From contig NZ_FMZU01000017.1 of the NCBI RefSeq assembly GCF_900101545.1, positions 1 through 64,000 of the forward strand: 64,000 nt of DNA, read 5' to 3'. Positions within the stretch are counted from its first letter, which is position 1; each line of letters starts with the position of its first letter. This document shows positions 1 through 64,000 of the stretch, piece after piece. Source of the DNA: Variovorax sp. CF079. Lineage in GTDB: Bacteria > Pseudomonadota > Gammaproteobacteria > Burkholderiales > Burkholderiaceae_C. The notes beneath the pieces were generated by a model. It had not been told where the DNA came from and ran no database searches. It saw only the letters and a list, made by a program, of their open reading frames with translations. A program made the position numbers and the translations under genes.

Positions 1-117
1 GTCGTGTTCGTCAACGGCGCCGCGTCGAACCTGGGCAACGGGGTGCGCGTGACCATCGAGGGCGAGCAGGTCGTCGATGGCGTGCTGATCGCCACCCGTG
101 TGAGCTTCGACAGCTAG
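1..117 (+). CDS. 3' end of a DUF5666-like protein (partial)
   Basis: The window opens inside this gene, so only the last 38 codons before the TAG stop are visible. The tail contains VRVTIEGEQVVDGVLIATRV, a short beta-rich unit with the G-x-V-x-V-E-G ... G-x-L-x-A-x-x-V spacing seen at the end of DUF5666 (OB-like) repeats in exported bacterial proteins. The function of that family is unknown. Its start, any signal peptide and its total length lie outside the window, so the family name is tentative. Confidence 0.55.
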   Translation, partial: VVFVNGAASNLGNGVRVTIEGEQVVDGVLIATRVSFDS

Positions 118-121
118 TTCG

Positions 122-307
122 ATGACCGATCCCATGAGCCAATGGGTCGGTGCCTTCCTGGCCGAGTGGTGCCGCCTGTCCGAAGGGCTTGCCGATCCCG
201 AGCAATCGGCGGAGTTCGCGAAGGACATCTACGCCTCGTACGGGCAGCGCGATCCTGTCGAAGTCGCCGCAGAAATGTGGGGTGACGGAGCGGGGCGGAC
301 CGCCTGA
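122..307 (+). CDS. Small hypothetical protein, 61 aa
   Basis: This is a short acidic, helix-prone product rich in Glu, Asp and Ala, beginning 4 bases after the previous stop codon. It has no membrane segment, cysteine pair or motif that I recognise. No strong Shine-Dalgarno sequence precedes the ATG, but the close spacing suggests coupling to the upstream DUF5666-like gene. It ends 46 bases before the next lipoprotein gene. Function unknown. Confidence 0.55.
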   Translation: MTDPMSQWVGAFLAEWCRLSEGLADPEQSAEFAKDIYASYGQRDPVEVAAEMWGDGAGRTA

Positions 308-353
308 CAGCTTCCAGCCCTACGATGGCTGGCAGACAACCCAGGAGACGCCA

Positions 354-1166
354 ATGACTTTTCCCACGCTCACGCGCCGCGCGGCATTGCTGCTCGCTGC
401 CCTCGCCCTCGCCGGCTGCGGCAGCCTCGGCGGCAAGCCCGACATCGCTGCCGAACCGATCCACGTCATGACCTCGGGCGGCTTCACCGCCGCCTACAAC
501 GAGCTCACGCCCGGCTACGAAAAAGCCAACGGCCGCAAGGTGCAGACCGCCTACGGCGCCTCGATGGGCGCGGCCAGCGACTCGATCCCGAGCCGCCTCG
601 CGCGCGGCGAGCCGGCCGACATCGTGATCCTTGCGCGCCCTGCCCTCGACGCGCTGGTGGCGCAGGGCAAGGTGGTGTCCGGCAGCCAGGTCGATCTGGT
701 GCGCTCGTCGATCGGCTTCGCGGTGCGCACCGGCACGCCCAAGCCCGACATCAGCACGGTCGATGCACTCAAGCGCACGCTGCTCGCGGCGCCGTCGATC
801 GCCTATTCGGCCAGCGCCAGCGGCACCTACTACGAGACCGAGCTGCTCAAGAAGCTGGGCATCGAGGACCAGGTGAAGCCGAAGAGCAAGCGCATCCTCA
901 GCGAACGCGTCGGCACCGTGGTCGCACGCGGCGATGCGGCGCTGGGCCTGCAGCAGGTCAGCGAGCTGCTGCCCATCAAGGGCATCGACTACATCGGACC
1001 GCTGCCGGCGGAAGTGCAGCGCGTCACGGTGTTCTCGGCCGGCATCGCGACCGGCGCCAAGCAGCCCGAGGCGGCGCGGCAGCTGATCCGCTACATGAAC
1101 TCGCCGGCCGCCGCGCCGGTGATCGAACGCACCGGGCTCGAAGCGATCGCGGCACGCGGCCCGTAA
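354..1166 (+). CDS. ModA-like substrate-binding lipoprotein
   Basis: This 270-residue protein resembles the periplasmic molybdate-binding (ModA) class of ABC receptors. The N-terminus is a lipoprotein signal with a lipobox ending LALAGC near residue 23, so it is probably anchored in a membrane facing the periplasm. Ligand-loop segments of the family are visible: TSGGF near the start of the mature protein, YGASMGAASDSIPSRLARGEPAD, and a SASASGTYYE loop. An AGGAGA ribosome site precedes the chosen ATG; an upstream in-frame extension lacks the signal. No ModB or ModC lies nearby, so it may serve another oxyanion or small acid, or a permease elsewhere. Confidence 0.8.
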   Translation: MTFPTLTRRAALLLAALALAGCGSLGGKPDIAAEPIHVMTSGGFTAAYNELTPGYEKANGRKVQTAYGASMGAASDSIPSRLARGEPADIVILARPALDALVAQGKVVSGSQVDLVRSSIGFAVRTGTPKPDISTVDALKRTLLAAPSIAYSASASGTYYETELLKKLGIEDQVKPKSKRILSERVGTVVARGDAALGLQQVSELLPIKGIDYIGPLPAEVQRVTVFSAGIATGAKQPEAARQLIRYMNSPAAAPVIERTGLEAIAARGP

Positions 1167-1207
1167 ACTGGCGCGGCCCCAATCAACCACCGACGCCCGC
1201 AACGACC

Positions 1208-1957
1208 ATGAGCTCGCCGATCACCCCCGCCATCGTCTCGGCCCTTGCGCCCACCGGCACGCTGCGTGCCTCCATCAACCTCGGCAATCCGATCCTCGCG
1301 AACAAGGAAGCAGCCAGCGGCGACCCGGCCGGCGTCTCGGTCGACCTGGCGCGTGCTCTTGCAGAACGCCTGTCCGTTCCGATCGGGCTGGTGGTGTTCG
1401 AGAAGGCGGCCGCGTCCGTCGATGCAGTACGCAACGAGCAGGCCGATATCGGCTTCTTCGCGATCGATCCGGCGCGCAGCGAGGGCCTGCGCTTCACCGC
1501 CCCCTATGTGCTGATCGAGGGCAGCTACCTGGTGCCCGCGGCCTCGCCGATCCGGCGCAACGAGCAGGTGGACCAGGGCGATGTCCGCATCGCGGTCGGC
1601 ACCGGCAGCGCCTACGACCTCTTCCTCACGCGCGAGATCAAGGAGGCGCAGATCGAGCGCGTGCAGGGCGCCAAGGGCGTGTTCGAGAGGCTGCACGCGG
1701 GCCAGGTCGAGGTGGCGGCCGGCATTCGGCAGGTGCTCGAGGCCGAGGCCGGACGCACGCCCGGCTTGCGCCTGCTGCCGGGGCGCTTCATGGTGATCCA
1801 GCAGGCGATGGGCACGCCGGCCTCGCGCGGCGCGGAAGCGGCCGCCGCGCTGGCCGCCTTCGTCGAGGAGATGAAGGCCAGCGGCTTCGTGGCCGAGGCG
1901 CTGGCGCGGCATCGCATCCGGGGCGCCAGCGTGGCGCCTGCGGCCGTTCAGGCGTAG
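1208..1957 (+). CDS. Family-3 solute-binding-like protein without signal peptide
   Basis: This 249-residue protein has the fold markers of family-3 amino-acid receptors: [12 protein letters not shown] at the start, [14 protein letters not shown], a Val-Phe strand, [12 protein letters not shown], and a [14 protein letters not shown] lobe hinge. Such proteins bind amino acids or opines in the periplasm. Here the N-terminus ([20 protein letters not shown]) has no hydrophobic signal sequence, and no upstream in-frame alternative supplies one, so the product may be cytoplasmic or mis-started. It overlaps the convergent dadA gene by 10 bases. No permease genes accompany it. Confidence 0.75.
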
Positions 1958-3201
1958 CGCGCCAGGCCCAATCCTTCCATATCGATCTCGGGCGAGCGGC
2001 CGCCGATCAGGTCGGCCATCACGCGGCCCGTGCCGGCCGCCATGGTCCAGCCCAGCGTGCCGTGGCCGGTGGCCAGCAGCAGCTTCGAAATAGGCGTGGC
2101 GCCGAGGATGGGCGTGCCGTCGGGCGTCATCGGCCTGAGGCCGGTCCAGAACTCCGCGCCTTCGACGCTGCCGCCCTGCGGGAACAGATCGGTGACAACG
2201 TGCTCCAGCGTGTCGCGCCGCCGGTCGTTCAGCCGCAGGTCGTAGCCCGAGAGCTGCGCCGTGCCGCCGACGCGGATGCGGTCGCCCAGCCGCGTCACGG
2301 CGACCTTGAAGGTCTCGTCCATCACCGTCGACTCGGGCGCCATCGCCGCGTCGGCGATCGGCACCGTGATCGAGAAGCCCTTGACCGGATACACCGGCAG
2401 GCGAATGCCCAGCGGCTTCAGCAGCTTCGGCGAGTAGCTGCCCAGCGCCACCACGTAGCGGTCGGCGCGAAAGGGGCCGGCCTCGGTATGGACGGCGGTC
2501 ACGCCGGCGGCGTCGCGCGCGATGTCGGTGATGCCCACGCCGAAGCGAAAGCGCACGCCCGCCGCTTCGGCCAGCCGCGCCAGCGCCTGCGTGAACTTGA
2601 AGCAGTCGCCGGTTTCATCGCCCGGCAGGCGCAGGCCGCCGACGAACTTCTCCCTCACCGCGGCCAGCGCCGGCTCGTGCCGCACGCAGCCCTCGCGGTC
2701 CAGCAACTGGTAGGGCACGCCGTAGGCCTTGAGGATCTCGATGTCCTTGCCGGTGCCGTCGAGCTGCTTCTGCGTGCGGAACAGCTGAAGCGTGCCTAAC
2801 GCGCGCTCGTCGTAGCGGATGCCGGTGTCGGCGCGCAGCTGCTGGAGGCAGTCGCGGCTGTATTCGGCCAGGCGCACCATGCGGCCCTTGTTGAGTTCGT
2901 AGCGCGCATGCGTGCAGTTGCACAGCATCGCGATCCCCCAGCGCCACATCGCGGGATCGAGCATCGGCCTGATGACCAGCGGGCTGTGCCGCATCAAAAG
3001 CCACTTGATCGCCTTGAGCGGCACGCCGGGCCCGGCCCAGGGCGCCGAATAGCCGGGCGACACCTCGCCGGCGTTGGCATAGCTGGTCTCCAGCGCCGGC
3101 GCCCGCTGGCGGTCGAGCACGGTGACCTCGTGGCCGGCCTTGGCGAGGTAGTAGGCCACGGTGGTGCCGATCACCCCGCTGCCCAGAATCAGTACTTGCA
3201 T
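1948..3201 (-). CDS. dadA: D-amino acid dehydrogenase, small subunit
   Basis: This membrane-associated flavoprotein oxidises D-amino acids, classically D-alanine to pyruvate and ammonia, passing electrons to the respiratory chain. The 417-residue length is normal for DadA. The FAD Rossmann motif [20 protein letters not shown] occupies residues 7-26 and is followed by the Leu-Asp ribose-binding end and the family segment [19 protein letters not shown]. The C-terminal [14 protein letters not shown] and [15 protein letters not shown] motifs are intact. It is the last gene of a leftward run, 15 bases after a ketopantoate-reductase-like gene that follows alaS. Its 3' end overlaps the convergent upstream gene by 10 bases, leaving no room for a separate terminator. 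Confidence 0.93.
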
Positions 3202-3216
3202 GCGAATCCTTGCCGT

Positions 3217-4248
3217 CTATGTCAAACCCAGCGCCGATTGCAATCGTTGTGCCGACAAGTGCTCCGGCCGCTCGGGCCAGGCTTCCAGCAGCGCCACCAT
3301 CTTCTCGTTGATCGGCGCGCGGGCGCCGTTCGACTTGGCGAGCCGCACCACCTCGCCGCACAGCGCGTCGATCTCGGTGCGCCGGCCCAGCGCCAGGTCG
3401 TCGGCCATGCTGGAGCGCGCCTTGTCGTCGATGCGCAGCATGCGCGCCGCGACCAGGCGGAACAGCGGCGTCGGCAGGCGCAGCATGAACGGCAGGCGCC
3501 GCGCCGGCACCGCCGCGAGCTGCGCCGGCGCGATGTTGGCCCACGCCAGGGCATCCAACGCTTCGTCCATCAGGGCCGCCAGACAGCGGCGGTAGCCGCG
3601 GTCCAGCAGCTGCTCGCGCAGCGGCAGGCCCGAGAGCGCGTTGATCGGGTTGTTGAGATTGAGCAGCAGCTTGCCCCATTGGACCGACAGCATGTCGTCA
3701 TAGGTGTCGACCGGTACGCCGGCACGCTCGAACACGGCCAGCCAGGGCCGCAGCGCCCTGCTGCGCCGGGCGGCCAGCCGGCCGACCGTGCCGCGGTGGA
3801 AGCTGCCGGGTTCGATCTCCGCGACGTTGTACGGCACCATGCCGGGCAGCACATAGAGCGTGGGTGCGACCTTCGATGCGACGGCCGCATTCGAGATGCC
3901 GTTCTGCAGCGAAAGCACCGGCGTGCCGGCCGGCAGCGCCTCGGCCAGCGCGGCCGCGGCCTCGACCGTCGCACTGCTCTTCACGGTCAGGAGCACCAGC
4001 GAGGGCCGTATGCCCAGAGGCACCCGCTCCTCGAGATGCAACGCGTCGGGCGGCACGTGGCGCTCCATGCCGTCGAGATCGCTGAGCGTGATCCCGCGCC
4101 GCGCGAGCGTCTGAAGCACGCGCGGGCGGCCGACGAAGACCACGCGCACGCCCTCCGCCGCCAGGCAGCCGCCGATAAAGCAGCCGATGGTGCCGGCACC
4201 CATCACGAGCACGTCGACGGGCACCGGCTCGGACTCGGGCTCGGCCAT
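3217..4248 (-). CDS. 2-dehydropantoate 2-reductase family protein
   Basis: This 343-residue protein belongs to the PanE/ApbA family, which reduces ketopantoate to pantoate with NADPH in coenzyme A synthesis. The nucleotide-binding motif VMGAGTIGCFIGGCLAAEGV lies near residues 13-32. LLTVKSSA supplies the conserved lysine region, and KLLLNLNNPINALSG carries the family's K-x(4)-N-x(3)-N-type substrate-binding helix. The ATG at 4248 is only 5 bases after the alaS stop, so the gene is translationally linked to alaS. The N-terminal Glu-Pro-rich tag is unusual. It could be a paralogue acting on another 2-keto acid, since no other pantothenate gene is nearby. Confidence 0.85.
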   Translation of the reverse strand: MAEPESEPVPVDVLVMGAGTIGCFIGGCLAAEGVRVVFVGRPRVLQTLARRGITLSDLDGMERHVPPDALHLEERVPLGIRPSLVLLTVKSSATVEAAAALAEALPAGTPVLSLQNGISNAAVASKVAPTLYVLPGMVPYNVAEIEPGSFHRGTVGRLAARRSRALRPWLAVFERAGVPVDTYDDMLSVQWGKLLLNLNNPINALSGLPLREQLLDRGYRRCLAALMDEALDALAWANIAPAQLAAVPARRLPFMLRLPTPLFRLVAARMLRIDDKARSSMADDLALGRRTEIDALCGEVVRLAKSNGARAPINEKMVALLEAWPERPEHLSAQRLQSALGLT

Positions 4249-4253
4249 GTGCG

Positions 4254-6878
<2,625 letters not shown>

Positions 6879-6963
6879 CTTGGACTGGACTTCTGAGAGA
6901 GGCGGCCGAGCGGGCAGCCCCTGCATCGAACCCACCTAACTGCTTGATTTGCTTGAACATTCG

Positions 6964-6969
6964 ATTATA
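6964..6969 (-). promoter_or_regulatory. Putative -10 box for alaS
   Basis: A perfect TATAAT reads on the minus strand here, about 85 bases before the alaS start, in a short AT-rich patch between divergent genes. No good -35 hexamer is at the usual distance, so it is a candidate rather than a firm promoter. Confidence 0.45.
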
Positions 6970-7028
6970 GGTTTGGCCCCCTGCCCCGACCGCCCCTGTT
7001 GGTATGGCGAAGACCTATGCTCGGGCCC

Positions 7029-7400
7029 ATGAACGACCGCCTGCTGGCCGATGCCGTGCTGGTGCTGCACGGCCTTTTCATCCTGTTCGTGGTGGCGGGC
7101 GGCCTGCTCGTGTGGCGCTGGCCGCGGCTCGCCTGGCTGCACCTGCCGGCGGTGCTGTGGGGCGCATGGGTGGCATGGACCGGAGGGTACTGCCCGCTGA
7201 CGCCGCTCGAGAACGAACTGCGGCTCGCGGCCGGCCAGGCCGGCTACAGCGGCGGCTTCATCGACCATTACCTGCTCGGCGCGATCTATCCCGAAGGCCT
7301 CACCCGCGGCGCGCAGATCGCGTCGGGCACATTCGTCGCCGTGCTCAATCTGGGGGTGTATGGGCTGCTTCTTCGCAGGTGGCGCGCGAAGCGAAGCTGA
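7029..7400 (+). CDS. DUF2784 family membrane protein
   Basis: This 123-residue protein has four hydrophobic segments: residues around 5-25, 28-48, 72-85 and 98-115. It carries the DUF2784 signatures: a Leu-His pair in the first helix, WGAWVAWTGGYCPLTPLEN in the middle with the conserved Gly-Gly-x-Cys-Pro-Leu-Thr, and a GGFIDHYLLGAIYPEGL loop. The family is widespread in proteobacteria and has no assigned function. I chose the ATG at 7029 because it places the first helix at the N-terminus; TTG at 6999 and ATG at 7017 are also in frame. It is divergent from alaS. Confidence 0.82.
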   Translation: MNDRLLADAVLVLHGLFILFVVAGGLLVWRWPRLAWLHLPAVLWGAWVAWTGGYCPLTPLENELRLAAGQAGYSGGFIDHYLLGAIYPEGLTRGAQIASGTFVAVLNLGVYGLLLRRWRAKRS

Positions 7401-7507
7401 TGCCAAGCCGCTAGAAAATTGAAAACAAAAGGAGTACTCTTTCGCCGAACAACTCGGCGCCGGCGCGTCACGCGCACGGCAGGATCGGTTGGCCTGAGGA
7501 GGTCATC

Positions 7508-8464
7508 ATGCTCGGTGAATTCGTCACAAGAGAACAGGCCGCCACCCTTGCAGCACGAGCGCGGCGACAGCCGGAACACCTGCTCGAGTTCGAGCCCGAC
7601 GTGGTGCGCAGTTCGTACAACCTGCGGCCGTTCCTGATCCATCACCATCTCTGCGAACACCCCAGTTTCTCGCTGGACGCATTGTTCGCGCTCTGCCGGC
7701 GATTGCCGCGCGGGCAGGTGCAGTACCGCGTCGGCGCCATTCCCGGCGATGCGAATTTCGACTCCTCCTACGAGCGCTACCGCGAGGGCCTGCGCTTCGA
7801 TGACGTGCTGGAGCAATTCGAAGAACGCAAGGCCTACATCTGCATCTACAACCCGGAGCGCGATGCGGGCTACCGGCCGGTGCTGGAGGACCTGCTGGCC
7901 GAGATCGCCGCGGCCATCGAAGACATCGATCCGGTGATCACCTGGTACTCGACCTACGTCTTCATCTCGACGCGCGACGCGGTCACGCCCTACCACATGG
8001 ACCGCGAGATGAACTTCCTGCTGCAGGTGCGCGGCGAGAAGGAAGTGATGCTCTGGAATCCGCGCGACGACGAGATCATGAGCGCCGCCGAGAAGGACCG
8101 CCTGCTCGCGGCTTTCGAGAGCCAGCGCCCGAGCTACAAGCCCTCCTTCGAAGCCAAGGCGATGCGCTACGAACTGCGGCCCGGCTTCGGCGTGCACCAT
8201 CCCTTCATCGCGCCCCACCGCGTCCATACCGGCCCCGACCTGTCCGTCTCGCTCGCCTTCACCTTCCGCACGCAGAAGTCCGACCTGCGGACCAGCGCGC
8301 ATGCCTTCAACCACGTGCTGCGCCGCTGCGGCTGGTCGCCGGCGGAGGTCGGGGCCGAGCATCCGTACGCCGATCGCGCCAAGGCGGCGGCGGCGCACGC
8401 GATGGATGTGCCGCTCGAGTTGCTGCGCAAGCACCGGCACGCGCGTTCGGCCGCCGCGCACTGA
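7508..8464 (+). CDS. Cupin-like/JmjC-fold protein (putative Fe(II)/2-oxoglutarate oxygenase)
   Basis: This 318-residue protein looks like a bacterial JmjC/cupin-8 type enzyme. A His-x-Asp metal pair is seen in TPYHMDREMNFLLQV (His163, Asp165), followed by the expected strand and the GEKEVMLWNP motif, and a distal histidine lies in APHRVHTGPD (about residues 237-240). These fit the two-His-one-carboxylate iron site of 2-oxoglutarate-dependent hydroxylases. An N-terminal helical part of about 60 residues and a His-rich C-terminus frame the core. Ribosome site GAGGAGG precedes the ATG. The neighbouring flavoenzyme gene converges on it with a 16-base gap. The substrate is unknown; it could act on protein side chains or small molecules. 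Confidence 0.72.
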   Translation: MLGEFVTREQAATLAARARRQPEHLLEFEPDVVRSSYNLRPFLIHHHLCEHPSFSLDALFALCRRLPRGQVQYRVGAIPGDANFDSSYERYREGLRFDDVLEQFEERKAYICIYNPERDAGYRPVLEDLLAEIAAAIEDIDPVITWYSTYVFISTRDAVTPYHMDREMNFLLQVRGEKEVMLWNPRDDEIMSAAEKDRLLAAFESQRPSYKPSFEAKAMRYELRPGFGVHHPFIAPHRVHTGPDLSVSLAFTFRTQKSDLRTSAHAFNHVLRRCGWSPAEVGAEHPYADRAKAAAAHAMDVPLELLRKHRHARSAAAH

Positions 8465-8480
8465 CGAAGGCGCAACGCGC

Positions 8481-9905
8481 TCAAGGCGCCGGCTCGATGT
8501 TCAGGTTCATGCGGAACAGGTTGCCCGGATCGAATTGCCGCTTCACGGCCTGCAGGCGCGGGTAGTTCGCGCCGTAGCTGCCCGCGACGCGCTCGGCCTC
8601 GTCCTCCGTCAGGAAATTGACGTAGCCGCCGCCGGTTGCGTGCGGCACGGCATCCTGGAAAACCTGCCGCGCCCATGCGCGCACCCGCTCGTCGTCGGCC
8701 GCGTCGGACCAGCGGCCATGCACGTTCATGATGTAGCGCGCATCGCGGCCGACGAAAGCCGTGTCATCGGGTTTCACGCGCGCCATCGCGCCGCCGAGCT
8801 GGGCGATGAAGATCTCGCACGCCGGCCCCGGCAGCCGGCCGACGGAATCGATCACGAGGTCGAGCGCCGCATCGCTCAGCGTGCTGAAGTTGTTCGACTT
8901 CCAGTAGTTGCGGCTGCCCGGCGTGAGCAGCGGATCGAAGGCCGACTGGAAGCCGACATAGGGCGTCGGCCCCAGCGCAGTCGCGAGCGGATCGCCGAAC
9001 TGCAGCACCGGCGCGGCGGCGCGCTCGCCGGCTTCGACATCGCCGCTGTAGACGAGCGGCAAGATCACCACCTCCGTGCCGTGGACCGATTCGGGAAGGA
9101 AGGGCAGCGGGGGCGCCTTGCGCATCACCGTCCACACGCTCAGCTCGTCGGGCGCGCCGGCGGTGAAGTCGCGCCACGCGCGCAGGACCTGCTGCGCCTG
9201 CGCAAACGGATAGACCACCAGGCCCGAGTACACCTCGGGGCCGACCTCATGCAGCTGGAACTCGAACGAGGTCGCCACGCCGAAGTTGCCGCCGCCGCCG
9301 CGCAAGGCCCAGAACAGCTCGGGTTCCGAGGTGGGCGAGGCGACGCGCTCGGTGCCGTCGGCGATCACGACGGTGGCGCGCAACAGGTTGTCGATGGTCA
9401 GGCCATGGCGGCGCGTCAGCCAGCCGAAGCCGCCGCCGAGCGTGAGCCCGGCCACGCCGGTGGTGGAATTGATGCCGAGCGGCGTGGCCAGGCCGTGGGC
9501 CTGCGCCTCGCGATCGAAGTCGCCGAGCAGCGCGCCCGCGGCGACGCGCGCGGTGCGCTTCGCGGCATCGACCACGACCGTGCGCATGCCCGACAGGTCG
9601 ATCATCAGCCCGCCCTCCGCGACCGCATTGCCCGCGATGTGATGGCCACCGCCGCGCACGCTGAGCAGCATCTTGTGCGCCGCGGCGAAACGCACGGCGG
9701 CCTGGACATCGCTGTCTTTCATGCACCGCGCGATCAGCGCCGGTCGGCGGTCGACCGTGCCGTTCCAGACCTTGCGCGCTTCGTCGTAGGCGGCATCGGC
9801 AGCGCCGAACACCCCGCCGCTGATCTGCGTCGCAAAAGCGGCGACGTCGGACTGCTGGAGTTGCCGGACGTCCTTGTCCAGCGTCTGGTAGGTCAGAGAG
9901 GTCAT
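8481..9905 (-). CDS. FAD-binding oxidoreductase with BBE domain
   Basis: This 474-residue flavoprotein belongs to the PCMH/berberine-bridge-enzyme type. The FAD-binding domain has RGGGHHIAGNAV (residues 84-95), whose first histidine is the usual covalent FAD attachment site, then LGGGFGWLTRRHGLTIDNL. I see no cysteine at the second flavin-attachment position, so linkage would be single. The C-terminus YPRLQAVKRQFDPGNLFRMN is the BBE motif. Related bacterial enzymes oxidise sugars, alcohols or aromatic secondary metabolites. It is divergent from the NTF2-like/TetR operon and may share its palindromic operator. Confidence 0.85.
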   Translation of the reverse strand: MTSLTYQTLDKDVRQLQQSDVAAFATQISGGVFGAADAAYDEARKVWNGTVDRRPALIARCMKDSDVQAAVRFAAAHKMLLSVRGGGHHIAGNAVAEGGLMIDLSGMRTVVVDAAKRTARVAAGALLGDFDREAQAHGLATPLGINSTTGVAGLTLGGGFGWLTRRHGLTIDNLLRATVVIADGTERVASPTSEPELFWALRGGGGNFGVATSFEFQLHEVGPEVYSGLVVYPFAQAQQVLRAWRDFTAGAPDELSVWTVMRKAPPLPFLPESVHGTEVVILPLVYSGDVEAGERAAAPVLQFGDPLATALGPTPYVGFQSAFDPLLTPGSRNYWKSNNFSTLSDAALDLVIDSVGRLPGPACEIFIAQLGGAMARVKPDDTAFVGRDARYIMNVHGRWSDAADDERVRAWARQVFQDAVPHATGGGYVNFLTEDEAERVAGSYGANYPRLQAVKRQFDPGNLFRMNLNIEPAP

Positions 9906-10040
9906 GGGGTGCTCCCGGAGTGAACGCGTTGAAGAGCCGGAGGCTCATTCTTGCGATCTGGCCGCTCCCGCACCTGACCCGGCGTCCTTGAAATCTATCC
10001 GTGCGTCCGGACGGTGGCGGGCTGGGGCGCTCTCGGATCA

Positions 10041-10081
10041 AATGAGATTAATTTCTTGTAATGAGACTGAAATCTCATTAC
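10041..10081 (+). promoter_or_regulatory. Putative TetR operator: palindrome plus extra half-site
   Basis: A perfect inverted repeat GTAATGAGA-N6-TCTCATTAC spans 10058-10081, and a third AATGAGA half-site lies at 10041-10047. The site is in the divergent intergenic region upstream of an operon that encodes a TetR-type regulator, which is the usual place for an autoregulatory operator. The assignment to that regulator is inferred. Confidence 0.6.
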
Positions 10082-10084
10082 GAT
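10057..10084 (+). promoter_or_regulatory. Putative promoter of the NTF2-like/TetR operon
   Basis: TTGTAA (10057-10062) and TACGAT (10079-10084) are separated by 16 bases, and the palindrome covers the spacer. Each hexamer matches four of six consensus bases. A bound repressor here would block RNA polymerase directly. Confidence 0.4.
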
Positions 10085-10115
10085 ACTGGCACTTCAACCC
10101 GCGAGGACATTCACC

Positions 10116-10541
10116 ATGGCACTGACCCGCAGCGAAATGGATCGCAAGCTCGACGAGCATTTCAATTTCGAAGCCCAGGACAACGTGGAGGGTGTGCTGG
10201 CCACGCTCACGGCCGACGTCGAGCACGACGTGGTCGGCTGGCCCAGCGGCCCCAGCCGCAGCCGCGAAGGCGCGCGCCCGTTCTACGAGACGCTGTTCGC
10301 CGACCTGTCCGAAGGCAAGGTCGAATCCAGGCGCCGCCTCTACGGCGACAACTTCATGGTCGACGATTCGCTATGGAGCGGCCGGGCGCCGGGCCACCCC
10401 TTCGGCATGGACGGCCGCGACCGTCCGCTGGCCTTCCGCCTGCTGCACGTGATCGAGTTCGCCGACAACGGCGACATCCGCCGGGAGAACGTCTGGGTCG
10501 ACCTGGGCGCCATCCTGCAGCAGTTGCCCCAGGTGGGCTGA
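10116..10541 (+). CDS. SnoaL/NTF2-like family protein
   Basis: This 141-residue protein has the cone-shaped NTF2-like fold pattern: an N-terminal helix (DRKLDEHFNFEAQDNVEGVLATL), then TADVEHDVVGWP, a helix around RPFYETLFADL, and a strand region ending HVIEFADNGDIRRENVWVDL. Family members are small hydrolases, isomerases or ligand-binding proteins; the bottom of the cone here has Asp, His and Trp residues, but the substrate cannot be read. Its stop codon is 2 bases before the TetR gene, so the two are co-translated. The upstream palindrome suggests that it is part of the inducible response. Confidence 0.78.
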   Translation: MALTRSEMDRKLDEHFNFEAQDNVEGVLATLTADVEHDVVGWPSGPSRSREGARPFYETLFADLSEGKVESRRRLYGDNFMVDDSLWSGRAPGHPFGMDGRDRPLAFRLLHVIEFADNGDIRRENVWVDLGAILQQLPQVG

Positions 10542-10543
10542 GC

Positions 10544-11227
10544 ATGGCGGGAAACGAAGGCCGCCCGCAGCAGAAGCAGCGCACCCGCAAGGCCCTGCTG
10601 CAGGCCGCATCGCAACTGACGAAACAGGGACGCCGGCCGACGCTCGAGGAGATCGCCGAAGAGGCGCTGGTTTCGCGCGCCACTGCCTACCGCTATTTTC
10701 CGAACGTCGAGGCGCTGCATCTGGAGGCATCGATCGACATCGAGACGCCCCAGGCGGAGGATGCGCTGCGCGGCGCGCCGGCGGACGACGTGGTCGCCCG
10801 TCTCGAACACGTGGACGACGCGCTGCACACGATGATCGCGGCCAACGAGGCGCCGCTGCGAATGATGCTGGCGCAGTCGCTGGAGCGAAGCGCCCGCGGC
10901 GAAACCGACGCGCAGCTGCCGGCACGCCAGAACCGCCGCACGCCGCTGCTCGAAGCCGCGCTCGCGCCGGCGAACGGCTCCATCAAGCCGGCGGCGCTGA
11001 AGAACCTCAAGCACGCGCTCGCACTGGTGATCGGTCCCGAGGCCATGGTAGTCTTCAAGGATGTGCTTCGACTCGACGACGCCGAGGCGCGCAAGGTCAG
11101 GCGCTGGGCGATCCGGGCGCTGGTCGCGGCTGCGGCGCAGCCTGCGCTCGCACCGGCCAGGCCGGTTCAGCGCAAACCGAAGGAAACGATTCTTCCCCGT
11201 CGATCTCGTCCAAGGAGTTCTCCATGA
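10544..11227 (+). CDS. TetR family transcriptional regulator
   Basis: This 227-residue protein has a TetR-type N-terminal helix-turn-helix: QRTRKALLQAASQLTKQGRR, then PTLEEIAEEALVSRATAYRYF (about residues 26-46). The C-terminal ligand and dimer part is helical. TetR proteins are usually repressors released by a small effector. The start follows the preceding gene by 2 bases, and the end overlaps the start of the cytochrome c gene by 4 bases (ATGA), so it sits inside an operon. It probably binds the TAATGAGA palindrome upstream. The tail is Arg/Pro-rich, which suggests that the 3' end is read into the next gene's leader. Confidence 0.88.
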   Translation: MAGNEGRPQQKQRTRKALLQAASQLTKQGRRPTLEEIAEEALVSRATAYRYFPNVEALHLEASIDIETPQAEDALRGAPADDVVARLEHVDDALHTMIAANEAPLRMMLAQSLERSARGETDAQLPARQNRRTPLLEAALAPANGSIKPAALKNLKHALALVIGPEAMVVFKDVLRLDDAEARKVRRWAIRALVAAAAQPALAPARPVQRKPKETILPRRSRPRSSP

Positions 11228-11700
11228 GAGCGCGCCCGAAATTCGTTGCCGCCGCATTCGCCCTTCTCGCCTGCGCCGGAACCTTGGCCGGGCCTGCGGA
11301 AGCAGGCAAGGATCAACTGCGCCGCGGCCGCTACCTGATACGGGTCGCCGGCTGCAACGATTGCCACACGCCGAACTACGGACCCAGCAACGGCCAGGTC
11401 GACGAGAAGCTCTGGCTCACGGGCGATGCCCTGGGCTGGGCGGGCCCCTGGGGCACGACCTATGCCACCAACCTGCGCCTGCTGATGGCCAGCATGAGCG
11501 AGCAGCAGTGGATCCACCATGCGCGCAACATGCGGCCGCGGCCACCCATGCCCTGGTTCAATGTCCGCGCCATGAGCGATGCCGACCTGAAGGCCATCTA
11601 TGCATTCACCCGCTCGCTAGGCCCCGGCGGTTCGCCGGCACCCGCCTATGTGCCGCCCGGCAAGAAGGCTACGGGGCCGGTGGTGCAGTTCCCGGAGTGA
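11224..11700 (+). CDS. Exported c-type cytochrome
   Basis: This 158-residue protein starts with an N-terminal signal peptide (cleavage probably after AGPAEA, near residue 27) and has one haem c site, CNDCH, at residues 44-48. MRPRPPMPWFN near residue 100 offers methionines as the second axial ligand. It resembles small mono-haem cytochromes that accept electrons from periplasmic dehydrogenases. It overlaps the TetR gene by ATGA and is therefore probably co-regulated with the NTF2-like protein. The BBE-type flavoenzyme is divergent from this operon, so an electron-transfer partnership is possible but not shown. Confidence 0.85.
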   Translation: MRARPKFVAAAFALLACAGTLAGPAEAGKDQLRRGRYLIRVAGCNDCHTPNYGPSNGQVDEKLWLTGDALGWAGPWGTTYATNLRLLMASMSEQQWIHHARNMRPRPPMPWFNVRAMSDADLKAIYAFTRSLGPGGSPAPAYVPPGKKATGPVVQFPE

Positions 11701-11744
11701 GGCAGCGCGTGGCGCGCTGAGCGTTCAGGCGGCAGCGACCGCAG

Positions 11745-11750
11745 TAGAAT
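11745..11750 (+). promoter_or_regulatory. Putative -10 box of tRNA-Gly
   Basis: TAGAAT lies 11 bases before the tRNA 5' end, matching five of six bases of the consensus. The -35 region is poor, which is common for tRNA promoters with GC-rich discriminators. Confidence 0.45.
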
Positions 11751-11761
11751 CCGCGCCTGCT

Positions 11762-11835
11762 GCGGGTGTAGTTCAATGGTAGAACGGCAGCTTCCCAAGC
11801 TTCATACGAGGGTTCGATTCCCTTCACCCGCTCCA
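11762..11835 (+). tRNA. tRNA-Gly (CCC)
   Basis: A 74-base tRNA including an encoded CCA end. The acceptor stem is GCGGGTG pairing with CACCCGC, the D-arm is TAGTTCAATGGTAGAA, the anticodon loop TTCCCAA contains CCC, and the T-loop is GGTTCGATTCC. The anticodon stem GCAGC/GCTTC has one C-U mismatch at the second pair (positions 28-42). Overall it matches the E. coli GlyU design. A rho-independent terminator follows about 20 bases downstream. Confidence 0.96.
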
Positions 11836-11855
11836 AACCCGACCATTGCGCATCA

Positions 11856-11880
11856 CGGCCCCTCTCGCAGGGGCCGTTTT
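11856..11880 (+). terminator. Rho-independent terminator after tRNA-Gly
   Basis: CGGCCCC, a 7-base loop, GGGGCCG and then TTTT form a perfect 7-bp stem followed by a T-run. Confidence 0.85.
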
Positions 11881-12127
11881 CATTGCGCTGGTGGTATCGA
11901 TCGTCACGGCCCGGAGTCGGCCTTCATGCGTTGCTTCGAGGACGTATTCGCACCATCGATGCATCCCATTCACCCAAAGCGTTTTACTCCCGAAGCGCTC
12001 ATCCCTAACCTCTGCCGACCCCCAATCCGCCCCCATTGAAAGGACGGACAGAGGTCTGCAGACGCGTGCCTGGCGCTCCAGCGTTCGTCGATCTGCCGGT
12101 ACAGAACGACAGAACGGAACGCGAGAC

Positions 12128-12535
12128 ATGCCCAAACTCCTCTTGTTGATCAGCGCCAACACCACCAGGCAGATCAAACTGCGCAAGCCGGAAACCATCA
12201 TCGGGCGGGCCCCGGGCAACGACATCGTCATCAGGCATGAAAGAGTCAGCCGTTTCCATGCCGCGCTGGTCCTCGATGGTCCATTCGTGACGATCAAGGA
12301 TCTGGCCAGCAGCAACGGCGTTTACGTGAACGACGTCAAGGTCGATACGCAGCATCTGGTCGATGGCGACAGCATCTCCATCGGCGGCTGCAGAATGCGC
12401 TTCCTGGCCGGCAATCAGGACTACACGGCCGTCGAGGCTTTGCGGCTGCTGACGATCCCGGGGCTTCCGCTCGAACTGGCATCTCAGCGCGTCTCTCCCA
12501 CATGGGCTGACGCATTGCGCGGCGCGGCCGCCTGA
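12128..12535 (+). CDS. FHA domain protein
   Basis: This 135-residue protein is almost entirely one forkhead-associated domain, which binds phosphothreonine peptides. Visible motifs are IIGRAPGNDIVI (the Gly-Arg pair), VSRFHAAL (Ser and His of the binding loop) and ASSNGVYVNDVKV (the Ser-x-Asn-Gly loop), between about residues 22 and 85. A short C-terminal tail has no recognised motif. No Ser/Thr kinase or type VI secretion gene is near, so the phosphorylated partner is elsewhere. The 292 bases between the tRNA and this gene hold the tRNA terminator and no other gene that I can support. Confidence 0.88.
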   Translation: MPKLLLLISANTTRQIKLRKPETIIGRAPGNDIVIRHERVSRFHAALVLDGPFVTIKDLASSNGVYVNDVKVDTQHLVDGDSISIGGCRMRFLAGNQDYTAVEALRLLTIPGLPLELASQRVSPTWADALRGAAA

Positions 12536-12857
12536 CCCGCTCGATCTCGGCACTCCTCGAAGGGTCATCCGCCAAGCCGCCCTCGCACCGCCTCCTACAA
12601 TGGGTCGCATGCGCTTCCCGGCCACCGCCCTCCTCGTCACTGACTGCCCCGCTGCAGCCCCCGTCGCCCCCGCGGCAGGCCGGCGCACGCACGCAGCCGA
12701 CGGCAAGGCGACCCGGCCCGCTGAGCGCACGCCAGCCGCACTTTCCCTCGCCCGGCGATCGCCCTTCCCTCTTCTCGTTTAGCGCAACCATCGATCGCCG
12801 GGCTTAAGCCCCGCGCGACAGCGACCCTTTGCGGCTCGCATTCGATTGGAGTGCTTC
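12536..12857 (+). other. Intergenic region before rnk, no supported gene
   Basis: I see no convincing gene in this 322-base gap. A 60-codon open frame at 12600-12782 is Ala/Pro/Arg-rich with no motif or ribosome site. TACAAT at 12596-12601 could be a -10 element for rnk, but it lacks a clear -35 partner. The rnk ribosome site GGAG sits at the right edge. Confidence 0.5.
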
Positions 12858-13265
12858 ATGTCATCGACGACCACCCTTCGCGGCGAGCGCACGCTCACCG
12901 AACTCGATCACCTTCGTCTCAGCAAGCTGCTCGACGAAAAATCCCACCCGGGGCTCGAAGCTCTCCTCGATGCCGCCGAACTGCTGCGCTCGCGCGAAGT
13001 GCCGGCGGATGTCGTCACGATGTATTCGCAAGTGACCATCGCGGATGTGCCCTCGGGCCGGCGCCACAAGCTGACCCTCTGCTACCCCAAGGATGCCAAC
13101 CCCGGCGCCGGCCTCGTCTCGGTGCTCTCGCCGGTCGGCATGAGCCTGATCGGCTTGCGGCTGGGCGCGGTGGCGAGCTGGACTTTGCCGAGCGGCGAGG
13201 AAGGCCGCGCCGAGGTGGTCGAGATCCTGTTCCAGCCCGAGGCCAGCGGCGACTACACGACCTGA
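12858..13265 (+). CDS. rnk: Nucleoside diphosphate kinase regulator (Rnk/GreA-like)
   Basis: This 135-residue protein is a Gre-factor homologue that binds RNA polymerase. The N-terminal region (TLTELDHLRLSKLLDE) is a short helical hairpin of the Rnk type, shorter than the coiled coil of GreA. The C-terminal FKBP-like domain shows VTMYSQVTIADV, RHKLTLCYPKDA, and LSPVGMSLIGLRLGAVASWTLP. Rnk is thought to influence the secondary channel of RNA polymerase and nucleotide pools. A GGAG ribosome site 6 bases upstream selects the ATG over an in-frame TTG at 12846. It is monocistronic and convergent with the next gene. Confidence 0.9.
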   Translation: MSSTTTLRGERTLTELDHLRLSKLLDEKSHPGLEALLDAAELLRSREVPADVVTMYSQVTIADVPSGRRHKLTLCYPKDANPGAGLVSVLSPVGMSLIGLRLGAVASWTLPSGEEGRAEVVEILFQPEASGDYTT

Positions 13266-13283
13266 GAGCCCGCGCGAACACCC

Positions 13284-14207
13284 TCAGTCGTCGACGCCGG
13301 CCAGCAGATCCTGCGACTCGTCGTCGAAGCCCGGCACCGGTTGCGCCTTGGCCAGGGCCATCCAGAGGCTGAAGGGCATGCGCGGCAGCGCGCGGTGCAC
13401 GGCCGAGCGCGCCACGACCAGCCGGCCCTCTTGCGCGATCAGCACGCCGCATTCGGCCGGAATCTCGTCGGGCTCGCCGATGGGCCGGCCCTTCGCATCG
13501 CAGCCCAGCACGTACCAGCACTCGCCGCCGAGGTCGAGGTAGGCAGCGCGCTTGTCGGGCTTGCGCAGGTCGCTCAGCAGGTCGGCGCGATTGACCTTGA
13601 CCTCGTGGACGATCGGTTGCGCATAGGCCTCGACGCTGGTGTTGCGGATCGAGAAGACGTCCGGCCGCGCGATGCACCAGCGCGGCTTGTCGCCCTCGTT
13701 CACCGCCGGCAGCCGCGCCCGCAAACTTAAGGCCCGCCAGGCCACACGGCCGGCGCGCGTCATCTCGCGCGCGACCTGCTCGACCAGCGCCTCGTGCTTG
13801 GAGAGCACCGCGCGGTTGACGACCAGCGTGCGCGCAATGTGCGCGATGCCGGCATCGGTGACACGCAGCGTTTCGTGGCCCGGCGCCGAGCGCACGCGTT
13901 CCAGCAGGCCGGCGGCCAGCAGGTCGACCTCGATGGCGTCGCAGCAAGGCCAGCCGGCCGAGCGATAGACCTCGCGCAGGCGGCGCGCATGCAGGCGCCC
14001 CAGCGCCGCCGCGCCGGGCGGCGGATCGGCCACCGGCGGCGGCGCGCCTGGCTCGGTCATCGGCGGATCAACCGCCGGCGGGTCGCCCTCCGGCGGCGGC
14101 GGTGGCGGTTGCGCGGGCGTTGGCGGGATCGGCAGATCGGGCGCGGGCGGCGGCGGCCCGATGGGTGCGTCGACGTCGATGCCCTGCGAGGCGAGTGCTG
14201 CTGTCAT
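13284..14207 (-). CDS. Uncharacterised protein with MmcB-like PD-(D/E)XK nuclease core
   Basis: This 307-residue protein has three parts. Residues 1-65 are a low-complexity Pro-rich leader. Residues 70-125 look like a winged-helix: RRLREVYRSAGWPCCDAIEV, LLAAGLLERV, then LRVTDAG. Residues 175-240 match a PD-(D/E)XK nuclease core: RPDVFSI, then IVHEVKVNRADLLSDLRKPDK, then CWYVLG. The Pro-Asp, the Glu-x-Lys and the Asp-x-Arg-Lys-Pro-Asp-Lys stretch resemble MmcB-type DNA-repair proteins. Neither neighbour is a DNA-repair gene. I read it as a nuclease-fold protein, either catalytic or DNA-binding only; the assignment rests on motif resemblance. Confidence 0.68.
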   Translation of the reverse strand: MTAALASQGIDVDAPIGPPPPAPDLPIPPTPAQPPPPPPEGDPPAVDPPMTEPGAPPPVADPPPGAAALGRLHARRLREVYRSAGWPCCDAIEVDLLAAGLLERVRSAPGHETLRVTDAGIAHIARTLVVNRAVLSKHEALVEQVAREMTRAGRVAWRALSLRARLPAVNEGDKPRWCIARPDVFSIRNTSVEAYAQPIVHEVKVNRADLLSDLRKPDKRAAYLDLGGECWYVLGCDAKGRPIGEPDEIPAECGVLIAQEGRLVVARSAVHRALPRMPFSLWMALAKAQPVPGFDDESQDLLAGVDD

Positions 14208-14254
14208 CGCGCAAGGTTAGCGAAAAGCAGCGGCCGAGGCGAGTGCGGGCGCGG

Positions 14255-14932
14255 CTACGGGCGCTGGCCCGCAGACCCGGACATGACCACCACCACCTGC
14301 GCCTGCGTCTTCCCGACCGAGAGATAGACATGCCCCACGCTGCTGTCGAAGTAGACCGACTCGTTGCGCCGCACCAGCACCGACTCACCGGTCTCGAAGC
14401 GGATGCGCACGGCGCCGGACAAGACCATGCAGAACTCGTGGCCGGGATGTCGGATGAAATCGGCGAACTCGTTTTCGTGGCGCGCCAGGATGCGGCCGTG
14501 CATCGGCTCCATGGTCTTCGCCGGATAGTCGGTGCACAGCATCCGGTATTCGTACTGGTCGCTGGCATAGCTCGGCGAACTGTCGAGCGCCGAATGAACG
14601 AAGGTCGGCGCCGCCTTGCCCGTGCGGCGCGCGGCCGGATCGAACAGGCGCGAGATATCGACGTTCAGCGCCCGCGCGACAGCAGCGAATTTCTCGTAGC
14701 TGATGGAGATCTGCCCGAGCTCCATCTTCGACAGCGTGGACAAGGCCACGCCCGAACGAGCGGACAACTCCTTCAGCGTGAGCTTGGCGGCCTTGCGGAT
14801 CGAACGCAGCCGCTCGCCCATGACATCGCGTCCTATCGATTCGACGGGCGCGGCGGCCGATCTGGTGCGGCGCGATTTCTTCGCGGGCGGCGTGGGCGGA
14901 GGACGCAAGGGACGGACCATGGGGCGGCGCAT
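14255..14932 (-). CDS. XRE family regulator with cupin domain
   Basis: This 225-residue protein carries a basic N-terminal tail, an XRE helix-turn-helix at about residues 38-95 (LRSIRKAAKLTLKELSARSG, ALSTLSKMELGQISISYEKF) and a C-terminal cupin at about residues 140-215 (HGRILARHENEFADFIRHPG, EFCMVLSGAVRIRFETGESV). The layout is that of PuuR-like repressors of amine and amino-acid catabolism, where the cupin senses the metabolite. It is divergent from a D-amino-acid dehydrogenase / Bug / amidase operon. A 20-bp palindrome in the shared spacer and a second copy inside that operon are its likely targets. Confidence 0.88.
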   Translation of the reverse strand: MRRPMVRPLRPPPTPPAKKSRRTRSAAAPVESIGRDVMGERLRSIRKAAKLTLKELSARSGVALSTLSKMELGQISISYEKFAAVARALNVDISRLFDPAARRTGKAAPTFVHSALDSSPSYASDQYEYRMLCTDYPAKTMEPMHGRILARHENEFADFIRHPGHEFCMVLSGAVRIRFETGESVLVRRNESVYFDSSVGHVYLSVGKTQAQVVVVMSGSAGQRP

Positions 14933-14955
14933 TATGGCGCACGGGGTGGTGCGGC

Positions 14956-14985
14956 TTGACCGTACCTGTGCCCCGGAACGATAAT
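14956..14985 (+). promoter_or_regulatory. Putative promoter of the D-amino-acid operon
   Basis: TTGACC (14956-14961), an 18-base spacer and GATAAT (14980-14985) make a good sigma-70 promoter 25 bases before the oxidoreductase start. Its -10 box overlaps the left edge of the palindromic operator, which is consistent with repression. Confidence 0.6.
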
Positions 14986-15002
14986 TCTCGTAAATGAGAA
15001 TT
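14983..15002 (+). promoter_or_regulatory. Operator copy 1 for the XRE-cupin regulator (putative)
   Basis: AATTCTC-GTAAAT-GAGAATT is a perfect inverted repeat with 7-base arms and a 6-base centre, located between the regulator and the oxidoreductase. An almost identical element recurs at 16214-16233. Confidence 0.65.
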
Positions 15003-15010
15003 CAGATTCC

Positions 15011-16147
15011 ATGAGCACGCCGCCTTCCTTCGACTTCGCAGTGATCGGCGCCGGCATCGCCGGCGCATCGCTCGCATTCCATTTGGCCGGGCGCTCCAGC
15101 GTGATCGTGCTGGAGCGCGAGTCCCAGCCCGGCTATCACTCGACCGGCCGCTCCGCCGCGATGTTCATGGAAAGCTACGGCACGCCGGCCATCCGGGCGC
15201 TGACGCGCGCGAGCCGCGCGTTCTACGAGCAACCGCCCGAAGGCTTCGCCGCGCATCCGCTGCTCACGCCGCGCGGCGCGCTCTACATCGCCAGCGAGGC
15301 CCAGTTGCAGGAGCTGCAGGCGACTTTCGAGGCGCTGTCGCGCAACGCCCCGAACGTCAGCCTCATCACCGGCGAGGAGGCCGTTTCGATGGTGCCGGTG
15401 CTGCGCGCCGACCGTGTGCATGCGGCCATCTTCGAGCAGGATGCACAGGACATCGACGTCCATGCACTCCATCAGGGCTACCTCAAGGGCATGCGGGCCC
15501 GCGGCGGCACGCTGCGCTGCAACGCGGAACTCGCGGCCGCGGTGCGTACCGAGGGTGTCTGGCAGCTCTCCCTGGCCGATGGCCAGCAGGTGCAAGCGCG
15601 CTGCCTGGTCAACGCGGCCGGCGCGTGGGCCGACCAGGTCGCGGACCTGTGCAAGGTTCCACGCGTGGGGCTCGAGCCGCGGCGGCGCAGCGCCTTTACC
15701 TTCGCGGCGCCCGAGGGCCTCGACTGCGCGGCATGGCCGGCGGTCGTCGGCATCGACGAAAGCTTCTACTTCAAGCCGGATGCCGGCCAACTGCTGGGTT
15801 CCCCGGCCAATGCCGACCCGGTTGTGCCGCACGACGTGGTGCCCGAGGAACTGGACGTGGCCCTGGGCATCCACCACATCGAGAACGCCACCACCTTGTC
15901 GATCCGTCGCCCGAGCCATGCGTGGGCCGGACTGCGCTCCTTCGTGCCGGACGGCGACTTCGTGCTCGGCTGGGAAGAGAGCTGCGAAGGATTCTTCTGG
16001 CTTGCCGGCCAGGGCGGCTATGGCATCCAGACGGCGGCGGGCGCGTCGGAGCTTGCAGCAGCCTTGCTGCACCACGAGGCGCCGCCGGCGCACCTGCTCG
16101 CCCACGGCATGGATCCCCTTGCATTCCGGCCGGGGCGACTGCGTTGA
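15011..16147 (+). CDS. DauA-like FAD-dependent D-amino acid dehydrogenase
   Basis: This 378-residue protein resembles Pseudomonas D-arginine dehydrogenase (DauA) along its whole length. It has FAD motif VIGAGIAGASLAFHLAG near residues 11-27, PGYHSTGRSAAMF, DESFYFKPDAGQLLGSPANA, WAGLRSFVPDGDF and GQGGYGIQTAAGASE. From family knowledge, the carboxylate-binding Arg222, Tyr249 and Arg305 of DauA are conserved. However, the Glu87 that grips the arginine side chain is replaced (Ala90 here, in TPRGALYI), and His48 is replaced by Met51. The enzyme therefore probably oxidises a different, more neutral D-amino acid. It is first in an operon with a Bug receptor and an amidase, with an operator at its promoter. 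Confidence 0.82.
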   Translation: MSTPPSFDFAVIGAGIAGASLAFHLAGRSSVIVLERESQPGYHSTGRSAAMFMESYGTPAIRALTRASRAFYEQPPEGFAAHPLLTPRGALYIASEAQLQELQATFEALSRNAPNVSLITGEEAVSMVPVLRADRVHAAIFEQDAQDIDVHALHQGYLKGMRARGGTLRCNAELAAAVRTEGVWQLSLADGQQVQARCLVNAAGAWADQVADLCKVPRVGLEPRRRSAFTFAAPEGLDCAAWPAVVGIDESFYFKPDAGQLLGSPANADPVVPHDVVPEELDVALGIHHIENATTLSIRRPSHAWAGLRSFVPDGDFVLGWEESCEGFFWLAGQGGYGIQTAAGASELAAALLHHEAPPAHLLAHGMDPLAFRPGRLR

Positions 16148-16213
16148 CTCCGGCGCCGCAGGGGTTTCTACTGGCACGATTCATGCAGGTTTTCGGCTTT
16201 GCTCGGATATGAG

Positions 16214-16233
16214 AATTCTCGTTAAAGAGAATT
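16214..16233 (+). promoter_or_regulatory. Operator copy 2 for the XRE-cupin regulator (putative)
   Basis: AATTCTC-GTTAAA-GAGAATT repeats the arms of the site at 14983-15002 exactly and differs only in the 6-base centre. It lies 26 bases before the Bug receptor start, inside the operon, which suggests a second regulated promoter. An overlapping GAGAATTCTC extends it to the left. Confidence 0.65.
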
Positions 16234-16259
16234 TTCGAATCATCACCGAAAGGACTTCC

Positions 16260-17243
16260 ATGCAACTTCGCATCAGCGCCCTTCTTCATGCTGCAGCATG
16301 GACCTGCGCATCCCTCGCGACCACGCTGTCCGCCCATGCCGCCGGCTATCCGGAAAAACCGGTGCAGATCATCGTGCCGTTCCCGCCGGGCGGCGCCGGC
16401 GACGTGATGGGGCGCCTGCTGTCGCGGCAGCTCGAAGCCCGGCTCGGGCAGCCGGTGATCGTCGACAACAAGCCCGGCGCGGGCACCGCCATCGGCGCGC
16501 AGTTCGTGGCGAATGCCAAACCCGACGGCTACACGCTGCTCTTGAGCTCCAATTCCACCTACACCCTCAACCCGGCCATCCAGCCCAAGCTGTCCTACGA
16601 CCCGATCAAGGCCTTCGAGCCGCTGGGCATGGTGGCCAACCTGGCGCTAGTCCTGGTGGCCCATCCGACGGTGCAGGCGAGCAGCGTGCAACAGCTCGTT
16701 GCAGCCGCCAAGGCCGAGCCCGACAAGTACATGTACGGCTCCTTCGGCAACGGCACCGTGTCCCACTTCGCCGGAGAGATGTTCAAGTCGGCGGCCGGCG
16801 TCAAGCTCACGCACGTGCCCTACCGCGGCAGTGCGCCGGCGATGACCGACCTGGTCGGCGGACAGATCCCGCTGGCCTTCGACAGCGTGGTGGCCGCGGT
16901 GCCGCACATCAAGACCGGCAAGATCAAGCCCCTGGCGGTCACCACCGCTGCACGCTCGACACTGCTGCCCGATGTGCCGACCGTGGCCGAGAGCGGCTAC
17001 CCCGGCTACCAGATGAGCTCCTGGATCGTGCTGGTCGCGCCGCGCGGCTTGCCGCCGGAGGTCAAGCAGAAGCTCGAGCAGGCCCTGGCCGCCTCCATGG
17101 AGGACGCCGAGATGCGCGAAAAGCTCAAGGGCGTGGGCTTCGAGCCCGCCTATGCGCCCATCAAGGACTGGAGCGGCATGGTCGGCAAGGACATCGCCCG
17201 GCTGCGCAAGATCGCGGAACAATCGCAGATCAAACCCGACTGA
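16260..17243 (+). CDS. Bug/TctC-type periplasmic receptor
   Basis: This 327-residue tripartite-tricarboxylate-transporter receptor has a clear signal peptide (cut after SAHA near residue 27). Family motifs include YPEKPVQIIVPFPPGGAGDVMGR, KPGAGTAIGAQFVA, PDGYTLLLSS, LTHVPYRGSAPAMTDLVGGQ and LPDVPTVAESGYPGY. Bug proteins bind small carboxylates or amides in the periplasm for TctAB-like permeases; none is in this window. An AAAGGAC ribosome site supports the ATG. It lies between a D-amino-acid dehydrogenase and an amidase and has its own operator copy, so it probably captures the substrate of that pathway. Confidence 0.9.
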   Translation: MQLRISALLHAAAWTCASLATTLSAHAAGYPEKPVQIIVPFPPGGAGDVMGRLLSRQLEARLGQPVIVDNKPGAGTAIGAQFVANAKPDGYTLLLSSNSTYTLNPAIQPKLSYDPIKAFEPLGMVANLALVLVAHPTVQASSVQQLVAAAKAEPDKYMYGSFGNGTVSHFAGEMFKSAAGVKLTHVPYRGSAPAMTDLVGGQIPLAFDSVVAAVPHIKTGKIKPLAVTTAARSTLLPDVPTVAESGYPGYQMSSWIVLVAPRGLPPEVKQKLEQALAASMEDAEMREKLKGVGFEPAYAPIKDWSGMVGKDIARLRKIAEQSQIKPD

Positions 17244-17270
17244 CCTTTTCCCTTTGGGCCTCGCACATCC

Positions 17271-18800
17271 ATGTCATCCGGCAACACCCTTCCAGACCAG
17301 TCCGCCGTCGAACTGCGCCGCATGATCGGCAGCCGCGAGGTTTCGCCCGTCGAGGTGCTGGAGTCCAGCATCGCGCGCATCGAGGCGGTGAACCCGGCGG
17401 TCAACGCGCTCACCGCCACCTGCATCGAACGGGCGCGCGAAGAAGCCCGGCGCGCCGAGGCACAGGTGCTGCGCGGCGAAGCGCTCGGCAGCCTGCACGG
17501 CCTGCCCATCGGCATCAAGGACCTGGAAGACACCGCCGGCCTGCTGACCACCTACGGCTCGCCGCGCTTCCGCGGCCAAGTGCCCGCGCGCGACCACGCG
17601 CTCGTCGCGCGCCTGCGCGCCGCGGGTGCCATCGTGGTCGGCAAGACCAACGTGCCGGAAATGGGCGCCGGCGCCAACACGCGCAACCCGGTCTGGGGCG
17701 CCACCGGCAATCCCTTCGATCCGATGCGCAATGCGGGCGGTTCGTCGGGCGGCTCGGCCGCTGCGCTCGCCACCGGCATGCTGCCGCTGGCCACCGGCTC
17801 CGACACCGGCGGGTCGCTGCGCATTCCCGCGGCACTGTGCGGGGTGGTCGGCTTCCGTCCCTCGCCGGGGCTGGTGCCGGTGGAACGCAGGCAGCTCGGC
17901 TGGACGCCGATCTCGGTGATCGGGCCGATGGGGCGTACCGTGGCCGACACCTGTCTGCAGTTCGGCGCCCAGGTCGGACAGCATGCCTGCGACCCGCTCA
18001 CCTATGCAGTGGACGGCCGCACGTTCACGCAGCTTGCGCCCGCGGACCTGGCTTCGCTGCGCGTCGGCTACACCGAAGACTTCGGCGTCTGCCCGGTGGA
18101 CGACGGCATCCGCACGCTGTTCCGCCAGCGCATCGCAACGATCCGCCACCTGTTCCGAAGCGTCGACGCGGTGCGGCCCGACATGGGCGAAGCCGACCGC
18201 TGTTTCGACGTGGTCCGTGCAGCAAGTTTCGTCGCGGCATTCCGCGAGGCCTACGAAACCGACCCGGGCTCGCTCGGGCCCAACGTGCGCGCCAACTACG
18301 AGATGGGCGCGAACATGACGATGGCAGACGCCACCTGGGCGCACCTGGAGCAGACGCGCATCTTCCGTTCGTTCCAGGCACTCTACGAAGACTTCGACCT
18401 CATCCTGTCGCCGACCACGCCGGTGTCGCCCTTCGCCTGGACGCTGCCCTACCTCGATCAGATCAACGGCCAGCCGCTGCGCAACTACTACCACTGGCTG
18501 GGCCTGACCTACGTCGTAACGCTGGCCACCAACCCCGCGCTCGCGCTGCCCTGCGGTGTGGACGCGGGCGGCATGCCCTTCGGCCTTCAACTCATCGGCC
18601 GCTTCCGCGGCGATGCCGAACTGCTGTCGGTGGCGCATGCGATGGAAGCCGCTTTCGCGCGCATGCCCGAGACGCAGCGGCCGCAACCGGATCTCGCTCG
18701 CCTCGCGAAGCCCGTGCCCGAGTTGAAATCGATCGTGACGCATCCGCCGGTTCTCGATGCAGCCACGCCCGCCGCGACCGGAGGCCATGCGGCGGTATGA
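17271..18800 (+). CDS. Amidase signature family amidase
   Basis: This 509-residue protein belongs to the amidase signature family, which hydrolyses C-N bonds using a Ser-cisSer-Lys triad. The lysine is in LPIGIKDLEDTAG (near residue 83), the cis-serine in RNAGGSSGGSAAALA, and the nucleophile in GSDTGGSLRIPAALCG. The C-terminal FGLQLIGRFRGDAELLSVAH motif is normal. Members act on amino-acid amides, carbamoyl compounds or aryl amides. It begins 27 bases after the Bug receptor in an operon starting with a DauA-like dehydrogenase, suggesting that an amide of a D-amino acid is imported, hydrolysed and oxidised. The exact substrate is not visible. Confidence 0.88.
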   Translation: MSSGNTLPDQSAVELRRMIGSREVSPVEVLESSIARIEAVNPAVNALTATCIERAREEARRAEAQVLRGEALGSLHGLPIGIKDLEDTAGLLTTYGSPRFRGQVPARDHALVARLRAAGAIVVGKTNVPEMGAGANTRNPVWGATGNPFDPMRNAGGSSGGSAAALATGMLPLATGSDTGGSLRIPAALCGVVGFRPSPGLVPVERRQLGWTPISVIGPMGRTVADTCLQFGAQVGQHACDPLTYAVDGRTFTQLAPADLASLRVGYTEDFGVCPVDDGIRTLFRQRIATIRHLFRSVDAVRPDMGEADRCFDVVRAASFVAAFREAYETDPGSLGPNVRANYEMGANMTMADATWAHLEQTRIFRSFQALYEDFDLILSPTTPVSPFAWTLPYLDQINGQPLRNYYHWLGLTYVVTLATNPALALPCGVDAGGMPFGLQLIGRFRGDAELLSVAHAMEAAFARMPETQRPQPDLARLAKPVPELKSIVTHPPVLDAATPAATGGHAAV

Positions 18801-18821
18801 GCCACCGCAGGCGACCCCGCC

Positions 18822-20882
18822 TCACTCCTCGTCGCGCACCCGGTGCTGTCCCATCAGCGTCTGCTGCAGCGCCGGCGGCACCGCCTCGTAGTGCGAGAGC
18901 TCGATGGTGTAGCGCCCCTGCCCGCTGGTCAGCGCATTGAGCCGCGACTGGTAGCCCGACAACTCTGACAGCGGCACCTGCCCCCGGATCAGCACCGTAC
19001 CCGCCGAGCCGTTGGAGGTGCCCGTGACCAGGCCGCGCCGCCCCGACAGGTCGCCCGTGACGTCGCCGATCGCCGTGTCCGGCGCGGCGATGTCGATCTG
19101 CACCACCGGCTCCAGCACGATCGCGCGCGCCGCCTGGATGGCCGCGATGAAGGCCTTGCGGCCGGCGGTGGCGAAGGCGATGTCCTTGCTATCGACGCTG
19201 TGGTGCTTGCCGTCGTAGACCACCACGCGCACGTCGACCACCGGGTAGCCGGCGATCGCGCCGCGTTCGAGCACCTCGCGCACGCCCTTCTCGACCGCGG
19301 GGATGAACTGGCTCGGAATGGTTCCGCCCCGCACCTCGTCGGCGAACTCGAAGCCGGAACCGCGCGGCAGCGGCTCGATGCGCAGGAACACCTCGCCGAA
19401 CTGGCCGGCGCCGCCGGTCTGCTTCTTGTGGCGGTGGTGGCCCTCGGCCGGCACCGTCACGGTCTCGCGGTAGGCGATGCGCGGCGGCCGCGTGTTGACC
19501 TCGAAGCGGTAGACCTCGCGCAGCCGCTCGAGCAGCACGCGCAGGTGCAGCTCGCCCAGGCCGTAGACGATGGTCTCGTTGGTGACCACCACATGCTCCA
19601 GCCGCAGGCAGGGATCCTCGTCGACCAGCTTGCCGAGGATCTCCCACATGCGCTGCTCGTCGCCATGCCGCTTGGGCTCGATCGCCAGCCCGTGCACCGG
19701 GATCGGGAATTCCAGCGGCGCGAGATGAACCCGGTCGTCCTCGGCCGCGTCGTGCAGCACGGCGTCGAAATGGATCTCGTCGACCTTGGCCACGGCCGCG
19801 ATGTCGCCCGGCAGCACGCGCGACACCTCCACATGGTCCTTGCCCTGCAGCAAGAACAGGTGGCCCACTTTGAAGGGCTTGCGCCCGTCGCCGATGTAGA
19901 GCTGGCTGTCGCGCGTGAGCGTGCCCTGGTGCACGCGGAAAATGCCCATCTTGCCGACATAGGGGTCGACCGTGACCTTGAACACGTGCGCCAGCACGTG
20001 CAGCGAAGGGTCGGGCCTGGCCTCCACGGGCTTGGCCTCGGCACCCTCGCCGACGATGAAGTTCGGCGGGTTGGCCTCGGTCGGGTCGGGCAGGAGCTTG
20101 ACGATCACGTCCAGCAACTCGGCCACGCCGGCGCCGCTGCGCGACGAGACGAAGCACACCGGGATCAGGTGGCCTTCGCGCAGCGCCTGCTCGAGCGGCG
20201 CGTGCAGCTCGGCCGGATCCACGTCGCCCTCTTCGAGATAGCGTTCGACGAAGGCCGCGTCGACCTCGACCACCTGCTCCACCAGCGCGCGGTGCGCCGC
20301 TTCGACGGGGCCGAAGTCGGACTGCCCGAAGCGGTTGAAGAAGCAGTCCACCACCTGCTTGCCGACCCCGTCGGGCAGGTTCAGCGGCAGGCATTGGCGG
20401 CCGAAGGTGGCCTGGATGTCGGCCAGCAGGCCCGCCAGCGAGACGCCCTGCGAGTCGATCTTGTTGACGATGATCATGCGGGCGAGGTGGCGCGAGGCCG
20501 CGTACTCCATCATGCGCACGGCCATCGGCTCGATGCCGGTGGCGGCATTGATGACCACCGCCGCCGTTTCGACCGCCTCCAGCGCCGGCAGGCTCTGGCC
20601 GAGGAAGTCGGGCCCGCCGGGCGTGTCGATGAAATGGATGCGCGTGCCGGCATGCGTCAGGTGCATCACCGATGCGTTGAGAGAATGCTGCATGCGCCGC
20701 TCGATCGGATCGTGGTCGCTGACGGTACTGCCCCGCTCGACGCTGCCCGGCGCGCCGATGGCACCCGCCTTGTACAGCAGGGCCTCGGCCAGGGTGGTCT
20801 TGCCCGAGGCCGAGGCCCCGACGAGCGCCAGTGTGCGCACCGTCTCCATTTCGGCCGCGAGGCCGTTCGATCGGCTTGGCAT
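18822..20882 (-). CDS. EF-G-like GTPase (FusA2 type)
   Basis: This 686-residue protein has the domain order of elongation factor G: a GTPase domain, a beta-barrel domain II, and domains III-V ending in IEPLPRGSGFEFADEVRGG and AIGDVTGDLSGRRGLV. The GTPase motifs depart from true EF-G. The P-loop is GASASGKTT, not AHIDAGKTT; the G3 motif is DTPGGPDF, lacking the catalytic His of DTPGH; and NKID is intact. Such divergent paralogues (EF-G2-like) accompany a genuine fusA elsewhere and are not thought to be the main translocase. A GGGAGGAG ribosome site supports this start. The gene stands alone, convergent with the amidase. Confidence 0.85.
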   Translation of the reverse strand: MPSRSNGLAAEMETVRTLALVGASASGKTTLAEALLYKAGAIGAPGSVERGSTVSDHDPIERRMQHSLNASVMHLTHAGTRIHFIDTPGGPDFLGQSLPALEAVETAAVVINAATGIEPMAVRMMEYAASRHLARMIIVNKIDSQGVSLAGLLADIQATFGRQCLPLNLPDGVGKQVVDCFFNRFGQSDFGPVEAAHRALVEQVVEVDAAFVERYLEEGDVDPAELHAPLEQALREGHLIPVCFVSSRSGAGVAELLDVIVKLLPDPTEANPPNFIVGEGAEAKPVEARPDPSLHVLAHVFKVTVDPYVGKMGIFRVHQGTLTRDSQLYIGDGRKPFKVGHLFLLQGKDHVEVSRVLPGDIAAVAKVDEIHFDAVLHDAAEDDRVHLAPLEFPIPVHGLAIEPKRHGDEQRMWEILGKLVDEDPCLRLEHVVVTNETIVYGLGELHLRVLLERLREVYRFEVNTRPPRIAYRETVTVPAEGHHRHKKQTGGAGQFGEVFLRIEPLPRGSGFEFADEVRGGTIPSQFIPAVEKGVREVLERGAIAGYPVVDVRVVVYDGKHHSVDSKDIAFATAGRKAFIAAIQAARAIVLEPVVQIDIAAPDTAIGDVTGDLSGRRGLVTGTSNGSAGTVLIRGQVPLSELSGYQSRLNALTSGQGRYTIELSHYEAVPPALQQTLMGQHRVRDEE

Positions 20883-20991
20883 GGGTGGTCTCCTCCCGCC
20901 CGGAAGGCGCGCCGGACGGCTGGTTGGGATCGCGTGTTTGCCTCTGCCGACCCAGCGTACGGGATTGACCGGCCTGGCGCAAGCGGGTCAG

Positions 20992-21825
20992 CTACGACGT
21001 GACGATCGCTTCGCCTCCAGGGTTTCGCAGGGTCTGCCTTCCCAGGGCGTGCAGCACAGGCAGGGCCGCGAGCGCCGCCGTCAGATGCTTGAGGGTGTGG
21101 CCCGATATCAGCTGCTGCGTCACCTCGTAGATCGCGTGGTCCGACAACTCGAACAGCTTGGCCAGGCCGTAGAAGAAGATCACCCAGCCCAGCTTGACCC
21201 CGATGGCGCCGCTCACCGGCTTGGCGAGCGCCAGCGTCAGGACCAGCGCCATGCCGCCGTACTGGACCAGTGCCCACGGCAGCACGTCCCCGGTTTCGTG
21301 ATGGACACCCACTGCCAGCAGCCCCCCGGCCAGCGTGAACCAAGCCGCCGGCCAGCCGGCGCGCGCACTCACCCTGTCGCAGACCGCAACACCCAGGATG
21401 CCGGCGAACGCGACCGCCATGCCGGCACGGTCTGCGGCCAGCCGCAGACCGTCGGGCTGCACGTGATAGAAGGCCGAGCCCGCGGCGGTGAGGACCAGTC
21501 CCGCGAAGAACATCCAGGCGCAATCGAGCGCGTTGTCGGGGAGCTGGTTCGGGGGCTGCGGGCCCGGCACGGCGTCCTGAGCGTCTTTGTGAGCCCGGTC
21601 CAGCCGGCGCAGCCGGAGCAGGCCCCAGATGCCGATCGCCGCAAAGGGCAGATTACTCAGCACGTCCATCGAGTTCGGGAGCCCGTGCCAGGCACGGTTG
21701 TCGGCAAAGGCCGCAGCGGCCATTTCGGGCGTCGGCAGCGCGGGCCCAATGATGGCGGTCACCCACAGCAAGGCGAACAGGATCAGCAATCCGCGTTCGC
21801 GAGGTGAGAGCGACGGCACAACCAT
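20992..21825 (-). CDS. Ceramidase-like (CREST superfamily) membrane protein
   Basis: This 277-residue protein has about seven hydrophobic segments. Features that fit the alkaline ceramidase/CREST hydrolase superfamily are a conserved Ser-His region (TAAGSAFYHVQPDGLRLAADR, with Ser, His and Asp), a second polar site (LFELSDHAIYEV), and a late histidine pair (SGHTLKHLTAALA). In that superfamily these residues hold a zinc used for amide hydrolysis. The usual Asn-Leu-Pro-Phe of the second helix is present (LSNLPFAAIGIWG). Substrates in bacteria are unknown. I chose the ATG that starts MVVPSLSPRERG, just before the first helix. It stands between unrelated genes. Confidence 0.7.
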   Translation of the reverse strand: MVVPSLSPRERGLLILFALLWVTAIIGPALPTPEMAAAAFADNRAWHGLPNSMDVLSNLPFAAIGIWGLLRLRRLDRAHKDAQDAVPGPQPPNQLPDNALDCAWMFFAGLVLTAAGSAFYHVQPDGLRLAADRAGMAVAFAGILGVAVCDRVSARAGWPAAWFTLAGGLLAVGVHHETGDVLPWALVQYGGMALVLTLALAKPVSGAIGVKLGWVIFFYGLAKLFELSDHAIYEVTQQLISGHTLKHLTAALAALPVLHALGRQTLRNPGGEAIVTS

Positions 21826-21933
21826 GGCGGAACTCCAGGTAGCTCGAGGAGGCGGAATCCAATTTTCCACCACCTCAGGCAACAGCCGACAATATTCCTC
21901 ACCATGCCGAGTGCATCGGCGAAAAGGCTGACC

Positions 21934-22419
21934 ATGAAAACCTTGTTTCTGGTGCGGCATGCCAAGTCGAGTCGCGACGATCCGTCCTTGCCCGATCGGG
22001 AGCGGCCATTGAACGATCGCGGCCGCGATGATGCGCCCAGGATGGGCAAGCGCCTGACCCAGCGCGGGGTGAAACCCGATCTGCTCGTGTCGAGCCCGGC
22101 GCTGCGGGCGCTGACGACGGCGCAACTCATCGCCGACGAGATCGGCTACCCACGCAAGAACATCGTCGTCGATGAGCGGCTCTACGCCAGCAGCCCGGAC
22201 GACCTGCTGGCCGTCATTTGCGCGCTCGACGACAAGCTGGACCGCGTGATGCTCTTCGGCCACAACCCCGAGTTCACCGAGCTCGCGCACCGGCTGTCGA
22301 GCGAGATCATCGACATGCCCACCTGCGCCGTCGCCGAGTTCCGCTTCGATGCCAAGGCATGGGCGGATGTCTCGGAGGCCGGCCCGGCGAAGGCGAAGCT
22401 GGACGCGCCGAAGAAGTAG
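21934..22419 (+). CDS. SixA-like phosphohistidine phosphatase
   Basis: This 161-residue histidine-phosphatase-superfamily protein of the SixA type has the RHG-like motif LVRHAKSS at the N-terminus (His about residue 8), the second histidine in LFGHNPEF, and SSPALRALTTAQLIADEI in between. SixA in E. coli removes phosphate from histidine on HPt domains and on the nitrogen phosphotransferase protein. The length is typical. A GAAAAGG ribosome site favours this ATG over an upstream in-frame ATG at 21904. The C-terminus ends in a Lys/Ala-rich tail. It is a single gene, divergent from the ceramidase-like gene. Confidence 0.88.
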   Translation: MKTLFLVRHAKSSRDDPSLPDRERPLNDRGRDDAPRMGKRLTQRGVKPDLLVSSPALRALTTAQLIADEIGYPRKNIVVDERLYASSPDDLLAVICALDDKLDRVMLFGHNPEFTELAHRLSSEIIDMPTCAVAEFRFDAKAWADVSEAGPAKAKLDAPKK

Positions 22420-22428
22420 TTCTGCCGA

Positions 22429-23004
22429 CTAAGCGAGCAGCGACACCCCAGTCAGCCAACGGTGTGCCCCAAACAGGAAGCCGGCATACACCACCAAGCC
22501 ACCCGCGAGCGCCATGATGTCGTTCAGAGCACCCGGCGGAGCGCCAGGCACGCTGTGTGGCACAGCGCGGCGTTGGACGGAGATCCAGTCGGCCGCTGCC
22601 CAGACGAGGAAAGCCCCGAACAGCAACACGTCGGCCAGCGTGCCATTGCCCAGCAGGTGCGCCGTTGCCCAGAGCGCCACGGCAAGCAGCATGGGGTGCT
22701 TGACCGTTCGCTGGATGCGCCCGGGCAGGTAGGCCGCGAACAGCAGTGGAAACACCGGCAGCATCAACAGCAGCGCGACATGCCGCAGCGCGGGCGGCGG
22801 CGTGTAAAGCACCACCGGCGTCTGGCGAGCCAGGCCATAACCATAGATAAGCAACACCAGGCCGGCGAGCGAGGCCAGGGCGTACATGCCTTTCCAAACC
22901 CGCTCGCCGCGCCGTTCGATCTGTGCACCGCGCCAGGCGGGCGCGACGATCGACACCGAATGAATGCCAAGGAACAGGATGAGGCCAACGACAAGAAGAG
23001 ACAT
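22429..23004 (-). CDS. NnrU family membrane protein
   Basis: This 191-residue integral membrane protein has about six hydrophobic segments. The N-terminus LILFLGIHSVSIVAPAWRG is the NnrU start (Gly-x-His-Ser in helix 1), TVKHPMLLAVALWATAHLL is the central conserved segment, and LFGAFLVWAAADW follows. NnrU is linked to nitrite and nitric oxide metabolism in alpha-proteobacteria, and distant relatives are membrane methyltransferases. No denitrification gene is nearby. It follows dnaE2 in the same direction with a 51-base gap and may be read through from it. Confidence 0.82.
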   Translation of the reverse strand: MSLLVVGLILFLGIHSVSIVAPAWRGAQIERRGERVWKGMYALASLAGLVLLIYGYGLARQTPVVLYTPPPALRHVALLLMLPVFPLLFAAYLPGRIQRTVKHPMLLAVALWATAHLLGNGTLADVLLFGAFLVWAAADWISVQRRAVPHSVPGAPPGALNDIMALAGGLVVYAGFLFGAHRWLTGVSLLA

Positions 23005-23055
23005 GAGAACTACCTCCGGGCGGCGCTGCTGGCCGCAGTGGCCGTTGAACGATTG

Positions 23056-26000
23056 TCAGTGGAAATCGCGGCTCTTGTTGCTCTTGGCCAGCCGGCCGAG
23101 CAGCGGCGTCAGGTCCTTGAAGCCGGTGGCCACCAGGTGGCGCACCTCGCCGCCGCTGTCCACGTCGCGCTGCCAGGTGCCCTGCACCGCGAGCAGGTGC
23201 GACTTGAGCAGCGGCTCGCGCCAGGCCTCGACCACGTGGCTCCAGACGATCACGTTGACGTTGCCGGTCTCGTCTTCGAGCGTGACGAAGATGGTGTCCT
23301 TGGCGGTCTGCGGGCGCTGGCGTCCCATCACGATGCCGCAGGCGCGCACGGTCTGGCCGCTCGGCACCTCGCGCAGCTGTTCGGCGCTCGATAGCCTCAT
23401 GCGCGCGAGCCGCGGGCGCAGCAGCGCCAGGGGATGGCGGCGCAGCGTGAAGCCCAGCGAGGCGTAGTCGCCCACGATCTCCTCGCCCTCGGGCGCGAGG
23501 GGCAGTTGCAGGGCCGCTTCGTGGATGGGCACGCCCTTGAGCAGCGCCGGCGCACGGCGCTGCGCGGTGGCATCCCACACCTGCTGGCGGCGGTGGCCCG
23601 AGAGCGTGATCAAGGCATCGGCCGCTGCGAGCGCCGCCATGTCCTTGGCGTCGAGTTCGGCGCGCAGGGCCAGGTCTTCGGTGCTGGTGAAGGCGGCCTG
23701 GGCGCGGGCTTCGAGCATGCGCTTCGCGCCGGCCTCGCTGAGGCTGGCGATGCGGCGCAGGCCGAGGCGCACGGCAGGTTGGCTCAGGTTGCCGAGGCGG
23801 GTGGCGAAGCGCGGGTTGACGGCAGGTGGCACCTCTGCCGGCGACTCCAGGGTGCAATCCCATTCGCTCGCCGTCACATCCACCGGCCGCACCTCGACGC
23901 CATGACGCCGCGCATCCTGCACCAGCTGCGAGGGCGAGTAGAAACCCATGGGCTGCGAGTCGAGCAGCGCGGCCAGGAAGCAGGCGGGCTCGTGCAGCTT
24001 GAGCCAGCTGCTCACGATCACCAGCAGCGCGAAGCTCGCGGCATGGCTTTCGGGGAAGCCATAGTCGCCGAAACCCAGCACCTGCTGGTAGATGGCTTCG
24101 GCAAAGGCGCGGTCGTACTCTCTGTCGACCATGCCCTCCACCAGCTTGCCGTGGAACTTGTCGATGCCGCCCTTGCGCTTCCAGGCCGCCATCGCGCGAC
24201 GCAGGCGATCGGCCTCGTCGGGCGTGAAGCCGGCGGCGATGATCGCGATCTGCATCACCTGCTCCTGGAAGATCGGCACGCCCAGCGTGCGCTCGAGCGC
24301 GGGGCGCAAAGCTTCCTTCGCGTATTCGATGGGAATGCCTTTGCGCACCTTCTCGCGGTTCTTCAGGTACGGGTGCACCATGCCGCCCTGAATCGGCCCC
24401 GGCCGCACGATCGCAACTTCGATCACCAGGTCTTCATAAGTTCTCGGCTTGAGGCGCGGCAGCATCGACATCTGCGCCCGGCTCTCGATCTGGAACACGC
24501 CGATGGTGTCGGCATCGCAGATCATGTCGAACACGGCCTCGTCGTCGTTCGGTATCTGGTGCATTTGCAGCGCCGTCTTGCGCCAGCCGTTGACCATGGC
24601 CAGCGCGCGCCGGATCGCGCTCAGCATGCCGAGCGCCAGCACGTCGACCTTGAGCATGCCCATGGCCTCGAGATCGTCCTTTTCCCACTGGATGACGGAG
24701 CGGTCCTTCATCGACGCGTTCTCGACCGGCACCAGGCGCGTGAGCTTGGTCTGCGTGAGCACGAAGCCGCCCACGTGCTGGCTCAGGTGGCGCGGAAAGC
24801 CCTTGAGCTGCTGCGTGAGCTCGATCCACTGGTACAGCTTCCGCATGTCTTCCCGCAGGTTCACGCGCTGCATCGCTTCTTCGAGGCGCTGGTCGAGCAC
24901 GACGTGGTCGAACCAGTAGTGGTCCTTGGCGAACTCGTCGACGAGACGCGCATCGATGCCCAGCGCCTTGCCCACGTCGCGCAACGCGCTGCGCGAGCGG
25001 TAGCAGATCACGACCGCGGCGATGGCGGCGCGGTCGCGGCCGTATTTCTGGTAGATGTACTGGATCACCTCCTCGCGCCGCTGGTGCTCGAAGTCGACGT
25101 CGATGTCGGGCGGCTCGCGGCGCTCGCGGCTCAAAAAGCGCTCGAACAGCAGGTGGCCGGTATCGGGGTCGATGGCGGTGATGCCGAGGCAGTAGCAGAC
25201 GGCCGAGTTGGCGGATGAGCCGCGGCCCTGGCACAGGATGTCTTTGGAGCGTGCGAAATGCACGATGTCTTCGACGGTGAGGAAGAACATCTCGTAGTGA
25301 AGTTCGACGATCAGGTCGAGCTCGTGCTGGACCTGCGCTTGCACCTTCTGCGGAATGCCCGCGGGATATTTCACTCGCGCGCCCTCCCAGGTCTTGCGCA
25401 CCAGCGTCTCGGCCGGCGTCTCGCCGCTCGCTACGCTCTCGAGCGGGTACTTGTAGTGCTCGCGGATCACGTCGAGATCGAAGCGGCAGCGCCGCGCGAC
25501 TTCGAGCGTGTTGGCGAGCAGCTCGGCCGGATAGAGCTCGGCCAGGCGCAGGCGCGAACGCAGATGCCGCTCGGCATTGGACTGCAGCGCAAAGCCGCAC
25601 TCGGCCACCGGCCTGCCTTCGCGCACGGCGGTGATCACGTCCTGCAGCGGCTTGCGCGAACGCACGTGCATGTGCACGTCGCCGGCCGCCACCAGCGGCA
25701 CGCCGGTTTGCGCACTCGCCTGCTGCAAGGCGGCGAGCCAGAGGTCGTCGTCGAGCTCGTTCTGCAACTCGACCGCAATCCAGAGATGCCCCTCGAAAAG
25801 ACGCGCGGCCTCAGCCACATCGGCGCAGAGCGCTGCAACATCGGGCATGGCGCCCGGCGTGCGCAGCGGCACGAAAAGAATTTCGCAATCGCGCAGCGAG
25901 GCCACGTCGCTTTGCGCCCAGCTCACGCGGTAGCTGCCCTTGGGCGCCGTGGTGCGCGCCGCGGTGATGAACTCGCAGAGATTGCCCCAGCCTTCGAGGT

Positions 26001-26376
26001 CGTGCGCGATCGTCACCAGCTTGAAGCGCTCGAACGCGAACTCGCTGCCGAGCAGCAGCCGGAACGGATGTCGTTCCGTGGGGGCCAGCGTTTCGAGGTA
26101 TTCCCTGAGCCCCTCGTGCGCGCGCACCACGCCGGCCACCGAGCATTCGTCGGTGATCGCGAGCGCCTCGTAGCCGAGGTCGTAGGCACGCTGCACCAGC
26201 TCTTCGGGGTGCGATGCGCCACGCTGGAAGCTGAAGTTCGTGATGCAGTGCAGTTCGGCATAAGAAGGCAGGCTCGGCGCCTGCAGCGGCTCGGGCTGCG
26301 ACCGCCACGGCAGCGCATGCACCGTGGCCGAGGCCCGTGCGCGCTTCTGGATCTGCTTGTCGCTGAGTTCAGGCAT
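23056..26376 (-). CDS. dnaE2: Error-prone DNA polymerase DnaE2
   Basis: This 1106-residue C-family polymerase performs SOS mutagenesis across DNA lesions with ImuA and ImuB. The N-terminal PHP domain starts YAELHCITNFSFQRGASHPE, and the palm contains EPPDIDVDFEHQRREEVIQY, with the Asp-x-Asp-x-Asp-type metal site. Later motifs include SHAASFALLVIVSSWLKLHE and a C-terminal OB-fold (RACGIVMGRQRPQTAKDTIF). The PHP first motif reads H-x-I-T-N, lacking the second His of replicative DnaE, as is usual for DnaE2. The start overlaps the imuB stop by 8 bases. It is the last gene of the LexA-controlled cassette. Confidence 0.95.
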   Translation of the reverse strand: MPELSDKQIQKRARASATVHALPWRSQPEPLQAPSLPSYAELHCITNFSFQRGASHPEELVQRAYDLGYEALAITDECSVAGVVRAHEGLREYLETLAPTERHPFRLLLGSEFAFERFKLVTIAHDLEGWGNLCEFITAARTTAPKGSYRVSWAQSDVASLRDCEILFVPLRTPGAMPDVAALCADVAEAARLFEGHLWIAVELQNELDDDLWLAALQQASAQTGVPLVAAGDVHMHVRSRKPLQDVITAVREGRPVAECGFALQSNAERHLRSRLRLAELYPAELLANTLEVARRCRFDLDVIREHYKYPLESVASGETPAETLVRKTWEGARVKYPAGIPQKVQAQVQHELDLIVELHYEMFFLTVEDIVHFARSKDILCQGRGSSANSAVCYCLGITAIDPDTGHLLFERFLSRERREPPDIDVDFEHQRREEVIQYIYQKYGRDRAAIAAVVICYRSRSALRDVGKALGIDARLVDEFAKDHYWFDHVVLDQRLEEAMQRVNLREDMRKLYQWIELTQQLKGFPRHLSQHVGGFVLTQTKLTRLVPVENASMKDRSVIQWEKDDLEAMGMLKVDVLALGMLSAIRRALAMVNGWRKTALQMHQIPNDDEAVFDMICDADTIGVFQIESRAQMSMLPRLKPRTYEDLVIEVAIVRPGPIQGGMVHPYLKNREKVRKGIPIEYAKEALRPALERTLGVPIFQEQVMQIAIIAAGFTPDEADRLRRAMAAWKRKGGIDKFHGKLVEGMVDREYDRAFAEAIYQQVLGFGDYGFPESHAASFALLVIVSSWLKLHEPACFLAALLDSQPMGFYSPSQLVQDARRHGVEVRPVDVTASEWDCTLESPAEVPPAVNPRFATRLGNLSQPAVRLGLRRIASLSEAGAKRMLEARAQAAFTSTEDLALRAELDAKDMAALAAADALITLSGHRRQQVWDATAQRRAPALLKGVPIHEAALQLPLAPEGEEIVGDYASLGFTLRRHPLALLRPRLARMRLSSAEQLREVPSGQTVRACGIVMGRQRPQTAKDTIFVTLEDETGNVNVIVWSHVVEAWREPLLKSHLLAVQGTWQRDVDSGGEVRHLVATGFKDLTPLLGRLAKSNKSRDFH

Positions 26377-27682
26377 ACATGCCCTGCAGGTACCAGCGCG
26401 GCGCCTCGGAAGTGAAGCAGGACGAAGGCCGCTCGCGATAGATCCACACCAGGCCGGCCTTCGGGCTTTCCGCGATGTAGTAATCGCGCACCACGGGCTG
26501 GCCCTCGCCCCACCAGCCGGCCTCCACCCGCTGCGGCCCGACCAGCTTGCGCAGGCGGCCCTGGTAGCACGGGCGCTCGCCTTCCATGTCCAGCCGCAGG
26601 GGCTCGCGCAACAGCCACGATGGATAGAGCGCATCCGGCTGCGAGACAGGCGACGCATCGGCGCGCGCCTTGTGCAATGCGGGCTTCCACACCTGCTTGC
26701 ATTCCGGCCGATGGTCGGCCTGTGCGACCGCGCGCAGCACCTGCTGCGCGCCCAGCCGCGCGCTGAGCCGCTCGACCAGCTCGTGCAGCTTGTCGCCCTT
26801 GCGGTTGTCTTCCGGCAGAAAGCTCGTGCTGGCGCCGGCCCAGGGCGTGGTCTCGATCGAGCGCAGGCGCAGCCAGCTGGCGGGCGCGGCCAGCGTCGTG
26901 AGCGCGAGCCGCTCGGCCAGAAGACGCCGCAGGTGCGCCATGTCCTGCGTGGGCTCGGCCGTGCGCACCGTGACCTGCTGGTGCGGCGGCAGGTCGACGC
27001 CGTTGAAGCGCCGGAGGTCGAGCGTCCATTGCAGTTCGAGCGCCACCGCGCCGCGCTGGCGCGCGGCGAGCCAGATCTGCAGCGCGCTGAGCAGGCGGTT
27101 GGCCGACCACATGAGTTCGGGCGCGCTTTCGGCCAGCGCGGGCAGCTCCAGCTTCTGCTCGAACGCGTCGGGCAGCGTGAGCCAGGCATGGCTTTCGGGG
27201 CGCAGGCCCCAGGCGGCATCGAGCGCTTCGCGCAGTTCCTTGCCGAAGCGGCGCGTGAGCCCGCCGCGCGGCAGCGCCGCCACGTCGCCCCAGGTGCGGC
27301 AACCCAGGTGCGCCAGCACGTCGAGGTGATCGCGCGCCGCGCTCAGCGTGTCGAGCGGCAGGTCGGAAGACGAGTCGCCCGGCGGCTCTTCGCCGCGCGC
27401 GAACATGCGCAGCCGTGCGAGCGCGATCAGGCTGGTCGCGCCCTGTGCCCGCTGCACGGGCACCGGCGCGGGATTGGTTCGCGCCAGCTCGCGCATCAGC
27501 GCCAGGCGCCCGCCCCAGAGCCGCTCGCAGGCCGAGACTTCGAGCAGCAGCGCCTCGTCGTCGACCCAGACGACGCGCGGCGTGAACTGCAAGGCCCACC
27601 AGCCGAGCGCCTCGAGGGGCGGCAACGGCAGCGCGGTATCGGAGAGGAGCTCAGGCGGCCAGCGCAATGCGATCCAGTGCAT
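26369..27682 (-). CDS. imuB: ImuB, inactive Y-family polymerase-like mutasome protein
   Basis: This 437-residue product is ImuB, the adaptor that links ImuA and DnaE2 to the beta clamp. It has the Y-family layout (WIALRWPP, a palm, helix-hairpin-helix LAHLGCRTWGDVAALP, a little-finger domain) but lacks the full set of catalytic acidic residues. The C-terminal VRDYYIAESPKAGLVWIYRE motif is the conserved ImuB tail. It overlaps imuA upstream by 32 bases and dnaE2 downstream by 8, so the three are tightly co-translated. Confidence 0.92.
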   Translation of the reverse strand: MHWIALRWPPELLSDTALPLPPLEALGWWALQFTPRVVWVDDEALLLEVSACERLWGGRLALMRELARTNPAPVPVQRAQGATSLIALARLRMFARGEEPPGDSSSDLPLDTLSAARDHLDVLAHLGCRTWGDVAALPRGGLTRRFGKELREALDAAWGLRPESHAWLTLPDAFEQKLELPALAESAPELMWSANRLLSALQIWLAARQRGAVALELQWTLDLRRFNGVDLPPHQQVTVRTAEPTQDMAHLRRLLAERLALTTLAAPASWLRLRSIETTPWAGASTSFLPEDNRKGDKLHELVERLSARLGAQQVLRAVAQADHRPECKQVWKPALHKARADASPVSQPDALYPSWLLREPLRLDMEGERPCYQGRLRKLVGPQRVEAGWWGEGQPVVRDYYIAESPKAGLVWIYRERPSSCFTSEAPRWYLQGMYA

Positions 27683-28451
27683 GGCCTTTCTCCTGGTGGA
27701 GGCCGAGGCGGACCACGGTCGCGCCCTCGGCCATCGGCTGCAACCCGCCCTCCTGCTGCCACCGCAACTTGCGCCTGAGCTGGCTGGCCGCGAGCAGCGC
27801 CGTCATGCGTTCGCTGCGCGCCGGCAACCGGATGGGCGAAGCCAGCGGCGGGCCGCGGCGCTTGAGGATGTGGACGTCGATTTGCGCGCTGTCGTCCTCG
27901 CAGCTCGCCAACCGCAGGCGCAGCCGCGCCGGCGAGGTCGAATGGGCCGCTGTCTCGGGCCGGAACACGAACAGCAGGCTGTCGTGCTGCGCCGCCGCGA
28001 GCTGCAGCCGCCGCAGCTCGCCCACGCGCGCCTGCGGCAGCCAAGCCAGCACGGCGGCCATGTCGGCGCAGCGCAAGGCTTGTTCGCAGGCCCACAGCCT
28101 GGCCGCCGATGCCTCGCAACGAACCCACAGCAGCGCCTCCACCGGCAAGCCGCGCGCCGCCAGCGCGGGGCCAAAGGGCTCCTGCGGTGCGCCGATCAAG
28201 GCCACGGGGCCGTTGCCGCCCTGCACCGCCTGCGCCAGCGCAGGCAGCAGCAGTTGCCAGGCATGCGCCTCGGGCGCGGACTGCAGCAGCTCGGTCATCG
28301 CCCCCACCGGCCAGCCGCCGCCGGGCAGCTGCGCATTGAGCGCCGCATGGCCGGTGCCGACCACCTGTCCGTCGGCCAGGCCCAGCTCGTCCCCGCGCCA
28401 GACCTTGTGGCGCGCAGAAGAGGAAAAGGAGTCGAAGGAAGGGAGGCCCAT
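27651..28451 (-). CDS. imuA: ImuA, RecA-like mutasome protein
   Basis: This 266-residue protein is the first gene of the SOS mutasome. ImuA is a RecA-related protein without a normal Walker A. Here ALNAQLPGGGWPVGAMTELLQ starts the core, followed by LLLPALAQAVQG and an Arg-rich end. It works with ImuB and DnaE2 in DNA-damage tolerance. A perfect 16-bp LexA box is centred about 22 bases before its ATG, so the operon should be repressed until DNA damage. No clear ribosome site is visible. Confidence 0.92.
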   Translation of the reverse strand: MGLPSFDSFSSSARHKVWRGDELGLADGQVVGTGHAALNAQLPGGGWPVGAMTELLQSAPEAHAWQLLLPALAQAVQGGNGPVALIGAPQEPFGPALAARGLPVEALLWVRCEASAARLWACEQALRCADMAAVLAWLPQARVGELRRLQLAAAQHDSLLFVFRPETAAHSTSPARLRLRLASCEDDSAQIDVHILKRRGPPLASPIRLPARSERMTALLAASQLRRKLRWQQEGGLQPMAEGATVVRLGLHQEKGHALDRIALAA

Positions 28452-28465
28452 GATGGATCGAATAA

Positions 28466-28481
28466 CTGTATTTTTATACAG
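28466..28481 (-). promoter_or_regulatory. LexA (SOS) box
   Basis: CTGT-N8-ACAG with an all-A/T centre (ATTTTTAT) is a perfect match to the LexA site. It is 14 bases before the imuA start and explains SOS control of imuA-imuB-dnaE2. Being symmetrical, it might also affect the divergent toxin-antitoxin promoter about 60 bases away. Confidence 0.92.
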
Positions 28482-28542
28482 TATTCTTGGGCCGTCTCAG
28501 GATTTTTTAATCCCCTGCCCTCCGCGCGCCCTCAAGACACGC

Positions 28543-28572
28543 TTGATCGATCTATATCCATTTGAATATACT
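28543..28572 (+). promoter_or_regulatory. Promoter and operator of the toxin-antitoxin pair (putative)
   Basis: TTGATC (28543-28548), an 18-base spacer and TATACT (28567-28572) form a promoter. Inside it TATATCC-ATTT-GAATATA (28553-28570) is a near-perfect inverted repeat, a likely binding site for the antitoxin's helix-turn-helix. The -10 box is only 1 base before an ATG at 28574, so transcription would start after that ATG. Confidence 0.5.
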
Positions 28573-28573
28573 C

Positions 28574-28901
28574 ATGAAGCCGATCCGCTTTCTGGGCGAC
28601 GCATCTCAAATGCTTGAAGGAATTTCCGCCGGATGCCCAACAAGATGCCGGTTATCAACTCGACAAGGTGCAGCGTGGCCAGCAGCCTGATGACTTCAAG
28701 CCCATGCCCGCGATCGGCAAGGGCGTCGAAGAACTCAGAGTTTGGGACAGCGCCGGCACCTATCGCGTCATCTACACCGCACGGATGGCTGACGCCGTGA
28801 TCGTTCTGCACGCCTTCCAAGAGAAAACACAGGCCACGTCGCGACAGCACATCGAAACCGCACGACGCCGCTTTCAACAATGCATCAAGGAGCAAGCATG
28901 A
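28574..28901 (+). CDS. RelE/HigB-type toxin (DUF891), apparent 5' frameshift
   Basis: This is a phage-derived Gp49/HigB-like toxin, an mRNA interferase family that cleaves ribosome-bound mRNA. The body reads DAGYQLDKVQRGQQPDDFKP, GVEELRVWDSAGTYRVIY and VLHAFQEKTQATSRQHIETA, all typical. The expected N-terminus MKPIRFLGDASQ is encoded from 28574, but it is out of frame with the rest. Removing one A from the AAA at 28608-28610 would join it to CLKEFPPDAQQD. As it stands, the open frame begins at TTG 28614 and gives 95 residues. This may be an inactivated toxin, a shortened start, a recoding site or a sequencing error. The antitoxin downstream is intact. Confidence 0.72.
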
Positions 28902-28957
28902 ACCGCCGGGCCGTTCCCAAGGCGAATACCGCAGCGCGCAGCGCGGAGGTTTATCCA

Positions 28958-29236
28958 ATGAGCACCACCACTTACGCCAGCGTCTGGGATGCGATCGCCG
29001 ACACGCCCGAGCAGGCAGCCAATCTCCGCACGCGCGCAGAGCTGATGCAAAAAATCGCGGCCATCGTGCAAGCAAATGGCTGGACTCAAACACAAGCCGC
29101 CACGCACTGCGGCATCACGCAGCCGCGCATGAACGACTTGCTGCGAGGCCGCGTATCCCGTTTTTCGCTCGACGCGCTGGTCAACATCGCGACCGCCATC
29201 GGGCGCCGCGTGCACGTCGAGCTGACGCTCGCCTGA
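28958..29236 (+). CDS. XRE/HigA-type antitoxin
   Basis: This 92-residue helix-turn-helix protein is the partner of the upstream HigB-like toxin. MSTTTYASVWDAIADTPEQA is a common start for this family, ELMQKIAAIVQANGWTQTQA begins the XRE domain, and CGITQPRMNDLLRGRVSRFS is the recognition helix. It should neutralise the toxin and autorepress the promoter. A GGAGG ribosome site precedes this ATG. Another in-frame ATG at 28898, overlapping the toxin stop as ATGA and with its own AAGGAG site, would add 20 basic residues. Both starts are possible. Confidence 0.85.
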   Translation: MSTTTYASVWDAIADTPEQAANLRTRAELMQKIAAIVQANGWTQTQAATHCGITQPRMNDLLRGRVSRFSLDALVNIATAIGRRVHVELTLA

Positions 29237-29239
29237 GGC

Positions 29240-30061
29240 ATGACCACCCGCCCCATCCCCTCCACCCAGGAAGCCCTCCCCGTCATCGGCTGCGGCACCT
29301 GGATGGGCTTCGATGTCGCCGCCGGCAGCGCCGAGCACCAGCGCCTGCCCGGCGTGCTCGATGCGCTGTTCGCCGCCGGCGGCAAGCTGATCGACAGCTC
29401 GCCTATGTACGGCCGCGCCGAGGCCATGACGGGCGAGCTGCTGGCCGCGGCCGGGCATCGCGACAACGCCTTCCTCGCCACCAAGGTCTGGACCAGCGGC
29501 CGCGAGGCCGGCATCGCGCAGATGGCGCAGTCCTTCCAGCGCCTGCGCACCGAACACATCGACCTGATGCAGGTGCATAACCTGGTCGACTGGCGCACCC
29601 ACCTCGAAACGCTGCGCGGCTGGCAGGAGCAGGGCCGCGTGCGCTATCTCGGCATCACACACTACACCTCGTCGGCTTACGCCGAGGTCGAGGCCGTGCT
29701 GCGCGAGCAGAAGCTCGACTTCCTGCAGATCAACTACTCGCTCGATGCGCGCGAGGCCGAACAACGCCTGCTGCCGCTCGCGGCCGAGCGCGGCGTCGCG
29801 GTCATCGCCAACATGCCTTTCGGCGGCGGCAGCCTCATGCGCCGGCTGCGCGGCAAGCCCCTGCCCGGCTGGGCCGCCGAGATCGGCTGCGCGAGCTGGG
29901 CGCAGCTGTTGTTGAAGTTCGTGCTGAGCCACCCGGCCGTGACCTGCACCATCCCCGGCACCAGCCGGCCCGAGCACATGGCGGACAACGCGGCGGCCGG
30001 TGCGGGCGGCTTTCCCGATGCCGCCTTCTGGCAGCGCCACGCGCACAGCATCGACCGCTGA
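29240..30061 (+). CDS. Aldo/keto reductase
   Basis: This 273-residue NADPH-dependent reductase has a TIM-barrel fold. The catalytic tetrad of the superfamily is present: Asp52 and Tyr57 (LIDSSPMYG), Lys82 (FLATKVW) and His113 (LMQVHN). The cofactor end TIPGTSRPEHMADN is normal. Conversion of aldehydes or ketones to alcohols is expected, but the substrate is unknown. It begins 3 bases after the antitoxin stop, an odd neighbour that suggests a shared transcript. It is convergent with the Bug receptor of the next cluster. Confidence 0.9.
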   Translation: MTTRPIPSTQEALPVIGCGTWMGFDVAAGSAEHQRLPGVLDALFAAGGKLIDSSPMYGRAEAMTGELLAAAGHRDNAFLATKVWTSGREAGIAQMAQSFQRLRTEHIDLMQVHNLVDWRTHLETLRGWQEQGRVRYLGITHYTSSAYAEVEAVLREQKLDFLQINYSLDAREAEQRLLPLAAERGVAVIANMPFGGGSLMRRLRGKPLPGWAAEIGCASWAQLLLKFVLSHPAVTCTIPGTSRPEHMADNAAAGAGGFPDAAFWQRHAHSIDR

Positions 30062-30065
30062 GCTG

Positions 30066-31025
30066 CTACTCGAACTTCAGCTTGTGCTGCCTCACCGTCG
30101 CGCCGAAGGCGTCGTACTGCGTGCGAAAGAAAGCGGCGAACTTCTCCGGGCTCATGCCGTAGCCCTCGAAGCCCTGCTGCACGAGCTGCTCGCGCACTTC
30201 GGGCCGCGCCAGCGTGTTCTGCAGCTCGGTCGAAAGCCTGTCGGTGATCGCTGCAGGCAGCCCCGGCGGCCCGAAGAAGCCGGCCCACGGCGTGATGGTG
30301 AGCTTGCCCAGGCCCAGCTCGCTCGCCGTCGGCACCTCGGGCAGCAAAGCACTGCGCTGGGGCTGCAGCGTGACGAGGGCGCGGATGCGCCCTTCCTTCA
30401 CGAAGCCGGGTGCCAGGGTGCCGGTGGTGAACATCATGTGGATCTGCCCGCCCAGGAGATCGGTCATGGCCTGCATGTCGCCCTTGTAGCGCGCGTTGAC
30501 CACCTTCCGCTGCTCGCCGAGCAACTGCAGCATGGCGAGTTCGGATGCGCTGTTGCTCGAGGCCGAGTTGTAGCCGCCGGGCCTGGCCGCGACCGCTGCC
30601 AGCAATTCGTTGACGCTCTTCGCCGGAAAATCCGAAGGCACCACGAGGAACATCGAGAACTGGCCGGCCGAGCTGATCGGCGTGAAGGCCTTGAAGGGGT
30701 CGTAGGGCGGGTTCGGCCGCAGCGTGGGCGCGGCCACCATGGCGGTGTTGGTGCCCATGAGCAGCGTGTAGCCGTCGGGCGCAGCGCTCGCCACTGCCTG
30801 CGCCGACAGGATGCCGTCGGCGCCGGGGCGGTTGTCGACGATCACCTGCTGCCCCAACTGCTTCGACAAGCCCTGCGCGATGATGCGCGTGAGCGCGTCG
30901 GCGCCGCCGCCCGGCGCGAAGCCCACGATCAGGCGCACCGGTTTCTGCGGATAGCCGCCCGCACCCCAGGCCGCCGTCGCCGGCAGCGCCAAGGCAGCCC
31001 ACTTCACGATGGTTCTGCGTTGCAT
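30066..31025 (-). CDS. Bug/TctC-type periplasmic receptor
   Basis: This 319-residue receptor's signal peptide has a twin-Arg-like start (MQRRTIVKWAALALPATAAW) before the mature YPQKPVRLIVGFAPGGGADALTR. Other motifs are NRPGADGILSAQAV, PDGYTLLMGTNTA and LLPEVPTASELGLGKL. It should deliver a carboxylate ligand to a TctAB-like permease encoded elsewhere. It is the last gene of a seven-gene leftward operon, 17 bases after the porin gene, and so probably handles the same substrate as the aconitase-X and IlvD/Edd enzymes upstream. Confidence 0.9.
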   Translation of the reverse strand: MQRRTIVKWAALALPATAAWGAGGYPQKPVRLIVGFAPGGGADALTRIIAQGLSKQLGQQVIVDNRPGADGILSAQAVASAAPDGYTLLMGTNTAMVAAPTLRPNPPYDPFKAFTPISSAGQFSMFLVVPSDFPAKSVNELLAAVAARPGGYNSASSNSASELAMLQLLGEQRKVVNARYKGDMQAMTDLLGGQIHMMFTTGTLAPGFVKEGRIRALVTLQPQRSALLPEVPTASELGLGKLTITPWAGFFGPPGLPAAITDRLSTELQNTLARPEVREQLVQQGFEGYGMSPEKFAAFFRTQYDAFGATVRQHKLKFE

Positions 31026-31042
31026 GTCCGTCTCCTTTCAGT

Positions 31043-32167
31043 TCAGAAAAGATGCCGCACGCCGAACTCCAGCCCCGAGGAGCGGCGTCCCGGAATCAGC
31101 GCGGCCGGCGCCCCGCTGACCACGTAGCGCCCCTGTCCCTTGTTCGTCAGGCGCGCGTAGGTGCCATAGAGGGCCGTGCGTTTGGACAGCGTGTGCACAT
31201 AGCCCAGGCCGAATTGCCGCGCATCGTTGCCGCTTTGCGCGGAGCGGTCGGCATTGCGCAAGGTGTCGTCGCTGCGGTCGTCGAGGCGGGCGTAGCTCAG
31301 GCGGATGCGTCCGACGCCGCCCACCGGGATGTGGGCGCCGATCTCCGCCGTGTTCTTGTGCCCCGCGCCGGCGGCCAGCTTCACCCTCACGGCGTTGTAG
31401 AGCACGAAGAGTTTCGCGAAGCCGAGGTCCCACGATCCGCCGACGTTGGCATGCGTGTACTTGCCCATGGTGGCCGTGGTGAGCGCGCTGGTGCGCGTCA
31501 CCGCCGCCGCGACGTCGAAGGGCCCGGACGCGAAGCCGATGCGCGCACCGGCGAAGTTGCCGTCGTGCTCGTTCGCCGCCGGCTGCGTGTTCTCCCCCAT
31601 CCCCGCCATCGCCATGCCGTAGAAGCCGCCGAGCGATCTCGGCAGCCAGTAGCTCACCGTGTTGCTGCCGGCAATGGTGGTGGGCAGCGGACCCGTGCCC
31701 GTTCCCGCGAAGGTGAGGTTGCCCGCGCGGGCCACGCCGTTGGCGTTGAAGGGATCGAAGTAGATGCTGTTGTAGTGGGTGGGAATGAAGTCGCGGCCCA
31801 GCCGCACTTCGCCCCAGTCGCTGGACGAGAGGCTGACGTAAGACATGCGATCAAAGGTCAGCAGGCCCGCGATCCCGGCGCCGCTGGCCTGGTTGTTGGT
31901 GTTGCTCGCGCGGCCCGTTCCGGTGTCGGGGTTGAGGCTGCCTTCGAGCCAGAAGCCCGCGGCCAGCCCGCCGCCGAGATCTTCCTGGCCGCGAAAGCCC
32001 AGCCGGCTGGTGGAAAGCCCGCCGTTCGACAGCGAAGTCAGCGAAACGCCGCCCGATGTGCTGCGCTGAACGCCGAGGTCCATCACGCCGAACACCGTGA
32101 CGCTGGATTGCGCATGGGCCGCGGTACCGGCCAGCCCGACGGCCGACCACAGCAACAGTCTCTTCAT
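31043..32167 (-). CDS. Gram-negative porin
   Basis: This 374-residue outer-membrane beta-barrel of the Burkholderiales type has a signal peptide MKRLLLWSAVGLAGTAAHA and then the classic mature start QSSVTVFGVMDLGVQ. SRLGFRGQEDLGGGLAAGFW and SYVSLSSSDWGEVRLGRDF belong to the porin eyelet region, and the chain ends in Phe (FGVRHLF) as needed for barrel insertion. It is a trimeric channel for small anions or neutral solutes. An AGGAGA ribosome site supports the start. It lies between an IlvD/Edd enzyme and a Bug receptor, completing an outer-membrane-to-cytoplasm uptake route in this operon. Confidence 0.92.
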   Translation of the reverse strand: MKRLLLWSAVGLAGTAAHAQSSVTVFGVMDLGVQRSTSGGVSLTSLSNGGLSTSRLGFRGQEDLGGGLAAGFWLEGSLNPDTGTGRASNTNNQASGAGIAGLLTFDRMSYVSLSSSDWGEVRLGRDFIPTHYNSIYFDPFNANGVARAGNLTFAGTGTGPLPTTIAGSNTVSYWLPRSLGGFYGMAMAGMGENTQPAANEHDGNFAGARIGFASGPFDVAAAVTRTSALTTATMGKYTHANVGGSWDLGFAKLFVLYNAVRVKLAAGAGHKNTAEIGAHIPVGGVGRIRLSYARLDDRSDDTLRNADRSAQSGNDARQFGLGYVHTLSKRTALYGTYARLTNKGQGRYVVSGAPAALIPGRRSSGLEFGVRHLF

Positions 32168-32229
32168 CTTTGTGTCTCCTGCATTTCTCTTTGTTGAAAA
32201 CTCGAAGGGCGGGCATGGCTGCGCCGCCG

Positions 32230-32253
32230 GGTGCGGACGTGTCCGTCCGCACC
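32230..32253 (-). other. Strong intercistronic hairpin
   Basis: GGTGCGGACG-TGTC-CGTCCGCACC is a perfect 10-bp stem with a 4-base loop in the 116-base gap between the IlvD/Edd gene and the porin gene. No T-run follows on the minus strand. It may attenuate transcription or stabilise the upstream mRNA, so that enzymes and transport proteins are made in different amounts. Confidence 0.6.
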
Positions 32254-32283
32254 AGGCCTGTGAACCGTGGGATGGGCCGGGGT

Positions 32284-33984
32284 CTAGCCCGTGGGCTTCA
32301 GAGGTTCGCAGCGCACCAGCACTGCGCCTTTCGAGAGTGCGCCAACGTTGCGCCGGTATTGCTGCAGCCAGCCGGTGTCGTGCATCGGCGCCGGTGCCTG
32401 CCAGTCGGCGCGGCGCGCCTGCAGTTGCGCGTCGCTCAGATCGACGTCGAGGCGGCGCTCGTCGAGGTCGATGGTGATCGAGTCGCCGTCGCGCAGCAGC
32501 CCCAGCGGACCGCCCAGCGCTGCCTCCGGCGAGACCTCGGCCACCACCAGCCCCTTGCAGACCAGCCCCGAGAGATGGCCGTCGGTCAGCAGCGCGACCT
32601 CGTCGCCCAACCCGGCACCATCGATCGCGAACACCACCCGCGAGGCGCCGCCGCCCATCGCGGGGCCGCCGCAGGCGCCGGCACCGCGCATCACGACCAC
32701 CTGGCCGGGGCGGATGCTGCCCTGCTTCAGCGCCGCAATGGCCGCGTCCGCGCTCCAGAAGCACACGGCCGGGCCGGTGAAGCGGCGCACCTTGCGCGGG
32801 GTGATGCCGGTCTTGATGAGCCCCGATTCGGGTGCCAGGTTGCCACGCAGCAGCACGATGGCCGGAAGCGGTGCGACCGGGCGTTCGATGGGACGGATCA
32901 CCTCCGCATCCGCCACCTCGGCACGCCGCAGGTTGTGCGTGACCGTGTCGCCGGTCACCGTCAACGCAGCGGCGTCGAGGAGCGGCTCGAGCTGCTTCAT
33001 CAATGCGCGACAGCCACCCGCGGCTTCGAACTGTTCGATGCTGTGCTCGCCGATCGGCCGCACGCCGGCGAGCACCGGCGTCGTCGGGCCGAGCTGCTCG
33101 AACAGGCCGTAGACGTCGGCACCGCACTGTCCTTCGGTCGCCACCGCCTGCAGATGCTTGGCCGTGTTGAGCGAGCCGCCGACGGCCAGCACCGCGCGCA
33201 CCGCGTTGGCAAAAGCGCCGGGCCTGAGGATGTCGCGCGGCTTGAGGTCGTCCCACACCATCTGCACGATGCGCGTGCCCGCGGCGCGCACGTCGGCCAT
33301 CATCTTCTGGCTCAGCGCCGCCACCGGCGCGCTGCCGGGCAAGGCCATGCCAAGCGCCTCGCAGACGATGTGCATCGAGTTCGCGGTGCCCAGGCCCGAG
33401 CACACGCCGGGTCCGCGGATCGCCTCGCGGCTCATGCCGACCAGCTCTTCCACCGGCAGCTTGCCGGTGACCGCATGCATCGCGCCGATGAACACTTCCT
33501 CGATGTCCATGTGCCGGCCGCGGTACTCGCCGCTGGGCTGGTAGCCGCAGGGCACCAGCAGCGTCGGGATGTTCAGCCGCGCGGCGGCCATGAGCTGGCC
33601 CGGCACCGTCTTGTCGCAGGAGGTGAGGCAGACCATGCCGTCGAGCTGCGCGCCCTCGACCGCCACCTCGATGTCATTGGTCACCAGGTCGCGCGCGGCC
33701 AGCATGTAGGCGCCGCGCGCGCCGGCGCCGGTGATGAAGTCGCTCGGCGCCGCGGTGCGGATCTCGAAGGGCACGCCGCCGGCCGCGCGGATAGCGGTCT
33801 TGATCTCGGCGGCCACCTGGTCGAGATGGCTGAAGCAGGCCGCGAGCTCGGACGAGCTGTTGACGATCGCGATCTTCGGCTTCTCGCAGTCTTCCTCGGG
33901 AATGCCGAGCGCGCGCCAGTGCGCGTTGCGCACCGACCAGAGGTAGGAGCCGCGCGGGAAGTTGCTGCGCAGGGAGCGTGTCAT
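32284..33984 (-). CDS. IlvD/Edd family dehydratase
   Basis: This 566-residue iron-sulfur dehydratase removes water from dihydroxy acids. Three cysteines suited to a [2Fe-2S] cluster are present: Cys50 (ELAACFSH), Cys123 (TSCDKTVPGQLM) and one near residue 193 (GVCSGLGTANSM). GGPAMGGGASRVVFAIDGAG and LLTDGHLSGL are the usual C-terminal motifs. The first cysteine context differs from the Asn-Pro-Cys-Asn of biosynthetic IlvD, suggesting a catabolic sugar-acid or hydroxy-acid enzyme. Its start overlaps the aconitase-X small-subunit stop by 4 bases. It may act before or after that enzyme. Confidence 0.87.
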   Translation of the reverse strand: MTRSLRSNFPRGSYLWSVRNAHWRALGIPEEDCEKPKIAIVNSSSELAACFSHLDQVAAEIKTAIRAAGGVPFEIRTAAPSDFITGAGARGAYMLAARDLVTNDIEVAVEGAQLDGMVCLTSCDKTVPGQLMAAARLNIPTLLVPCGYQPSGEYRGRHMDIEEVFIGAMHAVTGKLPVEELVGMSREAIRGPGVCSGLGTANSMHIVCEALGMALPGSAPVAALSQKMMADVRAAGTRIVQMVWDDLKPRDILRPGAFANAVRAVLAVGGSLNTAKHLQAVATEGQCGADVYGLFEQLGPTTPVLAGVRPIGEHSIEQFEAAGGCRALMKQLEPLLDAAALTVTGDTVTHNLRRAEVADAEVIRPIERPVAPLPAIVLLRGNLAPESGLIKTGITPRKVRRFTGPAVCFWSADAAIAALKQGSIRPGQVVVMRGAGACGGPAMGGGASRVVFAIDGAGLGDEVALLTDGHLSGLVCKGLVVAEVSPEAALGGPLGLLRDGDSITIDLDERRLDVDLSDAQLQARRADWQAPAPMHDTGWLQQYRRNVGALSKGAVLVRCEPLKPTG

Positions 33985-34436
33985 GCGTGGTCTCCGGTCG
34001 TGTTCTTCTTCGTGACTTCGACGATGCCGCGTTCGGCATCGACGCGCACCCAGTCGCCGGTCGCTATGCAGTCGAGCGGGTCGCGGTCGAAATCGGTCAG
34101 TGAAGGCGCGTGCGTGACCACCGCGCCCAACGCGATCTTGGTGGTCATCTCGTTGAACAGCATCGCGGCCGGCGCCATGCCCATCAGCCGCGCGACATGG
34201 AACATCGCCGACCAGCCCGAGGACCCCTTGGCGCCCGGAAACACCAGCACCTTGCCGGCGAAGGACCGGCCGCGCAGTTCGTGCCGCGTCTCGATGACGG
34301 TGCCGGTGCGCGGATCGATGCCGCCCCAGCCCGAGATGCGCTCGCGCGTGACCAGGGCCTCGCCCTCCGCGACGCCGCCCACAACCTTGCGGCCACGCAA
34401 GGTCAACAAAGTCTCTTCGGCAACGACCGCGTTCAT
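33981..34436 (-). CDS. Aconitase X small (swivel) subunit, DUF126
   Basis: This 151-residue swivelling domain of the aconitase X family moves next to the catalytic subunit to close the active site. Motifs include GRKVVGGVAEGEALVTRERI, FAGKVLVFPGAKGSSGWSAM and the Gly-Ser-Ser loop; the Ser is a substrate contact in aconitases. It overlaps the large subunit by 4 bases upstream and the IlvD/Edd gene by 4 bases downstream (ATGA each time), ensuring matched amounts. Two-subunit aconitase X enzymes include cis-3-hydroxy-L-proline dehydratases and archaeal mevalonate-5-phosphate dehydratase. Confidence 0.88.
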   Translation of the reverse strand: MNAVVAEETLLTLRGRKVVGGVAEGEALVTRERISGWGGIDPRTGTVIETRHELRGRSFAGKVLVFPGAKGSSGWSAMFHVARLMGMAPAAMLFNEMTTKIALGAVVTHAPSLTDFDRDPLDCIATGDWVRVDAERGIVEVTKKNTTGDHA

Positions 34437-35728
34437 GCGTGGCTCCCGTTCCAGCGCCCGGTGCAGGCGGCGTCGATGCACTGCGCCGTGCTGCCGAACC
34501 AGGCCTCGACGCCGAGGATGGCGGGCAGATAGTGGGCCTGCTTGGCCGAGTCGAGCGCCACGGTCTTCGTGCCCTTGGGCACGGCGCGGCTCATGGCCGA
34601 GCAGCTGTCGGACATGAGGATGCCGCCCGCGTCCTCGATGATCTTGGTGTAGCCGTTGCGGTCGGCCAGCGACTTGATGGCGCGCGGCGTGAAGATCCAG
34701 AGTTCGCAGCTCTCGTGCACCTTGCGGCCCTCGATCAGCTGCGCGGCCTCCCAGATCTGCTCGATCGTGTAGTGCGGGCAGCCCAGCATCACGTACTGGA
34801 CCTCGGCATCGCGGCCGGTGGCGTTGATCTTCTCGTAGGTGGCGCGGCGCTCGGCCTCGCCGTAGCGCAGCACCTCGACCGGCGCCTTGCCGCCGAGCGC
34901 CTGCTCCAGCGTCAGCGCCTCGGGCGTGATGCCGACGATGTGGTACATCTCGACGCCGCCCGAGGACGAGGCCGCCGCACCGAAATGCTTGAGCCGCGGC
35001 AGGTTCGGCACCCGGGCGATGCCGCGCCGGCTGTGGACCACCGGCACGCGCTCCTGCACGAGGTCACCCATGTAGTAGCCGAGCAGGCCCCAGTCCTCGA
35101 CCGACTCGACCTCGATGTCGAGCTCCACCACGTGCGTGGCGCGGCGGTGCTCGTCGAGGTGGTAGCCCCAGTAGGGAATGCGGCCGGTCAGCATCGCGGC
35201 GCCGGTGCTTTCGCGGCCTTCGGTGTTGGTGCGTGCGCCCAGCACGGAGTTGCAATACACCACCGCCGACGACTCCATCCACGCGCAATGCTCGCCGCGC
35301 GTCGGGATGTTGCCGACCTGGTAGGGCGTGCAGGTGTTCATGATCTGCGCGCCGAGGCCGGCGGCGTGGCGTTCGCTCTTGGCGTAGAACTCGACGATCG
35401 CCTCGCTCACGCCCATGCGCTCGGGCTGCCCCGGATCGAAGCCGAGCTGCAGGTGGCTGGTGAAGGTCTTGAACTTCGGGATCGCCACCACCTCCTGGCT
35501 ATCGAGGCTGAACTCGGAGAACACCGCGTCCATGCCGCCGCCTCGCTCCAGCGCGAAGTCGCGCTGGAAGGGCGTGGTCGAGGTGATGGTGGCGCAGACG
35601 TTGTGCGTTTCGACCAGGCGCTCGGCGCCGAGCGCTTCGCCGTAGCGCATCAAGAGGTCCATCGCCTTCTGCACGGCAGGGCCGTCGCGGCCGTCCCGCA
35701 TGGCTTTCTCTTCATCGCTCAGGTGCAT
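34433..35728 (-). CDS. Aconitase X catalytic subunit, DUF521
   Basis: This 431-residue iron-sulfur dehydratase is the large subunit of aconitase X. Cysteines of the cluster are visible in MNTCTPYQVGN, VMLGCPHYTIEQIWEAA and LMSDSCSAMSRAVPKG. Known activities of the family are dehydration of cis-3-hydroxy-L-proline and of mevalonate-5-phosphate; many members are unassigned. No proline racemase, hydroxyproline epimerase or Delta-pyrroline reductase is nearby, so hydroxyproline is not an obvious substrate. It follows the IclR regulator by 12 bases and is coupled to its small subunit. Confidence 0.88.
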   Translation of the reverse strand: MHLSDEEKAMRDGRDGPAVQKAMDLLMRYGEALGAERLVETHNVCATITSTTPFQRDFALERGGGMDAVFSEFSLDSQEVVAIPKFKTFTSHLQLGFDPGQPERMGVSEAIVEFYAKSERHAAGLGAQIMNTCTPYQVGNIPTRGEHCAWMESSAVVYCNSVLGARTNTEGRESTGAAMLTGRIPYWGYHLDEHRRATHVVELDIEVESVEDWGLLGYYMGDLVQERVPVVHSRRGIARVPNLPRLKHFGAAASSSGGVEMYHIVGITPEALTLEQALGGKAPVEVLRYGEAERRATYEKINATGRDAEVQYVMLGCPHYTIEQIWEAAQLIEGRKVHESCELWIFTPRAIKSLADRNGYTKIIEDAGGILMSDSCSAMSRAVPKGTKTVALDSAKQAHYLPAILGVEAWFGSTAQCIDAACTGRWNGSHA

Positions 35729-35740
35729 GGCCTGTGTCTC

Positions 35741-36571
35741 CTAGGGTTTGGGCACCGGCACGTGGCCGCCGATGTCGCGCGCGATGGACAGCGCAATGTC
35801 GTGCAGGCGCGGCGCGATCTCGTTGCGCAGCCGGTCTTCGCTGAAGACGAAGGCCGCGCCGCCGCCGTTGAGCGCCATGATCTCGTCGCCCGGCCCGATG
35901 AGAGGCACCGAGACCGAGTTGATCTCGCGGTGGAACTCGCCGAGCGACAGGCAGTAGCCGAGCCGCTTGGCCTCGTCGATCGCGCGCATCATGTTGGGCG
36001 CCATGCTGTCCCACTCCGGGCCGCGCAGCAGGCGCATCGAATCCAGCAGCTGCGTGCGCTGCGCCTCGGGCAGCGCCGACAGGTAGGCCCGGCCCAGCGC
36101 CGAATTGGGCAGCGGCGCGCGCGAACCGACGTCGAGCCGGGCCGAGAGCATCGACGAGCGGGGCCGGCAGGCCTCGATCAACACCATCTCCATGCCGTCG
36201 CGCACCGCCAGGTAGACCGATGCGCCCACCTCTTCGGCCAGCGCCTGCATGCTGGGCCGCGCGGCGGCGCGAACGTCGAGACTGCCGAGGAACACGCGCG
36301 CCAGCGACACCACGCCCGGCCCGAGCATGAAGCGATCGGCCGGCTGCGCCGCCTTGAGCATGCCCATCGCGAGCAGCGTCGCGACCAGGCGGTTGACGGT
36401 CGGCCGCGGGATGCCGGTGATGCGTGCGACTTCGGCATAGCCCAGCACCGGCCGCTCTTCGCTGAAGCAGCGCAGCACCGAGATGCCGCGCTCCAGTGCG
36501 CTGACGGTGTCCGAGCGGTCGGCGCGCTCGGAGGCGTTGAGGGAGTTGTCGTTGCGGTCTGCTGCTGGCAT
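35741..36571 (-). CDS. IclR family transcriptional regulator
   Basis: This 276-residue protein has an N-terminal winged helix-turn-helix (SALERGISVLRCFSEERPVL, then YAEVARITGIPRPTVNRLVA) and a C-terminal GAF-like effector domain (AARPSMQALAEEVGASVYLA, then GRAYLSALPEAQRTQLLD). IclR proteins control catabolism of aromatic and small carboxylic acids and bind the pathway intermediate. I chose the ATG giving MPAADRN; another in-frame ATG at 36619 would add 16 residues. It lies inside the operon, between the FAD oxidoreductase and aconitase X, and probably acts at the 38.1 kb divergent promoter region. Confidence 0.9.
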   Translation of the reverse strand: MPAADRNDNSLNASERADRSDTVSALERGISVLRCFSEERPVLGYAEVARITGIPRPTVNRLVATLLAMGMLKAAQPADRFMLGPGVVSLARVFLGSLDVRAAARPSMQALAEEVGASVYLAVRDGMEMVLIEACRPRSSMLSARLDVGSRAPLPNSALGRAYLSALPEAQRTQLLDSMRLLRGPEWDSMAPNMMRAIDEAKRLGYCLSLGEFHREINSVSVPLIGPGDEIMALNGGGAAFVFSEDRLRNEIAPRLHDIALSIARDIGGHVPVPKP

Positions 36572-36630
36572 GGAAGAACCCTTGGTAAGAGTCTCCAATG
36601 TAGATGCGCTCGGGTTCATGGCCGGCGGAC

Positions 36631-38082
36631 TCAGGCGACGGCCGCTTGCGGCGACGACGCCGCTGCGCTCTCGGCCGCGGCACCGCGCAGGTAGACGCCC
36701 TGGTTCAGCAAGGCCGCTTGCAGCGCATCGACAGGCACGGCCCGCGGCGCGATGCCGGCCCGCGATGCGAGCGCGGCCGCCACGCCCGCGGCCTGGCCCG
36801 TGATCCAGCACTGCGGAATCTCGCGCATGAAGCCGTGCGAGTTGCGGTCGCAGGAGATGTGGCGGCCACAGGCGAGCAGGCCGTCGAGCTGTTGCGGCAC
36901 CAGGGCGCCGTAGGGGATCGAGATGTTGGGGAACTTGGGCGACACGGCCGGCGACACGCCCACCTCGTCGGCCAGCGCCCGGCCCTCGGGCCACTGGCTG
37001 CGCAGCACCGAACCCGCGCCGCTCAGGCGCCGCGCATGGCGCACGCCGATCTGCGGCGCGCTCAGCATCATGTAGGCACTCTCGAAGCCCGGCGCATGGG
37101 CGCGGAAGTAGTCGAGGTGCGCGGCCATCGCGCGGTGCGAGCGCACCTCCACGGCCGTCAGGTCGTCGACGTCGAGCGCCGAGTAGCCCGACTGGCGCGG
37201 CCCCATGAAGAGCGCGATGTCGTTGCGCCACGAGACGAAGGGCCGCTCGAACAGGCCGAGCTGCTCGCGCCCGCGCGCCATGAAGGCGGTGAACTGCTCG
37301 GGCTGGCCGGCCTTGAATTCGATCCAGCGGTCCATGTCGACGCCGCCGAACAGCCACGAGGTGTTCATGCAATGGTGGACATCGGCCTCCTCGATGTCGT
37401 TGACGTAGGCCGCGCCGGCGCGCGCGAACAGGTCGCCGTCGCCGGTGGCGTCGACCACCACGTCGGCCATGATGGCCATGCGCCCTTCCTTGCTCTCGAA
37501 CACCACGCCCTTGACCGCGCCGTCCTGCACGATCGGCACCGCCGCCCACGAGTGGTAGATGAGCTTGACCTTGCGCTCCAGCACGATCTCCTGCGACAAG
37601 AGCTTGAGCCGCTCGGGATCGATGGTCGGCGACCAGGTGACGACGCCGTGGTAGGCGGCGGTGCGCTGCGACCAGTGCGCGGCCTTCGCGGTGTCCTGCG
37701 AGCCCCAGTCGCCGCGCGAGGGGCCGGCGACCGCGTCGGCCGGCAGGCGGTCAAACAGCTCTTCCGCGAAGCCGCGGATCACGAGTTGGCCTTCCCAGTC
37801 GGTCATGCGGTCGATCCAGATCACGAGGCCGCCGGTGGAAAGACCGCCCAGGTGGTTGTAGCGCTCGAGCAGCGCGACATCGGCGCCCTGTTTGGCCGCT
37901 GCGGCCGCCGCCGCCGTGCCCGAAGGTCCGCCACCGACGACCAGCACGCCGCAGCGGTGGTAGATCGGAATGTTCTTGCCGGGCTCCGCCCACATGCCGT
38001 GGTCGGGCCGCTGGATGCGCTTGTCGCGATCGAAGATGTCGGAGCTCAAGATGCGCTCGTCGGTGCGGACCACAGTTTTCAT
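36631..38082 (-). CDS. FAD-dependent oxidoreductase (FAD_oxidored family)
   Basis: This 483-residue flavoprotein has FAD-binding LVVGGGPSGTAAAAAAAKQG (about residues 47-66), then LERYNHLGGLSTGGLVIWID. A conserved VVVDATGDGDLFARAGAAYV lies in the middle and GRHISCDRNSHGFMREIPQC near the end. Family members oxidise hydroxy or unsaturated organic acids in poorly studied catabolic pathways. It is the first gene of the leftward operon, divergent from two Bug receptors, and should supply the oxidation step of the pathway. The 60-base gap to the IclR gene may hold a weak second promoter. Confidence 0.85.
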   Translation of the reverse strand: MKTVVRTDERILSSDIFDRDKRIQRPDHGMWAEPGKNIPIYHRCGVLVVGGGPSGTAAAAAAAKQGADVALLERYNHLGGLSTGGLVIWIDRMTDWEGQLVIRGFAEELFDRLPADAVAGPSRGDWGSQDTAKAAHWSQRTAAYHGVVTWSPTIDPERLKLLSQEIVLERKVKLIYHSWAAVPIVQDGAVKGVVFESKEGRMAIMADVVVDATGDGDLFARAGAAYVNDIEEADVHHCMNTSWLFGGVDMDRWIEFKAGQPEQFTAFMARGREQLGLFERPFVSWRNDIALFMGPRQSGYSALDVDDLTAVEVRSHRAMAAHLDYFRAHAPGFESAYMMLSAPQIGVRHARRLSGAGSVLRSQWPEGRALADEVGVSPAVSPKFPNISIPYGALVPQQLDGLLACGRHISCDRNSHGFMREIPQCWITGQAAGVAAALASRAGIAPRAVPVDALQAALLNQGVYLRGAAAESAAASSPQAAVA

Positions 38083-38233
38083 GGATTCAGATGCTTGGAT
38101 GGAGCGTCATATTTTGGACATGCAGATCATTTAACAAACATTAAAGGTCGTTAATACGGGTATTCCCTGTCAATGATTCAATATTAATGAGTCGATAGTC
38201 CGTTTAATGGATCAATTGAACAAGGAGACAAGC
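38083..38233. promoter_or_regulatory. Divergent regulatory region of the catabolic cluster
   Basis: This 151-base region is markedly AT-richer than its surroundings. It holds a palindromic AATAC-GG-GTATT at 38153-38164 and several TTAA-containing half-sites (ATTTAAC, ATTAAAGG, GTTAATAC, GTTTAATGG) that could be IclR targets. A strong AAGGAG ribosome site at its right edge serves the first Bug gene. No promoter hexamer pair stands out clearly. Confidence 0.5.
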
Positions 38234-39226
38234 ATGGACGCGTTCCTCAGCGCCCGCCGTGCCGGGATCGTGCTGGCCGGCATCGCGCTGCTGGGCTTGG
38301 CGCCGCTGGCCATGGCGCAGGACTTCCCGGCCAAGGGCAAGCCGATCCGCATCGTGGTCGGCTTCACCGCCGGCGGCGGCACCGATGCGCAGGCGCGCAT
38401 CGTGGCGCAGAAGCTCGGCGAGCTGCTGGGCACCAGCGTGATCGTCGACAACAAGCCCGGCGCCAGCACCATGCTGGCCGCCAGCGAAGTCGCGCGCGCC
38501 CTGCCCGACGGCCACACCCTGCTCTACGCGCCCTCGTCGACCATGGCGCAGAACCCGCACACGCTGTCGCAGGTGCCCTACGACCCCTTCAAGGACTTCA
38601 CGCCGATCTCGATGGGCGGCCGCGGCCCGCTGGTGCTCTCGGTGAGCAGCAGCGTGCCGGTGAACAACGTGCGCGAGCTGGTGGCCTACGTCAAGGCGCG
38701 TCCGGGCACGGTGAGCTATGCCTCCTTCGGCGCCGGCACCTCCTCGCACATCTATGGCGAGGCCTTCGTCCAGAAGACCGGGCTGGACGCGGTGCACATT
38801 CCCTACAAGGGCGGCTCGGACGCGGCGAAGGACCTGATCGGCGGCCGCGTGCAGTACATGTTCGACTCGGCCTCGTCGGCGGTCATCACTTCCGGCACCG
38901 GCAAGGTGAAGATCCTCGCCGTCGCAGCGGCAGCGCGCATCGCGGCCTTGCCGGATGTCCCGACCCTGGCCGAGCAGGGCGTGGCCGGGCTCGACCTGCC
39001 GAGCTGGCTCGGCTTCTACGGACCGGCGCAGATGCCGGCGCCGGTGGTCGCCAGGCTCAACGCGGCGCTGACGCAGGTGCTGGCCATGCCGCAGGTGCGT
39101 GACTTCTACCGCACCGGCGGCTACGAGGCCGGCGCCACCACGCCCACCGAGTTCGCCAGCATCACGCGCGCCACCTACGAGCGCTGGGGCGACATGGTCC
39201 GGCAGGTGGGGCTCGCGAAGCAATGA
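38234..39226 (+). CDS. Bug/TctC-type periplasmic receptor, tandem copy 1
   Basis: This 330-residue receptor has a signal peptide ending LAPLAMA and mature start QDFPAKGKPIRIVVGFTAGG. Other motifs are NKPGASTMLAASEV, PYDPFKDFTPISMG, HIPYKGGSDAAKDLIGGRVQ and LPDVPTLAEQGV. The AAGGAG ribosome site supports ATG 38234 over an upstream in-frame ATG at 38207. It is very similar to the next gene over its whole length, so the two arose by tandem duplication. It is divergent from the FAD oxidoreductase operon and probably shares its inducer. Confidence 0.92.
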   Translation: MDAFLSARRAGIVLAGIALLGLAPLAMAQDFPAKGKPIRIVVGFTAGGGTDAQARIVAQKLGELLGTSVIVDNKPGASTMLAASEVARALPDGHTLLYAPSSTMAQNPHTLSQVPYDPFKDFTPISMGGRGPLVLSVSSSVPVNNVRELVAYVKARPGTVSYASFGAGTSSHIYGEAFVQKTGLDAVHIPYKGGSDAAKDLIGGRVQYMFDSASSAVITSGTGKVKILAVAAAARIAALPDVPTLAEQGVAGLDLPSWLGFYGPAQMPAPVVARLNAALTQVLAMPQVRDFYRTGGYEAGATTPTEFASITRATYERWGDMVRQVGLAKQ

Positions 39227-40284
39227 GCGCCGCGCCGGGCCGCCCCAAGCAAGCTCGCTCCCGCTTGGCGGGAAGGCGCGCAGCGCCAAGGGGGCTCCAA
39301 TGCGCCGGCATCGCGCGCCGCCGGGTCCTCGCATGGCTGGCGGGCGCGGGCGCCTTCGCCGCGCTGGCCCAGACACCGGCGTTCCCGGAAAAAGGAAGAA
39401 CCATCCGCATCGTGCTCGGCCTGGCCGCGGGCGGCGCATCGGACGCACAGGCGCGCTTCGTCGCCAGCAAGCTCACCGAGGTACTGCAGACGCCGGTGAT
39501 CGTGGAGAACCGGCCCGGCGCCAGCTTCATCCTAGCCACCGAGGAAGTGATCCGCGCCGCGCCCGACGGCTACACGCTGATGTACGCGCCCTCCTCCGTG
39601 GTGGCGCAGAACCCGCAGACGCTGGCGCAGGTTCGCTACGACCCCTTCATGGACCTGACGCCGATCTCGCTCGGCGCGCGCGGACCGCTGGTGCTGACCG
39701 TGCATGCCAGCGTGCCGGCGAAGAACGTGCAGGAACTCGTCGCCTACATCAAGGCCAATCCCGGCAAGCTGGGCTATGCCTCCTTCGGCACCGGCACCTC
39801 CTCGCACATCTACGGCGAGGCCTTCGCGCGCCAGGCCGGACTGGACGTGGTGCACGTGCCCTACAAGGGCGGCGCCGATGCGGCGAAGGATTTCCTGGCG
39901 GGTCGCGTGCAGTACTACTTCGACGCCGCGCCCAATGCCATCCAGAACGCGGCAACGGGCAAGGTCCGGATGCTGGCCGTGGCCGCACCGCGCCGCAGCC
40001 CGATGCTGCCCGACGTACCCACCATGACGGAACAGGGCGTGCGCGACCTGGACATGGCGAGCTGGCTCGGCTTCTACGGCCCGGCGCGCATGCCCGGGCC
40101 GGTCGTGGCCCGCCTCAACGCGGCATTGACGCAGGTGCTGGCCATGCCCGCCACGCGCGAGTTCTTCCGCCAGGGGGCCTACGAAGCCGAGGCCTCGAGC
40201 CCGCAGCAGCTGGCCGAACTCACGCGCACGACTTACGACCAGTGGGGCGACATCATTCGCAGGCTGGGGCTGACGAAGCAGTAA
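39223..40284 (+). CDS. Bug/TctC-type periplasmic receptor, tandem copy 2
   Basis: This 353-residue receptor is closely related to copy 1 (shared YASFGTGTSSHIYGEAF, YDPFMDLTPISLGARG and SWLGFYGPARMPGPVVARLN). The start overlaps the stop of copy 1 as ATGA. The first 25 or so residues (MSAAPGRPKQARSRLAGRR) are encoded by a GC-rich intergenic-type repeat and do not look like a normal leader. A twin-Arg-like hydrophobic signal (ARRRVLAWLAGAGAFAALA) follows. The insertion may have destroyed the ancestral start. Function is as for copy 1, perhaps with a different ligand preference. Confidence 0.88.
   Translation: MSAAPGRPKQARSRLAGRRAAPRGLQCAGIARRRVLAWLAGAGAFAALAQTPAFPEKGRTIRIVLGLAAGGASDAQARFVASKLTEVLQTPVIVENRPGASFILATEEVIRAAPDGYTLMYAPSSVVAQNPQTLAQVRYDPFMDLTPISLGARGPLVLTVHASVPAKNVQELVAYIKANPGKLGYASFGTGTSSHIYGEAFARQAGLDVVHVPYKGGADAAKDFLAGRVQYYFDAAPNAIQNAATGKVRMLAVAAPRRSPMLPDVPTMTEQGVRDLDMASWLGFYGPARMPGPVVARLNAALTQVLAMPATREFFRQGAYEAEASSPQQLAELTRTTYDQWGDIIRRLGLTKQ
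39237..39298. repeat. GC-rich REP-like element inside the 5' end of a Bug gene
   Basis: The stretch has imperfect inverted arms (CCGCCCCAAGC with GCTTGGCGGG) followed by a CGCGCAGCGCCAAGGGGGCT end. This composition recalls the intergenic mosaic repeats of Comamonadaceae. It lies between the two Bug coding regions and is translated into the leader of the second. No other copy is obvious in this window, so the repeat call rests on family knowledge. Confidence 0.5.
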
Positions 40285-40285
40285 C

Positions 40286-41161
40286 TCAGGCAAAGAAGCG
40301 CAGCAGCAGCGCATTCACCTCGGCCGCGCGCTCGTACTGCACCCAGTGGCCCGCGCCGTCGACCACCGCGCCCTCGCGCTGAGGATGGCCGGCCGTGAGC
40401 TGCGCAACCAGCGGCCGCGAATCGGCCGTCACGTCGTGTTCGCCCCAGACCAGCAATTGCGGCCCGCCGAGCGCGTCGAGCGCGGCCTGCAGCCCGCCCG
40501 TCATCGAGACTTCCTTGCTGCGAAAGCGCGTGCCGTGGCAGGACACGTCATGGATGGCGAAGGCCAGCGCATCGATGGCCGAGGGCTCGTGCAGCATCAG
40601 CGCGCCGAGGTTGTGCAACAGCGCAGCGCGCTCTTCCTCGCGGTCCTCGGCGGCGCGCCAGTTGATCATGTCGACCGTCATGCGACGCATCGTTCCGTGC
40701 CCGCCGCTGCCCATCAGGGCCAGGCGCCGGATGCCGCCGCGCCGGAGTGCGAACTTCGCCGCCACCAGGCCGCCGAAGGAGAAGCCACCGAGGTCGATCT
40801 CGGTCTGCGCGCCGATCAGGCTGTCGAGCGTGGCGACCATTGCATCGAGCGAGGGGCCCAAGGCCTCCTGGCCCGGCGCGGGCCGCGGCGGCGTGTCAGA
40901 GTCGTTGAAGCCCGGCATGTCGGGCAGCCACAGCGTGTGCGCGGCCGACAGCGCCTCGATATTGCGCAGCCAGTGCATCCAGCTGCCATGGCCGCCATGC
41001 AGCAGCACCAGCGGCGGGCCGTCGCCGAAGCGGCGCCAGCGCACGCGCAGGCCGTCGTGCAAGGCATCGTGATGAATGGACAGCGCGTCGGTGCGGGCAA
41101 TCAGCCGATGCGCCTGGGCATCGGCCACGGGGTCGAAAGTGTGGAGATCTGGCACCGGCAC
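40286..41161 (-). CDS. Alpha/beta hydrolase
   Basis: This protein of about 291 residues has the oxyanion-hole motif LVLLHGGHGSWMHW, the nucleophile elbow GGFSFGGLVAAK (Ser), the acid in VWGEHDVTAD and the base in VDGAGHWVQYE, a complete Ser-Asp-His triad. Such enzymes often hydrolyse ring-cleavage products or esters. Several GTG codons could be the start; I place it at 41161 just after the dioxygenase stop, though GTG 41203, overlapping that gene, is possible. It is downstream of a LigB-type dioxygenase, so the pair may process one aromatic compound. Confidence 0.85.
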   Translation of the reverse strand: MPVPDLHTFDPVADAQAHRLIARTDALSIHHDALHDGLRVRWRRFGDGPPLVLLHGGHGSWMHWLRNIEALSAAHTLWLPDMPGFNDSDTPPRPAPGQEALGPSLDAMVATLDSLIGAQTEIDLGGFSFGGLVAAKFALRRGGIRRLALMGSGGHGTMRRMTVDMINWRAAEDREEERAALLHNLGALMLHEPSAIDALAFAIHDVSCHGTRFRSKEVSMTGGLQAALDALGGPQLLVWGEHDVTADSRPLVAQLTAGHPQREGAVVDGAGHWVQYERAAEVNALLLRFFA

Positions 41162-41177
41162 ATTGTGCCGGCGTCGA

Positions 41178-42002
41178 TCAAGCCGCGTCGCCGGCCGCCG
41201 CACCGAAGCGGTAGCTCGACACCGCGATGCCGCCCATGAAGGCGTCCTCGTGGTAGATGCGCTTGCCGGTGTCCTGCTCGGCGGCGCCGACCGCGACCAT
41301 CAGCGGGATCAGGTGCTCTTCGCGCGGATGCGCAATGCGAGCCGCGGGCGCCTGCGACCAGTCGAGCAGGCGCTCGGCCCGCTGCGCCGGCGCCGCATCC
41401 ACGGTCGCGGCCAGCCAGTCGTCGAAGGCCTTCGACGGCTCATGCGCCTGCGGACCGAAGTTGCGCAGGTTGTGATAGCTCAGGCCGCTGCCGACGATCA
41501 GCACGTTCTCGTTGCGCAGCGGCGCGAGCGCCCGGCCCAGCGCCAGGTGCTCGGCCGGATCGAGGCCGCGCTTGAGCGACAGCTGCACCACCGGCACGTC
41601 TGCCTTCGGATAGATCGCGGCCATCGGCGAGAACATGCCGTGGTCGAAGCCGCGTTCCGGATCCAGGCTCGCGGGCAGCCCGGCGGCCTCGATCAGCCCC
41701 TGCACGCGCCGCGCGAGCTCGGGCGAACCGGGCGCGTCGTAATGCACGTGGTAGGTGTGCTCGGGGAAGCCGCCGTAGTCGTAGATCATGGGCGGCTTGG
41801 GGTTGCCCATCACGGTGAACGCCGGCGCTTCCCAGTGCGCCGAGATCATCAGGATGGCGTCGGGCCGGCGGCCGATCTGGCGCGGCATGTCGGCCAGCGC
41901 GGCTTCGAGCTGGGCATAGGCATCGCCCATTTCCTTCTTCATCCACGGCCAGGGGCCGCCGCCGTGGGAGATGAAATAGGTGGGAAGGGTTTGCGTGGTC
42001 AT
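41178..42002 (-). CDS. LigB/DODA-type extradiol ring-cleavage dioxygenase
   Basis: This 274-residue class III extradiol dioxygenase is related to 4,5-DOPA dioxygenase and YgiD. Metal-binding histidines are in YFISHGGGPWPW (His13), MISAHWEAPAF (about His56) and GSGLSYHNLRNFG; HPREEHLIPLMVAVGAAEQD is a conserved block. It opens catecholic rings using non-haem iron or zinc. It is divergent from a LysR regulator 79 bases away, a common arrangement, and is followed by an alpha/beta hydrolase. The natural substrate is not evident. Confidence 0.9.
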   Translation of the reverse strand: MTTQTLPTYFISHGGGPWPWMKKEMGDAYAQLEAALADMPRQIGRRPDAILMISAHWEAPAFTVMGNPKPPMIYDYGGFPEHTYHVHYDAPGSPELARRVQGLIEAAGLPASLDPERGFDHGMFSPMAAIYPKADVPVVQLSLKRGLDPAEHLALGRALAPLRNENVLIVGSGLSYHNLRNFGPQAHEPSKAFDDWLAATVDAAPAQRAERLLDWSQAPAARIAHPREEHLIPLMVAVGAAEQDTGKRIYHEDAFMGGIAVSSYRFGAAAGDAA

Positions 42003-42017
42003 GACTGCCAGTCTAGA

Positions 42018-42059
42018 GATTTCCCTTCGAGAAATCGATAGGCTAGGATTCATCGAATC
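42018..42059. promoter_or_regulatory. Palindromes between dioxygenase and LysR genes
   Basis: GATTTC-N7-GAAATC at 42018-42036 is a perfect inverted repeat containing a T-N11-A LysR-type core. A second palindrome, GATTC-ATC-GAATC, follows at 42047-42059. Both lie in the 79-base divergent spacer and are plausible binding sites for the adjacent LysR protein. Confidence 0.6.
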
Positions 42060-42081
42060 GTTTCTCTGCAGGAAATCAACC

Positions 42082-42969
42082 ATGGACCGGCTGACCAGCC
42101 TGCGCGTGTTTCGCGACGTCGTCGAATCGGGCAGCTTCGTCGCCGCGGCCGAGCGCCTGGGCGTCTCGGCGCCGATGGCCAGCAAGCACGTGGCGCAGCT
42201 CGAGAAGTCGCTCGGCGCGCGCCTGCTGCATCGCTCGAGCCGGCATCTGAGCCTGACCGAAGCGGGCCAGGCCTGGTACGAGCAGAGCCGGCGCGCGCTC
42301 GACCTGCTCGATGCGGCCGAGGCCGCGATCGGCCAGAAGAACGAGGCGCCGCGCGGCCAGCTCAAGGTCAGCGCGCCCGTGTGGTGCGCCACGCCGCGCA
42401 TTGCCCGCGTGCTGGCCGATTACCGCGAGCGCTTTCCGGAAGTGCTGGTCGACATGCACCTGGAGAACCGCAAGGTCGATCTCGCGGCCGACGGCTACGA
42501 CCTCGCCCTGCGCGCGACGCAGGAGCCCTCGCCGGCGCTCATCGCGCGACCGCTGTGCCGCCTGCAGTTCCACCTGGTCGCCGCGGCCGACTACCTCGCG
42601 CGCGCCGGCGTACCTGCCGTGCCGGCCGACCTGGCGAAGCTCGGCGCCATCGTGCCGAGCTACGTCAATATCGAAGGGCTCGCGCTCAAGGGGCCGGGCG
42701 GGCGGCAGGTGCCGCTCAGGCTGCAACCGGTGATGAAGTCCGACGACACCACGCTCACACTGCATGCGGTGCGCGCGGGGATGGGCATGTCCTTTCTGCC
42801 CGAGTGGCTCATCGATGACGACCTGGCTGCCGGACGGCTGGTGCGCCTGGTGCCCGACTACACCGCGCCGGCGGTGACGCTGTTCGCCATCTACACCAGC
42901 CGCCAGTACATGGCGCCCAAGATGCGCAGCTTCATCGACTTTCTGGGAGAGCGCTTGTCGGGGCGATAG
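42082..42969 (+). CDS. LysR family transcriptional regulator
   Basis: This 295-residue protein has an N-terminal winged helix-turn-helix (MDRLTSLRVFRDVVESGSFV, AAAERLGVSAPMASKHVAQL, GARLLHRSSRHLSLTEAGQA) and a periplasmic-binding-like effector domain. SAPVWCATPRIARVLADYRE begins the effector part. The CrgA/AaeR-like subgroup often regulates an adjacent divergent gene; here that is the LigB-type dioxygenase. An AGGAAA ribosome site supports this start over an upstream in-frame ATG. The spacer holds two palindromes suited to LysR binding. Confidence 0.92.
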   Translation: MDRLTSLRVFRDVVESGSFVAAAERLGVSAPMASKHVAQLEKSLGARLLHRSSRHLSLTEAGQAWYEQSRRALDLLDAAEAAIGQKNEAPRGQLKVSAPVWCATPRIARVLADYRERFPEVLVDMHLENRKVDLAADGYDLALRATQEPSPALIARPLCRLQFHLVAAADYLARAGVPAVPADLAKLGAIVPSYVNIEGLALKGPGGRQVPLRLQPVMKSDDTTLTLHAVRAGMGMSFLPEWLIDDDLAAGRLVRLVPDYTAPAVTLFAIYTSRQYMAPKMRSFIDFLGERLSGR

Positions 42970-43139
42970 GCGTTCGCTCTGGCCTGGCGCGAGCAGCTCA
43001 GGGAAGCCCGAAGGGCCGGTGACGTCGGCCGGCGCAGGGCACACCGCCCGCCTCCGCACCCATGGCACACCCATAGGCCTTGCGCATGCACAAGCACCTG
43101 CCCGCCGTTACAGTGGCGCCTCACTGGAGACAGCCCGCC

Positions 43140-44978
43140 TTGTTCCGCTACTTCGAAAAACTGCTCCATCCCTATCCCCCCGCCGAACCCGCACTGCCGC
43201 CACTCGGCTTCTTCGCCTTTCTCTGGGCCTGCACCGAAGGCCTGCGCGGCAAGATCCTCGCCATGGCGCTGTTCACGGCCGCGATGTCGGCCTTCGAGGC
43301 GCTGCTGTTCGCGATGCTCGGGCGCATCGTCGACTGGCTCGGCGGGCAGGTGCCGGCCCGGCTGTGGGAAGAGCGCGGCGACACGCTGATGTGGCTGGGC
43401 GCGGCCCTGGTCGCCAGCATCGCGGTGGTGGCGCTGCAGACCGTGGTCAAGCACCAGACGCTGGCGGTCAACCTGCCGATGCGGCTGCGCTGGAACTTCC
43501 ACCGCCTGATGCTGGGCCAGAGCATGGCCTTCTACCAGGACGAGTTCGCGGGCCGCATCACGGCCAAGGTGATGCAGACCGCGCTGGCGGTGCGCGAGAC
43601 CGTGTTCGTGCTGGCCGACGTGCTGGTGGCCATGGGCGTCTACGTCGCGACCATGATCGTGCTCGCGGCCGTGCTCGACCCGCAGCTGATGCTGCCCTTC
43701 GTGATCTGGCTCCTGCTCTACATCGCCACGCTCGTCTTCTTCGTGCCTCGGCTCGGCGAGATCGGCAAGGCGCAGGCCGATGCGCGCGCCATGATGACCG
43801 GCCGCGTGACCGATGCCTACACCAACATTGCCACCGTCAAGCTGTTCTCGCACACCCAGCGCGAGGCCGGCTTCGCGCGCGCGGCGATGAAGGAATTCAT
43901 GATCACCGGCTACGGCCAGATGCGGCTGGTGAGCGCCTTCGAGATCGCCAACCACACGCTCAGCATGGGCCTGACTGCCGGCATGGCAGGCACGGGCCTC
44001 TGGCTGTGGTCGCAGGGCGCGGTCGGCGTCGGCGCGGTGGCCGCGGCGACCGCGATGGCGCTGCGGCTGCAAGGCATGTCGCACTGGATCATGTGGGAGA
44101 TGACCAGCCTGTTCGAGAACATCGGCACGGTGCAGGACGGCATGAAGACGCTGTCGCGCCCGCGCACCGTGCTCGATGCGCCCGATGCCGCCGTGCTTGC
44201 CGTGCCACGTGGCGAAGTGCGCTTCGATCATGCGAGCTTCCGCTACGCCGACGGCGGCCGCCGCGTGATCGACGACCTCACGCTCACCGTCGCGCCCGGC
44301 GAGAAGATCGGCCTGGTCGGCCGTTCGGGCGCCGGCAAGTCGACGCTGGTGAACCTGCTGCTGCGCTTCCACGATCTCGAAAGCGGCCGCATCCTGATCG
44401 ACGGCCAGGACATCGCGCACGTGACGCAGGATTCGCTGCGCACGCACATCGGCATGGTCACGCAGGACACCTCGCTGATGCACCGCTCGGTGGCCGACAA
44501 CATCGCCTACGGCCGGCCCGACGCGAGCGCGGAGGCGATCCGCGTGGCGGCCGAACGCGCCGAGGCGCACGACTTCATCCAGACGCTGGGCGACCCGAAC
44601 GGCCGCCGCGGCTACGAGGCGCACGTGGGCGAGCGCGGCGTCAAGCTGTCGGGCGGCCAGCGCCAGCGCGTCGCGATTGCGCGCGTGATGCTGAAGGACG
44701 CGCCGATCCTGCTGCTCGACGAAGCCACCAGCGCGCTCGACTCCGAGGTCGAGGCCGCGATCCAGGCCAGCCTGTACCGCCTGATGGAAGGCAAGACCGT
44801 GATCGCAATCGCGCACCGGCTCTCGACCATCGCGGCCATGGACCGACTGATCGTGCTCGACGAGGGCCGCGTGGTCGAACAGGGCGACCACCGCACGCTG
44901 CTGGCGCAGGGCGGGCTCTATGCGCGGCTGTGGGCGCATCAGAGCGGCGGCTTCCTGGGAGATGGTGACGACGAGTAA
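43140..44978 (+). CDS. ABC exporter, fused permease-ATPase
   Basis: This is a half-transporter of about 612 residues. The N-terminal permease has six hydrophobic segments (e.g. ETVFVLADVLVAMGVYVATM). The C-terminal ATPase has Walker A GRSGAGKST, Q-loop VTQD, signature LSGGQ, Walker B ILLLDEATSALD and H-loop IAHRLS. It should act as a homodimer exporting lipid or drug-like molecules from the inner membrane. I place the start at TTG 43140 (giving FRYFEKLLHPYPP) because GGAGA lies about 9 bases upstream. ATG 43086 in frame would add 18 unusual residues. Substrate unknown. Confidence 0.85.
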   Translation: MFRYFEKLLHPYPPAEPALPPLGFFAFLWACTEGLRGKILAMALFTAAMSAFEALLFAMLGRIVDWLGGQVPARLWEERGDTLMWLGAALVASIAVVALQTVVKHQTLAVNLPMRLRWNFHRLMLGQSMAFYQDEFAGRITAKVMQTALAVRETVFVLADVLVAMGVYVATMIVLAAVLDPQLMLPFVIWLLLYIATLVFFVPRLGEIGKAQADARAMMTGRVTDAYTNIATVKLFSHTQREAGFARAAMKEFMITGYGQMRLVSAFEIANHTLSMGLTAGMAGTGLWLWSQGAVGVGAVAAATAMALRLQGMSHWIMWEMTSLFENIGTVQDGMKTLSRPRTVLDAPDAAVLAVPRGEVRFDHASFRYADGGRRVIDDLTLTVAPGEKIGLVGRSGAGKSTLVNLLLRFHDLESGRILIDGQDIAHVTQDSLRTHIGMVTQDTSLMHRSVADNIAYGRPDASAEAIRVAAERAEAHDFIQTLGDPNGRRGYEAHVGERGVKLSGGQRQRVAIARVMLKDAPILLLDEATSALDSEVEAAIQASLYRLMEGKTVIAIAHRLSTIAAMDRLIVLDEGRVVEQGDHRTLLAQGGLYARLWAHQSGGFLGDGDDE

Positions 44979-45091
44979 AAGAAGGCCAAAGGCTTTCCGG
45001 CGAGTCCTACAGTGCGCGAAGACAGCCGACTACAGCTTGAAATCCTGTGCCTGTCACCCTGGAATCGTCTTCAACAAGAGGAGTCCTCGCC

Positions 45092-45166
45092 GTGAATTCC
45101 ATCATCTACATCGTTGGGCTGGTCGTGGTCGTGGTCGCCGTGCTCTCCTTCTTCGGCCTTCGCTGA
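45092..45166 (+). CDS. Tiny single-span membrane protein, 24 aa
   Basis: A GTG start preceded by a strong AAGAGGAG ribosome site encodes MNSIIYIVGLVVVVVAVLSF followed by FGLR and TGA. Almost the whole product is one membrane helix with an Arg cap. Its spacing, ribosome site and the rho-independent terminator 45 bases downstream argue for a real gene. Function unknown; small hydrophobic proteins of this type often bind larger membrane complexes. It lies between the ABC exporter and the DUF2868 gene. Confidence 0.75.
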   Translation: MNSIIYIVGLVVVVVAVLSFFGLR

Positions 45167-45211
45167 GATAAACACACCGTTGCTTTTTCCGCGTCCTTTC
45201 GGCGCGGATCC

Positions 45212-45235
45212 GGGGCCATCGCGGCCCCGTTTTTC
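45212..45235 (+). terminator. Rho-independent terminator
   Basis: CGGGGCC, a 5-base loop, GGCCCCG and TTTTT form a perfect 7-bp stem with a T-run. It ends the transcript of the tiny membrane protein. Confidence 0.88.
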
Positions 45236-45293
45236 ATGAGCGAGCGGCCGGGGGGCGCCGGGCATAATTTCGCGCTCTCTTTGAAGGAAGCCG

Positions 45294-46673
45294 TTGAACC
45301 CCGCAGCGCAGCGCTTTGATTTCCAGGATGCGACGATCGCCGAGGCCTTGCAACTGGTCGAAGAGGCGGGCCCGCTCGACGACGCGCAGGCAGTGCGCGA
45401 GGCCATGGCGCTACGGTCCGACGGCTGTGGCCGGATCATCGAACGCGCACGCCTGCTCGGGCAGCGCATCGGCCTGCTGAACGAACTGGAACGCGCCCGC
45501 GCCTGGGCCTCCTGGGTGCTGCTGGCGCTGGTGGCGCTGATCGTCGCGGGCGGCCTCACGCTCGCCGGCAGCGTGGTCGACGGCAGCGCGCGCAGCATCA
45601 ACGTGGTGGTGGCGCTCGCCAGCCTGCTAGGCCTGCACCTCTTGACCCTGCTGCTGTGGCTCTTCGGATTGTTGGTGCCGCTGGGCTCTTTCAACGCCTC
45701 CTTCGGCTGGCTGTGGCTGGCGCTCACGGCCCGCGTGGCCGGCGGCAAGCGCGGCCAAACGCCGATCCTGCTGCGCGCGGCCACGCGCCTCCTGGCGCGC
45801 GCGCGCCTCCTGCCCTGGGCGTTGGGCTTCGCGAGCCACGCGATCTGGTCGCTCTCCTTCGCGGTGATGCTCGCCGTCCTGCTCTTCGCGCTGGCCTTCC
45901 GCAACTACACGCTGAGCTGGGAGACGACCATCCTCGACCCGGCCTTCTTCGTGCGCGGCGTGCAGCTGCTCGGGGCGGCGCCGGCCTGGCTGGGCTTTCC
46001 GGTGCCGGACGCGCAGACCGTGCTTTCGCCGCTCGCCGCCGCGGCCGGCCAGCGCGCCTGGGCGCTGTGGCTCACCGGCTGCATCGTGGTCTACGGGCTG
46101 CTACCGCGCCTTTTCTTCGCGCTGCTCTGCGCGCTGGTCTGGCAGGCGCGCAAGAAGGCGCTTGCGCCGGATCTTTCGCAGCCCTACTACCGCCGGCTGC
46201 TGGCGCGCTTCGAAGCGATGGCGCCGCGGCAGATCGTGGATGCCGATCCTGGCCGCCTGCCGCATGACGCTGCTACCGGACTGGTCGCGGGCGAGACCGC
46301 CGACACGCTGATGGCCATCGGCTTCGAACTGCCGGACGAGCTGCCCTGGCCGCCGGCCGCGCTCGCTGCGGCGGGCGCGCAAGTGTTGCGCATCGACGGC
46401 AGCGCGAGCGCGCGGCGCGAACTGCTCGACACACTGGCCCGGCTACGGCCGCGGCGCGTGCTGGTCGGCTGCAACGCGGCTTCCAGCCCGGACCGCGGCA
46501 CCGAGCGCTTCCTGCGCGAGGTCGCCTCGCTCAGCAGCGAGTGCCGGCTGTGGCTGCTCGGCGGCGATGCGCAAGCGACGCCTCAGCGCTGGCATGCCTG
46601 GCTGGCCGATGCCGGCCTGGAAGGCATCGTCGCCAGCGACGCACCGGAGGCCGCGTTGCGCGGATGGGCATGA
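45294..46673 (+). CDS. DUF2868 membrane protein
   Basis: This 459-residue protein has an N-terminal cytosolic helical region and at least four strong membrane segments (WVLLALVALIVAGGLTLAGS, VVVALASLLGLHLLTLLLWL, SHAIWSLSFAVMLAVLLFAL and LTGCIVVYGLLPRLFFALLC). A soluble C-terminal Rossmann-like part (about residues 330-459) follows. This is the DUF2868 layout. The start is TTG with an AAGGAAG ribosome site. It overlaps the following DUF3482 GTPase gene by ATGA, and the two families are regularly adjacent, so they probably form one complex at the inner membrane. Function unknown. Confidence 0.88.
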   Translation: MNPAAQRFDFQDATIAEALQLVEEAGPLDDAQAVREAMALRSDGCGRIIERARLLGQRIGLLNELERARAWASWVLLALVALIVAGGLTLAGSVVDGSARSINVVVALASLLGLHLLTLLLWLFGLLVPLGSFNASFGWLWLALTARVAGGKRGQTPILLRAATRLLARARLLPWALGFASHAIWSLSFAVMLAVLLFALAFRNYTLSWETTILDPAFFVRGVQLLGAAPAWLGFPVPDAQTVLSPLAAAAGQRAWALWLTGCIVVYGLLPRLFFALLCALVWQARKKALAPDLSQPYYRRLLARFEAMAPRQIVDADPGRLPHDAATGLVAGETADTLMAIGFELPDELPWPPAALAAAGAQVLRIDGSASARRELLDTLARLRPRRVLVGCNAASSPDRGTERFLREVASLSSECRLWLLGGDAQATPQRWHAWLADAGLEGIVASDAPEAALRGWA

Positions 46674-48094
46674 CGACGACGGAGCCCATCCGCATCGCCG
46701 TCGTCGGCCATACCAACGCAGGCAAAACCTCGCTGCTACGCACGCTGACGCGGCGCGTGAATTTCGGCGAGGTGTCGCAGCAGCCCGGCACCACGCGCCA
46801 TGTCGAAGCCGTCGAGCTTCAGGTGAGCGGCCGCGCCGCAGTGCGCTTTTTCGACACGCCGGGCCTGGAAGACGCGGTCGCGCTGCGCGAACATCTGGCC
46901 GCCTTCGACGACAAGGACCTCACGCCGCCCGAGCGCGTGCGCCGCTTCCTCCAGGGTCCCGAGGCGCACGGCGTCTTCGAGCAGGAGGCCAAGGTGCTGC
47001 GGGCACTGCTGGAGGTCGATGCCGCCTTCCTGGTGATCGATGCGCGCGAGCCGGTGCTGCCCAAGTTCCGCGCCGAGATCGAGCTCCTCAACGCTTGCGC
47101 GCGGCCGGTGCTGCCGGTGCTCAACTTCGTGCGCGATGCGGCGACTCGCGAGGCCGCCTGGAAAGAACTGCTCTCGGCCTACGGCCTGCACGTGGTGGTG
47201 CGCTTCGATGCAGCCGCGCCCTTCGTCGGCGCCGAGCGCGAGCTCTACCGCGACCTCGCGACGCTCTTGCGCGACCGGCGCGCACAGCTCGACGGCGTGG
47301 CCGCTTATCTCGAAGCCGAGTTCGCCCAGCGGCGTCGGGCGGCGGCGACGCGCGTCGCCGAGCTGCTGGTCGATGCGGCCGCGATGCGCCGCAGCGTATC
47401 GGCCGTCGAATTCGCCGTCGAAAGCAGCCGCCAGCGCCTGATCGCCGCGCTGCAGAAAGACGTGTTCGACAAGGCGCAGCGATGTGCGGACGACCTGCTC
47501 GCGCTCTACGGTTTCCGCGAGGGCGATGCCGACGAGGCGCCGCTGCCGATGGTCGAAGGCCGCTGGACCATGGACTTCTTCCACCCCGAGGCGCTGAAGG
47601 ACGCCAGCGTCCTGCTCGGCAAGGGCGTGGCCGTCGGTGCCGCCGTCGGCGTGGTGGCCGACCTGGCGCTCCATGGCCTCTCGCTGGGTGCGGGCGCAGC
47701 GCTCGGCGGCGCCATCGGCGGCGCGGTCTCGCAAGGCCTGGGGCCGCTGGGCCGCAAGCTCGCCAACAAGCTGCGCGACGTGCACGAGCTCACGGTGGAA
47801 GACCGCGTGCTGTTCGTGATCGCAAGCTGGCAGCTCAAGCTTTTGCGCGCGTTGGAGCAGCGCGGCCATGCGGCCGTCGACCGCATCGCCGCCAGCGCGG
47901 CCGCGGGCAGTACCGAAGCCGCCCAGCGCCCCCTGGCCGAGCTCGTGCGCGCCGCGCAGCCGGCACGCAGCCACCCCGACTGGGAAAGCAGCGCCCGCCT
48001 GCGCTGGCGCGAGGCGCCGCAGCGCCAGGACGTAGTGGCGCGGGTGGCCGAGCGCGCCGCGGCCGCCATCGAAGCGCTCGAGACTGCGGCATGA
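46670..48094 (+). CDS. GTPase with DUF3482 domain
   Basis: This 474-residue Era/TrmE-like GTPase has G1 GHTNAGKTS (residues 13-21), the switch Thr in GTTRHVE, G3 FFDTPGLED and a degenerate G4 (VLNFVRD). The DUF3482 half includes helical coiled parts and a Gly/Ala-rich hydrophobic stretch (GVAVGAAVGVVADLALHGLS, GAALGGAIGGAVSQGLG) that could insert in the membrane. Translation is coupled to DUF2868 by ATGA and, at the end, to the amidotransferase by ATGA. It may work as a membrane-linked switch with DUF2868. An ATG 6 bases earlier is also in frame. Confidence 0.9.
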   Translation: MTTTEPIRIAVVGHTNAGKTSLLRTLTRRVNFGEVSQQPGTTRHVEAVELQVSGRAAVRFFDTPGLEDAVALREHLAAFDDKDLTPPERVRRFLQGPEAHGVFEQEAKVLRALLEVDAAFLVIDAREPVLPKFRAEIELLNACARPVLPVLNFVRDAATREAAWKELLSAYGLHVVVRFDAAAPFVGAERELYRDLATLLRDRRAQLDGVAAYLEAEFAQRRRAAATRVAELLVDAAAMRRSVSAVEFAVESSRQRLIAALQKDVFDKAQRCADDLLALYGFREGDADEAPLPMVEGRWTMDFFHPEALKDASVLLGKGVAVGAAVGVVADLALHGLSLGAGAALGGAIGGAVSQGLGPLGRKLANKLRDVHELTVEDRVLFVIASWQLKLLRALEQRGHAAVDRIAASAAAGSTEAAQRPLAELVRAAQPARSHPDWESSARLRWREAPQRQDVVARVAERAAAAIEALETAA

Positions 48095-48918
48095 TCCGGG
48101 AGATGGAAGACACCTGCCCCCGACCCCTCGCGATCATCAAGCTCGGCGAGACCTTCGACGCGCTGCGCGAAGCCCGTGGCGACTTCGAGCACTGGGTGGC
48201 GGCCGGCCTCGGCGCCACCCGGCTGCCGATCATGGTGCTCGATCCGCGCCGCGGCGACACGCTGCCGCCGCCCGAACAGATCTCGGGCGCGATCGTGACC
48301 GGCTCGCATGCGATGGTCTCGCACCGCGAGCCCTGGAGCGAAGCCACCGGCGCCTGGATGGCGCAACTGGTCGCCCACGGCACGCCGGTCCTGGGCATCT
48401 GTTTCGGCCACCAGTTGCTGGCGCATGCGCTGGGCGGCGAGGCCGGCAATCACCCGGGCGGCCTGGAAATCGGCACCGTCGAGATCGCGCTGGCCGACAC
48501 GGCAAAGGACGACCCGTTGCTGCAGGGGCTGCCCGCGCGCTTCGACGCGCAGGAGGTGCATTGGCAACGCGCGCTGCGGCTGCCCGAAGGCGCCGTGCTG
48601 CTCGCAGGCAACGCTTTCGAACCTCACCAGGCCTTCCGCGTCAGGCTGCGCGCCTGGGGCGTACAGTTCCATCCCGAATTCGATGCCGAGGTCATGCGCG
48701 GCTACATCGACTGCATGGCCGGCGAGCTGCAGGCAAATGGCATCGACCCGGCCGCGCTGCGCGAGCGCGTCGCCGGCACCGCGACGGCGGCGCAACTGCT
48801 CGGCCGCTTCGCCCACATCGCGGAAGAACATGACGCCGGAGTGCGCACGCCCGGCCCGGCTGAACGCGGGGCCCGGCATCGGATTGCGACTACAGAAAGC
48901 CCCCCGCAGTTGCGCTAA
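48091..48918 (+). CDS. Class I glutamine amidotransferase-like protein
   Basis: This 275-residue protein has the GATase1 nucleophile elbow LGICFGHQLLAHALGG (Cys) and the distal His-x-Glu in GVQFHPEFD, with IVTGSHAMVSHREPW before. It resembles YfeJ/GMP-synthase-like stand-alone amidotransferases that process glutamine or related amides in the cytoplasm. The synthase partner is unknown. Its ATG overlaps the GTPase stop, joining it to the DUF2868-DUF3482 operon, though a functional link is not shown. An in-frame ATG at 48103 is an alternative start. Confidence 0.88.
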   Translation: MIREMEDTCPRPLAIIKLGETFDALREARGDFEHWVAAGLGATRLPIMVLDPRRGDTLPPPEQISGAIVTGSHAMVSHREPWSEATGAWMAQLVAHGTPVLGICFGHQLLAHALGGEAGNHPGGLEIGTVEIALADTAKDDPLLQGLPARFDAQEVHWQRALRLPEGAVLLAGNAFEPHQAFRVRLRAWGVQFHPEFDAEVMRGYIDCMAGELQANGIDPAALRERVAGTATAAQLLGRFAHIAEEHDAGVRTPGPAERGARHRIATTESPPQLR

Positions 48919-48952
48919 GGTGCAGCGCAGCTTTCCCTTCGAAAGAACAGTC

Positions 48953-49597
48953 ATGGCCACCACCCCACCCGTCGTCGCACGGGCCCGCAAGCATTTCTCG
49001 ATGATCCGCGGCTTCCACCTGGCCGACGTGTTCACGCTCGGCAACGCGGCCTGCGGCGTCGGCGTCGTGTTCCTTTCGATGGCCTATGTGGCGAGCCAGT
49101 CGCTCGCGCAGTTCCTCTGGGCCGCGGCGCTGGCGCCCGCCGCCTTCGTGTTCGACGTCTTCGACGGCCGCATCGCGCGCTGGCGGCAAACCCAATCGGC
49201 GCTCGGCCGCGAGCTCGACTCGCTGGCCGACGTGATCTCCTTCGGCGTGGCGCCCGCCGCGCTGGCCTTCGCCGCCGGGCTCGACGGCGGCTGGGATTGC
49301 GTGATCCTGATCTATTTCGTCGGCTGCGGCGTGAGCCGCCTGGCGCGCTACAACGTCACGGCCGAAGCGCTCTCGGCCGGCGCCGACAAGGTCAAGTACT
49401 TCGAGGGCACGCCGATCCCGACCAGCGTGGTGCTGGTGGGCGTGCTCGCCTGGGCCGCCTGGCAGGGCCGCATCGGCGACGCGGTCTGGGGCGGCGTGTG
49501 GATGCTCGGCCCCTGGGCCCTGCATCCGCTGACGCTGCTGTTCGCGCTCTCGGGCACGTTGATGATCAGCAAGACGCTGCGCATTCCAAAGCTGTGA
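48953..49597 (+). CDS. pssA: CDP-alcohol phosphatidyltransferase, phosphatidylserine synthase type
   Basis: This 214-residue membrane enzyme condenses CDP-diacylglycerol with an alcohol, serine in the closest family. The signature D-G-x2-A-R-x8-G-x3-D-x3-D is exact (Asp71, Arg76, Gly85, Asp89, Asp93, within DGRIARWRQTQSALGRELDS). Several hydrophobic helices surround it, and FHLADVFTLGNAACGVGVVF is the typical N-terminal segment. It overlaps the following phospholipase-D-type lipoprotein gene by one base (TGATG), so phospholipid synthesis and remodelling may be coordinated. Type II PssA is the best fit. Confidence 0.88.
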   Translation: MATTPPVVARARKHFSMIRGFHLADVFTLGNAACGVGVVFLSMAYVASQSLAQFLWAAALAPAAFVFDVFDGRIARWRQTQSALGRELDSLADVISFGVAPAALAFAAGLDGGWDCVILIYFVGCGVSRLARYNVTAEALSAGADKVKYFEGTPIPTSVVLVGVLAWAAWQGRIGDAVWGGVWMLGPWALHPLTLLFALSGTLMISKTLRIPKL

Positions 49598-51150
49598 TGC
49601 GCGCCGCCCGCGTTGTCGCTTGCGTCGCGCTGGGACTGGCTCTCTCGGGCTGCGCCAGCCTGCCCGACCGTGTCGAGCGCAGCGAGTCGGTGGCACTCGC
49701 CGACACCGCCGGCACCCGCCTCGGCCAGGCGCTCGCGCCGGAGCTGGCGACGCATGCGGGCAAGTCGGGCATCCTGCCGCTGGTCGCCGCGCAGGAAGCT
49801 TTCGCGGCCCGCGTGGTGCTGGCCCAGGCCGCGGAGCGCAGCCTCGATCTGCAGTACTACATCTGGCGCGGCGACACCACCGGCCAGCTGCTGTTCGAGG
49901 CCGCGAGCAAGGCGGCCGAGCGCGGCGTTCGCGTGCGCCTCTTGCTCGACGACAACAACACCAGCGGACTCGACGCCACCCTCGCCGCGCTCGATGCGCA
50001 TCCGAACATCGAGGTCCGGCTCTTCAATCCCTTCGCGAATCGCGGCTTCCGGGTCGGCGACTTCGCGCTTGACTTCTCGCGCGTCAACCGCCGCATGCAC
50101 AACAAGTCCTTCACGGCGGACAACCAGGTCGCGATCGTCGGCGGGCGCAACGTGGGCGACGAGTACTACGGCGCCGATCTGCAGCTCGGCTTTCAGGACC
50201 TGGACGTGATCGCGATCGGGCCGGTGGTGCGCGAGGTCTCGCGCGAGTTCGACCTGTACTGGAACAGCGAGGCTGCTTATCCGGTCGCGAGCCTGCTGCC
50301 GTCGGCGCCTGCGGATGCCGCAGCGCGGCTGCGCGAGCAGTGGGCGCAGCTGCGGCGGCAAGCCGAGACGCAGCGTTACCTCGAAGCCGTGCGCCAGACG
50401 CCGCTGATGCGCGAGGTGGCCGAGCGCCGCCTGCCCTTCGAGTGGGCCGATGCGCGCGTGGTGAGCGATGTGCCCGCCAAGGTGCAGTCGGCGGCGGGGC
50501 AGGAAGAGCAGCTCATGTTCCCCCTGCTCAAGGAGGCCATGGGTGAGCCGAAGCGCGAGCTCGACCTGGTGTCGCCCTACTTCGTGCCCGGCGCCGGCGG
50601 CACGCGCGAGCTGGCCGCGCTCGCCGCACAGGGCGTGAAGGTGCGCATCCTGACCAACTCGTTGGCCGCGACCGACGTGGGCGCGGTCCATGCAGGCTAC
50701 GCCCGCTACCGCAAAGAGCTGCTCGTCGGCGGTGCCGTGCTCTACGAGCTCAAGCCGAGCGCCGCTGCGCCGCCGCGTCCGGAGGAGGAGAAGCGCCAGA
50801 ACCCAGGCGGAAGTTCGGCCGCGAGCCTGCATGCCAAGACCTTCGCGGTGGACCGCAGCCGCATCTTCGTCGGCTCGCTCAATCTGGATCCGCGCTCGGT
50901 GCACCTCAATACCGAGATGGGCGTCGTGATCGACAGCCCCGTGCTCGCCGAGCGGCTGGCCGTTGAGATCGACAATGTCGTTCCGACGCTCGCCTACGAG
51001 GTGCGCCTGCCGGCCGACGGACGCGGCATGGAGTGGATCGACCGCGGCCCGGCGGGCGAAACCCGCTACACGACGGAGCCGGGCGCCGGCGCCATGCGGC
51101 GCCTGTGGATCGACTTCCTCTCGATCCTGCCGATCGAGTGGCTGCTGTAG
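49597..51150 (+). CDS. Phospholipase D family lipoprotein (cardiolipin-synthase-like)
   Basis: This 517-residue lipoprotein signal protein (LALSGC, Cys about residue 18) has two HKD motifs: HNKSFTAD (His168) and HAKTFAVD (His412). Each is followed by the VGGRN/VGSLN glycine turn of the phospholipase D superfamily. ERSLDLQYYIWRGDTTGQLL is the usual first strand. Family members make cardiolipin by transphosphatidylation or hydrolyse phospholipids; this one would work in the periplasm. It is co-translated with pssA. The C-terminal end RRLWIDFLSILPIEWLL is hydrophobic. Confidence 0.9.
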   Translation: MRAARVVACVALGLALSGCASLPDRVERSESVALADTAGTRLGQALAPELATHAGKSGILPLVAAQEAFAARVVLAQAAERSLDLQYYIWRGDTTGQLLFEAASKAAERGVRVRLLLDDNNTSGLDATLAALDAHPNIEVRLFNPFANRGFRVGDFALDFSRVNRRMHNKSFTADNQVAIVGGRNVGDEYYGADLQLGFQDLDVIAIGPVVREVSREFDLYWNSEAAYPVASLLPSAPADAAARLREQWAQLRRQAETQRYLEAVRQTPLMREVAERRLPFEWADARVVSDVPAKVQSAAGQEEQLMFPLLKEAMGEPKRELDLVSPYFVPGAGGTRELAALAAQGVKVRILTNSLAATDVGAVHAGYARYRKELLVGGAVLYELKPSAAAPPRPEEEKRQNPGGSSAASLHAKTFAVDRSRIFVGSLNLDPRSVHLNTEMGVVIDSPVLAERLAVEIDNVVPTLAYEVRLPADGRGMEWIDRGPAGETRYTTEPGAGAMRRLWIDFLSILPIEWLL

Positions 51151-51252
51151 CGCTGGCTCGTCGGCGACAGCTCACCCGGGTTATCACGCAATCGTCACCT
51201 GCAAGCGGCAACCTGTAATCGACAGCTTCGTTTTCACTGCAAGGCTTCGACC

Positions 51253-53637
51253 ATGACAAACACGACATCTTCCCGGTTTGCACCGAGCGCGATCGCCCTG
51301 GCCTTCGCCGCCTTGCTCGCGGCTTGCGCGAGCAACCCTGCGCCGGGCTCGCGCAGCGTGACGATCGAACGCACCACCTACGGCATCGCGCACATCACTG
51401 CGCCGGACTACGAAGGCATCGCCTACGGCGTGGCCTACGCGCATGCGCAGGACAACGTGTGCCAGACCGCCGAGCATCTGCTCACCGTGCGCGGCGAGCG
51501 CGCGCAGTTCCTGGGCGCGCAGGCCACCGGCGAACTCGGCCTGGGCCGGCTGCCGAACACGCAGATCGACCTGTTCGTGCGCGCCCACATGGACGACGCC
51601 GCGCTGGCGCGTGCCGCCGCCGCCAACAACGAGGACGTCAAGGCCTCGCTGCGCGGCTACGTGGCCGGCTACAACCGCTACCTGCAGGATGCGGGCCCGA
51701 ACGGCCTGCCCGAAGCCTGCCGCAACAAGCCCTGGGTACGGCCGATGTCGCTGGCCGACCTGTCGCGCACCACCGAGATGTCGATGATCCAGGGCGGCAT
51801 CGGCGCGCTGGCCGGCGCGGTGCTCGCGGCAGCGCCGCCCGCGCCGGGAACGCGGAACGCCGCAGAGCCGGTCGCGCTGCAGCAGGCGGTCGCGGAGATC
51901 GGCCGCCACAGCTTCAATGCGAACCCCGAGGGCGGCGAGCTCGGCTCCAACGGCTGGGCCTTCGGCCGCAACGCCACGCCCGACGGCCGCGGCCTGGTGC
52001 TGGGCAATCCGCATTTCCCGTGGGCCGGCACCAACCGCTTCTGGGAGATGCACCTCACCATCCCCGGCCAGCTCGACGTGATGGGCGCCACCGGCGGACT
52101 GAGCCCGGTGGTCGCGATCGGCTTCAACAAGGACGTGGCCTGGACGCACACGGTCTCCACCGGCAAGCGCTTCACGCTGTATGAACTCAAGCTCGACCCG
52201 GCCGACCCCACGGTCTACATCGTCGACGGCCAGCGCAAGAAGATGACGACCAGGAACGTCAGCCTGCCCGCCGTGGGCGGCCCGGCACCGCCGAAGACTT
52301 TCTACGGCACCGAATGGGGCCCGGTCGTCTCGCTGCCGCGCGCCGGCCTCGGCTGGACCGCCACCACCGCCTACGCGATCCGCGACGCCAACACGCAGAA
52401 CGTGCGCTCGGCCCAGAGCTGGATGCAGATGGCGCTGGCGCGCAACGTCGGCGAACTGCGCGCCGCGATGGGCAACCAGGGCATGCCGTGGATCAACACC
52501 ATCGCGGCCGACCGCGAGGGCAATGCGATGTACGCCGATCTCTCGGTAGTGCCCGACGTGTCGGCCGAAATGCTGAAGGCCTGCGCACCCTCACCCCGTG
52601 CCGCCGCGCTGCTCAACGCCGCCGGCCTGCCGGTGCTCGACGGCTCGCGCTCGGCCTGCGCCTGGAACCGCGACGCCGCAGCCGCGATGCCCGGCGTGAC
52701 CGCTCCGGCGCGCATGCCGGTCGTCGTGACGCCGGACTGGGTGCAGAACAGCAACGACAGCTTCTGGCTCAGCAACCCGCACATCGAAGCGCCCGCCGGC
52801 ATCTCGCCGCTGGTTGGCTTCACCGGCACGCCGCAGCGGCTGCGCACGCGCAGCGGGATCATGGAAATCGAAGCCCGGCTGGCCGGCAACGACGGCCTGC
52901 GGGGCGACAAGATGGGCGCGGCCGAGCTGCGGAGCGTGATCTTCCGCGACCGCAACCTGGCCGGCATGCTGGTCGCCGATGACCTGGTGGCGGCCTGCAA
53001 CGCCGGCGCCTCGGCGCTCACGCAGGACCAGGCGCTCGGCTGCCGCGTGCTCGCCGCCTGGGACCGCACCAGCAACGGCGCATCGAAGGGCGCGCCGCTG
53101 TTCCGCGAGTTCTGGCGCAAGGCCAAGGACGTGCCGAAGGTCTGGCGCGTGCCCTTCGACCCGACCCGTCCGGTCGCGACACCGGCCGGCCTCGACATGG
53201 CCACGCCGGCCACGCGCGAGGCCGTCTTCAAGGCGCTGGGCGACGCGGTCGCCATCGTGCGCACCGCCGGCTTCGCGGCCGACGTGCCGCTGGCCGAAGT
53301 GCAGACCCGCACGGTGCGCGGCCAGAAGGTCGCGATCCACGGCGGCGACGAGTTCGAGGGCGTGCTCAACAAGGTGGAGAGCCAGGGCCAGTCGCTGATC
53401 GATCCCAAGGGCTACAACATCAACTACGGCAGCAGCTACATGCAGGTGGTGGGCTTCGACCAGCGCGGGCCGGTGGCACAGGCCATACTGACCTACGGCC
53501 AGAGCAGCGACCCCGCATCGTCGCGCGCCTACGACCAGTTGCCGCTGTTCGCCGCCAAGCAATGGCATCCGCTGCCCTTCCACCGCGCCGACATCGAGGC
53601 GCAGCGCGTGGGCGCCCCCCTCCGACTCGCCTATTGA
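51253..53637 (+). CDS. Penicillin-acylase family lipoprotein (AHL-acylase-like)
   Basis: This 794-residue Ntn hydrolase is made as a precursor that self-cleaves at Ser232 in GELGSNGWAFGRNAT. A lipobox (LLAACAS, Cys25) predicts membrane anchoring. TYGIAHITAPDYEGIAYGVA and YAHAQDNVCQTAEHLLTVRG match the alpha-subunit start of acyl-homoserine-lactone acylases such as PvdQ. NSNDSFWLSNPHIEAP is in the beta subunit. It could cleave long-chain quorum signals or other N-acyl amides in the periplasm. A phosphatase gene follows 10 bases later. The acyl preference cannot be read here. Confidence 0.85.
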   Translation: MTNTTSSRFAPSAIALAFAALLAACASNPAPGSRSVTIERTTYGIAHITAPDYEGIAYGVAYAHAQDNVCQTAEHLLTVRGERAQFLGAQATGELGLGRLPNTQIDLFVRAHMDDAALARAAAANNEDVKASLRGYVAGYNRYLQDAGPNGLPEACRNKPWVRPMSLADLSRTTEMSMIQGGIGALAGAVLAAAPPAPGTRNAAEPVALQQAVAEIGRHSFNANPEGGELGSNGWAFGRNATPDGRGLVLGNPHFPWAGTNRFWEMHLTIPGQLDVMGATGGLSPVVAIGFNKDVAWTHTVSTGKRFTLYELKLDPADPTVYIVDGQRKKMTTRNVSLPAVGGPAPPKTFYGTEWGPVVSLPRAGLGWTATTAYAIRDANTQNVRSAQSWMQMALARNVGELRAAMGNQGMPWINTIAADREGNAMYADLSVVPDVSAEMLKACAPSPRAAALLNAAGLPVLDGSRSACAWNRDAAAAMPGVTAPARMPVVVTPDWVQNSNDSFWLSNPHIEAPAGISPLVGFTGTPQRLRTRSGIMEIEARLAGNDGLRGDKMGAAELRSVIFRDRNLAGMLVADDLVAACNAGASALTQDQALGCRVLAAWDRTSNGASKGAPLFREFWRKAKDVPKVWRVPFDPTRPVATPAGLDMATPATREAVFKALGDAVAIVRTAGFAADVPLAEVQTRTVRGQKVAIHGGDEFEGVLNKVESQGQSLIDPKGYNINYGSSYMQVVGFDQRGPVAQAILTYGQSSDPASSRAYDQLPLFAAKQWHPLPFHRADIEAQRVGAPLRLAY

Positions 53638-53647
53638 AAGAAACTCG

Positions 53648-54262
53648 ATGAACGACGGTCTGGATCAACTGGTGCAACTGGCCGCCGCAGTGCCGCTGGC
53701 GCCGGCCTGCGATCACTTCTACTTCCTGCGTCACGGGCAGACCGAAGGCAACGCGCGGCGGATCTTCCAGGCGGTCAACACGCCGCTGAGCGTGCTCGGC
53801 CTGCAGCAGGCCACGCGCGCGGCCGAACTGCTGGCCGGCGAACCGATCAGGAGCGTGGTGTGCAGCGATGCGAAGCGCGCCTTCGACACCGCCCACACGG
53901 TCGCGGCCGGCCTGCGCATCGCGCCGCTGGTGCTCGAAAGCCTGCGCGAGCGCAATTTCGGCGCGCTGATCGGCACCTCCTCCGCCAACCTGGACTGGGC
54001 CTGCGAACCCGAGGGCGGCGAGACGCTGGCCCAGTTCATCGCCCGCAAACGGGCCGCGCTCGAAGTCGCGCTGGCCCATCCGGCACCGGTGCTGGTGGTG
54101 GCGCATGGCGGCTCGCTGCACGTGCTGGCGGCGCTGCTCGGCGTGGCCATCGACCTCGGCGTGATGGGCAATGCCCAACCCTTGCGTTTCGAGCGAAACG
54201 GTCCTACATGGCGGGTGACGCCGCTCCTGCAACATGTGGATGGCGGAGCGGCGGTGGCCTGA
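53648..54262 (+). CDS. Histidine phosphatase family protein
   Basis: This 204-residue phosphoglycerate-mutase-like phosphatase has RHGQTEGN at residues 28-35, with the phosphorylated His29. The arginine in VVCSDAKRAFDTAHTVA, glutamate in LRERNFGALIG and second His in VVAHGGSLHVL complete the active site. Substrates in this group include phospho-sugars and cobalamin intermediates; none can be picked here. It is 10 bases after the acylase gene and likely co-transcribed. CbpA follows after 26 bases. Confidence 0.88.
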   Translation: MNDGLDQLVQLAAAVPLAPACDHFYFLRHGQTEGNARRIFQAVNTPLSVLGLQQATRAAELLAGEPIRSVVCSDAKRAFDTAHTVAAGLRIAPLVLESLRERNFGALIGTSSANLDWACEPEGGETLAQFIARKRAALEVALAHPAPVLVVAHGGSLHVLAALLGVAIDLGVMGNAQPLRFERNGPTWRVTPLLQHVDGGAAVA

Positions 54263-54288
54263 AGGCCGCACCACGCATCCTCACCACC

Positions 54289-55260
54289 ATGGAATTCAAG
54301 GACTACTACCAGGCACTGGGCATCGAACGCGGCGCGTCGGACGACGAGGTCCGCAAGGCCTACCGCAAGCTCGCGCGCAAGTACCACCCCGACGTCAGCA
54401 AGGAACCCGACACCGAGCGGCGCATGCGCGAGATCAACGAGGCCAACGACGTGCTGCGCGACAAGGAAAAGCGCGCCGCCTACGACGCGCTGGCCGACCA
54501 GGTCGCGCAGGGCCGCTACGCCGGCGGCCGCCCCGGCGAGGGCTTCCAGCCGCCGCCGGGCTGGGACGAGGGTTTCGAATTCCATCGCGGCCCGGGCCAG
54601 GGCCCGGCCGACCATGCCGAGTTCAGCGAGTTCTTCTCTTCGCTCTTCGGTGCGGCCGAACGGCGCAGCGCCGAGCGCCGCCACTACCGCGCACGCGGCG
54701 AGGACCACCACGCGGCCATCGAGATCTCGCTCGAAGACGCGCTGCACGGCGCCGAGCGCGAGATCACGCTGCGCTCGCAGGAGATCGACGCCCGGGGCCG
54801 GCCCGAATGGAAGACGCGCACGCTCAGCGTGAAGATTCCCGCCGGCGTTCATCCGGGCCAGTACATCCGGCTCGCCGGCCAGGGCATGCCGGGCCATGGC
54901 GGCGAGCCGGCCGGCGACCTCTACTTCGAGGTGCGCATCGCGCCCCACAAGCTCTACCGCATCGAGGACCGCGACCTCTACATGACGCTGCCCGTGACGC
55001 CGACCGAAGCCGCGCTCGGCGCCCAGGTGAAAGTGCCGACGCCCGCCGGCGGCGTGGTCGAGGTGACCGTGCCGCGCGGCGCGCGCAACGGCCTCAAGCT
55101 GCGGCTCAAGGAACGCGGCCTGCCGGGCAAGCCGCCGGGCCACCTCTACCTGCTGCTGGAGATCGCGCTGCCGCCGGCCGACACCGAGGCCGCGCGCAAG
55201 GCTTACGAGCAACTGGCGCAGGCCGCGCCCTTCGACCCGCGCCGCCATCTCGGAGTGTGA
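54289..55260 (+). CDS. cbpA: DnaJ-like curved-DNA-binding protein CbpA
   Basis: This 323-residue class B J-protein has a J domain at residues 1-70 (YYQALGIERGASDDEVRKAY) with His-Pro-Asp at 33-35 (KYHPDVS), a Gly/Phe-rich linker, and two C-terminal substrate-binding beta domains (IPAGVHPGQYIRLAGQGMPG, GDLYFEVRIAPHKLYRIEDR). There is no zinc finger. CbpA recruits DnaK to clients and binds curved DNA in the nucleoid. It is followed 5 bases later by CbpM, its specific modulator, which supports the CbpA identity over other J-proteins. Confidence 0.92.
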   Translation: MEFKDYYQALGIERGASDDEVRKAYRKLARKYHPDVSKEPDTERRMREINEANDVLRDKEKRAAYDALADQVAQGRYAGGRPGEGFQPPPGWDEGFEFHRGPGQGPADHAEFSEFFSSLFGAAERRSAERRHYRARGEDHHAAIEISLEDALHGAEREITLRSQEIDARGRPEWKTRTLSVKIPAGVHPGQYIRLAGQGMPGHGGEPAGDLYFEVRIAPHKLYRIEDRDLYMTLPVTPTEAALGAQVKVPTPAGGVVEVTVPRGARNGLKLRLKERGLPGKPPGHLYLLLEIALPPADTEAARKAYEQLAQAAPFDPRRHLGV

Positions 55261-55265
55261 CGAAC

Positions 55266-55589
55266 ATGGCTACCCATTCCTTCACTGCCACGATACTGAG
55301 CAGCTCGCACCCGCTCCCCGCGCACGAACTGGCGCATGCCTGCGGCGCCGAGATCGAGTGGGTCGTTCAACTGGTCGAGGTCGGCATCGTCGAGGTGCGC
55401 ACGCCGGCCGAGCGCCCGGAGGACTGGTGCTTCCACAGCGCCGACCTGCAATGCGCGCTGGCCGCGCGCCGGCTCGAGCGCGACTTCGGTGTCGGGCTCG
55501 ACGCCGCGGCGCTGATCCTCGACCTGGAGCACGAGGTGCGCCGGCTGAAGGCGGTGCTGCGCGCCCGGGGACTCGAACGCGAAGCCTGA
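55266..55589 (+). CDS. cbpM: CbpM, modulator of CbpA
   Basis: This 107-residue MerR-related small protein binds the J domain of CbpA and inhibits it. The N-terminal part (ELAHACGAEIEWVVQLVEVG) resembles the MerR winged helix, and LQCALAARRLERDFGVGLDA and LILDLEHEVRRLKAVLRARG make a C-terminal helical pair. The gene order cbpA-cbpM is conserved in proteobacteria. It ends the small chaperone operon. Confidence 0.88.
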   Translation: MATHSFTATILSSSHPLPAHELAHACGAEIEWVVQLVEVGIVEVRTPAERPEDWCFHSADLQCALAARRLERDFGVGLDAAALILDLEHEVRRLKAVLRARGLEREA

Positions 55590-55677
55590 GCGTTTTGCAG
55601 GGCGGCGCATGTCGCCGCAAAATCGTTATTTCACATACCATTCGCCCGCGTTGCCGCGCGGTTCGAAACATCACACC

Positions 55678-58176
55678 ATGCAAAAGACATCCGTTGTCAA
55701 AGGAGTGCGCTTCGACGCTGCCGTGGCGCCACTGGTGTCGCGCATGGAGCTGGTGAACGACCATCGCGAGTCCCTGCAGCGCCTTGCGGACATCTGGGAC
55801 CAGCTGGCGCTGCTCGGGCAGATGAGCGACAGCGGCACCGACATCGCATCCACCGGCGCCCGCTTCCACGAACTCACCGGCGTGCTGCTCGATTCGCTGG
55901 CGCGCAGGCTGCTGCAGGACGCGCTGCGCACCGCGCGCGCCAAGGCCCAGACCGGCATCGACATCCTGGTGCGCAACCTCTATGAGCGCACGGCCGACAT
56001 CGGCTTCCTCGCAACCGACTCGGCGCTGCGCGATGCCATCGCCGGAGGCGCCCAGGTGCGCCAACGGCTGCGCGCCTACGCGACCAAGTACAGCGTCTAT
56101 GACGACGTGATCCTTCTAGGCACGGATGGCGCGGTGCTCGCTCGCCTGGACGAGAGCGTTGCCGCTGCGGCTGCCGACGGCGAGCTCATGCAGGCCGTGC
56201 TGCACTCGGGCGCCCCCTTCGTCGAATCGTTCGGACGCTTCGAACTGCTCGGCGGCCGGCGCGGCCTGCTCTACGGTGCGCCGGTACGGGAGAGCGATGC
56301 CGGCGCCGTGATCGGCGCCCTGTGCCTGTCGTTCCGCTTCGACGACGAGATGCGCGCGATCTTCGCCGCGCTGGCCTCGCGCGACGACGCTTCGGTCGTG
56401 CTTCTGCTGGACGCTGGCCGCACGGTGATCGCCAGCTCCGACGCGCAACAGGTCCCGGTCGGCGCCGTCCTTCCCCGTGCCAATGCGCTGGGCCATGGCC
56501 TGCGCTTCGGGGGCCGCGATTACCTGGCGGCGCAAACGCCGGCAGCGGGCTACCAGGGTTATCGGGGCCCCGGCTGGGATGGCTGCGTCCTGGTGCCCGT
56601 GGATCTGGCCTTTCGCGCCGACATCGCAGGCAGCACGAGCGATGCGGCGCTGTCGAGCCGCGTCGTGGCGGCCAGCCGCCTGTTCGGCGAGGAGCTGCAG
56701 GCCATTCCGGCGCACGCCAAGAGCATCCAGCGCGGGCTCGAACGCCTGGTGTGGAACGGCCAGGTGCGAATCCGCCACGGGCAGGACGGCCATGCCCCCA
56801 ATGCGCACTTCGCCGGCGCGCTGCTGGAGCGCGTGACGCGCACCGGCCAGCGCATCAGCGCGGTGTTCGAGCACGCGATCGGCGACCTGCAGCAGTCGGC
56901 CGTGGCCTCGGTGCTCGAAGAGGTGCGCGCCTGCTCGGCGCTCGGCATCGACATCATGGACCGCAGCTTCTACGAGCGGGCCAACGACTGCCGCTGGTGG
57001 GCCCTGGACAGCAGCTTGCAGCGCGCCGCCCGCGAGCGCGACGCGCGGGCCTGCAGCGAAGCGACGGCGGTGCTGGGCCGCATCAACGGCTTGTACACGG
57101 TCTATTCCCAGTTGCTGCTGCTTGACCCGCAAGGGCGTGTGCTGGCGGCCTCCAACGGCACGCCCGCCACTGCGCCGCTCGTGGCCGCGTGGCTTCCGGC
57201 CGCGCTGGCCTTGCGCGACGAACAGGCCTTCGTGCGCTCGAGCTTCGCCGCCTCGCCGCTCTACGGCGACCGGCACACCTACGTGTTCGCGGCGCCGGTG
57301 CAGGGCGCCGGCGGCAACGCCGGCTGCGTCGCCATCGTGTTCGACAGCGAGCCGCAGATGCAGGCCATGCTGCGCGACGCCCTGCCGGTGGACGCCGAAG
57401 GCCGGCCGATGCCGCAGGCACTGGGCCTCTTCGTCGCACGCGGCGGAGCCGTGGTGGCCAGCACCGGCGGAGCCTGGAAAACCGGCACCACGGCCCCCTT
57501 CGCGGACCGCCTCGCGCAACTTGCGCGCGGCGCCTCCAGCGGCACGGTGCTCGAGATCGATGGCATGCTGTATGCCGCTGGCATCACCATGTCCTGCGGC
57601 TACCGCGAATACGAGAGTGGGGGCACCTGCGGACCGGACGACGTGGCTTGCGTGATCCTCATTGCCCTCTGCGAACGTGCGGCCCAGGATGGCGCGACAG
57701 CGTTGGAACCCTTCGATCCGCCGGCGGGTTCGCTCCCCGGCACGGACCGCGTCGCCATCGCCAGCGCGCTCGTCGGCGACCAATGGCTGGGGCTTCCGGC
57801 CTCACAGGTGATCGAGGCCGTGGTGGTGCCGCAGGTCGCATCGGTGAGCGGCGTTGCCGCCGGCACGACAGGCATCGCGATACACGATGGCCAGGCGCTT
57901 GCCGTGGTCGATCTGCAACGGCGGCGCGGCCTGCCCTCGACGGCTTCGGGCGCCGACCGCCTGCTCGTGGTGTGCAAGACGGATTCGGGCCAGCGATTCG
58001 CGCTGCGGGTCGACGAAGTCGGCACGGTGTTCGACGCGCAGCGATCGGCCCTGCAGGATCTGCCAGCCGCGCTGGCGGCGCATGATCCGCTCGCGACCGC
58101 GGTCGTGCGCGGGGGCAACCCCTCGGATCAGCGCATGCTGACCATCATCTCGGTCGACAAGCTGATTTCGAAGTAG
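55678..58176 (+). CDS. CheW-like protein fused to double sensor-like domains
   Basis: This 832-residue protein has no signal peptide or membrane helix that I can find. Residues 60-400 and 410-680 look like repeated sensor modules: each starts with a conserved LxR-x-FYERTxDxxFLA-type segment (ILVRNLYERTADIGFLATDS and IMDRSFYERANDCRWWALDS), then a PAS/Cache-like strand set (YSVYDDVILLGTDGAVLARL, YTVYSQLLLLDPQGRVLAAS). Residues 690-830 resemble a CheW scaffold domain (VALVGDQWLGLPASQVIEAV-like, with RFALRVDEVGTVFDAQRSAL). It may couple a cytoplasmic signal to the CheA kinase. No che genes are nearby. The domain reading is by eye. Confidence 0.65.
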   Translation: MQKTSVVKGVRFDAAVAPLVSRMELVNDHRESLQRLADIWDQLALLGQMSDSGTDIASTGARFHELTGVLLDSLARRLLQDALRTARAKAQTGIDILVRNLYERTADIGFLATDSALRDAIAGGAQVRQRLRAYATKYSVYDDVILLGTDGAVLARLDESVAAAAADGELMQAVLHSGAPFVESFGRFELLGGRRGLLYGAPVRESDAGAVIGALCLSFRFDDEMRAIFAALASRDDASVVLLLDAGRTVIASSDAQQVPVGAVLPRANALGHGLRFGGRDYLAAQTPAAGYQGYRGPGWDGCVLVPVDLAFRADIAGSTSDAALSSRVVAASRLFGEELQAIPAHAKSIQRGLERLVWNGQVRIRHGQDGHAPNAHFAGALLERVTRTGQRISAVFEHAIGDLQQSAVASVLEEVRACSALGIDIMDRSFYERANDCRWWALDSSLQRAARERDARACSEATAVLGRINGLYTVYSQLLLLDPQGRVLAASNGTPATAPLVAAWLPAALALRDEQAFVRSSFAASPLYGDRHTYVFAAPVQGAGGNAGCVAIVFDSEPQMQAMLRDALPVDAEGRPMPQALGLFVARGGAVVASTGGAWKTGTTAPFADRLAQLARGASSGTVLEIDGMLYAAGITMSCGYREYESGGTCGPDDVACVILIALCERAAQDGATALEPFDPPAGSLPGTDRVAIASALVGDQWLGLPASQVIEAVVVPQVASVSGVAAGTTGIAIHDGQALAVVDLQRRRGLPSTASGADRLLVVCKTDSGQRFALRVDEVGTVFDAQRSALQDLPAALAAHDPLATAVVRGGNPSDQRMLTIISVDKLISK

Positions 58177-58261
58177 GAGGCGGCTGGCAGACAGCGGCCG
58201 ACGGTCGTGCAGACTCCTAGGGCCTGTTAACCGTAGCATTCCGGCTTCGAAGGAGTTCCCC

Positions 58262-58987
58262 ATGTCCGTGGTCTGCGCCGCCTGCAAGACCGAGAACCGC
58301 GCCAATGCCATGTTCTGCCGCGGCTGCGCGGCCAAGCTGCCCGGCTTTGCCGCCACCGGGCCGTCCGCGCTCGAAGGCATGAAGCCGGTGCGGACGGCGC
58401 CCGCACCGGCGCAGGCCCCGGGCCCGACGCCCGGCATGCTGCCGATCGAGACGCGCGCCTTCTGGATCCGCTTTGCGGTGTTGTCGATCGTGATCACCGC
58501 CTGCTTCGGCAGCTGGGTGGCCTATGTGACGCGCAAGCCGCCGGCACCCGCGCCCGCTGCCGTAGCGGCCGCTCCAGCGGCGCGCGCGGCACCGGTGCGC
58601 GCATCGGCGCCTCCGGCGGCGCCGCTCGATCGCGTGCCCATGGTGCCGTCCGTGCCGGTGCGGACCGTGGAAACGCTCGGCCCGGCCGAGACGATCGTGG
58701 AGCCGGGCCCCGTGCGCTCGGAGCCGGAACGCCCCATCGCCTCCTACCAGCCCACCGTCCCGGTCGAGCGGACGGTTCCGCCCCGAAAGATCGTGGCCCG
58801 CAACGACGGCAACGGCGGCAACGGCGCTGCCGATCCGCGGCCCGGCTGCGCGCACCTCAACTTCATCGCCGCGGCCCGTTGCGAGGCGGCGCAATGCGCC
58901 AAGAGTCCGTTCAACCACCACCCGCATTGCAATGCGGTGCGAGAGCAGACGCGGCGCGACATCGCACGGCGCAACCCGAGCTTCTGA
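58262..58987 (+). CDS. Zinc-ribbon single-span membrane protein
   Basis: This 241-residue protein starts with a four-Cys zinc ribbon (Cys5, Cys8, Cys19, Cys22; VCAACKTENRANAMFCRGC). One membrane helix lies at about residues 71-89, then a long Pro/Ala/Val-rich periplasmic linker, and a Cys/His-rich end (CAHLNFIAAARCEAAQCAKS). The layout suggests a small envelope adaptor. A paralogue starts at 63752 with the same first five residues and ribosome-site context (AAGGAGTTCCCC). Function unknown. It is convergent with the M20 peptidase gene. Confidence 0.82.
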   Translation: MSVVCAACKTENRANAMFCRGCAAKLPGFAATGPSALEGMKPVRTAPAPAQAPGPTPGMLPIETRAFWIRFAVLSIVITACFGSWVAYVTRKPPAPAPAAVAAAPAARAAPVRASAPPAAPLDRVPMVPSVPVRTVETLGPAETIVEPGPVRSEPERPIASYQPTVPVERTVPPRKIVARNDGNGGNGAADPRPGCAHLNFIAAARCEAAQCAKSPFNHHPHCNAVREQTRRDIARRNPSF

Positions 58988-58990
58988 GCC

Positions 58991-60715
58991 CTACTGCATC
59001 TGCCCCAGGTTGCCGATGCGCACCAGCATCTCGGTGAACATCTGCATGTCGGCATCGAGGTCGGCGACTTCCTTGAACTCCTTGGCGTTGTGCGCGGTGT
59101 ACTTCTTGCCCGGCATGGCCGGGCCGAAGTTGATCGCGTTGGGCATCAGCTTGGCGGTGGTGCTGCCGGCCGTGGGCACCGGCTTGGCTTCGAGGCCGGT
59201 GGTGTCGCCGAAGATGTTGAGCAGCGTGGACAGCCACGCGCCCTTGGGGTCGCGCGCCATCCAGTCGCCCTGCTGGTAGTCGATCTCGACCTTGGCCTGG
59301 CTCTCGGCTGCCCAGCCCTTGACCCTGGCCGTGACGGCCTGAGTCAGCTTCTCGGGCGTGTTGCCGCGCGGCATGCGCACGTTGGCCGTGACTTCGAGCT
59401 TGCCGTCCTTCTCGCGGATCAGGTTGGGCGACATGGTGAGCGGTCCCATGAAATCGTCCTTGTAGCCCACGCCCATCTTCTCGCCGAGATAGTCGGTGCC
59501 GTAGAGCGCGTTCAGGTACTTGACGGCCTTCGCATGGTGGTTGTCGTCCAGCGCCACGCCGGACTCCTGCAGGAAGAGCGCAAGGCGCGGGAGGGGATTG
59601 ACGCCCTCCTCCGGCCGCGAGCCATGGGCCGAGACGCCGACGACCTTGATCTCGATGCTGTCGGCACTTTTCGCGATGTCGATGCCGAACTTGCCGCCCT
59701 GGCCTTCGTACTTCTGGATGAAGGCGGCCTTCGCGCCTTCCAACTGCGACGCGGCCCGCGCGAGATCGCCAGCCTTGAGCGTGGCGGTGGCGTTCTGCGG
59801 CACCGCGTTGGCGGCCGCTGCGCCGGCCATCGCGGTGATGGCGGTGCGCTTGCCGTCCGATGCTTCGACCGGAAAGAACACCTTGAGGGCGCCCGATCCC
59901 TTCTCCGCCACCACCGCCGGGTACTTGCTGTCGAGCACGATGTTGTACTCGGGCAGCGACGTTTTCTCGCGGTAGTACTTCATGGCGTCGCCGCCGGTTT
60001 CCTCGGTGGTCTCGATCATGAGGCGGATCGTGCGGTCCAGCGGCAGGCCGCTCTCCTTCACCGTTTTCATTGCATAGAGCACGGCCGCGATCGAGCCCTT
60101 GTCGTCGATGGTGCCGCGGCCGTAGAGGTAGTCGCCCACGCGCGTGAGCTTGAAGGGGTCGAGCCGGGTGCCGTCGTCCAGCACCCATTCCGCGAGCACC
60201 GCGGGCACCACGTCGGCATGGGTGAGGATGCCGAACTCCTCCTTGCCGCGGCCCGGCAGCTTGACCTCGAAGATCCGGTTGTCGACGTTGCGGTATTGCA
60301 GGCCGAAGTCACCCGCCATCTTCTCGACCAGCTGGCCGAACTCGATGATCGCCTTGTTCTCGTGCGGCGGCACGCGGTCGATGCGCACGGTGGGAATCGC
60401 CACCATGGTCTCCATGCTCGCGATCACGGCCTTCTGGTTGTGCAGGCGGTTGTAGAGACCGAGCAGGCGGGCGATGTTGACCAGGTCGTCGCCGGCCAGC
60501 GGCGCCTTCTTCTCGTAGGCCGCGACGCTGGCCTTGAGCTTCGGCTGGGTCTTGGCGGCCTGCGCGAGGAAGGCGCGGAAGCTCGGCGACGACTTGGCCT
60601 GCTGGGCTGCGGCCAACTGGTCGAGCTCGGGTTTCTTGAGAGTGTCTGCTTGCGCCGGCAGGCCGAGCGCGAGGGCCAGGCCCAGGGACAGGATGGACAA
60701 GGAGAGATGCTTCAT
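58991..60715 (-). CDS. M20 family dipeptidase, exported
   Basis: This 574-residue zinc peptidase has a signal peptide (ILSLGLALALGLPAQA, cut near residue 23). Metal and catalytic residues of the PepV-like group are in ILTHADVVPA (His, Asp), YGRGTIDDKGSIAAV (Asp), IETTEETGGD (Glu-Glu), IVLDSKYPAV (Asp) and the C-terminal YTAHNAKEF (His). It would cleave dipeptides in the periplasm, releasing amino acids for uptake. The length is long for the family but matches exported proteobacterial forms. Transcribed alone; a GGGAGT-like ribosome site precedes the ATG. Confidence 0.9.
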   Translation of the reverse strand: MKHLSLSILSLGLALALGLPAQADTLKKPELDQLAAAQQAKSSPSFRAFLAQAAKTQPKLKASVAAYEKKAPLAGDDLVNIARLLGLYNRLHNQKAVIASMETMVAIPTVRIDRVPPHENKAIIEFGQLVEKMAGDFGLQYRNVDNRIFEVKLPGRGKEEFGILTHADVVPAVLAEWVLDDGTRLDPFKLTRVGDYLYGRGTIDDKGSIAAVLYAMKTVKESGLPLDRTIRLMIETTEETGGDAMKYYREKTSLPEYNIVLDSKYPAVVAEKGSGALKVFFPVEASDGKRTAITAMAGAAAANAVPQNATATLKAGDLARAASQLEGAKAAFIQKYEGQGGKFGIDIAKSADSIEIKVVGVSAHGSRPEEGVNPLPRLALFLQESGVALDDNHHAKAVKYLNALYGTDYLGEKMGVGYKDDFMGPLTMSPNLIREKDGKLEVTANVRMPRGNTPEKLTQAVTARVKGWAAESQAKVEIDYQQGDWMARDPKGAWLSTLLNIFGDTTGLEAKPVPTAGSTTAKLMPNAINFGPAMPGKKYTAHNAKEFKEVADLDADMQMFTEMLVRIGNLGQMQ

Positions 60716-60844
60716 GGGTGACTCCCGGGGAGGGGAAATTCGCTTGGGAGCGGCGAGTCTACAAAGCGCAGTCCGCCCACGTGGTCAACATCTCCATGCA
60801 GAAGGCTTTGCGCAGGATGGTGGTTGTCGGCGCCCGGCCGGACT

Positions 60845-60856
60845 CCGAATATTCGG
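60845..60856. promoter_or_regulatory. Perfect 12-bp palindrome between M20 and GYD genes
   Basis: CCGAATATTCGG is a perfect palindrome in the 245-base gap between the divergent M20 dipeptidase and GYD genes. It may be an operator, but no regulator is encoded beside it. The rest of the gap shows no gene. Confidence 0.35.
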
Positions 60857-60960
60857 GTTCACATGAATGAAATGTCTATCCGTCACCCAGTCGACGGGAC
60901 TAGACTTTCCATGCTCGCGCATCGCGAGCGGCACGGAACGCTGGAAGGAGGGTTGTGGCC

Positions 60961-61287
60961 ATGGCTTTCTATCTGACGCGCTTCAGCTACACGCCGGAAA
61001 CCTGGGCTCGATTGACGAAGAAACCCGAAGACCGTCGCGAAGCTGCACGCAAGTACATCGAGTCGGTCGGCGGGAAGCTGCACGGCTTCTGGTACGCGTT
61101 CGGCACCTACGACGGCTATAACCTCTGGGAGGCGCCTGACAACGTCTCGATGGCCGCAGTCGCGATTGCCCTAGGTGCAGGCGGCGCGCTGTCGAAAGTC
61201 GAGACGACGCCGCTGCTCACCGTCGAGGAGACCCTGGACGCCCTCGGCCGTGCGCAGGCGGTCGGCTACCGGCCGCCCGGCGCGTAG
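60961..61287 (+). CDS. GYD domain protein
   Basis: This 108-residue protein has the ferredoxin-like GYD fold: YLTRFSYTPETWARLTKKPE at the start, GKLHGFWYAFGTYDGYNLWE with the central Gly-x-Tyr-Asp, then VSMAAVAIALGAGGALSKVE and a C-terminal TTPLLTVEET. These small proteins are usually dimers of unknown role, sometimes near oxidoreductases. A GGAAGGAGGG ribosome site precedes the ATG. A tetratricopeptide gene converges on it with a 9-base gap. Confidence 0.88.
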   Translation: MAFYLTRFSYTPETWARLTKKPEDRREAARKYIESVGGKLHGFWYAFGTYDGYNLWEAPDNVSMAAVAIALGAGGALSKVETTPLLTVEETLDALGRAQAVGYRPPGA

Positions 61288-61296
61288 TTGTCGATG

Positions 61297-62847
61297 TCAG
61301 ATCGGCGACAGACCAGGTCCGTAGCGATCCAGCTTGAGGGCTTGCATGAGCGTCACAAAGCGTGGCTCCGAGCGCAGGCCCGTCCAGTGGGCATCGCCTT
61401 TCAGAAACACCATTCGAGTGTCTCGCAGCACCAACCCCTGTTCCAGTGCAGTGAGAGCCGACCCGACTTCACCCAGCGCCGCATGCAACGATGCAATTGA
61501 AGTCGGGGTGACGTAGCGCGACTTCGATGCGGTCAAGAGCTGGTTCAGGATCGATCGAGCCTCTTCGGTTTCTCCAAGGCGCGCCAATCGCACGCCCAGC
61601 ACCGACCAGGACCGGGTGGTGGCATCGGACAGCGCCACCGCGCGCCGGATCGAGGCAATGCCTTGTTCCGGTCGCGCATCGGACATGTGCATCAAGCCCG
61701 CTGCGAGATGGGTAAGCCAGAGATCCGGAGAAATATCGAGCGAGCGGTTCAGCCGAATTCGGGCTTCTTCTCGTTGACCGTTTGCCAGCAAAAGGCTTGC
61801 TTCCACGGTGTTGTAGACCGGGGACATCGGGTCGAGTGATCGCGCTGTCCGCAAATGGACAAACCCGTCGGCGAGGCGGCCTTGGCTCAGGAGCAGCAGT
61901 GCCAGGCCCCAGTGCGCAGTGGCCGTGTTCGGGTTGATGGTCAACCCGCGACGAAATGCATGCTCGGCGCCCACCCAGTCGAAGTCGAACCAGAAGCGGC
62001 TGAAGCCGTGACCCGCGTGAGCCTCCGCCAGATTGGGGACCAGCGCGAGCGCATGCTTCAAGGCAGCGTTCGCCGGCTCGAACACCTCGGCAGCCAAACC
62101 ATCGGAATTCCACAGCTTGCGCCGATGGACCTGGGCCAGTTCCACCCACGCCATCGCATATGCAGGATCGACGCTGAGCGCCTGATTGAGCAACGCCACG
62201 CCCTTGTCGACTTCATCGGCCCGGCCTCCCTGCGCCCGCCATCGCGCGGCCAGACAGAGCTGGTAGGCGTCCATGTCGCGCGTGCCACCGATGTCCGCAA
62301 GCCGCGCAGGGGTACCCAGCCCCACGCGCAGCACGGGCAGCAATGCCTGCGTCACCAGATTCGAGATCTGATCCTGCACGTCGAATACGCTCGTGAACTT
62401 CTCGTCGAACCCGCCGCTCCAGGCGGCGACACCATCGGCGGCATGCAGCAGGCGGGCCGTGGCACGCACCAGATCGCCGCGTCGCTGCAGCGATCCATCG
62501 ACGATCCAAGTCACTTCGAGTTCCCTTGCGGCACGCACCGGGTCTTGCATGGGACCGGCGTAGCGCTGCACCGAGCCGGTCGAGCGCACAACCAGCCCGG
62601 GTACCGTGGATAGCCTGGCGATCAAACTGTCTGCCATTCCGACTTCAAGCAGCTCGTCCCGGCTTTCTGTCGCCAGTGGCTTGAAGGGCAGTACAGCAAG
62701 GGTGGCCGTTGATTGCCCGGCCGGCGGGCGACTCCGGATCCACCAGCCCGCAGCTCCCAATGCTGCAGCCTGCGGCGGTGGGGAAGGCGGTTTCGGAAAC
62801 GCCTTCGCTGCCGGTGAACGCAGTCCGAACAGCGCACCGGACCCCAT
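61297..62847 (-). pseudogene. 5'-truncated winged-helix/TPR regulator, C-terminal part
   Basis: The frame is open for over 500 residues and carries the FlgO/TolB-like segment LAVLPFKPLATESRDELLEV, then TPR repeats (e.g. AHAGHGFSRFWFDFDWVGAE, TATAHWGLALLLLSQGRLAD) and the family's C-terminus LRSEPRFVTLMQALKLDRYG. Intact relatives begin with a winged-helix DNA-binding domain and a membrane helix. Here only AALGAAGWWI of that helix remains, and the upstream sequence reads antisense into another gene fragment. It therefore looks 5'-deleted. If expressed from ATG 62847, a cytoplasmic TPR protein would result. Confidence 0.7.
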
Positions 62848-63223
62848 CGTCGGAGTGTGGGAGTCAACGGCCACCGGCAAGGACTGCAACACCGGCGCAG
62901 TGCTTGCCGGCTTCAAGGGATTGGCCGTGTTCAATAGCGCAGCCACGGCGTCGTTCGACAATTCCCGCCCTCCTACCTCTCAGGGCTCTGCGTTCGGAAC
63001 ATGGAAGCGCGAGGCCGGCGACAACTACAGCTTGACACTGGTGTTCATGCGCTTCAATCCCGACGGCACGCTCGCCGGCACGCAAAAGGCAAAGGTAGTT
63101 CGTACCCTGTCAGCAGATGGCAACAGCTACACAGGCACAGTGGCCGGTCAGATCATCGACACCGCGGGCAATGTGATCTCGTCATACTGCGCAACAGATG
63201 CAGGTTCGCGCGTGAGTTGGTGA
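62840..63223 (+). pseudogene. 5'-truncated secreted hypothetical protein fragment
   Basis: The frame encodes DPIVGVWESTATGKDCNTGA, GFKGLAVFNSAATASFDNSR, then GTWKREAGDNYSLTLVFMRF and NPDGTLAGTQKAKVVRTLSA, a beta-rich exported protein of unknown function. Homologous proteins would have a signal peptide and start codon before Asp-Pro-Ile. Here the upstream sequence instead belongs to the TPR gene on the other strand. The gene therefore lost its 5' end at about 62771-62840. It ends normally with TGA at 63221. Confidence 0.65.
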
Positions 63224-63272
63224 TCTCCGCCGGAAGGTCCTATCGAACCCGCCACAGAAAAGGAAGAAACAC

Positions 63273-63653
63273 ATGCCCAGCGCCGAAACACTGGAACGCT
63301 TCATCGCCCGCGTCGAAGAGAACGCACATGCCGAAGCCGTCGAGGAGTTCTACGCCCCGAATGCCTCGTTGCAGGAGAACCAGGAAGCGCCGCGCGTCGG
63401 CCGCGACGCGGCCGTGGCACGCGAACGCGCCATGCTGGCCAAGGCCTCGTCGATCTCCTCGACCTGCGTGCGCCCGGTGTTCGTGAACGGCGACCGCGTC
63501 GTCATCCGCTGGATCTTCCACTTCGAGTGGAAGGACGGCACGGCCACGCACATGGAGGAACTCGCCTACCAGCGCTGGGAGGGCGAACGCATCGCCGAGG
63601 AGACCTTCTTCTACGACCCGGCGCAGCGCGTGCCCGTCAAGTCGAAACACTAA
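63273..63653 (+). CDS. SnoaL/NTF2-like family protein
   Basis: This 126-residue protein has the NTF2-like fold: an N-terminal helix (SAETLERFIARVEENAHAEA), VEEFYAPNASLQENQEAPRV, then strands GDRVVIRWIFHFEWKDGTAT and MEELAYQRWEGERIAEETFF. It resembles polyketide-cyclase/SnoaL-like proteins often found as single genes. A pocket with Tyr, Glu and Trp residues is apparent, but no reaction can be named. An AAGGAAG ribosome site precedes the ATG. It stands alone. Confidence 0.85.
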   Translation: MPSAETLERFIARVEENAHAEAVEEFYAPNASLQENQEAPRVGRDAAVARERAMLAKASSISSTCVRPVFVNGDRVVIRWIFHFEWKDGTATHMEELAYQRWEGERIAEETFFYDPAQRVPVKSKH

Positions 63654-63751
63654 TGCCCAAGTTCCTGCGCAGCGCGTAGGAAGCTGCCGACAGACATGCG
63701 GCAGTCTCTATGGAAAGTGGGGAACCTTGGTTCAATTCAAGGAGTTCCCCC

Positions 63752-64000
63752 ATGTCCGTGGTCTGCGACGTCTGCAGAACCTCCAACCCCAACAGCGCGA
63801 TGTTCTGCGACGGCTGCGCCAGCGCGCTGCGAGGCCTCGCGCCCACCGGCTTCTCCGCGATGGAATGGAGCAAGGGGCCGCGCCTGAACGGCTGGCCGAT
63901 ATCGAACAGGGCACCGCTGCTTGCTGACAGGCAGCCCGGCCGGAAGACCACGGGGTTGCGAACGCGCCTCGGCCTGCTGGCGTTCGCGGTGGGCACCGCC
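63752..64000 (+). CDS. Zinc-ribbon membrane protein paralogue (partial)
   Basis: The gene runs off the right edge after 83 codons. The start SVVCDVCRTSNPNSAMFCDG repeats the four-Cys zinc ribbon of the protein at 58262, and a hydrophobic stretch begins at the edge (LGLLAFAVGTA), placing the membrane helix at the same distance. The ribosome-site context AAGGAGTTCCCCC is also shared. The two genes are duplicates about 5.5 kb apart. Function unknown. Confidence 0.8.
   Translation, partial: MSVVCDVCRTSNPNSAMFCDGCASALRGLAPTGFSAMEWSKGPRLNGWPISNRAPLLADRQPGRKTTGLRTRLGLLAFAVGTA

Follow-up and report, generated by a model that had tools for sequence, protein, structure and literature searches.

A DbuR-like XRE-cupin regulator and two palindromic operators at a putative D-amino-acid oxidation locus of Variovorax sp. 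CF079

Introduction

In Pseudomonas putida, DbuR acts as a repressor, and its 44-bp DNase footprint contains AATTCTCATATATTAGAATT plus a predicted −10 element (PMC12724383; here and below, PMC numbers stand for excerpts of the respective articles). Besides this footprint, DbuR gives two gel-shift bands, and induction by D-branched-chain amino acids in P. putida seems to be at least partly DbuR-independent (PMC12724383). On the enzyme side, roles have been described for His48, Tyr53, Glu87, Arg222, Glu246, Tyr249, and Arg305 of the D-arginine dehydrogenase DauA, with Glu87 contacting the guanidinium group (PMC11193025).

Here, we analyzed a 64,000-nt stretch of DNA (the window) from Variovorax sp. 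CF079, a soil-type bacterium. An earlier note on this DNA had proposed an XRE-cupin regulator with two operators, a D-amino-acid enzyme, a Bug receptor, and an amidase, a core that protein families, conserved loci, and the published DbuR footprint support; the kinship with DbuR and DbuA, the tandem form of an operator, and the possible presence of two transcription units go beyond that note.

Results

The regulator P0001 (225 aa; 14255..14932, minus strand) is DbuR-like and combines an XRE helix-turn-helix at residues 42-95 with a C-terminal cupin domain at residues 159-216 (Pfam HTH_3, 1.5e-12; Cupin_2, 2e-9). The gene at 15011..16147 (plus strand) encodes P0002, a 378-aa FAD-dependent D-amino-acid dehydrogenase/oxidase of the DbuA type, which matches Pfam DAO at 1e-56 and DauA at E 2.2e-132. 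Directly 3′ of it, where Rid2 and DbuC transporter genes are absent, lie plus-strand genes for a 327-aa Bug/TctC-type periplasmic solute-binding protein (16260..17243; Pfam TctC, 1.2e-75), whose solved relatives include Bug27 and BugD, and for a 509-aa amidase-signature hydrolase (17271..18800; Pfam Amidase PF01425, 1.7e-94, 317.9 bits against a cut-off of 27), whose best NCBIfam match, NF005686, scored 406.3 bits, under its cut-off of 465. The earlier claim that no TctAB permease is nearby holds as far as TctA is concerned, as none of the seven TctA genes in the genome shares the 189-kb contig (C35) of the Bug gene.

A pattern scan of the window placed AATTCTC-N6-GAGAATT exactly at 14983-15002 (operator 1), within the 78-bp divergent region, and at 16214-16233 (in operator 2), and yielded five matches at up to three mismatches, compared with a shuffle mean of 0.43. 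The two copies had been called identical, which is true of their arms and not of their spacers (GTAAAT and GTTAAA). Operator 2 (16198..16233) is a tandem form, in which a palindrome with three mismatches at 16198-16217 lies 16 bp upstream of the exact copy and overlaps it. Both sites precede genes and sit beside the regulator as noted earlier, whereas the genes may not form one operon: with site 2 located in the 112 bp that precede the Bug gene, the Bug-amidase pair may be transcribed separately from the enzyme gene, as a second unit.

The statement that the palindrome occurs at these two positions and nowhere else was borne out genome-wide, with just two exact copies, both in this locus, in the 6,847,006 bases (71 contigs) of the assembly, followed by none with one mismatch, two with two, and 28 with three. 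These 32 matches compare with five for a reversed-pattern control, but the 3-mismatch class, although above that control, does not exceed the roughly 46 expected by arithmetic scaling of the window shuffle mean to genome size, and we therefore do not read it as sites. The two 2-mismatch matches are most readily put down to chance: the arms of one are different (TTCAC/GTGAA), with an ORF resembling TetR by eye on one side and a different Bug gene on the other, and inspection by eye recognized no regulator alongside the second. As no related regulator was recognized beside either, they were rejected as further regulon sites. A chance repeat as the origin of the two exact palindromes is rejected by the genome scan together with the conservation in other loci.

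We then compared 37 loci carrying a related regulator, some of them near-duplicates. Counted over the entire locus, the best site had at most one mismatch in 30/37 and at most two in 34/37, leaving L023, L025, and L038 with no site within two mismatches; when only the 300 bp upstream of the regulator were considered, 28/37 had a site with at most one mismatch, which none of the shuffles (30 per locus) achieved. Operator 1 is kept in relatives. In 60/67 related loci, the operator takes the form of two palindromes that overlap at a distance of exactly 16 bp. Operator 2 before the Bug gene was confined to the window and the two relatives nearest to it, L005 (exact) and L006 (one mismatch), both with the overlapping 3-mismatch copy, and its restricted distribution suggests that it may be a recent addition. 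The operon type was seen in many Burkholderiales. Loci of this kind also hold further genes linked to D-amino acids, with a D-serine ammonia-lyase gene in L024 and Rid genes in L038 and L036. Plasmid relatives numbered 146 records, at most 46% identical among the matches listed; one (L061) of the three plasmid regions read is of an AATTTGC type.

This AATTTGC type characterizes a sister system (L103-L108) from within the same genus, whose regulators are 36-41% and enzymes 57-58% identical to those of the window. Its palindromes also have a 6-bp spacer, but they differ in their AATTTGC half-sites and a 15-bp pitch, and the recognition helix carries S-R-A-E-R. A pattern search of the window's own genome for the AATTTGC operator returned no copy with fewer than two mismatches and seven with two, compared with none for the control.

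Gene content bears on whether the Bug-amidase pair feeds the D-amino-acid enzyme. The pair might instead serve an amide pathway of its own that answers to the shared regulator, as its own operator and the 112-bp gap before the Bug gene would allow, and the amidase is missing (<300 bits) from 6/27 loci with the enzyme, one of which, L014, retains a match to a 71-residue fragment. We regard such a separate pathway as unlikely: Bug homologues recur near the regulator in 26/37 regulator loci and the amidase in 21/37, both also in L038, where the gene order differs and the sites have three mismatches. Moreover, L103, the one sister locus scanned with Pfam, pairs its related enzyme with a different hydrolase, an M81 peptidase, and with a solute-binding protein (SBP_bac_5).

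Between 14200 and 18900, one sigma-70-like match was found where 0.3 would be expected, TTGACC-18-GATAAT at 14956..14985 on the plus strand, the predicted promoter of the enzyme gene. Its predicted −10 overlaps the first three bases of operator 1, so that the divergently transcribed D-amino-acid enzyme gene has a 20-bp AATTCTC-type palindrome at its predicted −10. The predicted −10 box falls inside the shared half-site in 23/40 regions, and L005 and L006 show the equivalent placement; in 14/40, including window site 2 and L093-L095, the best promoter-like match lies away from it. L093-L095 are the three examined regions with the exact DbuR palindrome.

At site 2, before the Bug gene, the search gave no good promoter match, which would suit an activator, or a roadblock at that site, better than simple repression of a promoter at each site, and a title cited in PMC12724383 has another XRE regulator, NceR, mediating activation. 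We nevertheless consider this improbable, as site 1 touches the predicted −10 in the manner of the repressor DbuR (PMC12724383) and PMC7901475 refers to the XRE-cupin factors of P. aeruginosa as transcription inhibitors.

The P. aeruginosa enzyme DauA (PDB 3nyc) belongs to the same family as the window enzyme, but a tree split with 100/100 support sets it opposite the window enzyme and 21 other dbuA-type rows, a grouping that, like the pocket comparison, was made against dbu-like loci. DauA residues His48, Thr50, Glu87, and Met240 are replaced by Met, Met, Ala, and Ala in the window enzyme, while Tyr53, Arg222, Glu246, Tyr249, and Arg305 are kept. Positions 50, 240, and 242 are ones that we take to be pocket positions. 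Split and pocket residues together place P0002 among DbuA-type FAD enzymes and disfavor DauA as its identity. A regulon for basic D-amino acids, with a functional D-arginine dehydrogenase and the amidase as a side enzyme, is thus very improbable, because of the pair Glu87 and Glu246 expected for guanidinium binding only Glu246 is kept, the guanidinium-contacting Glu87 (PMC11193025) being Ala here and Glu in 0/74 rows other than DauA, and because the enzyme groups with dbuA-type enzymes. As the DbuA-type pocket is less polar than that of DauA, the best candidates for substrates are D-amino acids with neutral or hydrophobic side chains. Literature searches found no D-arginine dehydrogenase with a cupin regulator, and a search on DauA/DauR surfaced work on P. 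putida anaerobic design.

The exact published DbuR palindrome is present in 8/30 Pseudomonadaceae loci, whose regulators are ~50-53% and enzymes ~61-64% identical to those of the window, values that refer to these loci and not to P. putida DbuR and DbuA themselves. In seven regions read further, the enzyme gene was present in all seven (61-66% identical to P0002) and a Rid gene in six. In the regulator tree, P0001 falls in a clade of 25/37 rows (98/95 support) with Pseudomonadaceae DbuR-type proteins.

Discussion

The operators, the overlap with a predicted promoter, the protein families, their conservation, and the dbu-like kinship can be read at the sequence level, and we infer repression in this strain, the effector, the order of steps, and the substrates of the amidase and Bug protein. 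Taking these together, the locus is probably a DbuR-type regulon for D-amino-acid use, built on repression at both operators, capture, release, and oxidation. The XRE-cupin regulator would bind operator 1 at the −10 of the enzyme promoter and also operator 2 before the Bug-amidase pair, keeping both units off, and perhaps limit its own gene, as the divergent region contains operator 1. Repression would end once an effector reaches the cupin domain; this is probably a D-amino acid or a product of its oxidation. The Bug protein would capture the substrate, the amidase would free an amino acid that is bound as an amide or acylated, and oxidation of the D-amino acid by the FAD enzyme would yield an imino acid, which hydrolyzes to a keto acid and ammonia; this route from amide capture through hydrolysis to oxidation, already drawn in the earlier note, is plausible, although fewer regulator loci have the amidase (21/37) than the enzyme (27/37). 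In P. putida, induction seems at least partly independent of DbuR (PMC12724383), and a model of simple release by an effector may thus not hold.

More tentatively, and with some doubt, we envisage a modular release-and-oxidize regulon, in which DbuR-type repressors would control one D-amino-acid enzyme to which hydrolase, uptake, and deaminase modules are added interchangeably. The overlapping palindromes would be bound cooperatively by two dimers, with the −10 in the half-site common to both palindromes, pitch (15/16 bp) and half-site (CTC/TGC) would have changed along with Lys69 to Arg in the recognition helix, and the amidase would be D-selective and feed the pathway. A D-selective amidase is reportedly known from Variovorax paradoxus, a lead that our literature searches did not bear out; a stereoselective amidase, if true, would have practical value. 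The tandem operator could account for both the 44-bp footprint and the two gel-shift bands of DbuR, and the natural half-site change between the sister systems provides a ready test of DNA choice by XRE-cupin regulators. Tying a Burkholderiales operon type to an experimentally studied repressor also predicts its operator, likely substrates, and inducer class.

Among known systems, the XRE-cupin local repressors of P. aeruginosa share the architecture, palindromic sites, and few local metabolic targets, and the three consensus sequences determined for them are said to be quite different (PMC7901475). DbuR-dbuABC is closer: there, an XRE-cupin regulator gene likewise diverges from that of a FAD D-amino-acid enzyme, and the operator has the same spacing and, bar one base, the same arms, also at a −10 (PMC12724383). 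By contrast, dbu has Rid2 and the transporter DbuC where the window has Bug and amidase, and the second operator, before the Bug gene, is a feature of the window (PMC12724383). Judged by sequence, this locus is related to the dbu regulon of P. putida, of which it is a variant with Bug and amidase.

Genes and operators of the window locus

Protein family searches identified an XRE-cupin regulator gene (14255-14932, − strand) and, on the + strand, genes encoding a FAD-dependent DAO-family enzyme (15011-16147), a Bug/TctC receptor (16260-17243) and an amidase-signature enzyme (17271-18800). Among solved structures, the FAD enzyme is closest to the D-arginine dehydrogenase DauA, and it has a single homologue in its own genome at E <= 1e-20. 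An earlier note had described two identical AATTCTC-N6-GAGAATT operators here; both palindromes exist, at 14983-15002 (site 1) and 16214-16233 (site 2), with the same arms but differing spacers. The genome scan that the note called for found exact copies at these two places only, with none at one mismatch, two at two mismatches and 28 at three (reversed-pattern control, 5). Site 2 is overlapped by a second palindrome 16 bp upstream with three mismatches. The note's statement that no TctAB permease is nearby was borne out for TctA, with seven TctA genes found in the genome and none on the window contig.

By eye, a long − strand ORF convergent with the amidase gene (18822-20882) resembles an elongation-factor-G-like GTPase, and the translation of another (23056-27219, − strand), with an over-long start, resembles a DnaE2-like error-prone DNA polymerase.

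Related loci and their gene content

A scan of genome contigs gave 37 loci with relatives of the regulator, several of them near-duplicates and thus not independent, in Variovorax, Polaromonas, Rhodoferax, Rhizobacter, Ramlibacter, Bordetella, Achromobacter, Schauerella, Candidimonas, Verticiella, Pusillimonas, Marinobacter, Marinobacterium, Vreelandella and others, the nearest named ones being Variovorax L005 and L006 (95 and 91% identical). The regulator was matched at 1e-30 in 26 of 61 genomes (its own, 36 others of the genus and 24 of the order, with 48 first-look candidates scored in larger genomes), all but its own at no more than 42% identity. With seven candidates scored per genome, it was matched at 1e-25 in 7 of 369 genomes of the class (own included, the other six 30-36% identical), and in 37 of 398 genomes of a family taken as Pseudomonadaceae on an OprF match, 30 of which were examined as loci.

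Of the 37 scanned loci, 27 encode a homologue of the enzyme (at least 300 bits), 26 one of the Bug protein (250 bits) and 21 one of the amidase (300 bits). Seven of the ten enzyme-less loci (L023, L027, L028, L030, L031, L034 and L036) share gene clusters c4 and c5, and four of the seven share a third, c9; in L036 the clusters comprise a Rid-family gene, a gene with no NCBIfam match and a D-amino-acid-dehydrogenase-like gene. L013, L025 and L026 have neither the enzyme nor the c4/c5 arrangement. An aminotransferase cluster lies inside the operons of L007, L016, L021 and L040 (class III in L007, the one scanned), and in L024 (Bordetella genomosp. 4) a D-serine ammonia-lyase gene (2384-3712) sits between two Bug genes of the same operon. 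In L040 (Polaromonas sp. P2-4), the regulator match falls in two pieces (6001-6547), a possible frameshift or sequencing error, with the operator kept.

Conservation, tandem form and placement of the operator

Taking whole loci, 30 of the 37 had a best site with no more than one mismatch and 34 one with no more than two. In the 300 bp upstream of the regulator the counts were 28 and 32, and no shuffle reached one mismatch (L040 was measured from the second regulator piece, and gene order differs in L038 and L039). In 30 of the 37 loci a second copy overlapped the first at an offset of exactly 16 bp, and in three more at 15 bp, the sole further case among offsets of 10-30 being one locus at 20.

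Promoter placement was compared in 40 regions, namely sites 1 and 2 of the window, 32 of the 37 loci and six of seven Pseudomonadaceae regions read further. In 23 of them, the −10 of the best sigma-70-like match coincided with the beginning of the shared half-site. In three (site 1, L005 and L006) it occupied the equivalent place before a single palindrome, and in 14 it lay elsewhere, including site 2 and L093-L095, which carry the exact DbuR palindrome. With a sole usable start within the 60 bases searched, the enzyme start codon fell inside the operator in 8 of the 12 loci that were inspected (L007, L009, L011, L017, L018, L033, L037 and L040, the last with one operator mismatch), and the enzyme message there may therefore be leaderless or nearly so.

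A sister system with a different operator

Six regions (L103-L108) in further genomes of the genus have a regulator 36-41% identical next to a related enzyme (56.6-58.3%); in L103, genes for an M81 (MlrC-like) metallopeptidase and a solute-binding protein of family 5 adjoin the enzyme gene. Among 12 loci, 11 of the genus and one on a Comamonas plasmid, AATTTGC-N6-GCAAATT occurred within two mismatches in 11 and the AATTCTC type in none; their tandem pitch was 15 bp in eight and 16 bp in none, with single cases at 23 and 29. Conversely, the AATTTGC pattern occurred within two mismatches in 1 of 37 AATTCTC-type loci and 0 of 30 from Pseudomonadaceae.

The recognition helix reads S-R-A-E-R in the sister system (eleven helices), whereas the window's clade has S-K-M/I-E-L; the Lys/Arg position corresponds to a base-contacting position of the 434 repressor. 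L045 and L060 have S-K-A-E-R, with no TGC half-site seen. Distant L054 has S-R-V-E-S, again with no TGC half-site seen, so that Arg alone makes no rule. The half-site and helix changes are associated and may reflect one evolutionary event.

Enzyme pocket and phylogeny

Of the 74 enzyme rows aligned with DauA (seven of them extended versions of loci also counted in shorter form), none carries Glu at 87 or His at 48, whereas Tyr53, Arg222, Glu246, Tyr249 and Arg305 are invariant. According to PMC11193025, the guanidinium is contacted in DauA by Glu87 and Glu246, in a pocket described as wholly polar, and variants E246L and Y249F gain O2 reactivity. A neutral or hydrophobic D-amino acid is therefore predicted as the likeliest substrate of the window enzyme. 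A midpoint-rooted tree of 28 enzymes set DauA, together with five sister-system enzymes from the genus, apart from the window enzyme and 21 dbuA-type rows (100/100). The regulator tree groups the window protein with those of Pseudomonadaceae, Marinobacter and Marinobacterium in one clade of 25 rows (98/95), within which the position of L039, a member on a very long branch, is unsure.

Comparison with the DbuR regulon

The XRE-cupin protein DbuR of P. putida, a repressor with a 44-bp DNase footprint, has been described by Fulton and Downs, who report D-tyrosine and branched-chain D-amino acids as dbu substrates (PMC12724383). All 30 Pseudomonadaceae loci had a site with at most two mismatches (15 with at most one) and the 16-bp tandem, and eight had the exact published DbuR palindrome. 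The seven regions read further, four with that exact palindrome, all encode the enzyme (61-66% identical), and six have a Rid gene, which was not found in L096. The regulator was among the called genes in six (50-55% identical) and was found in L097 by tblastn only (50%). The ORF that follows Rid in L093 had no Pfam match at 1e-10, so it is likened to DbuC by its position. The tandem operator may account for the long DbuR footprint and the two gel-shift bands. The window locus is a predicted DbuR-type regulon, a variant of the known kind with Bug and amidase genes as its downstream module.
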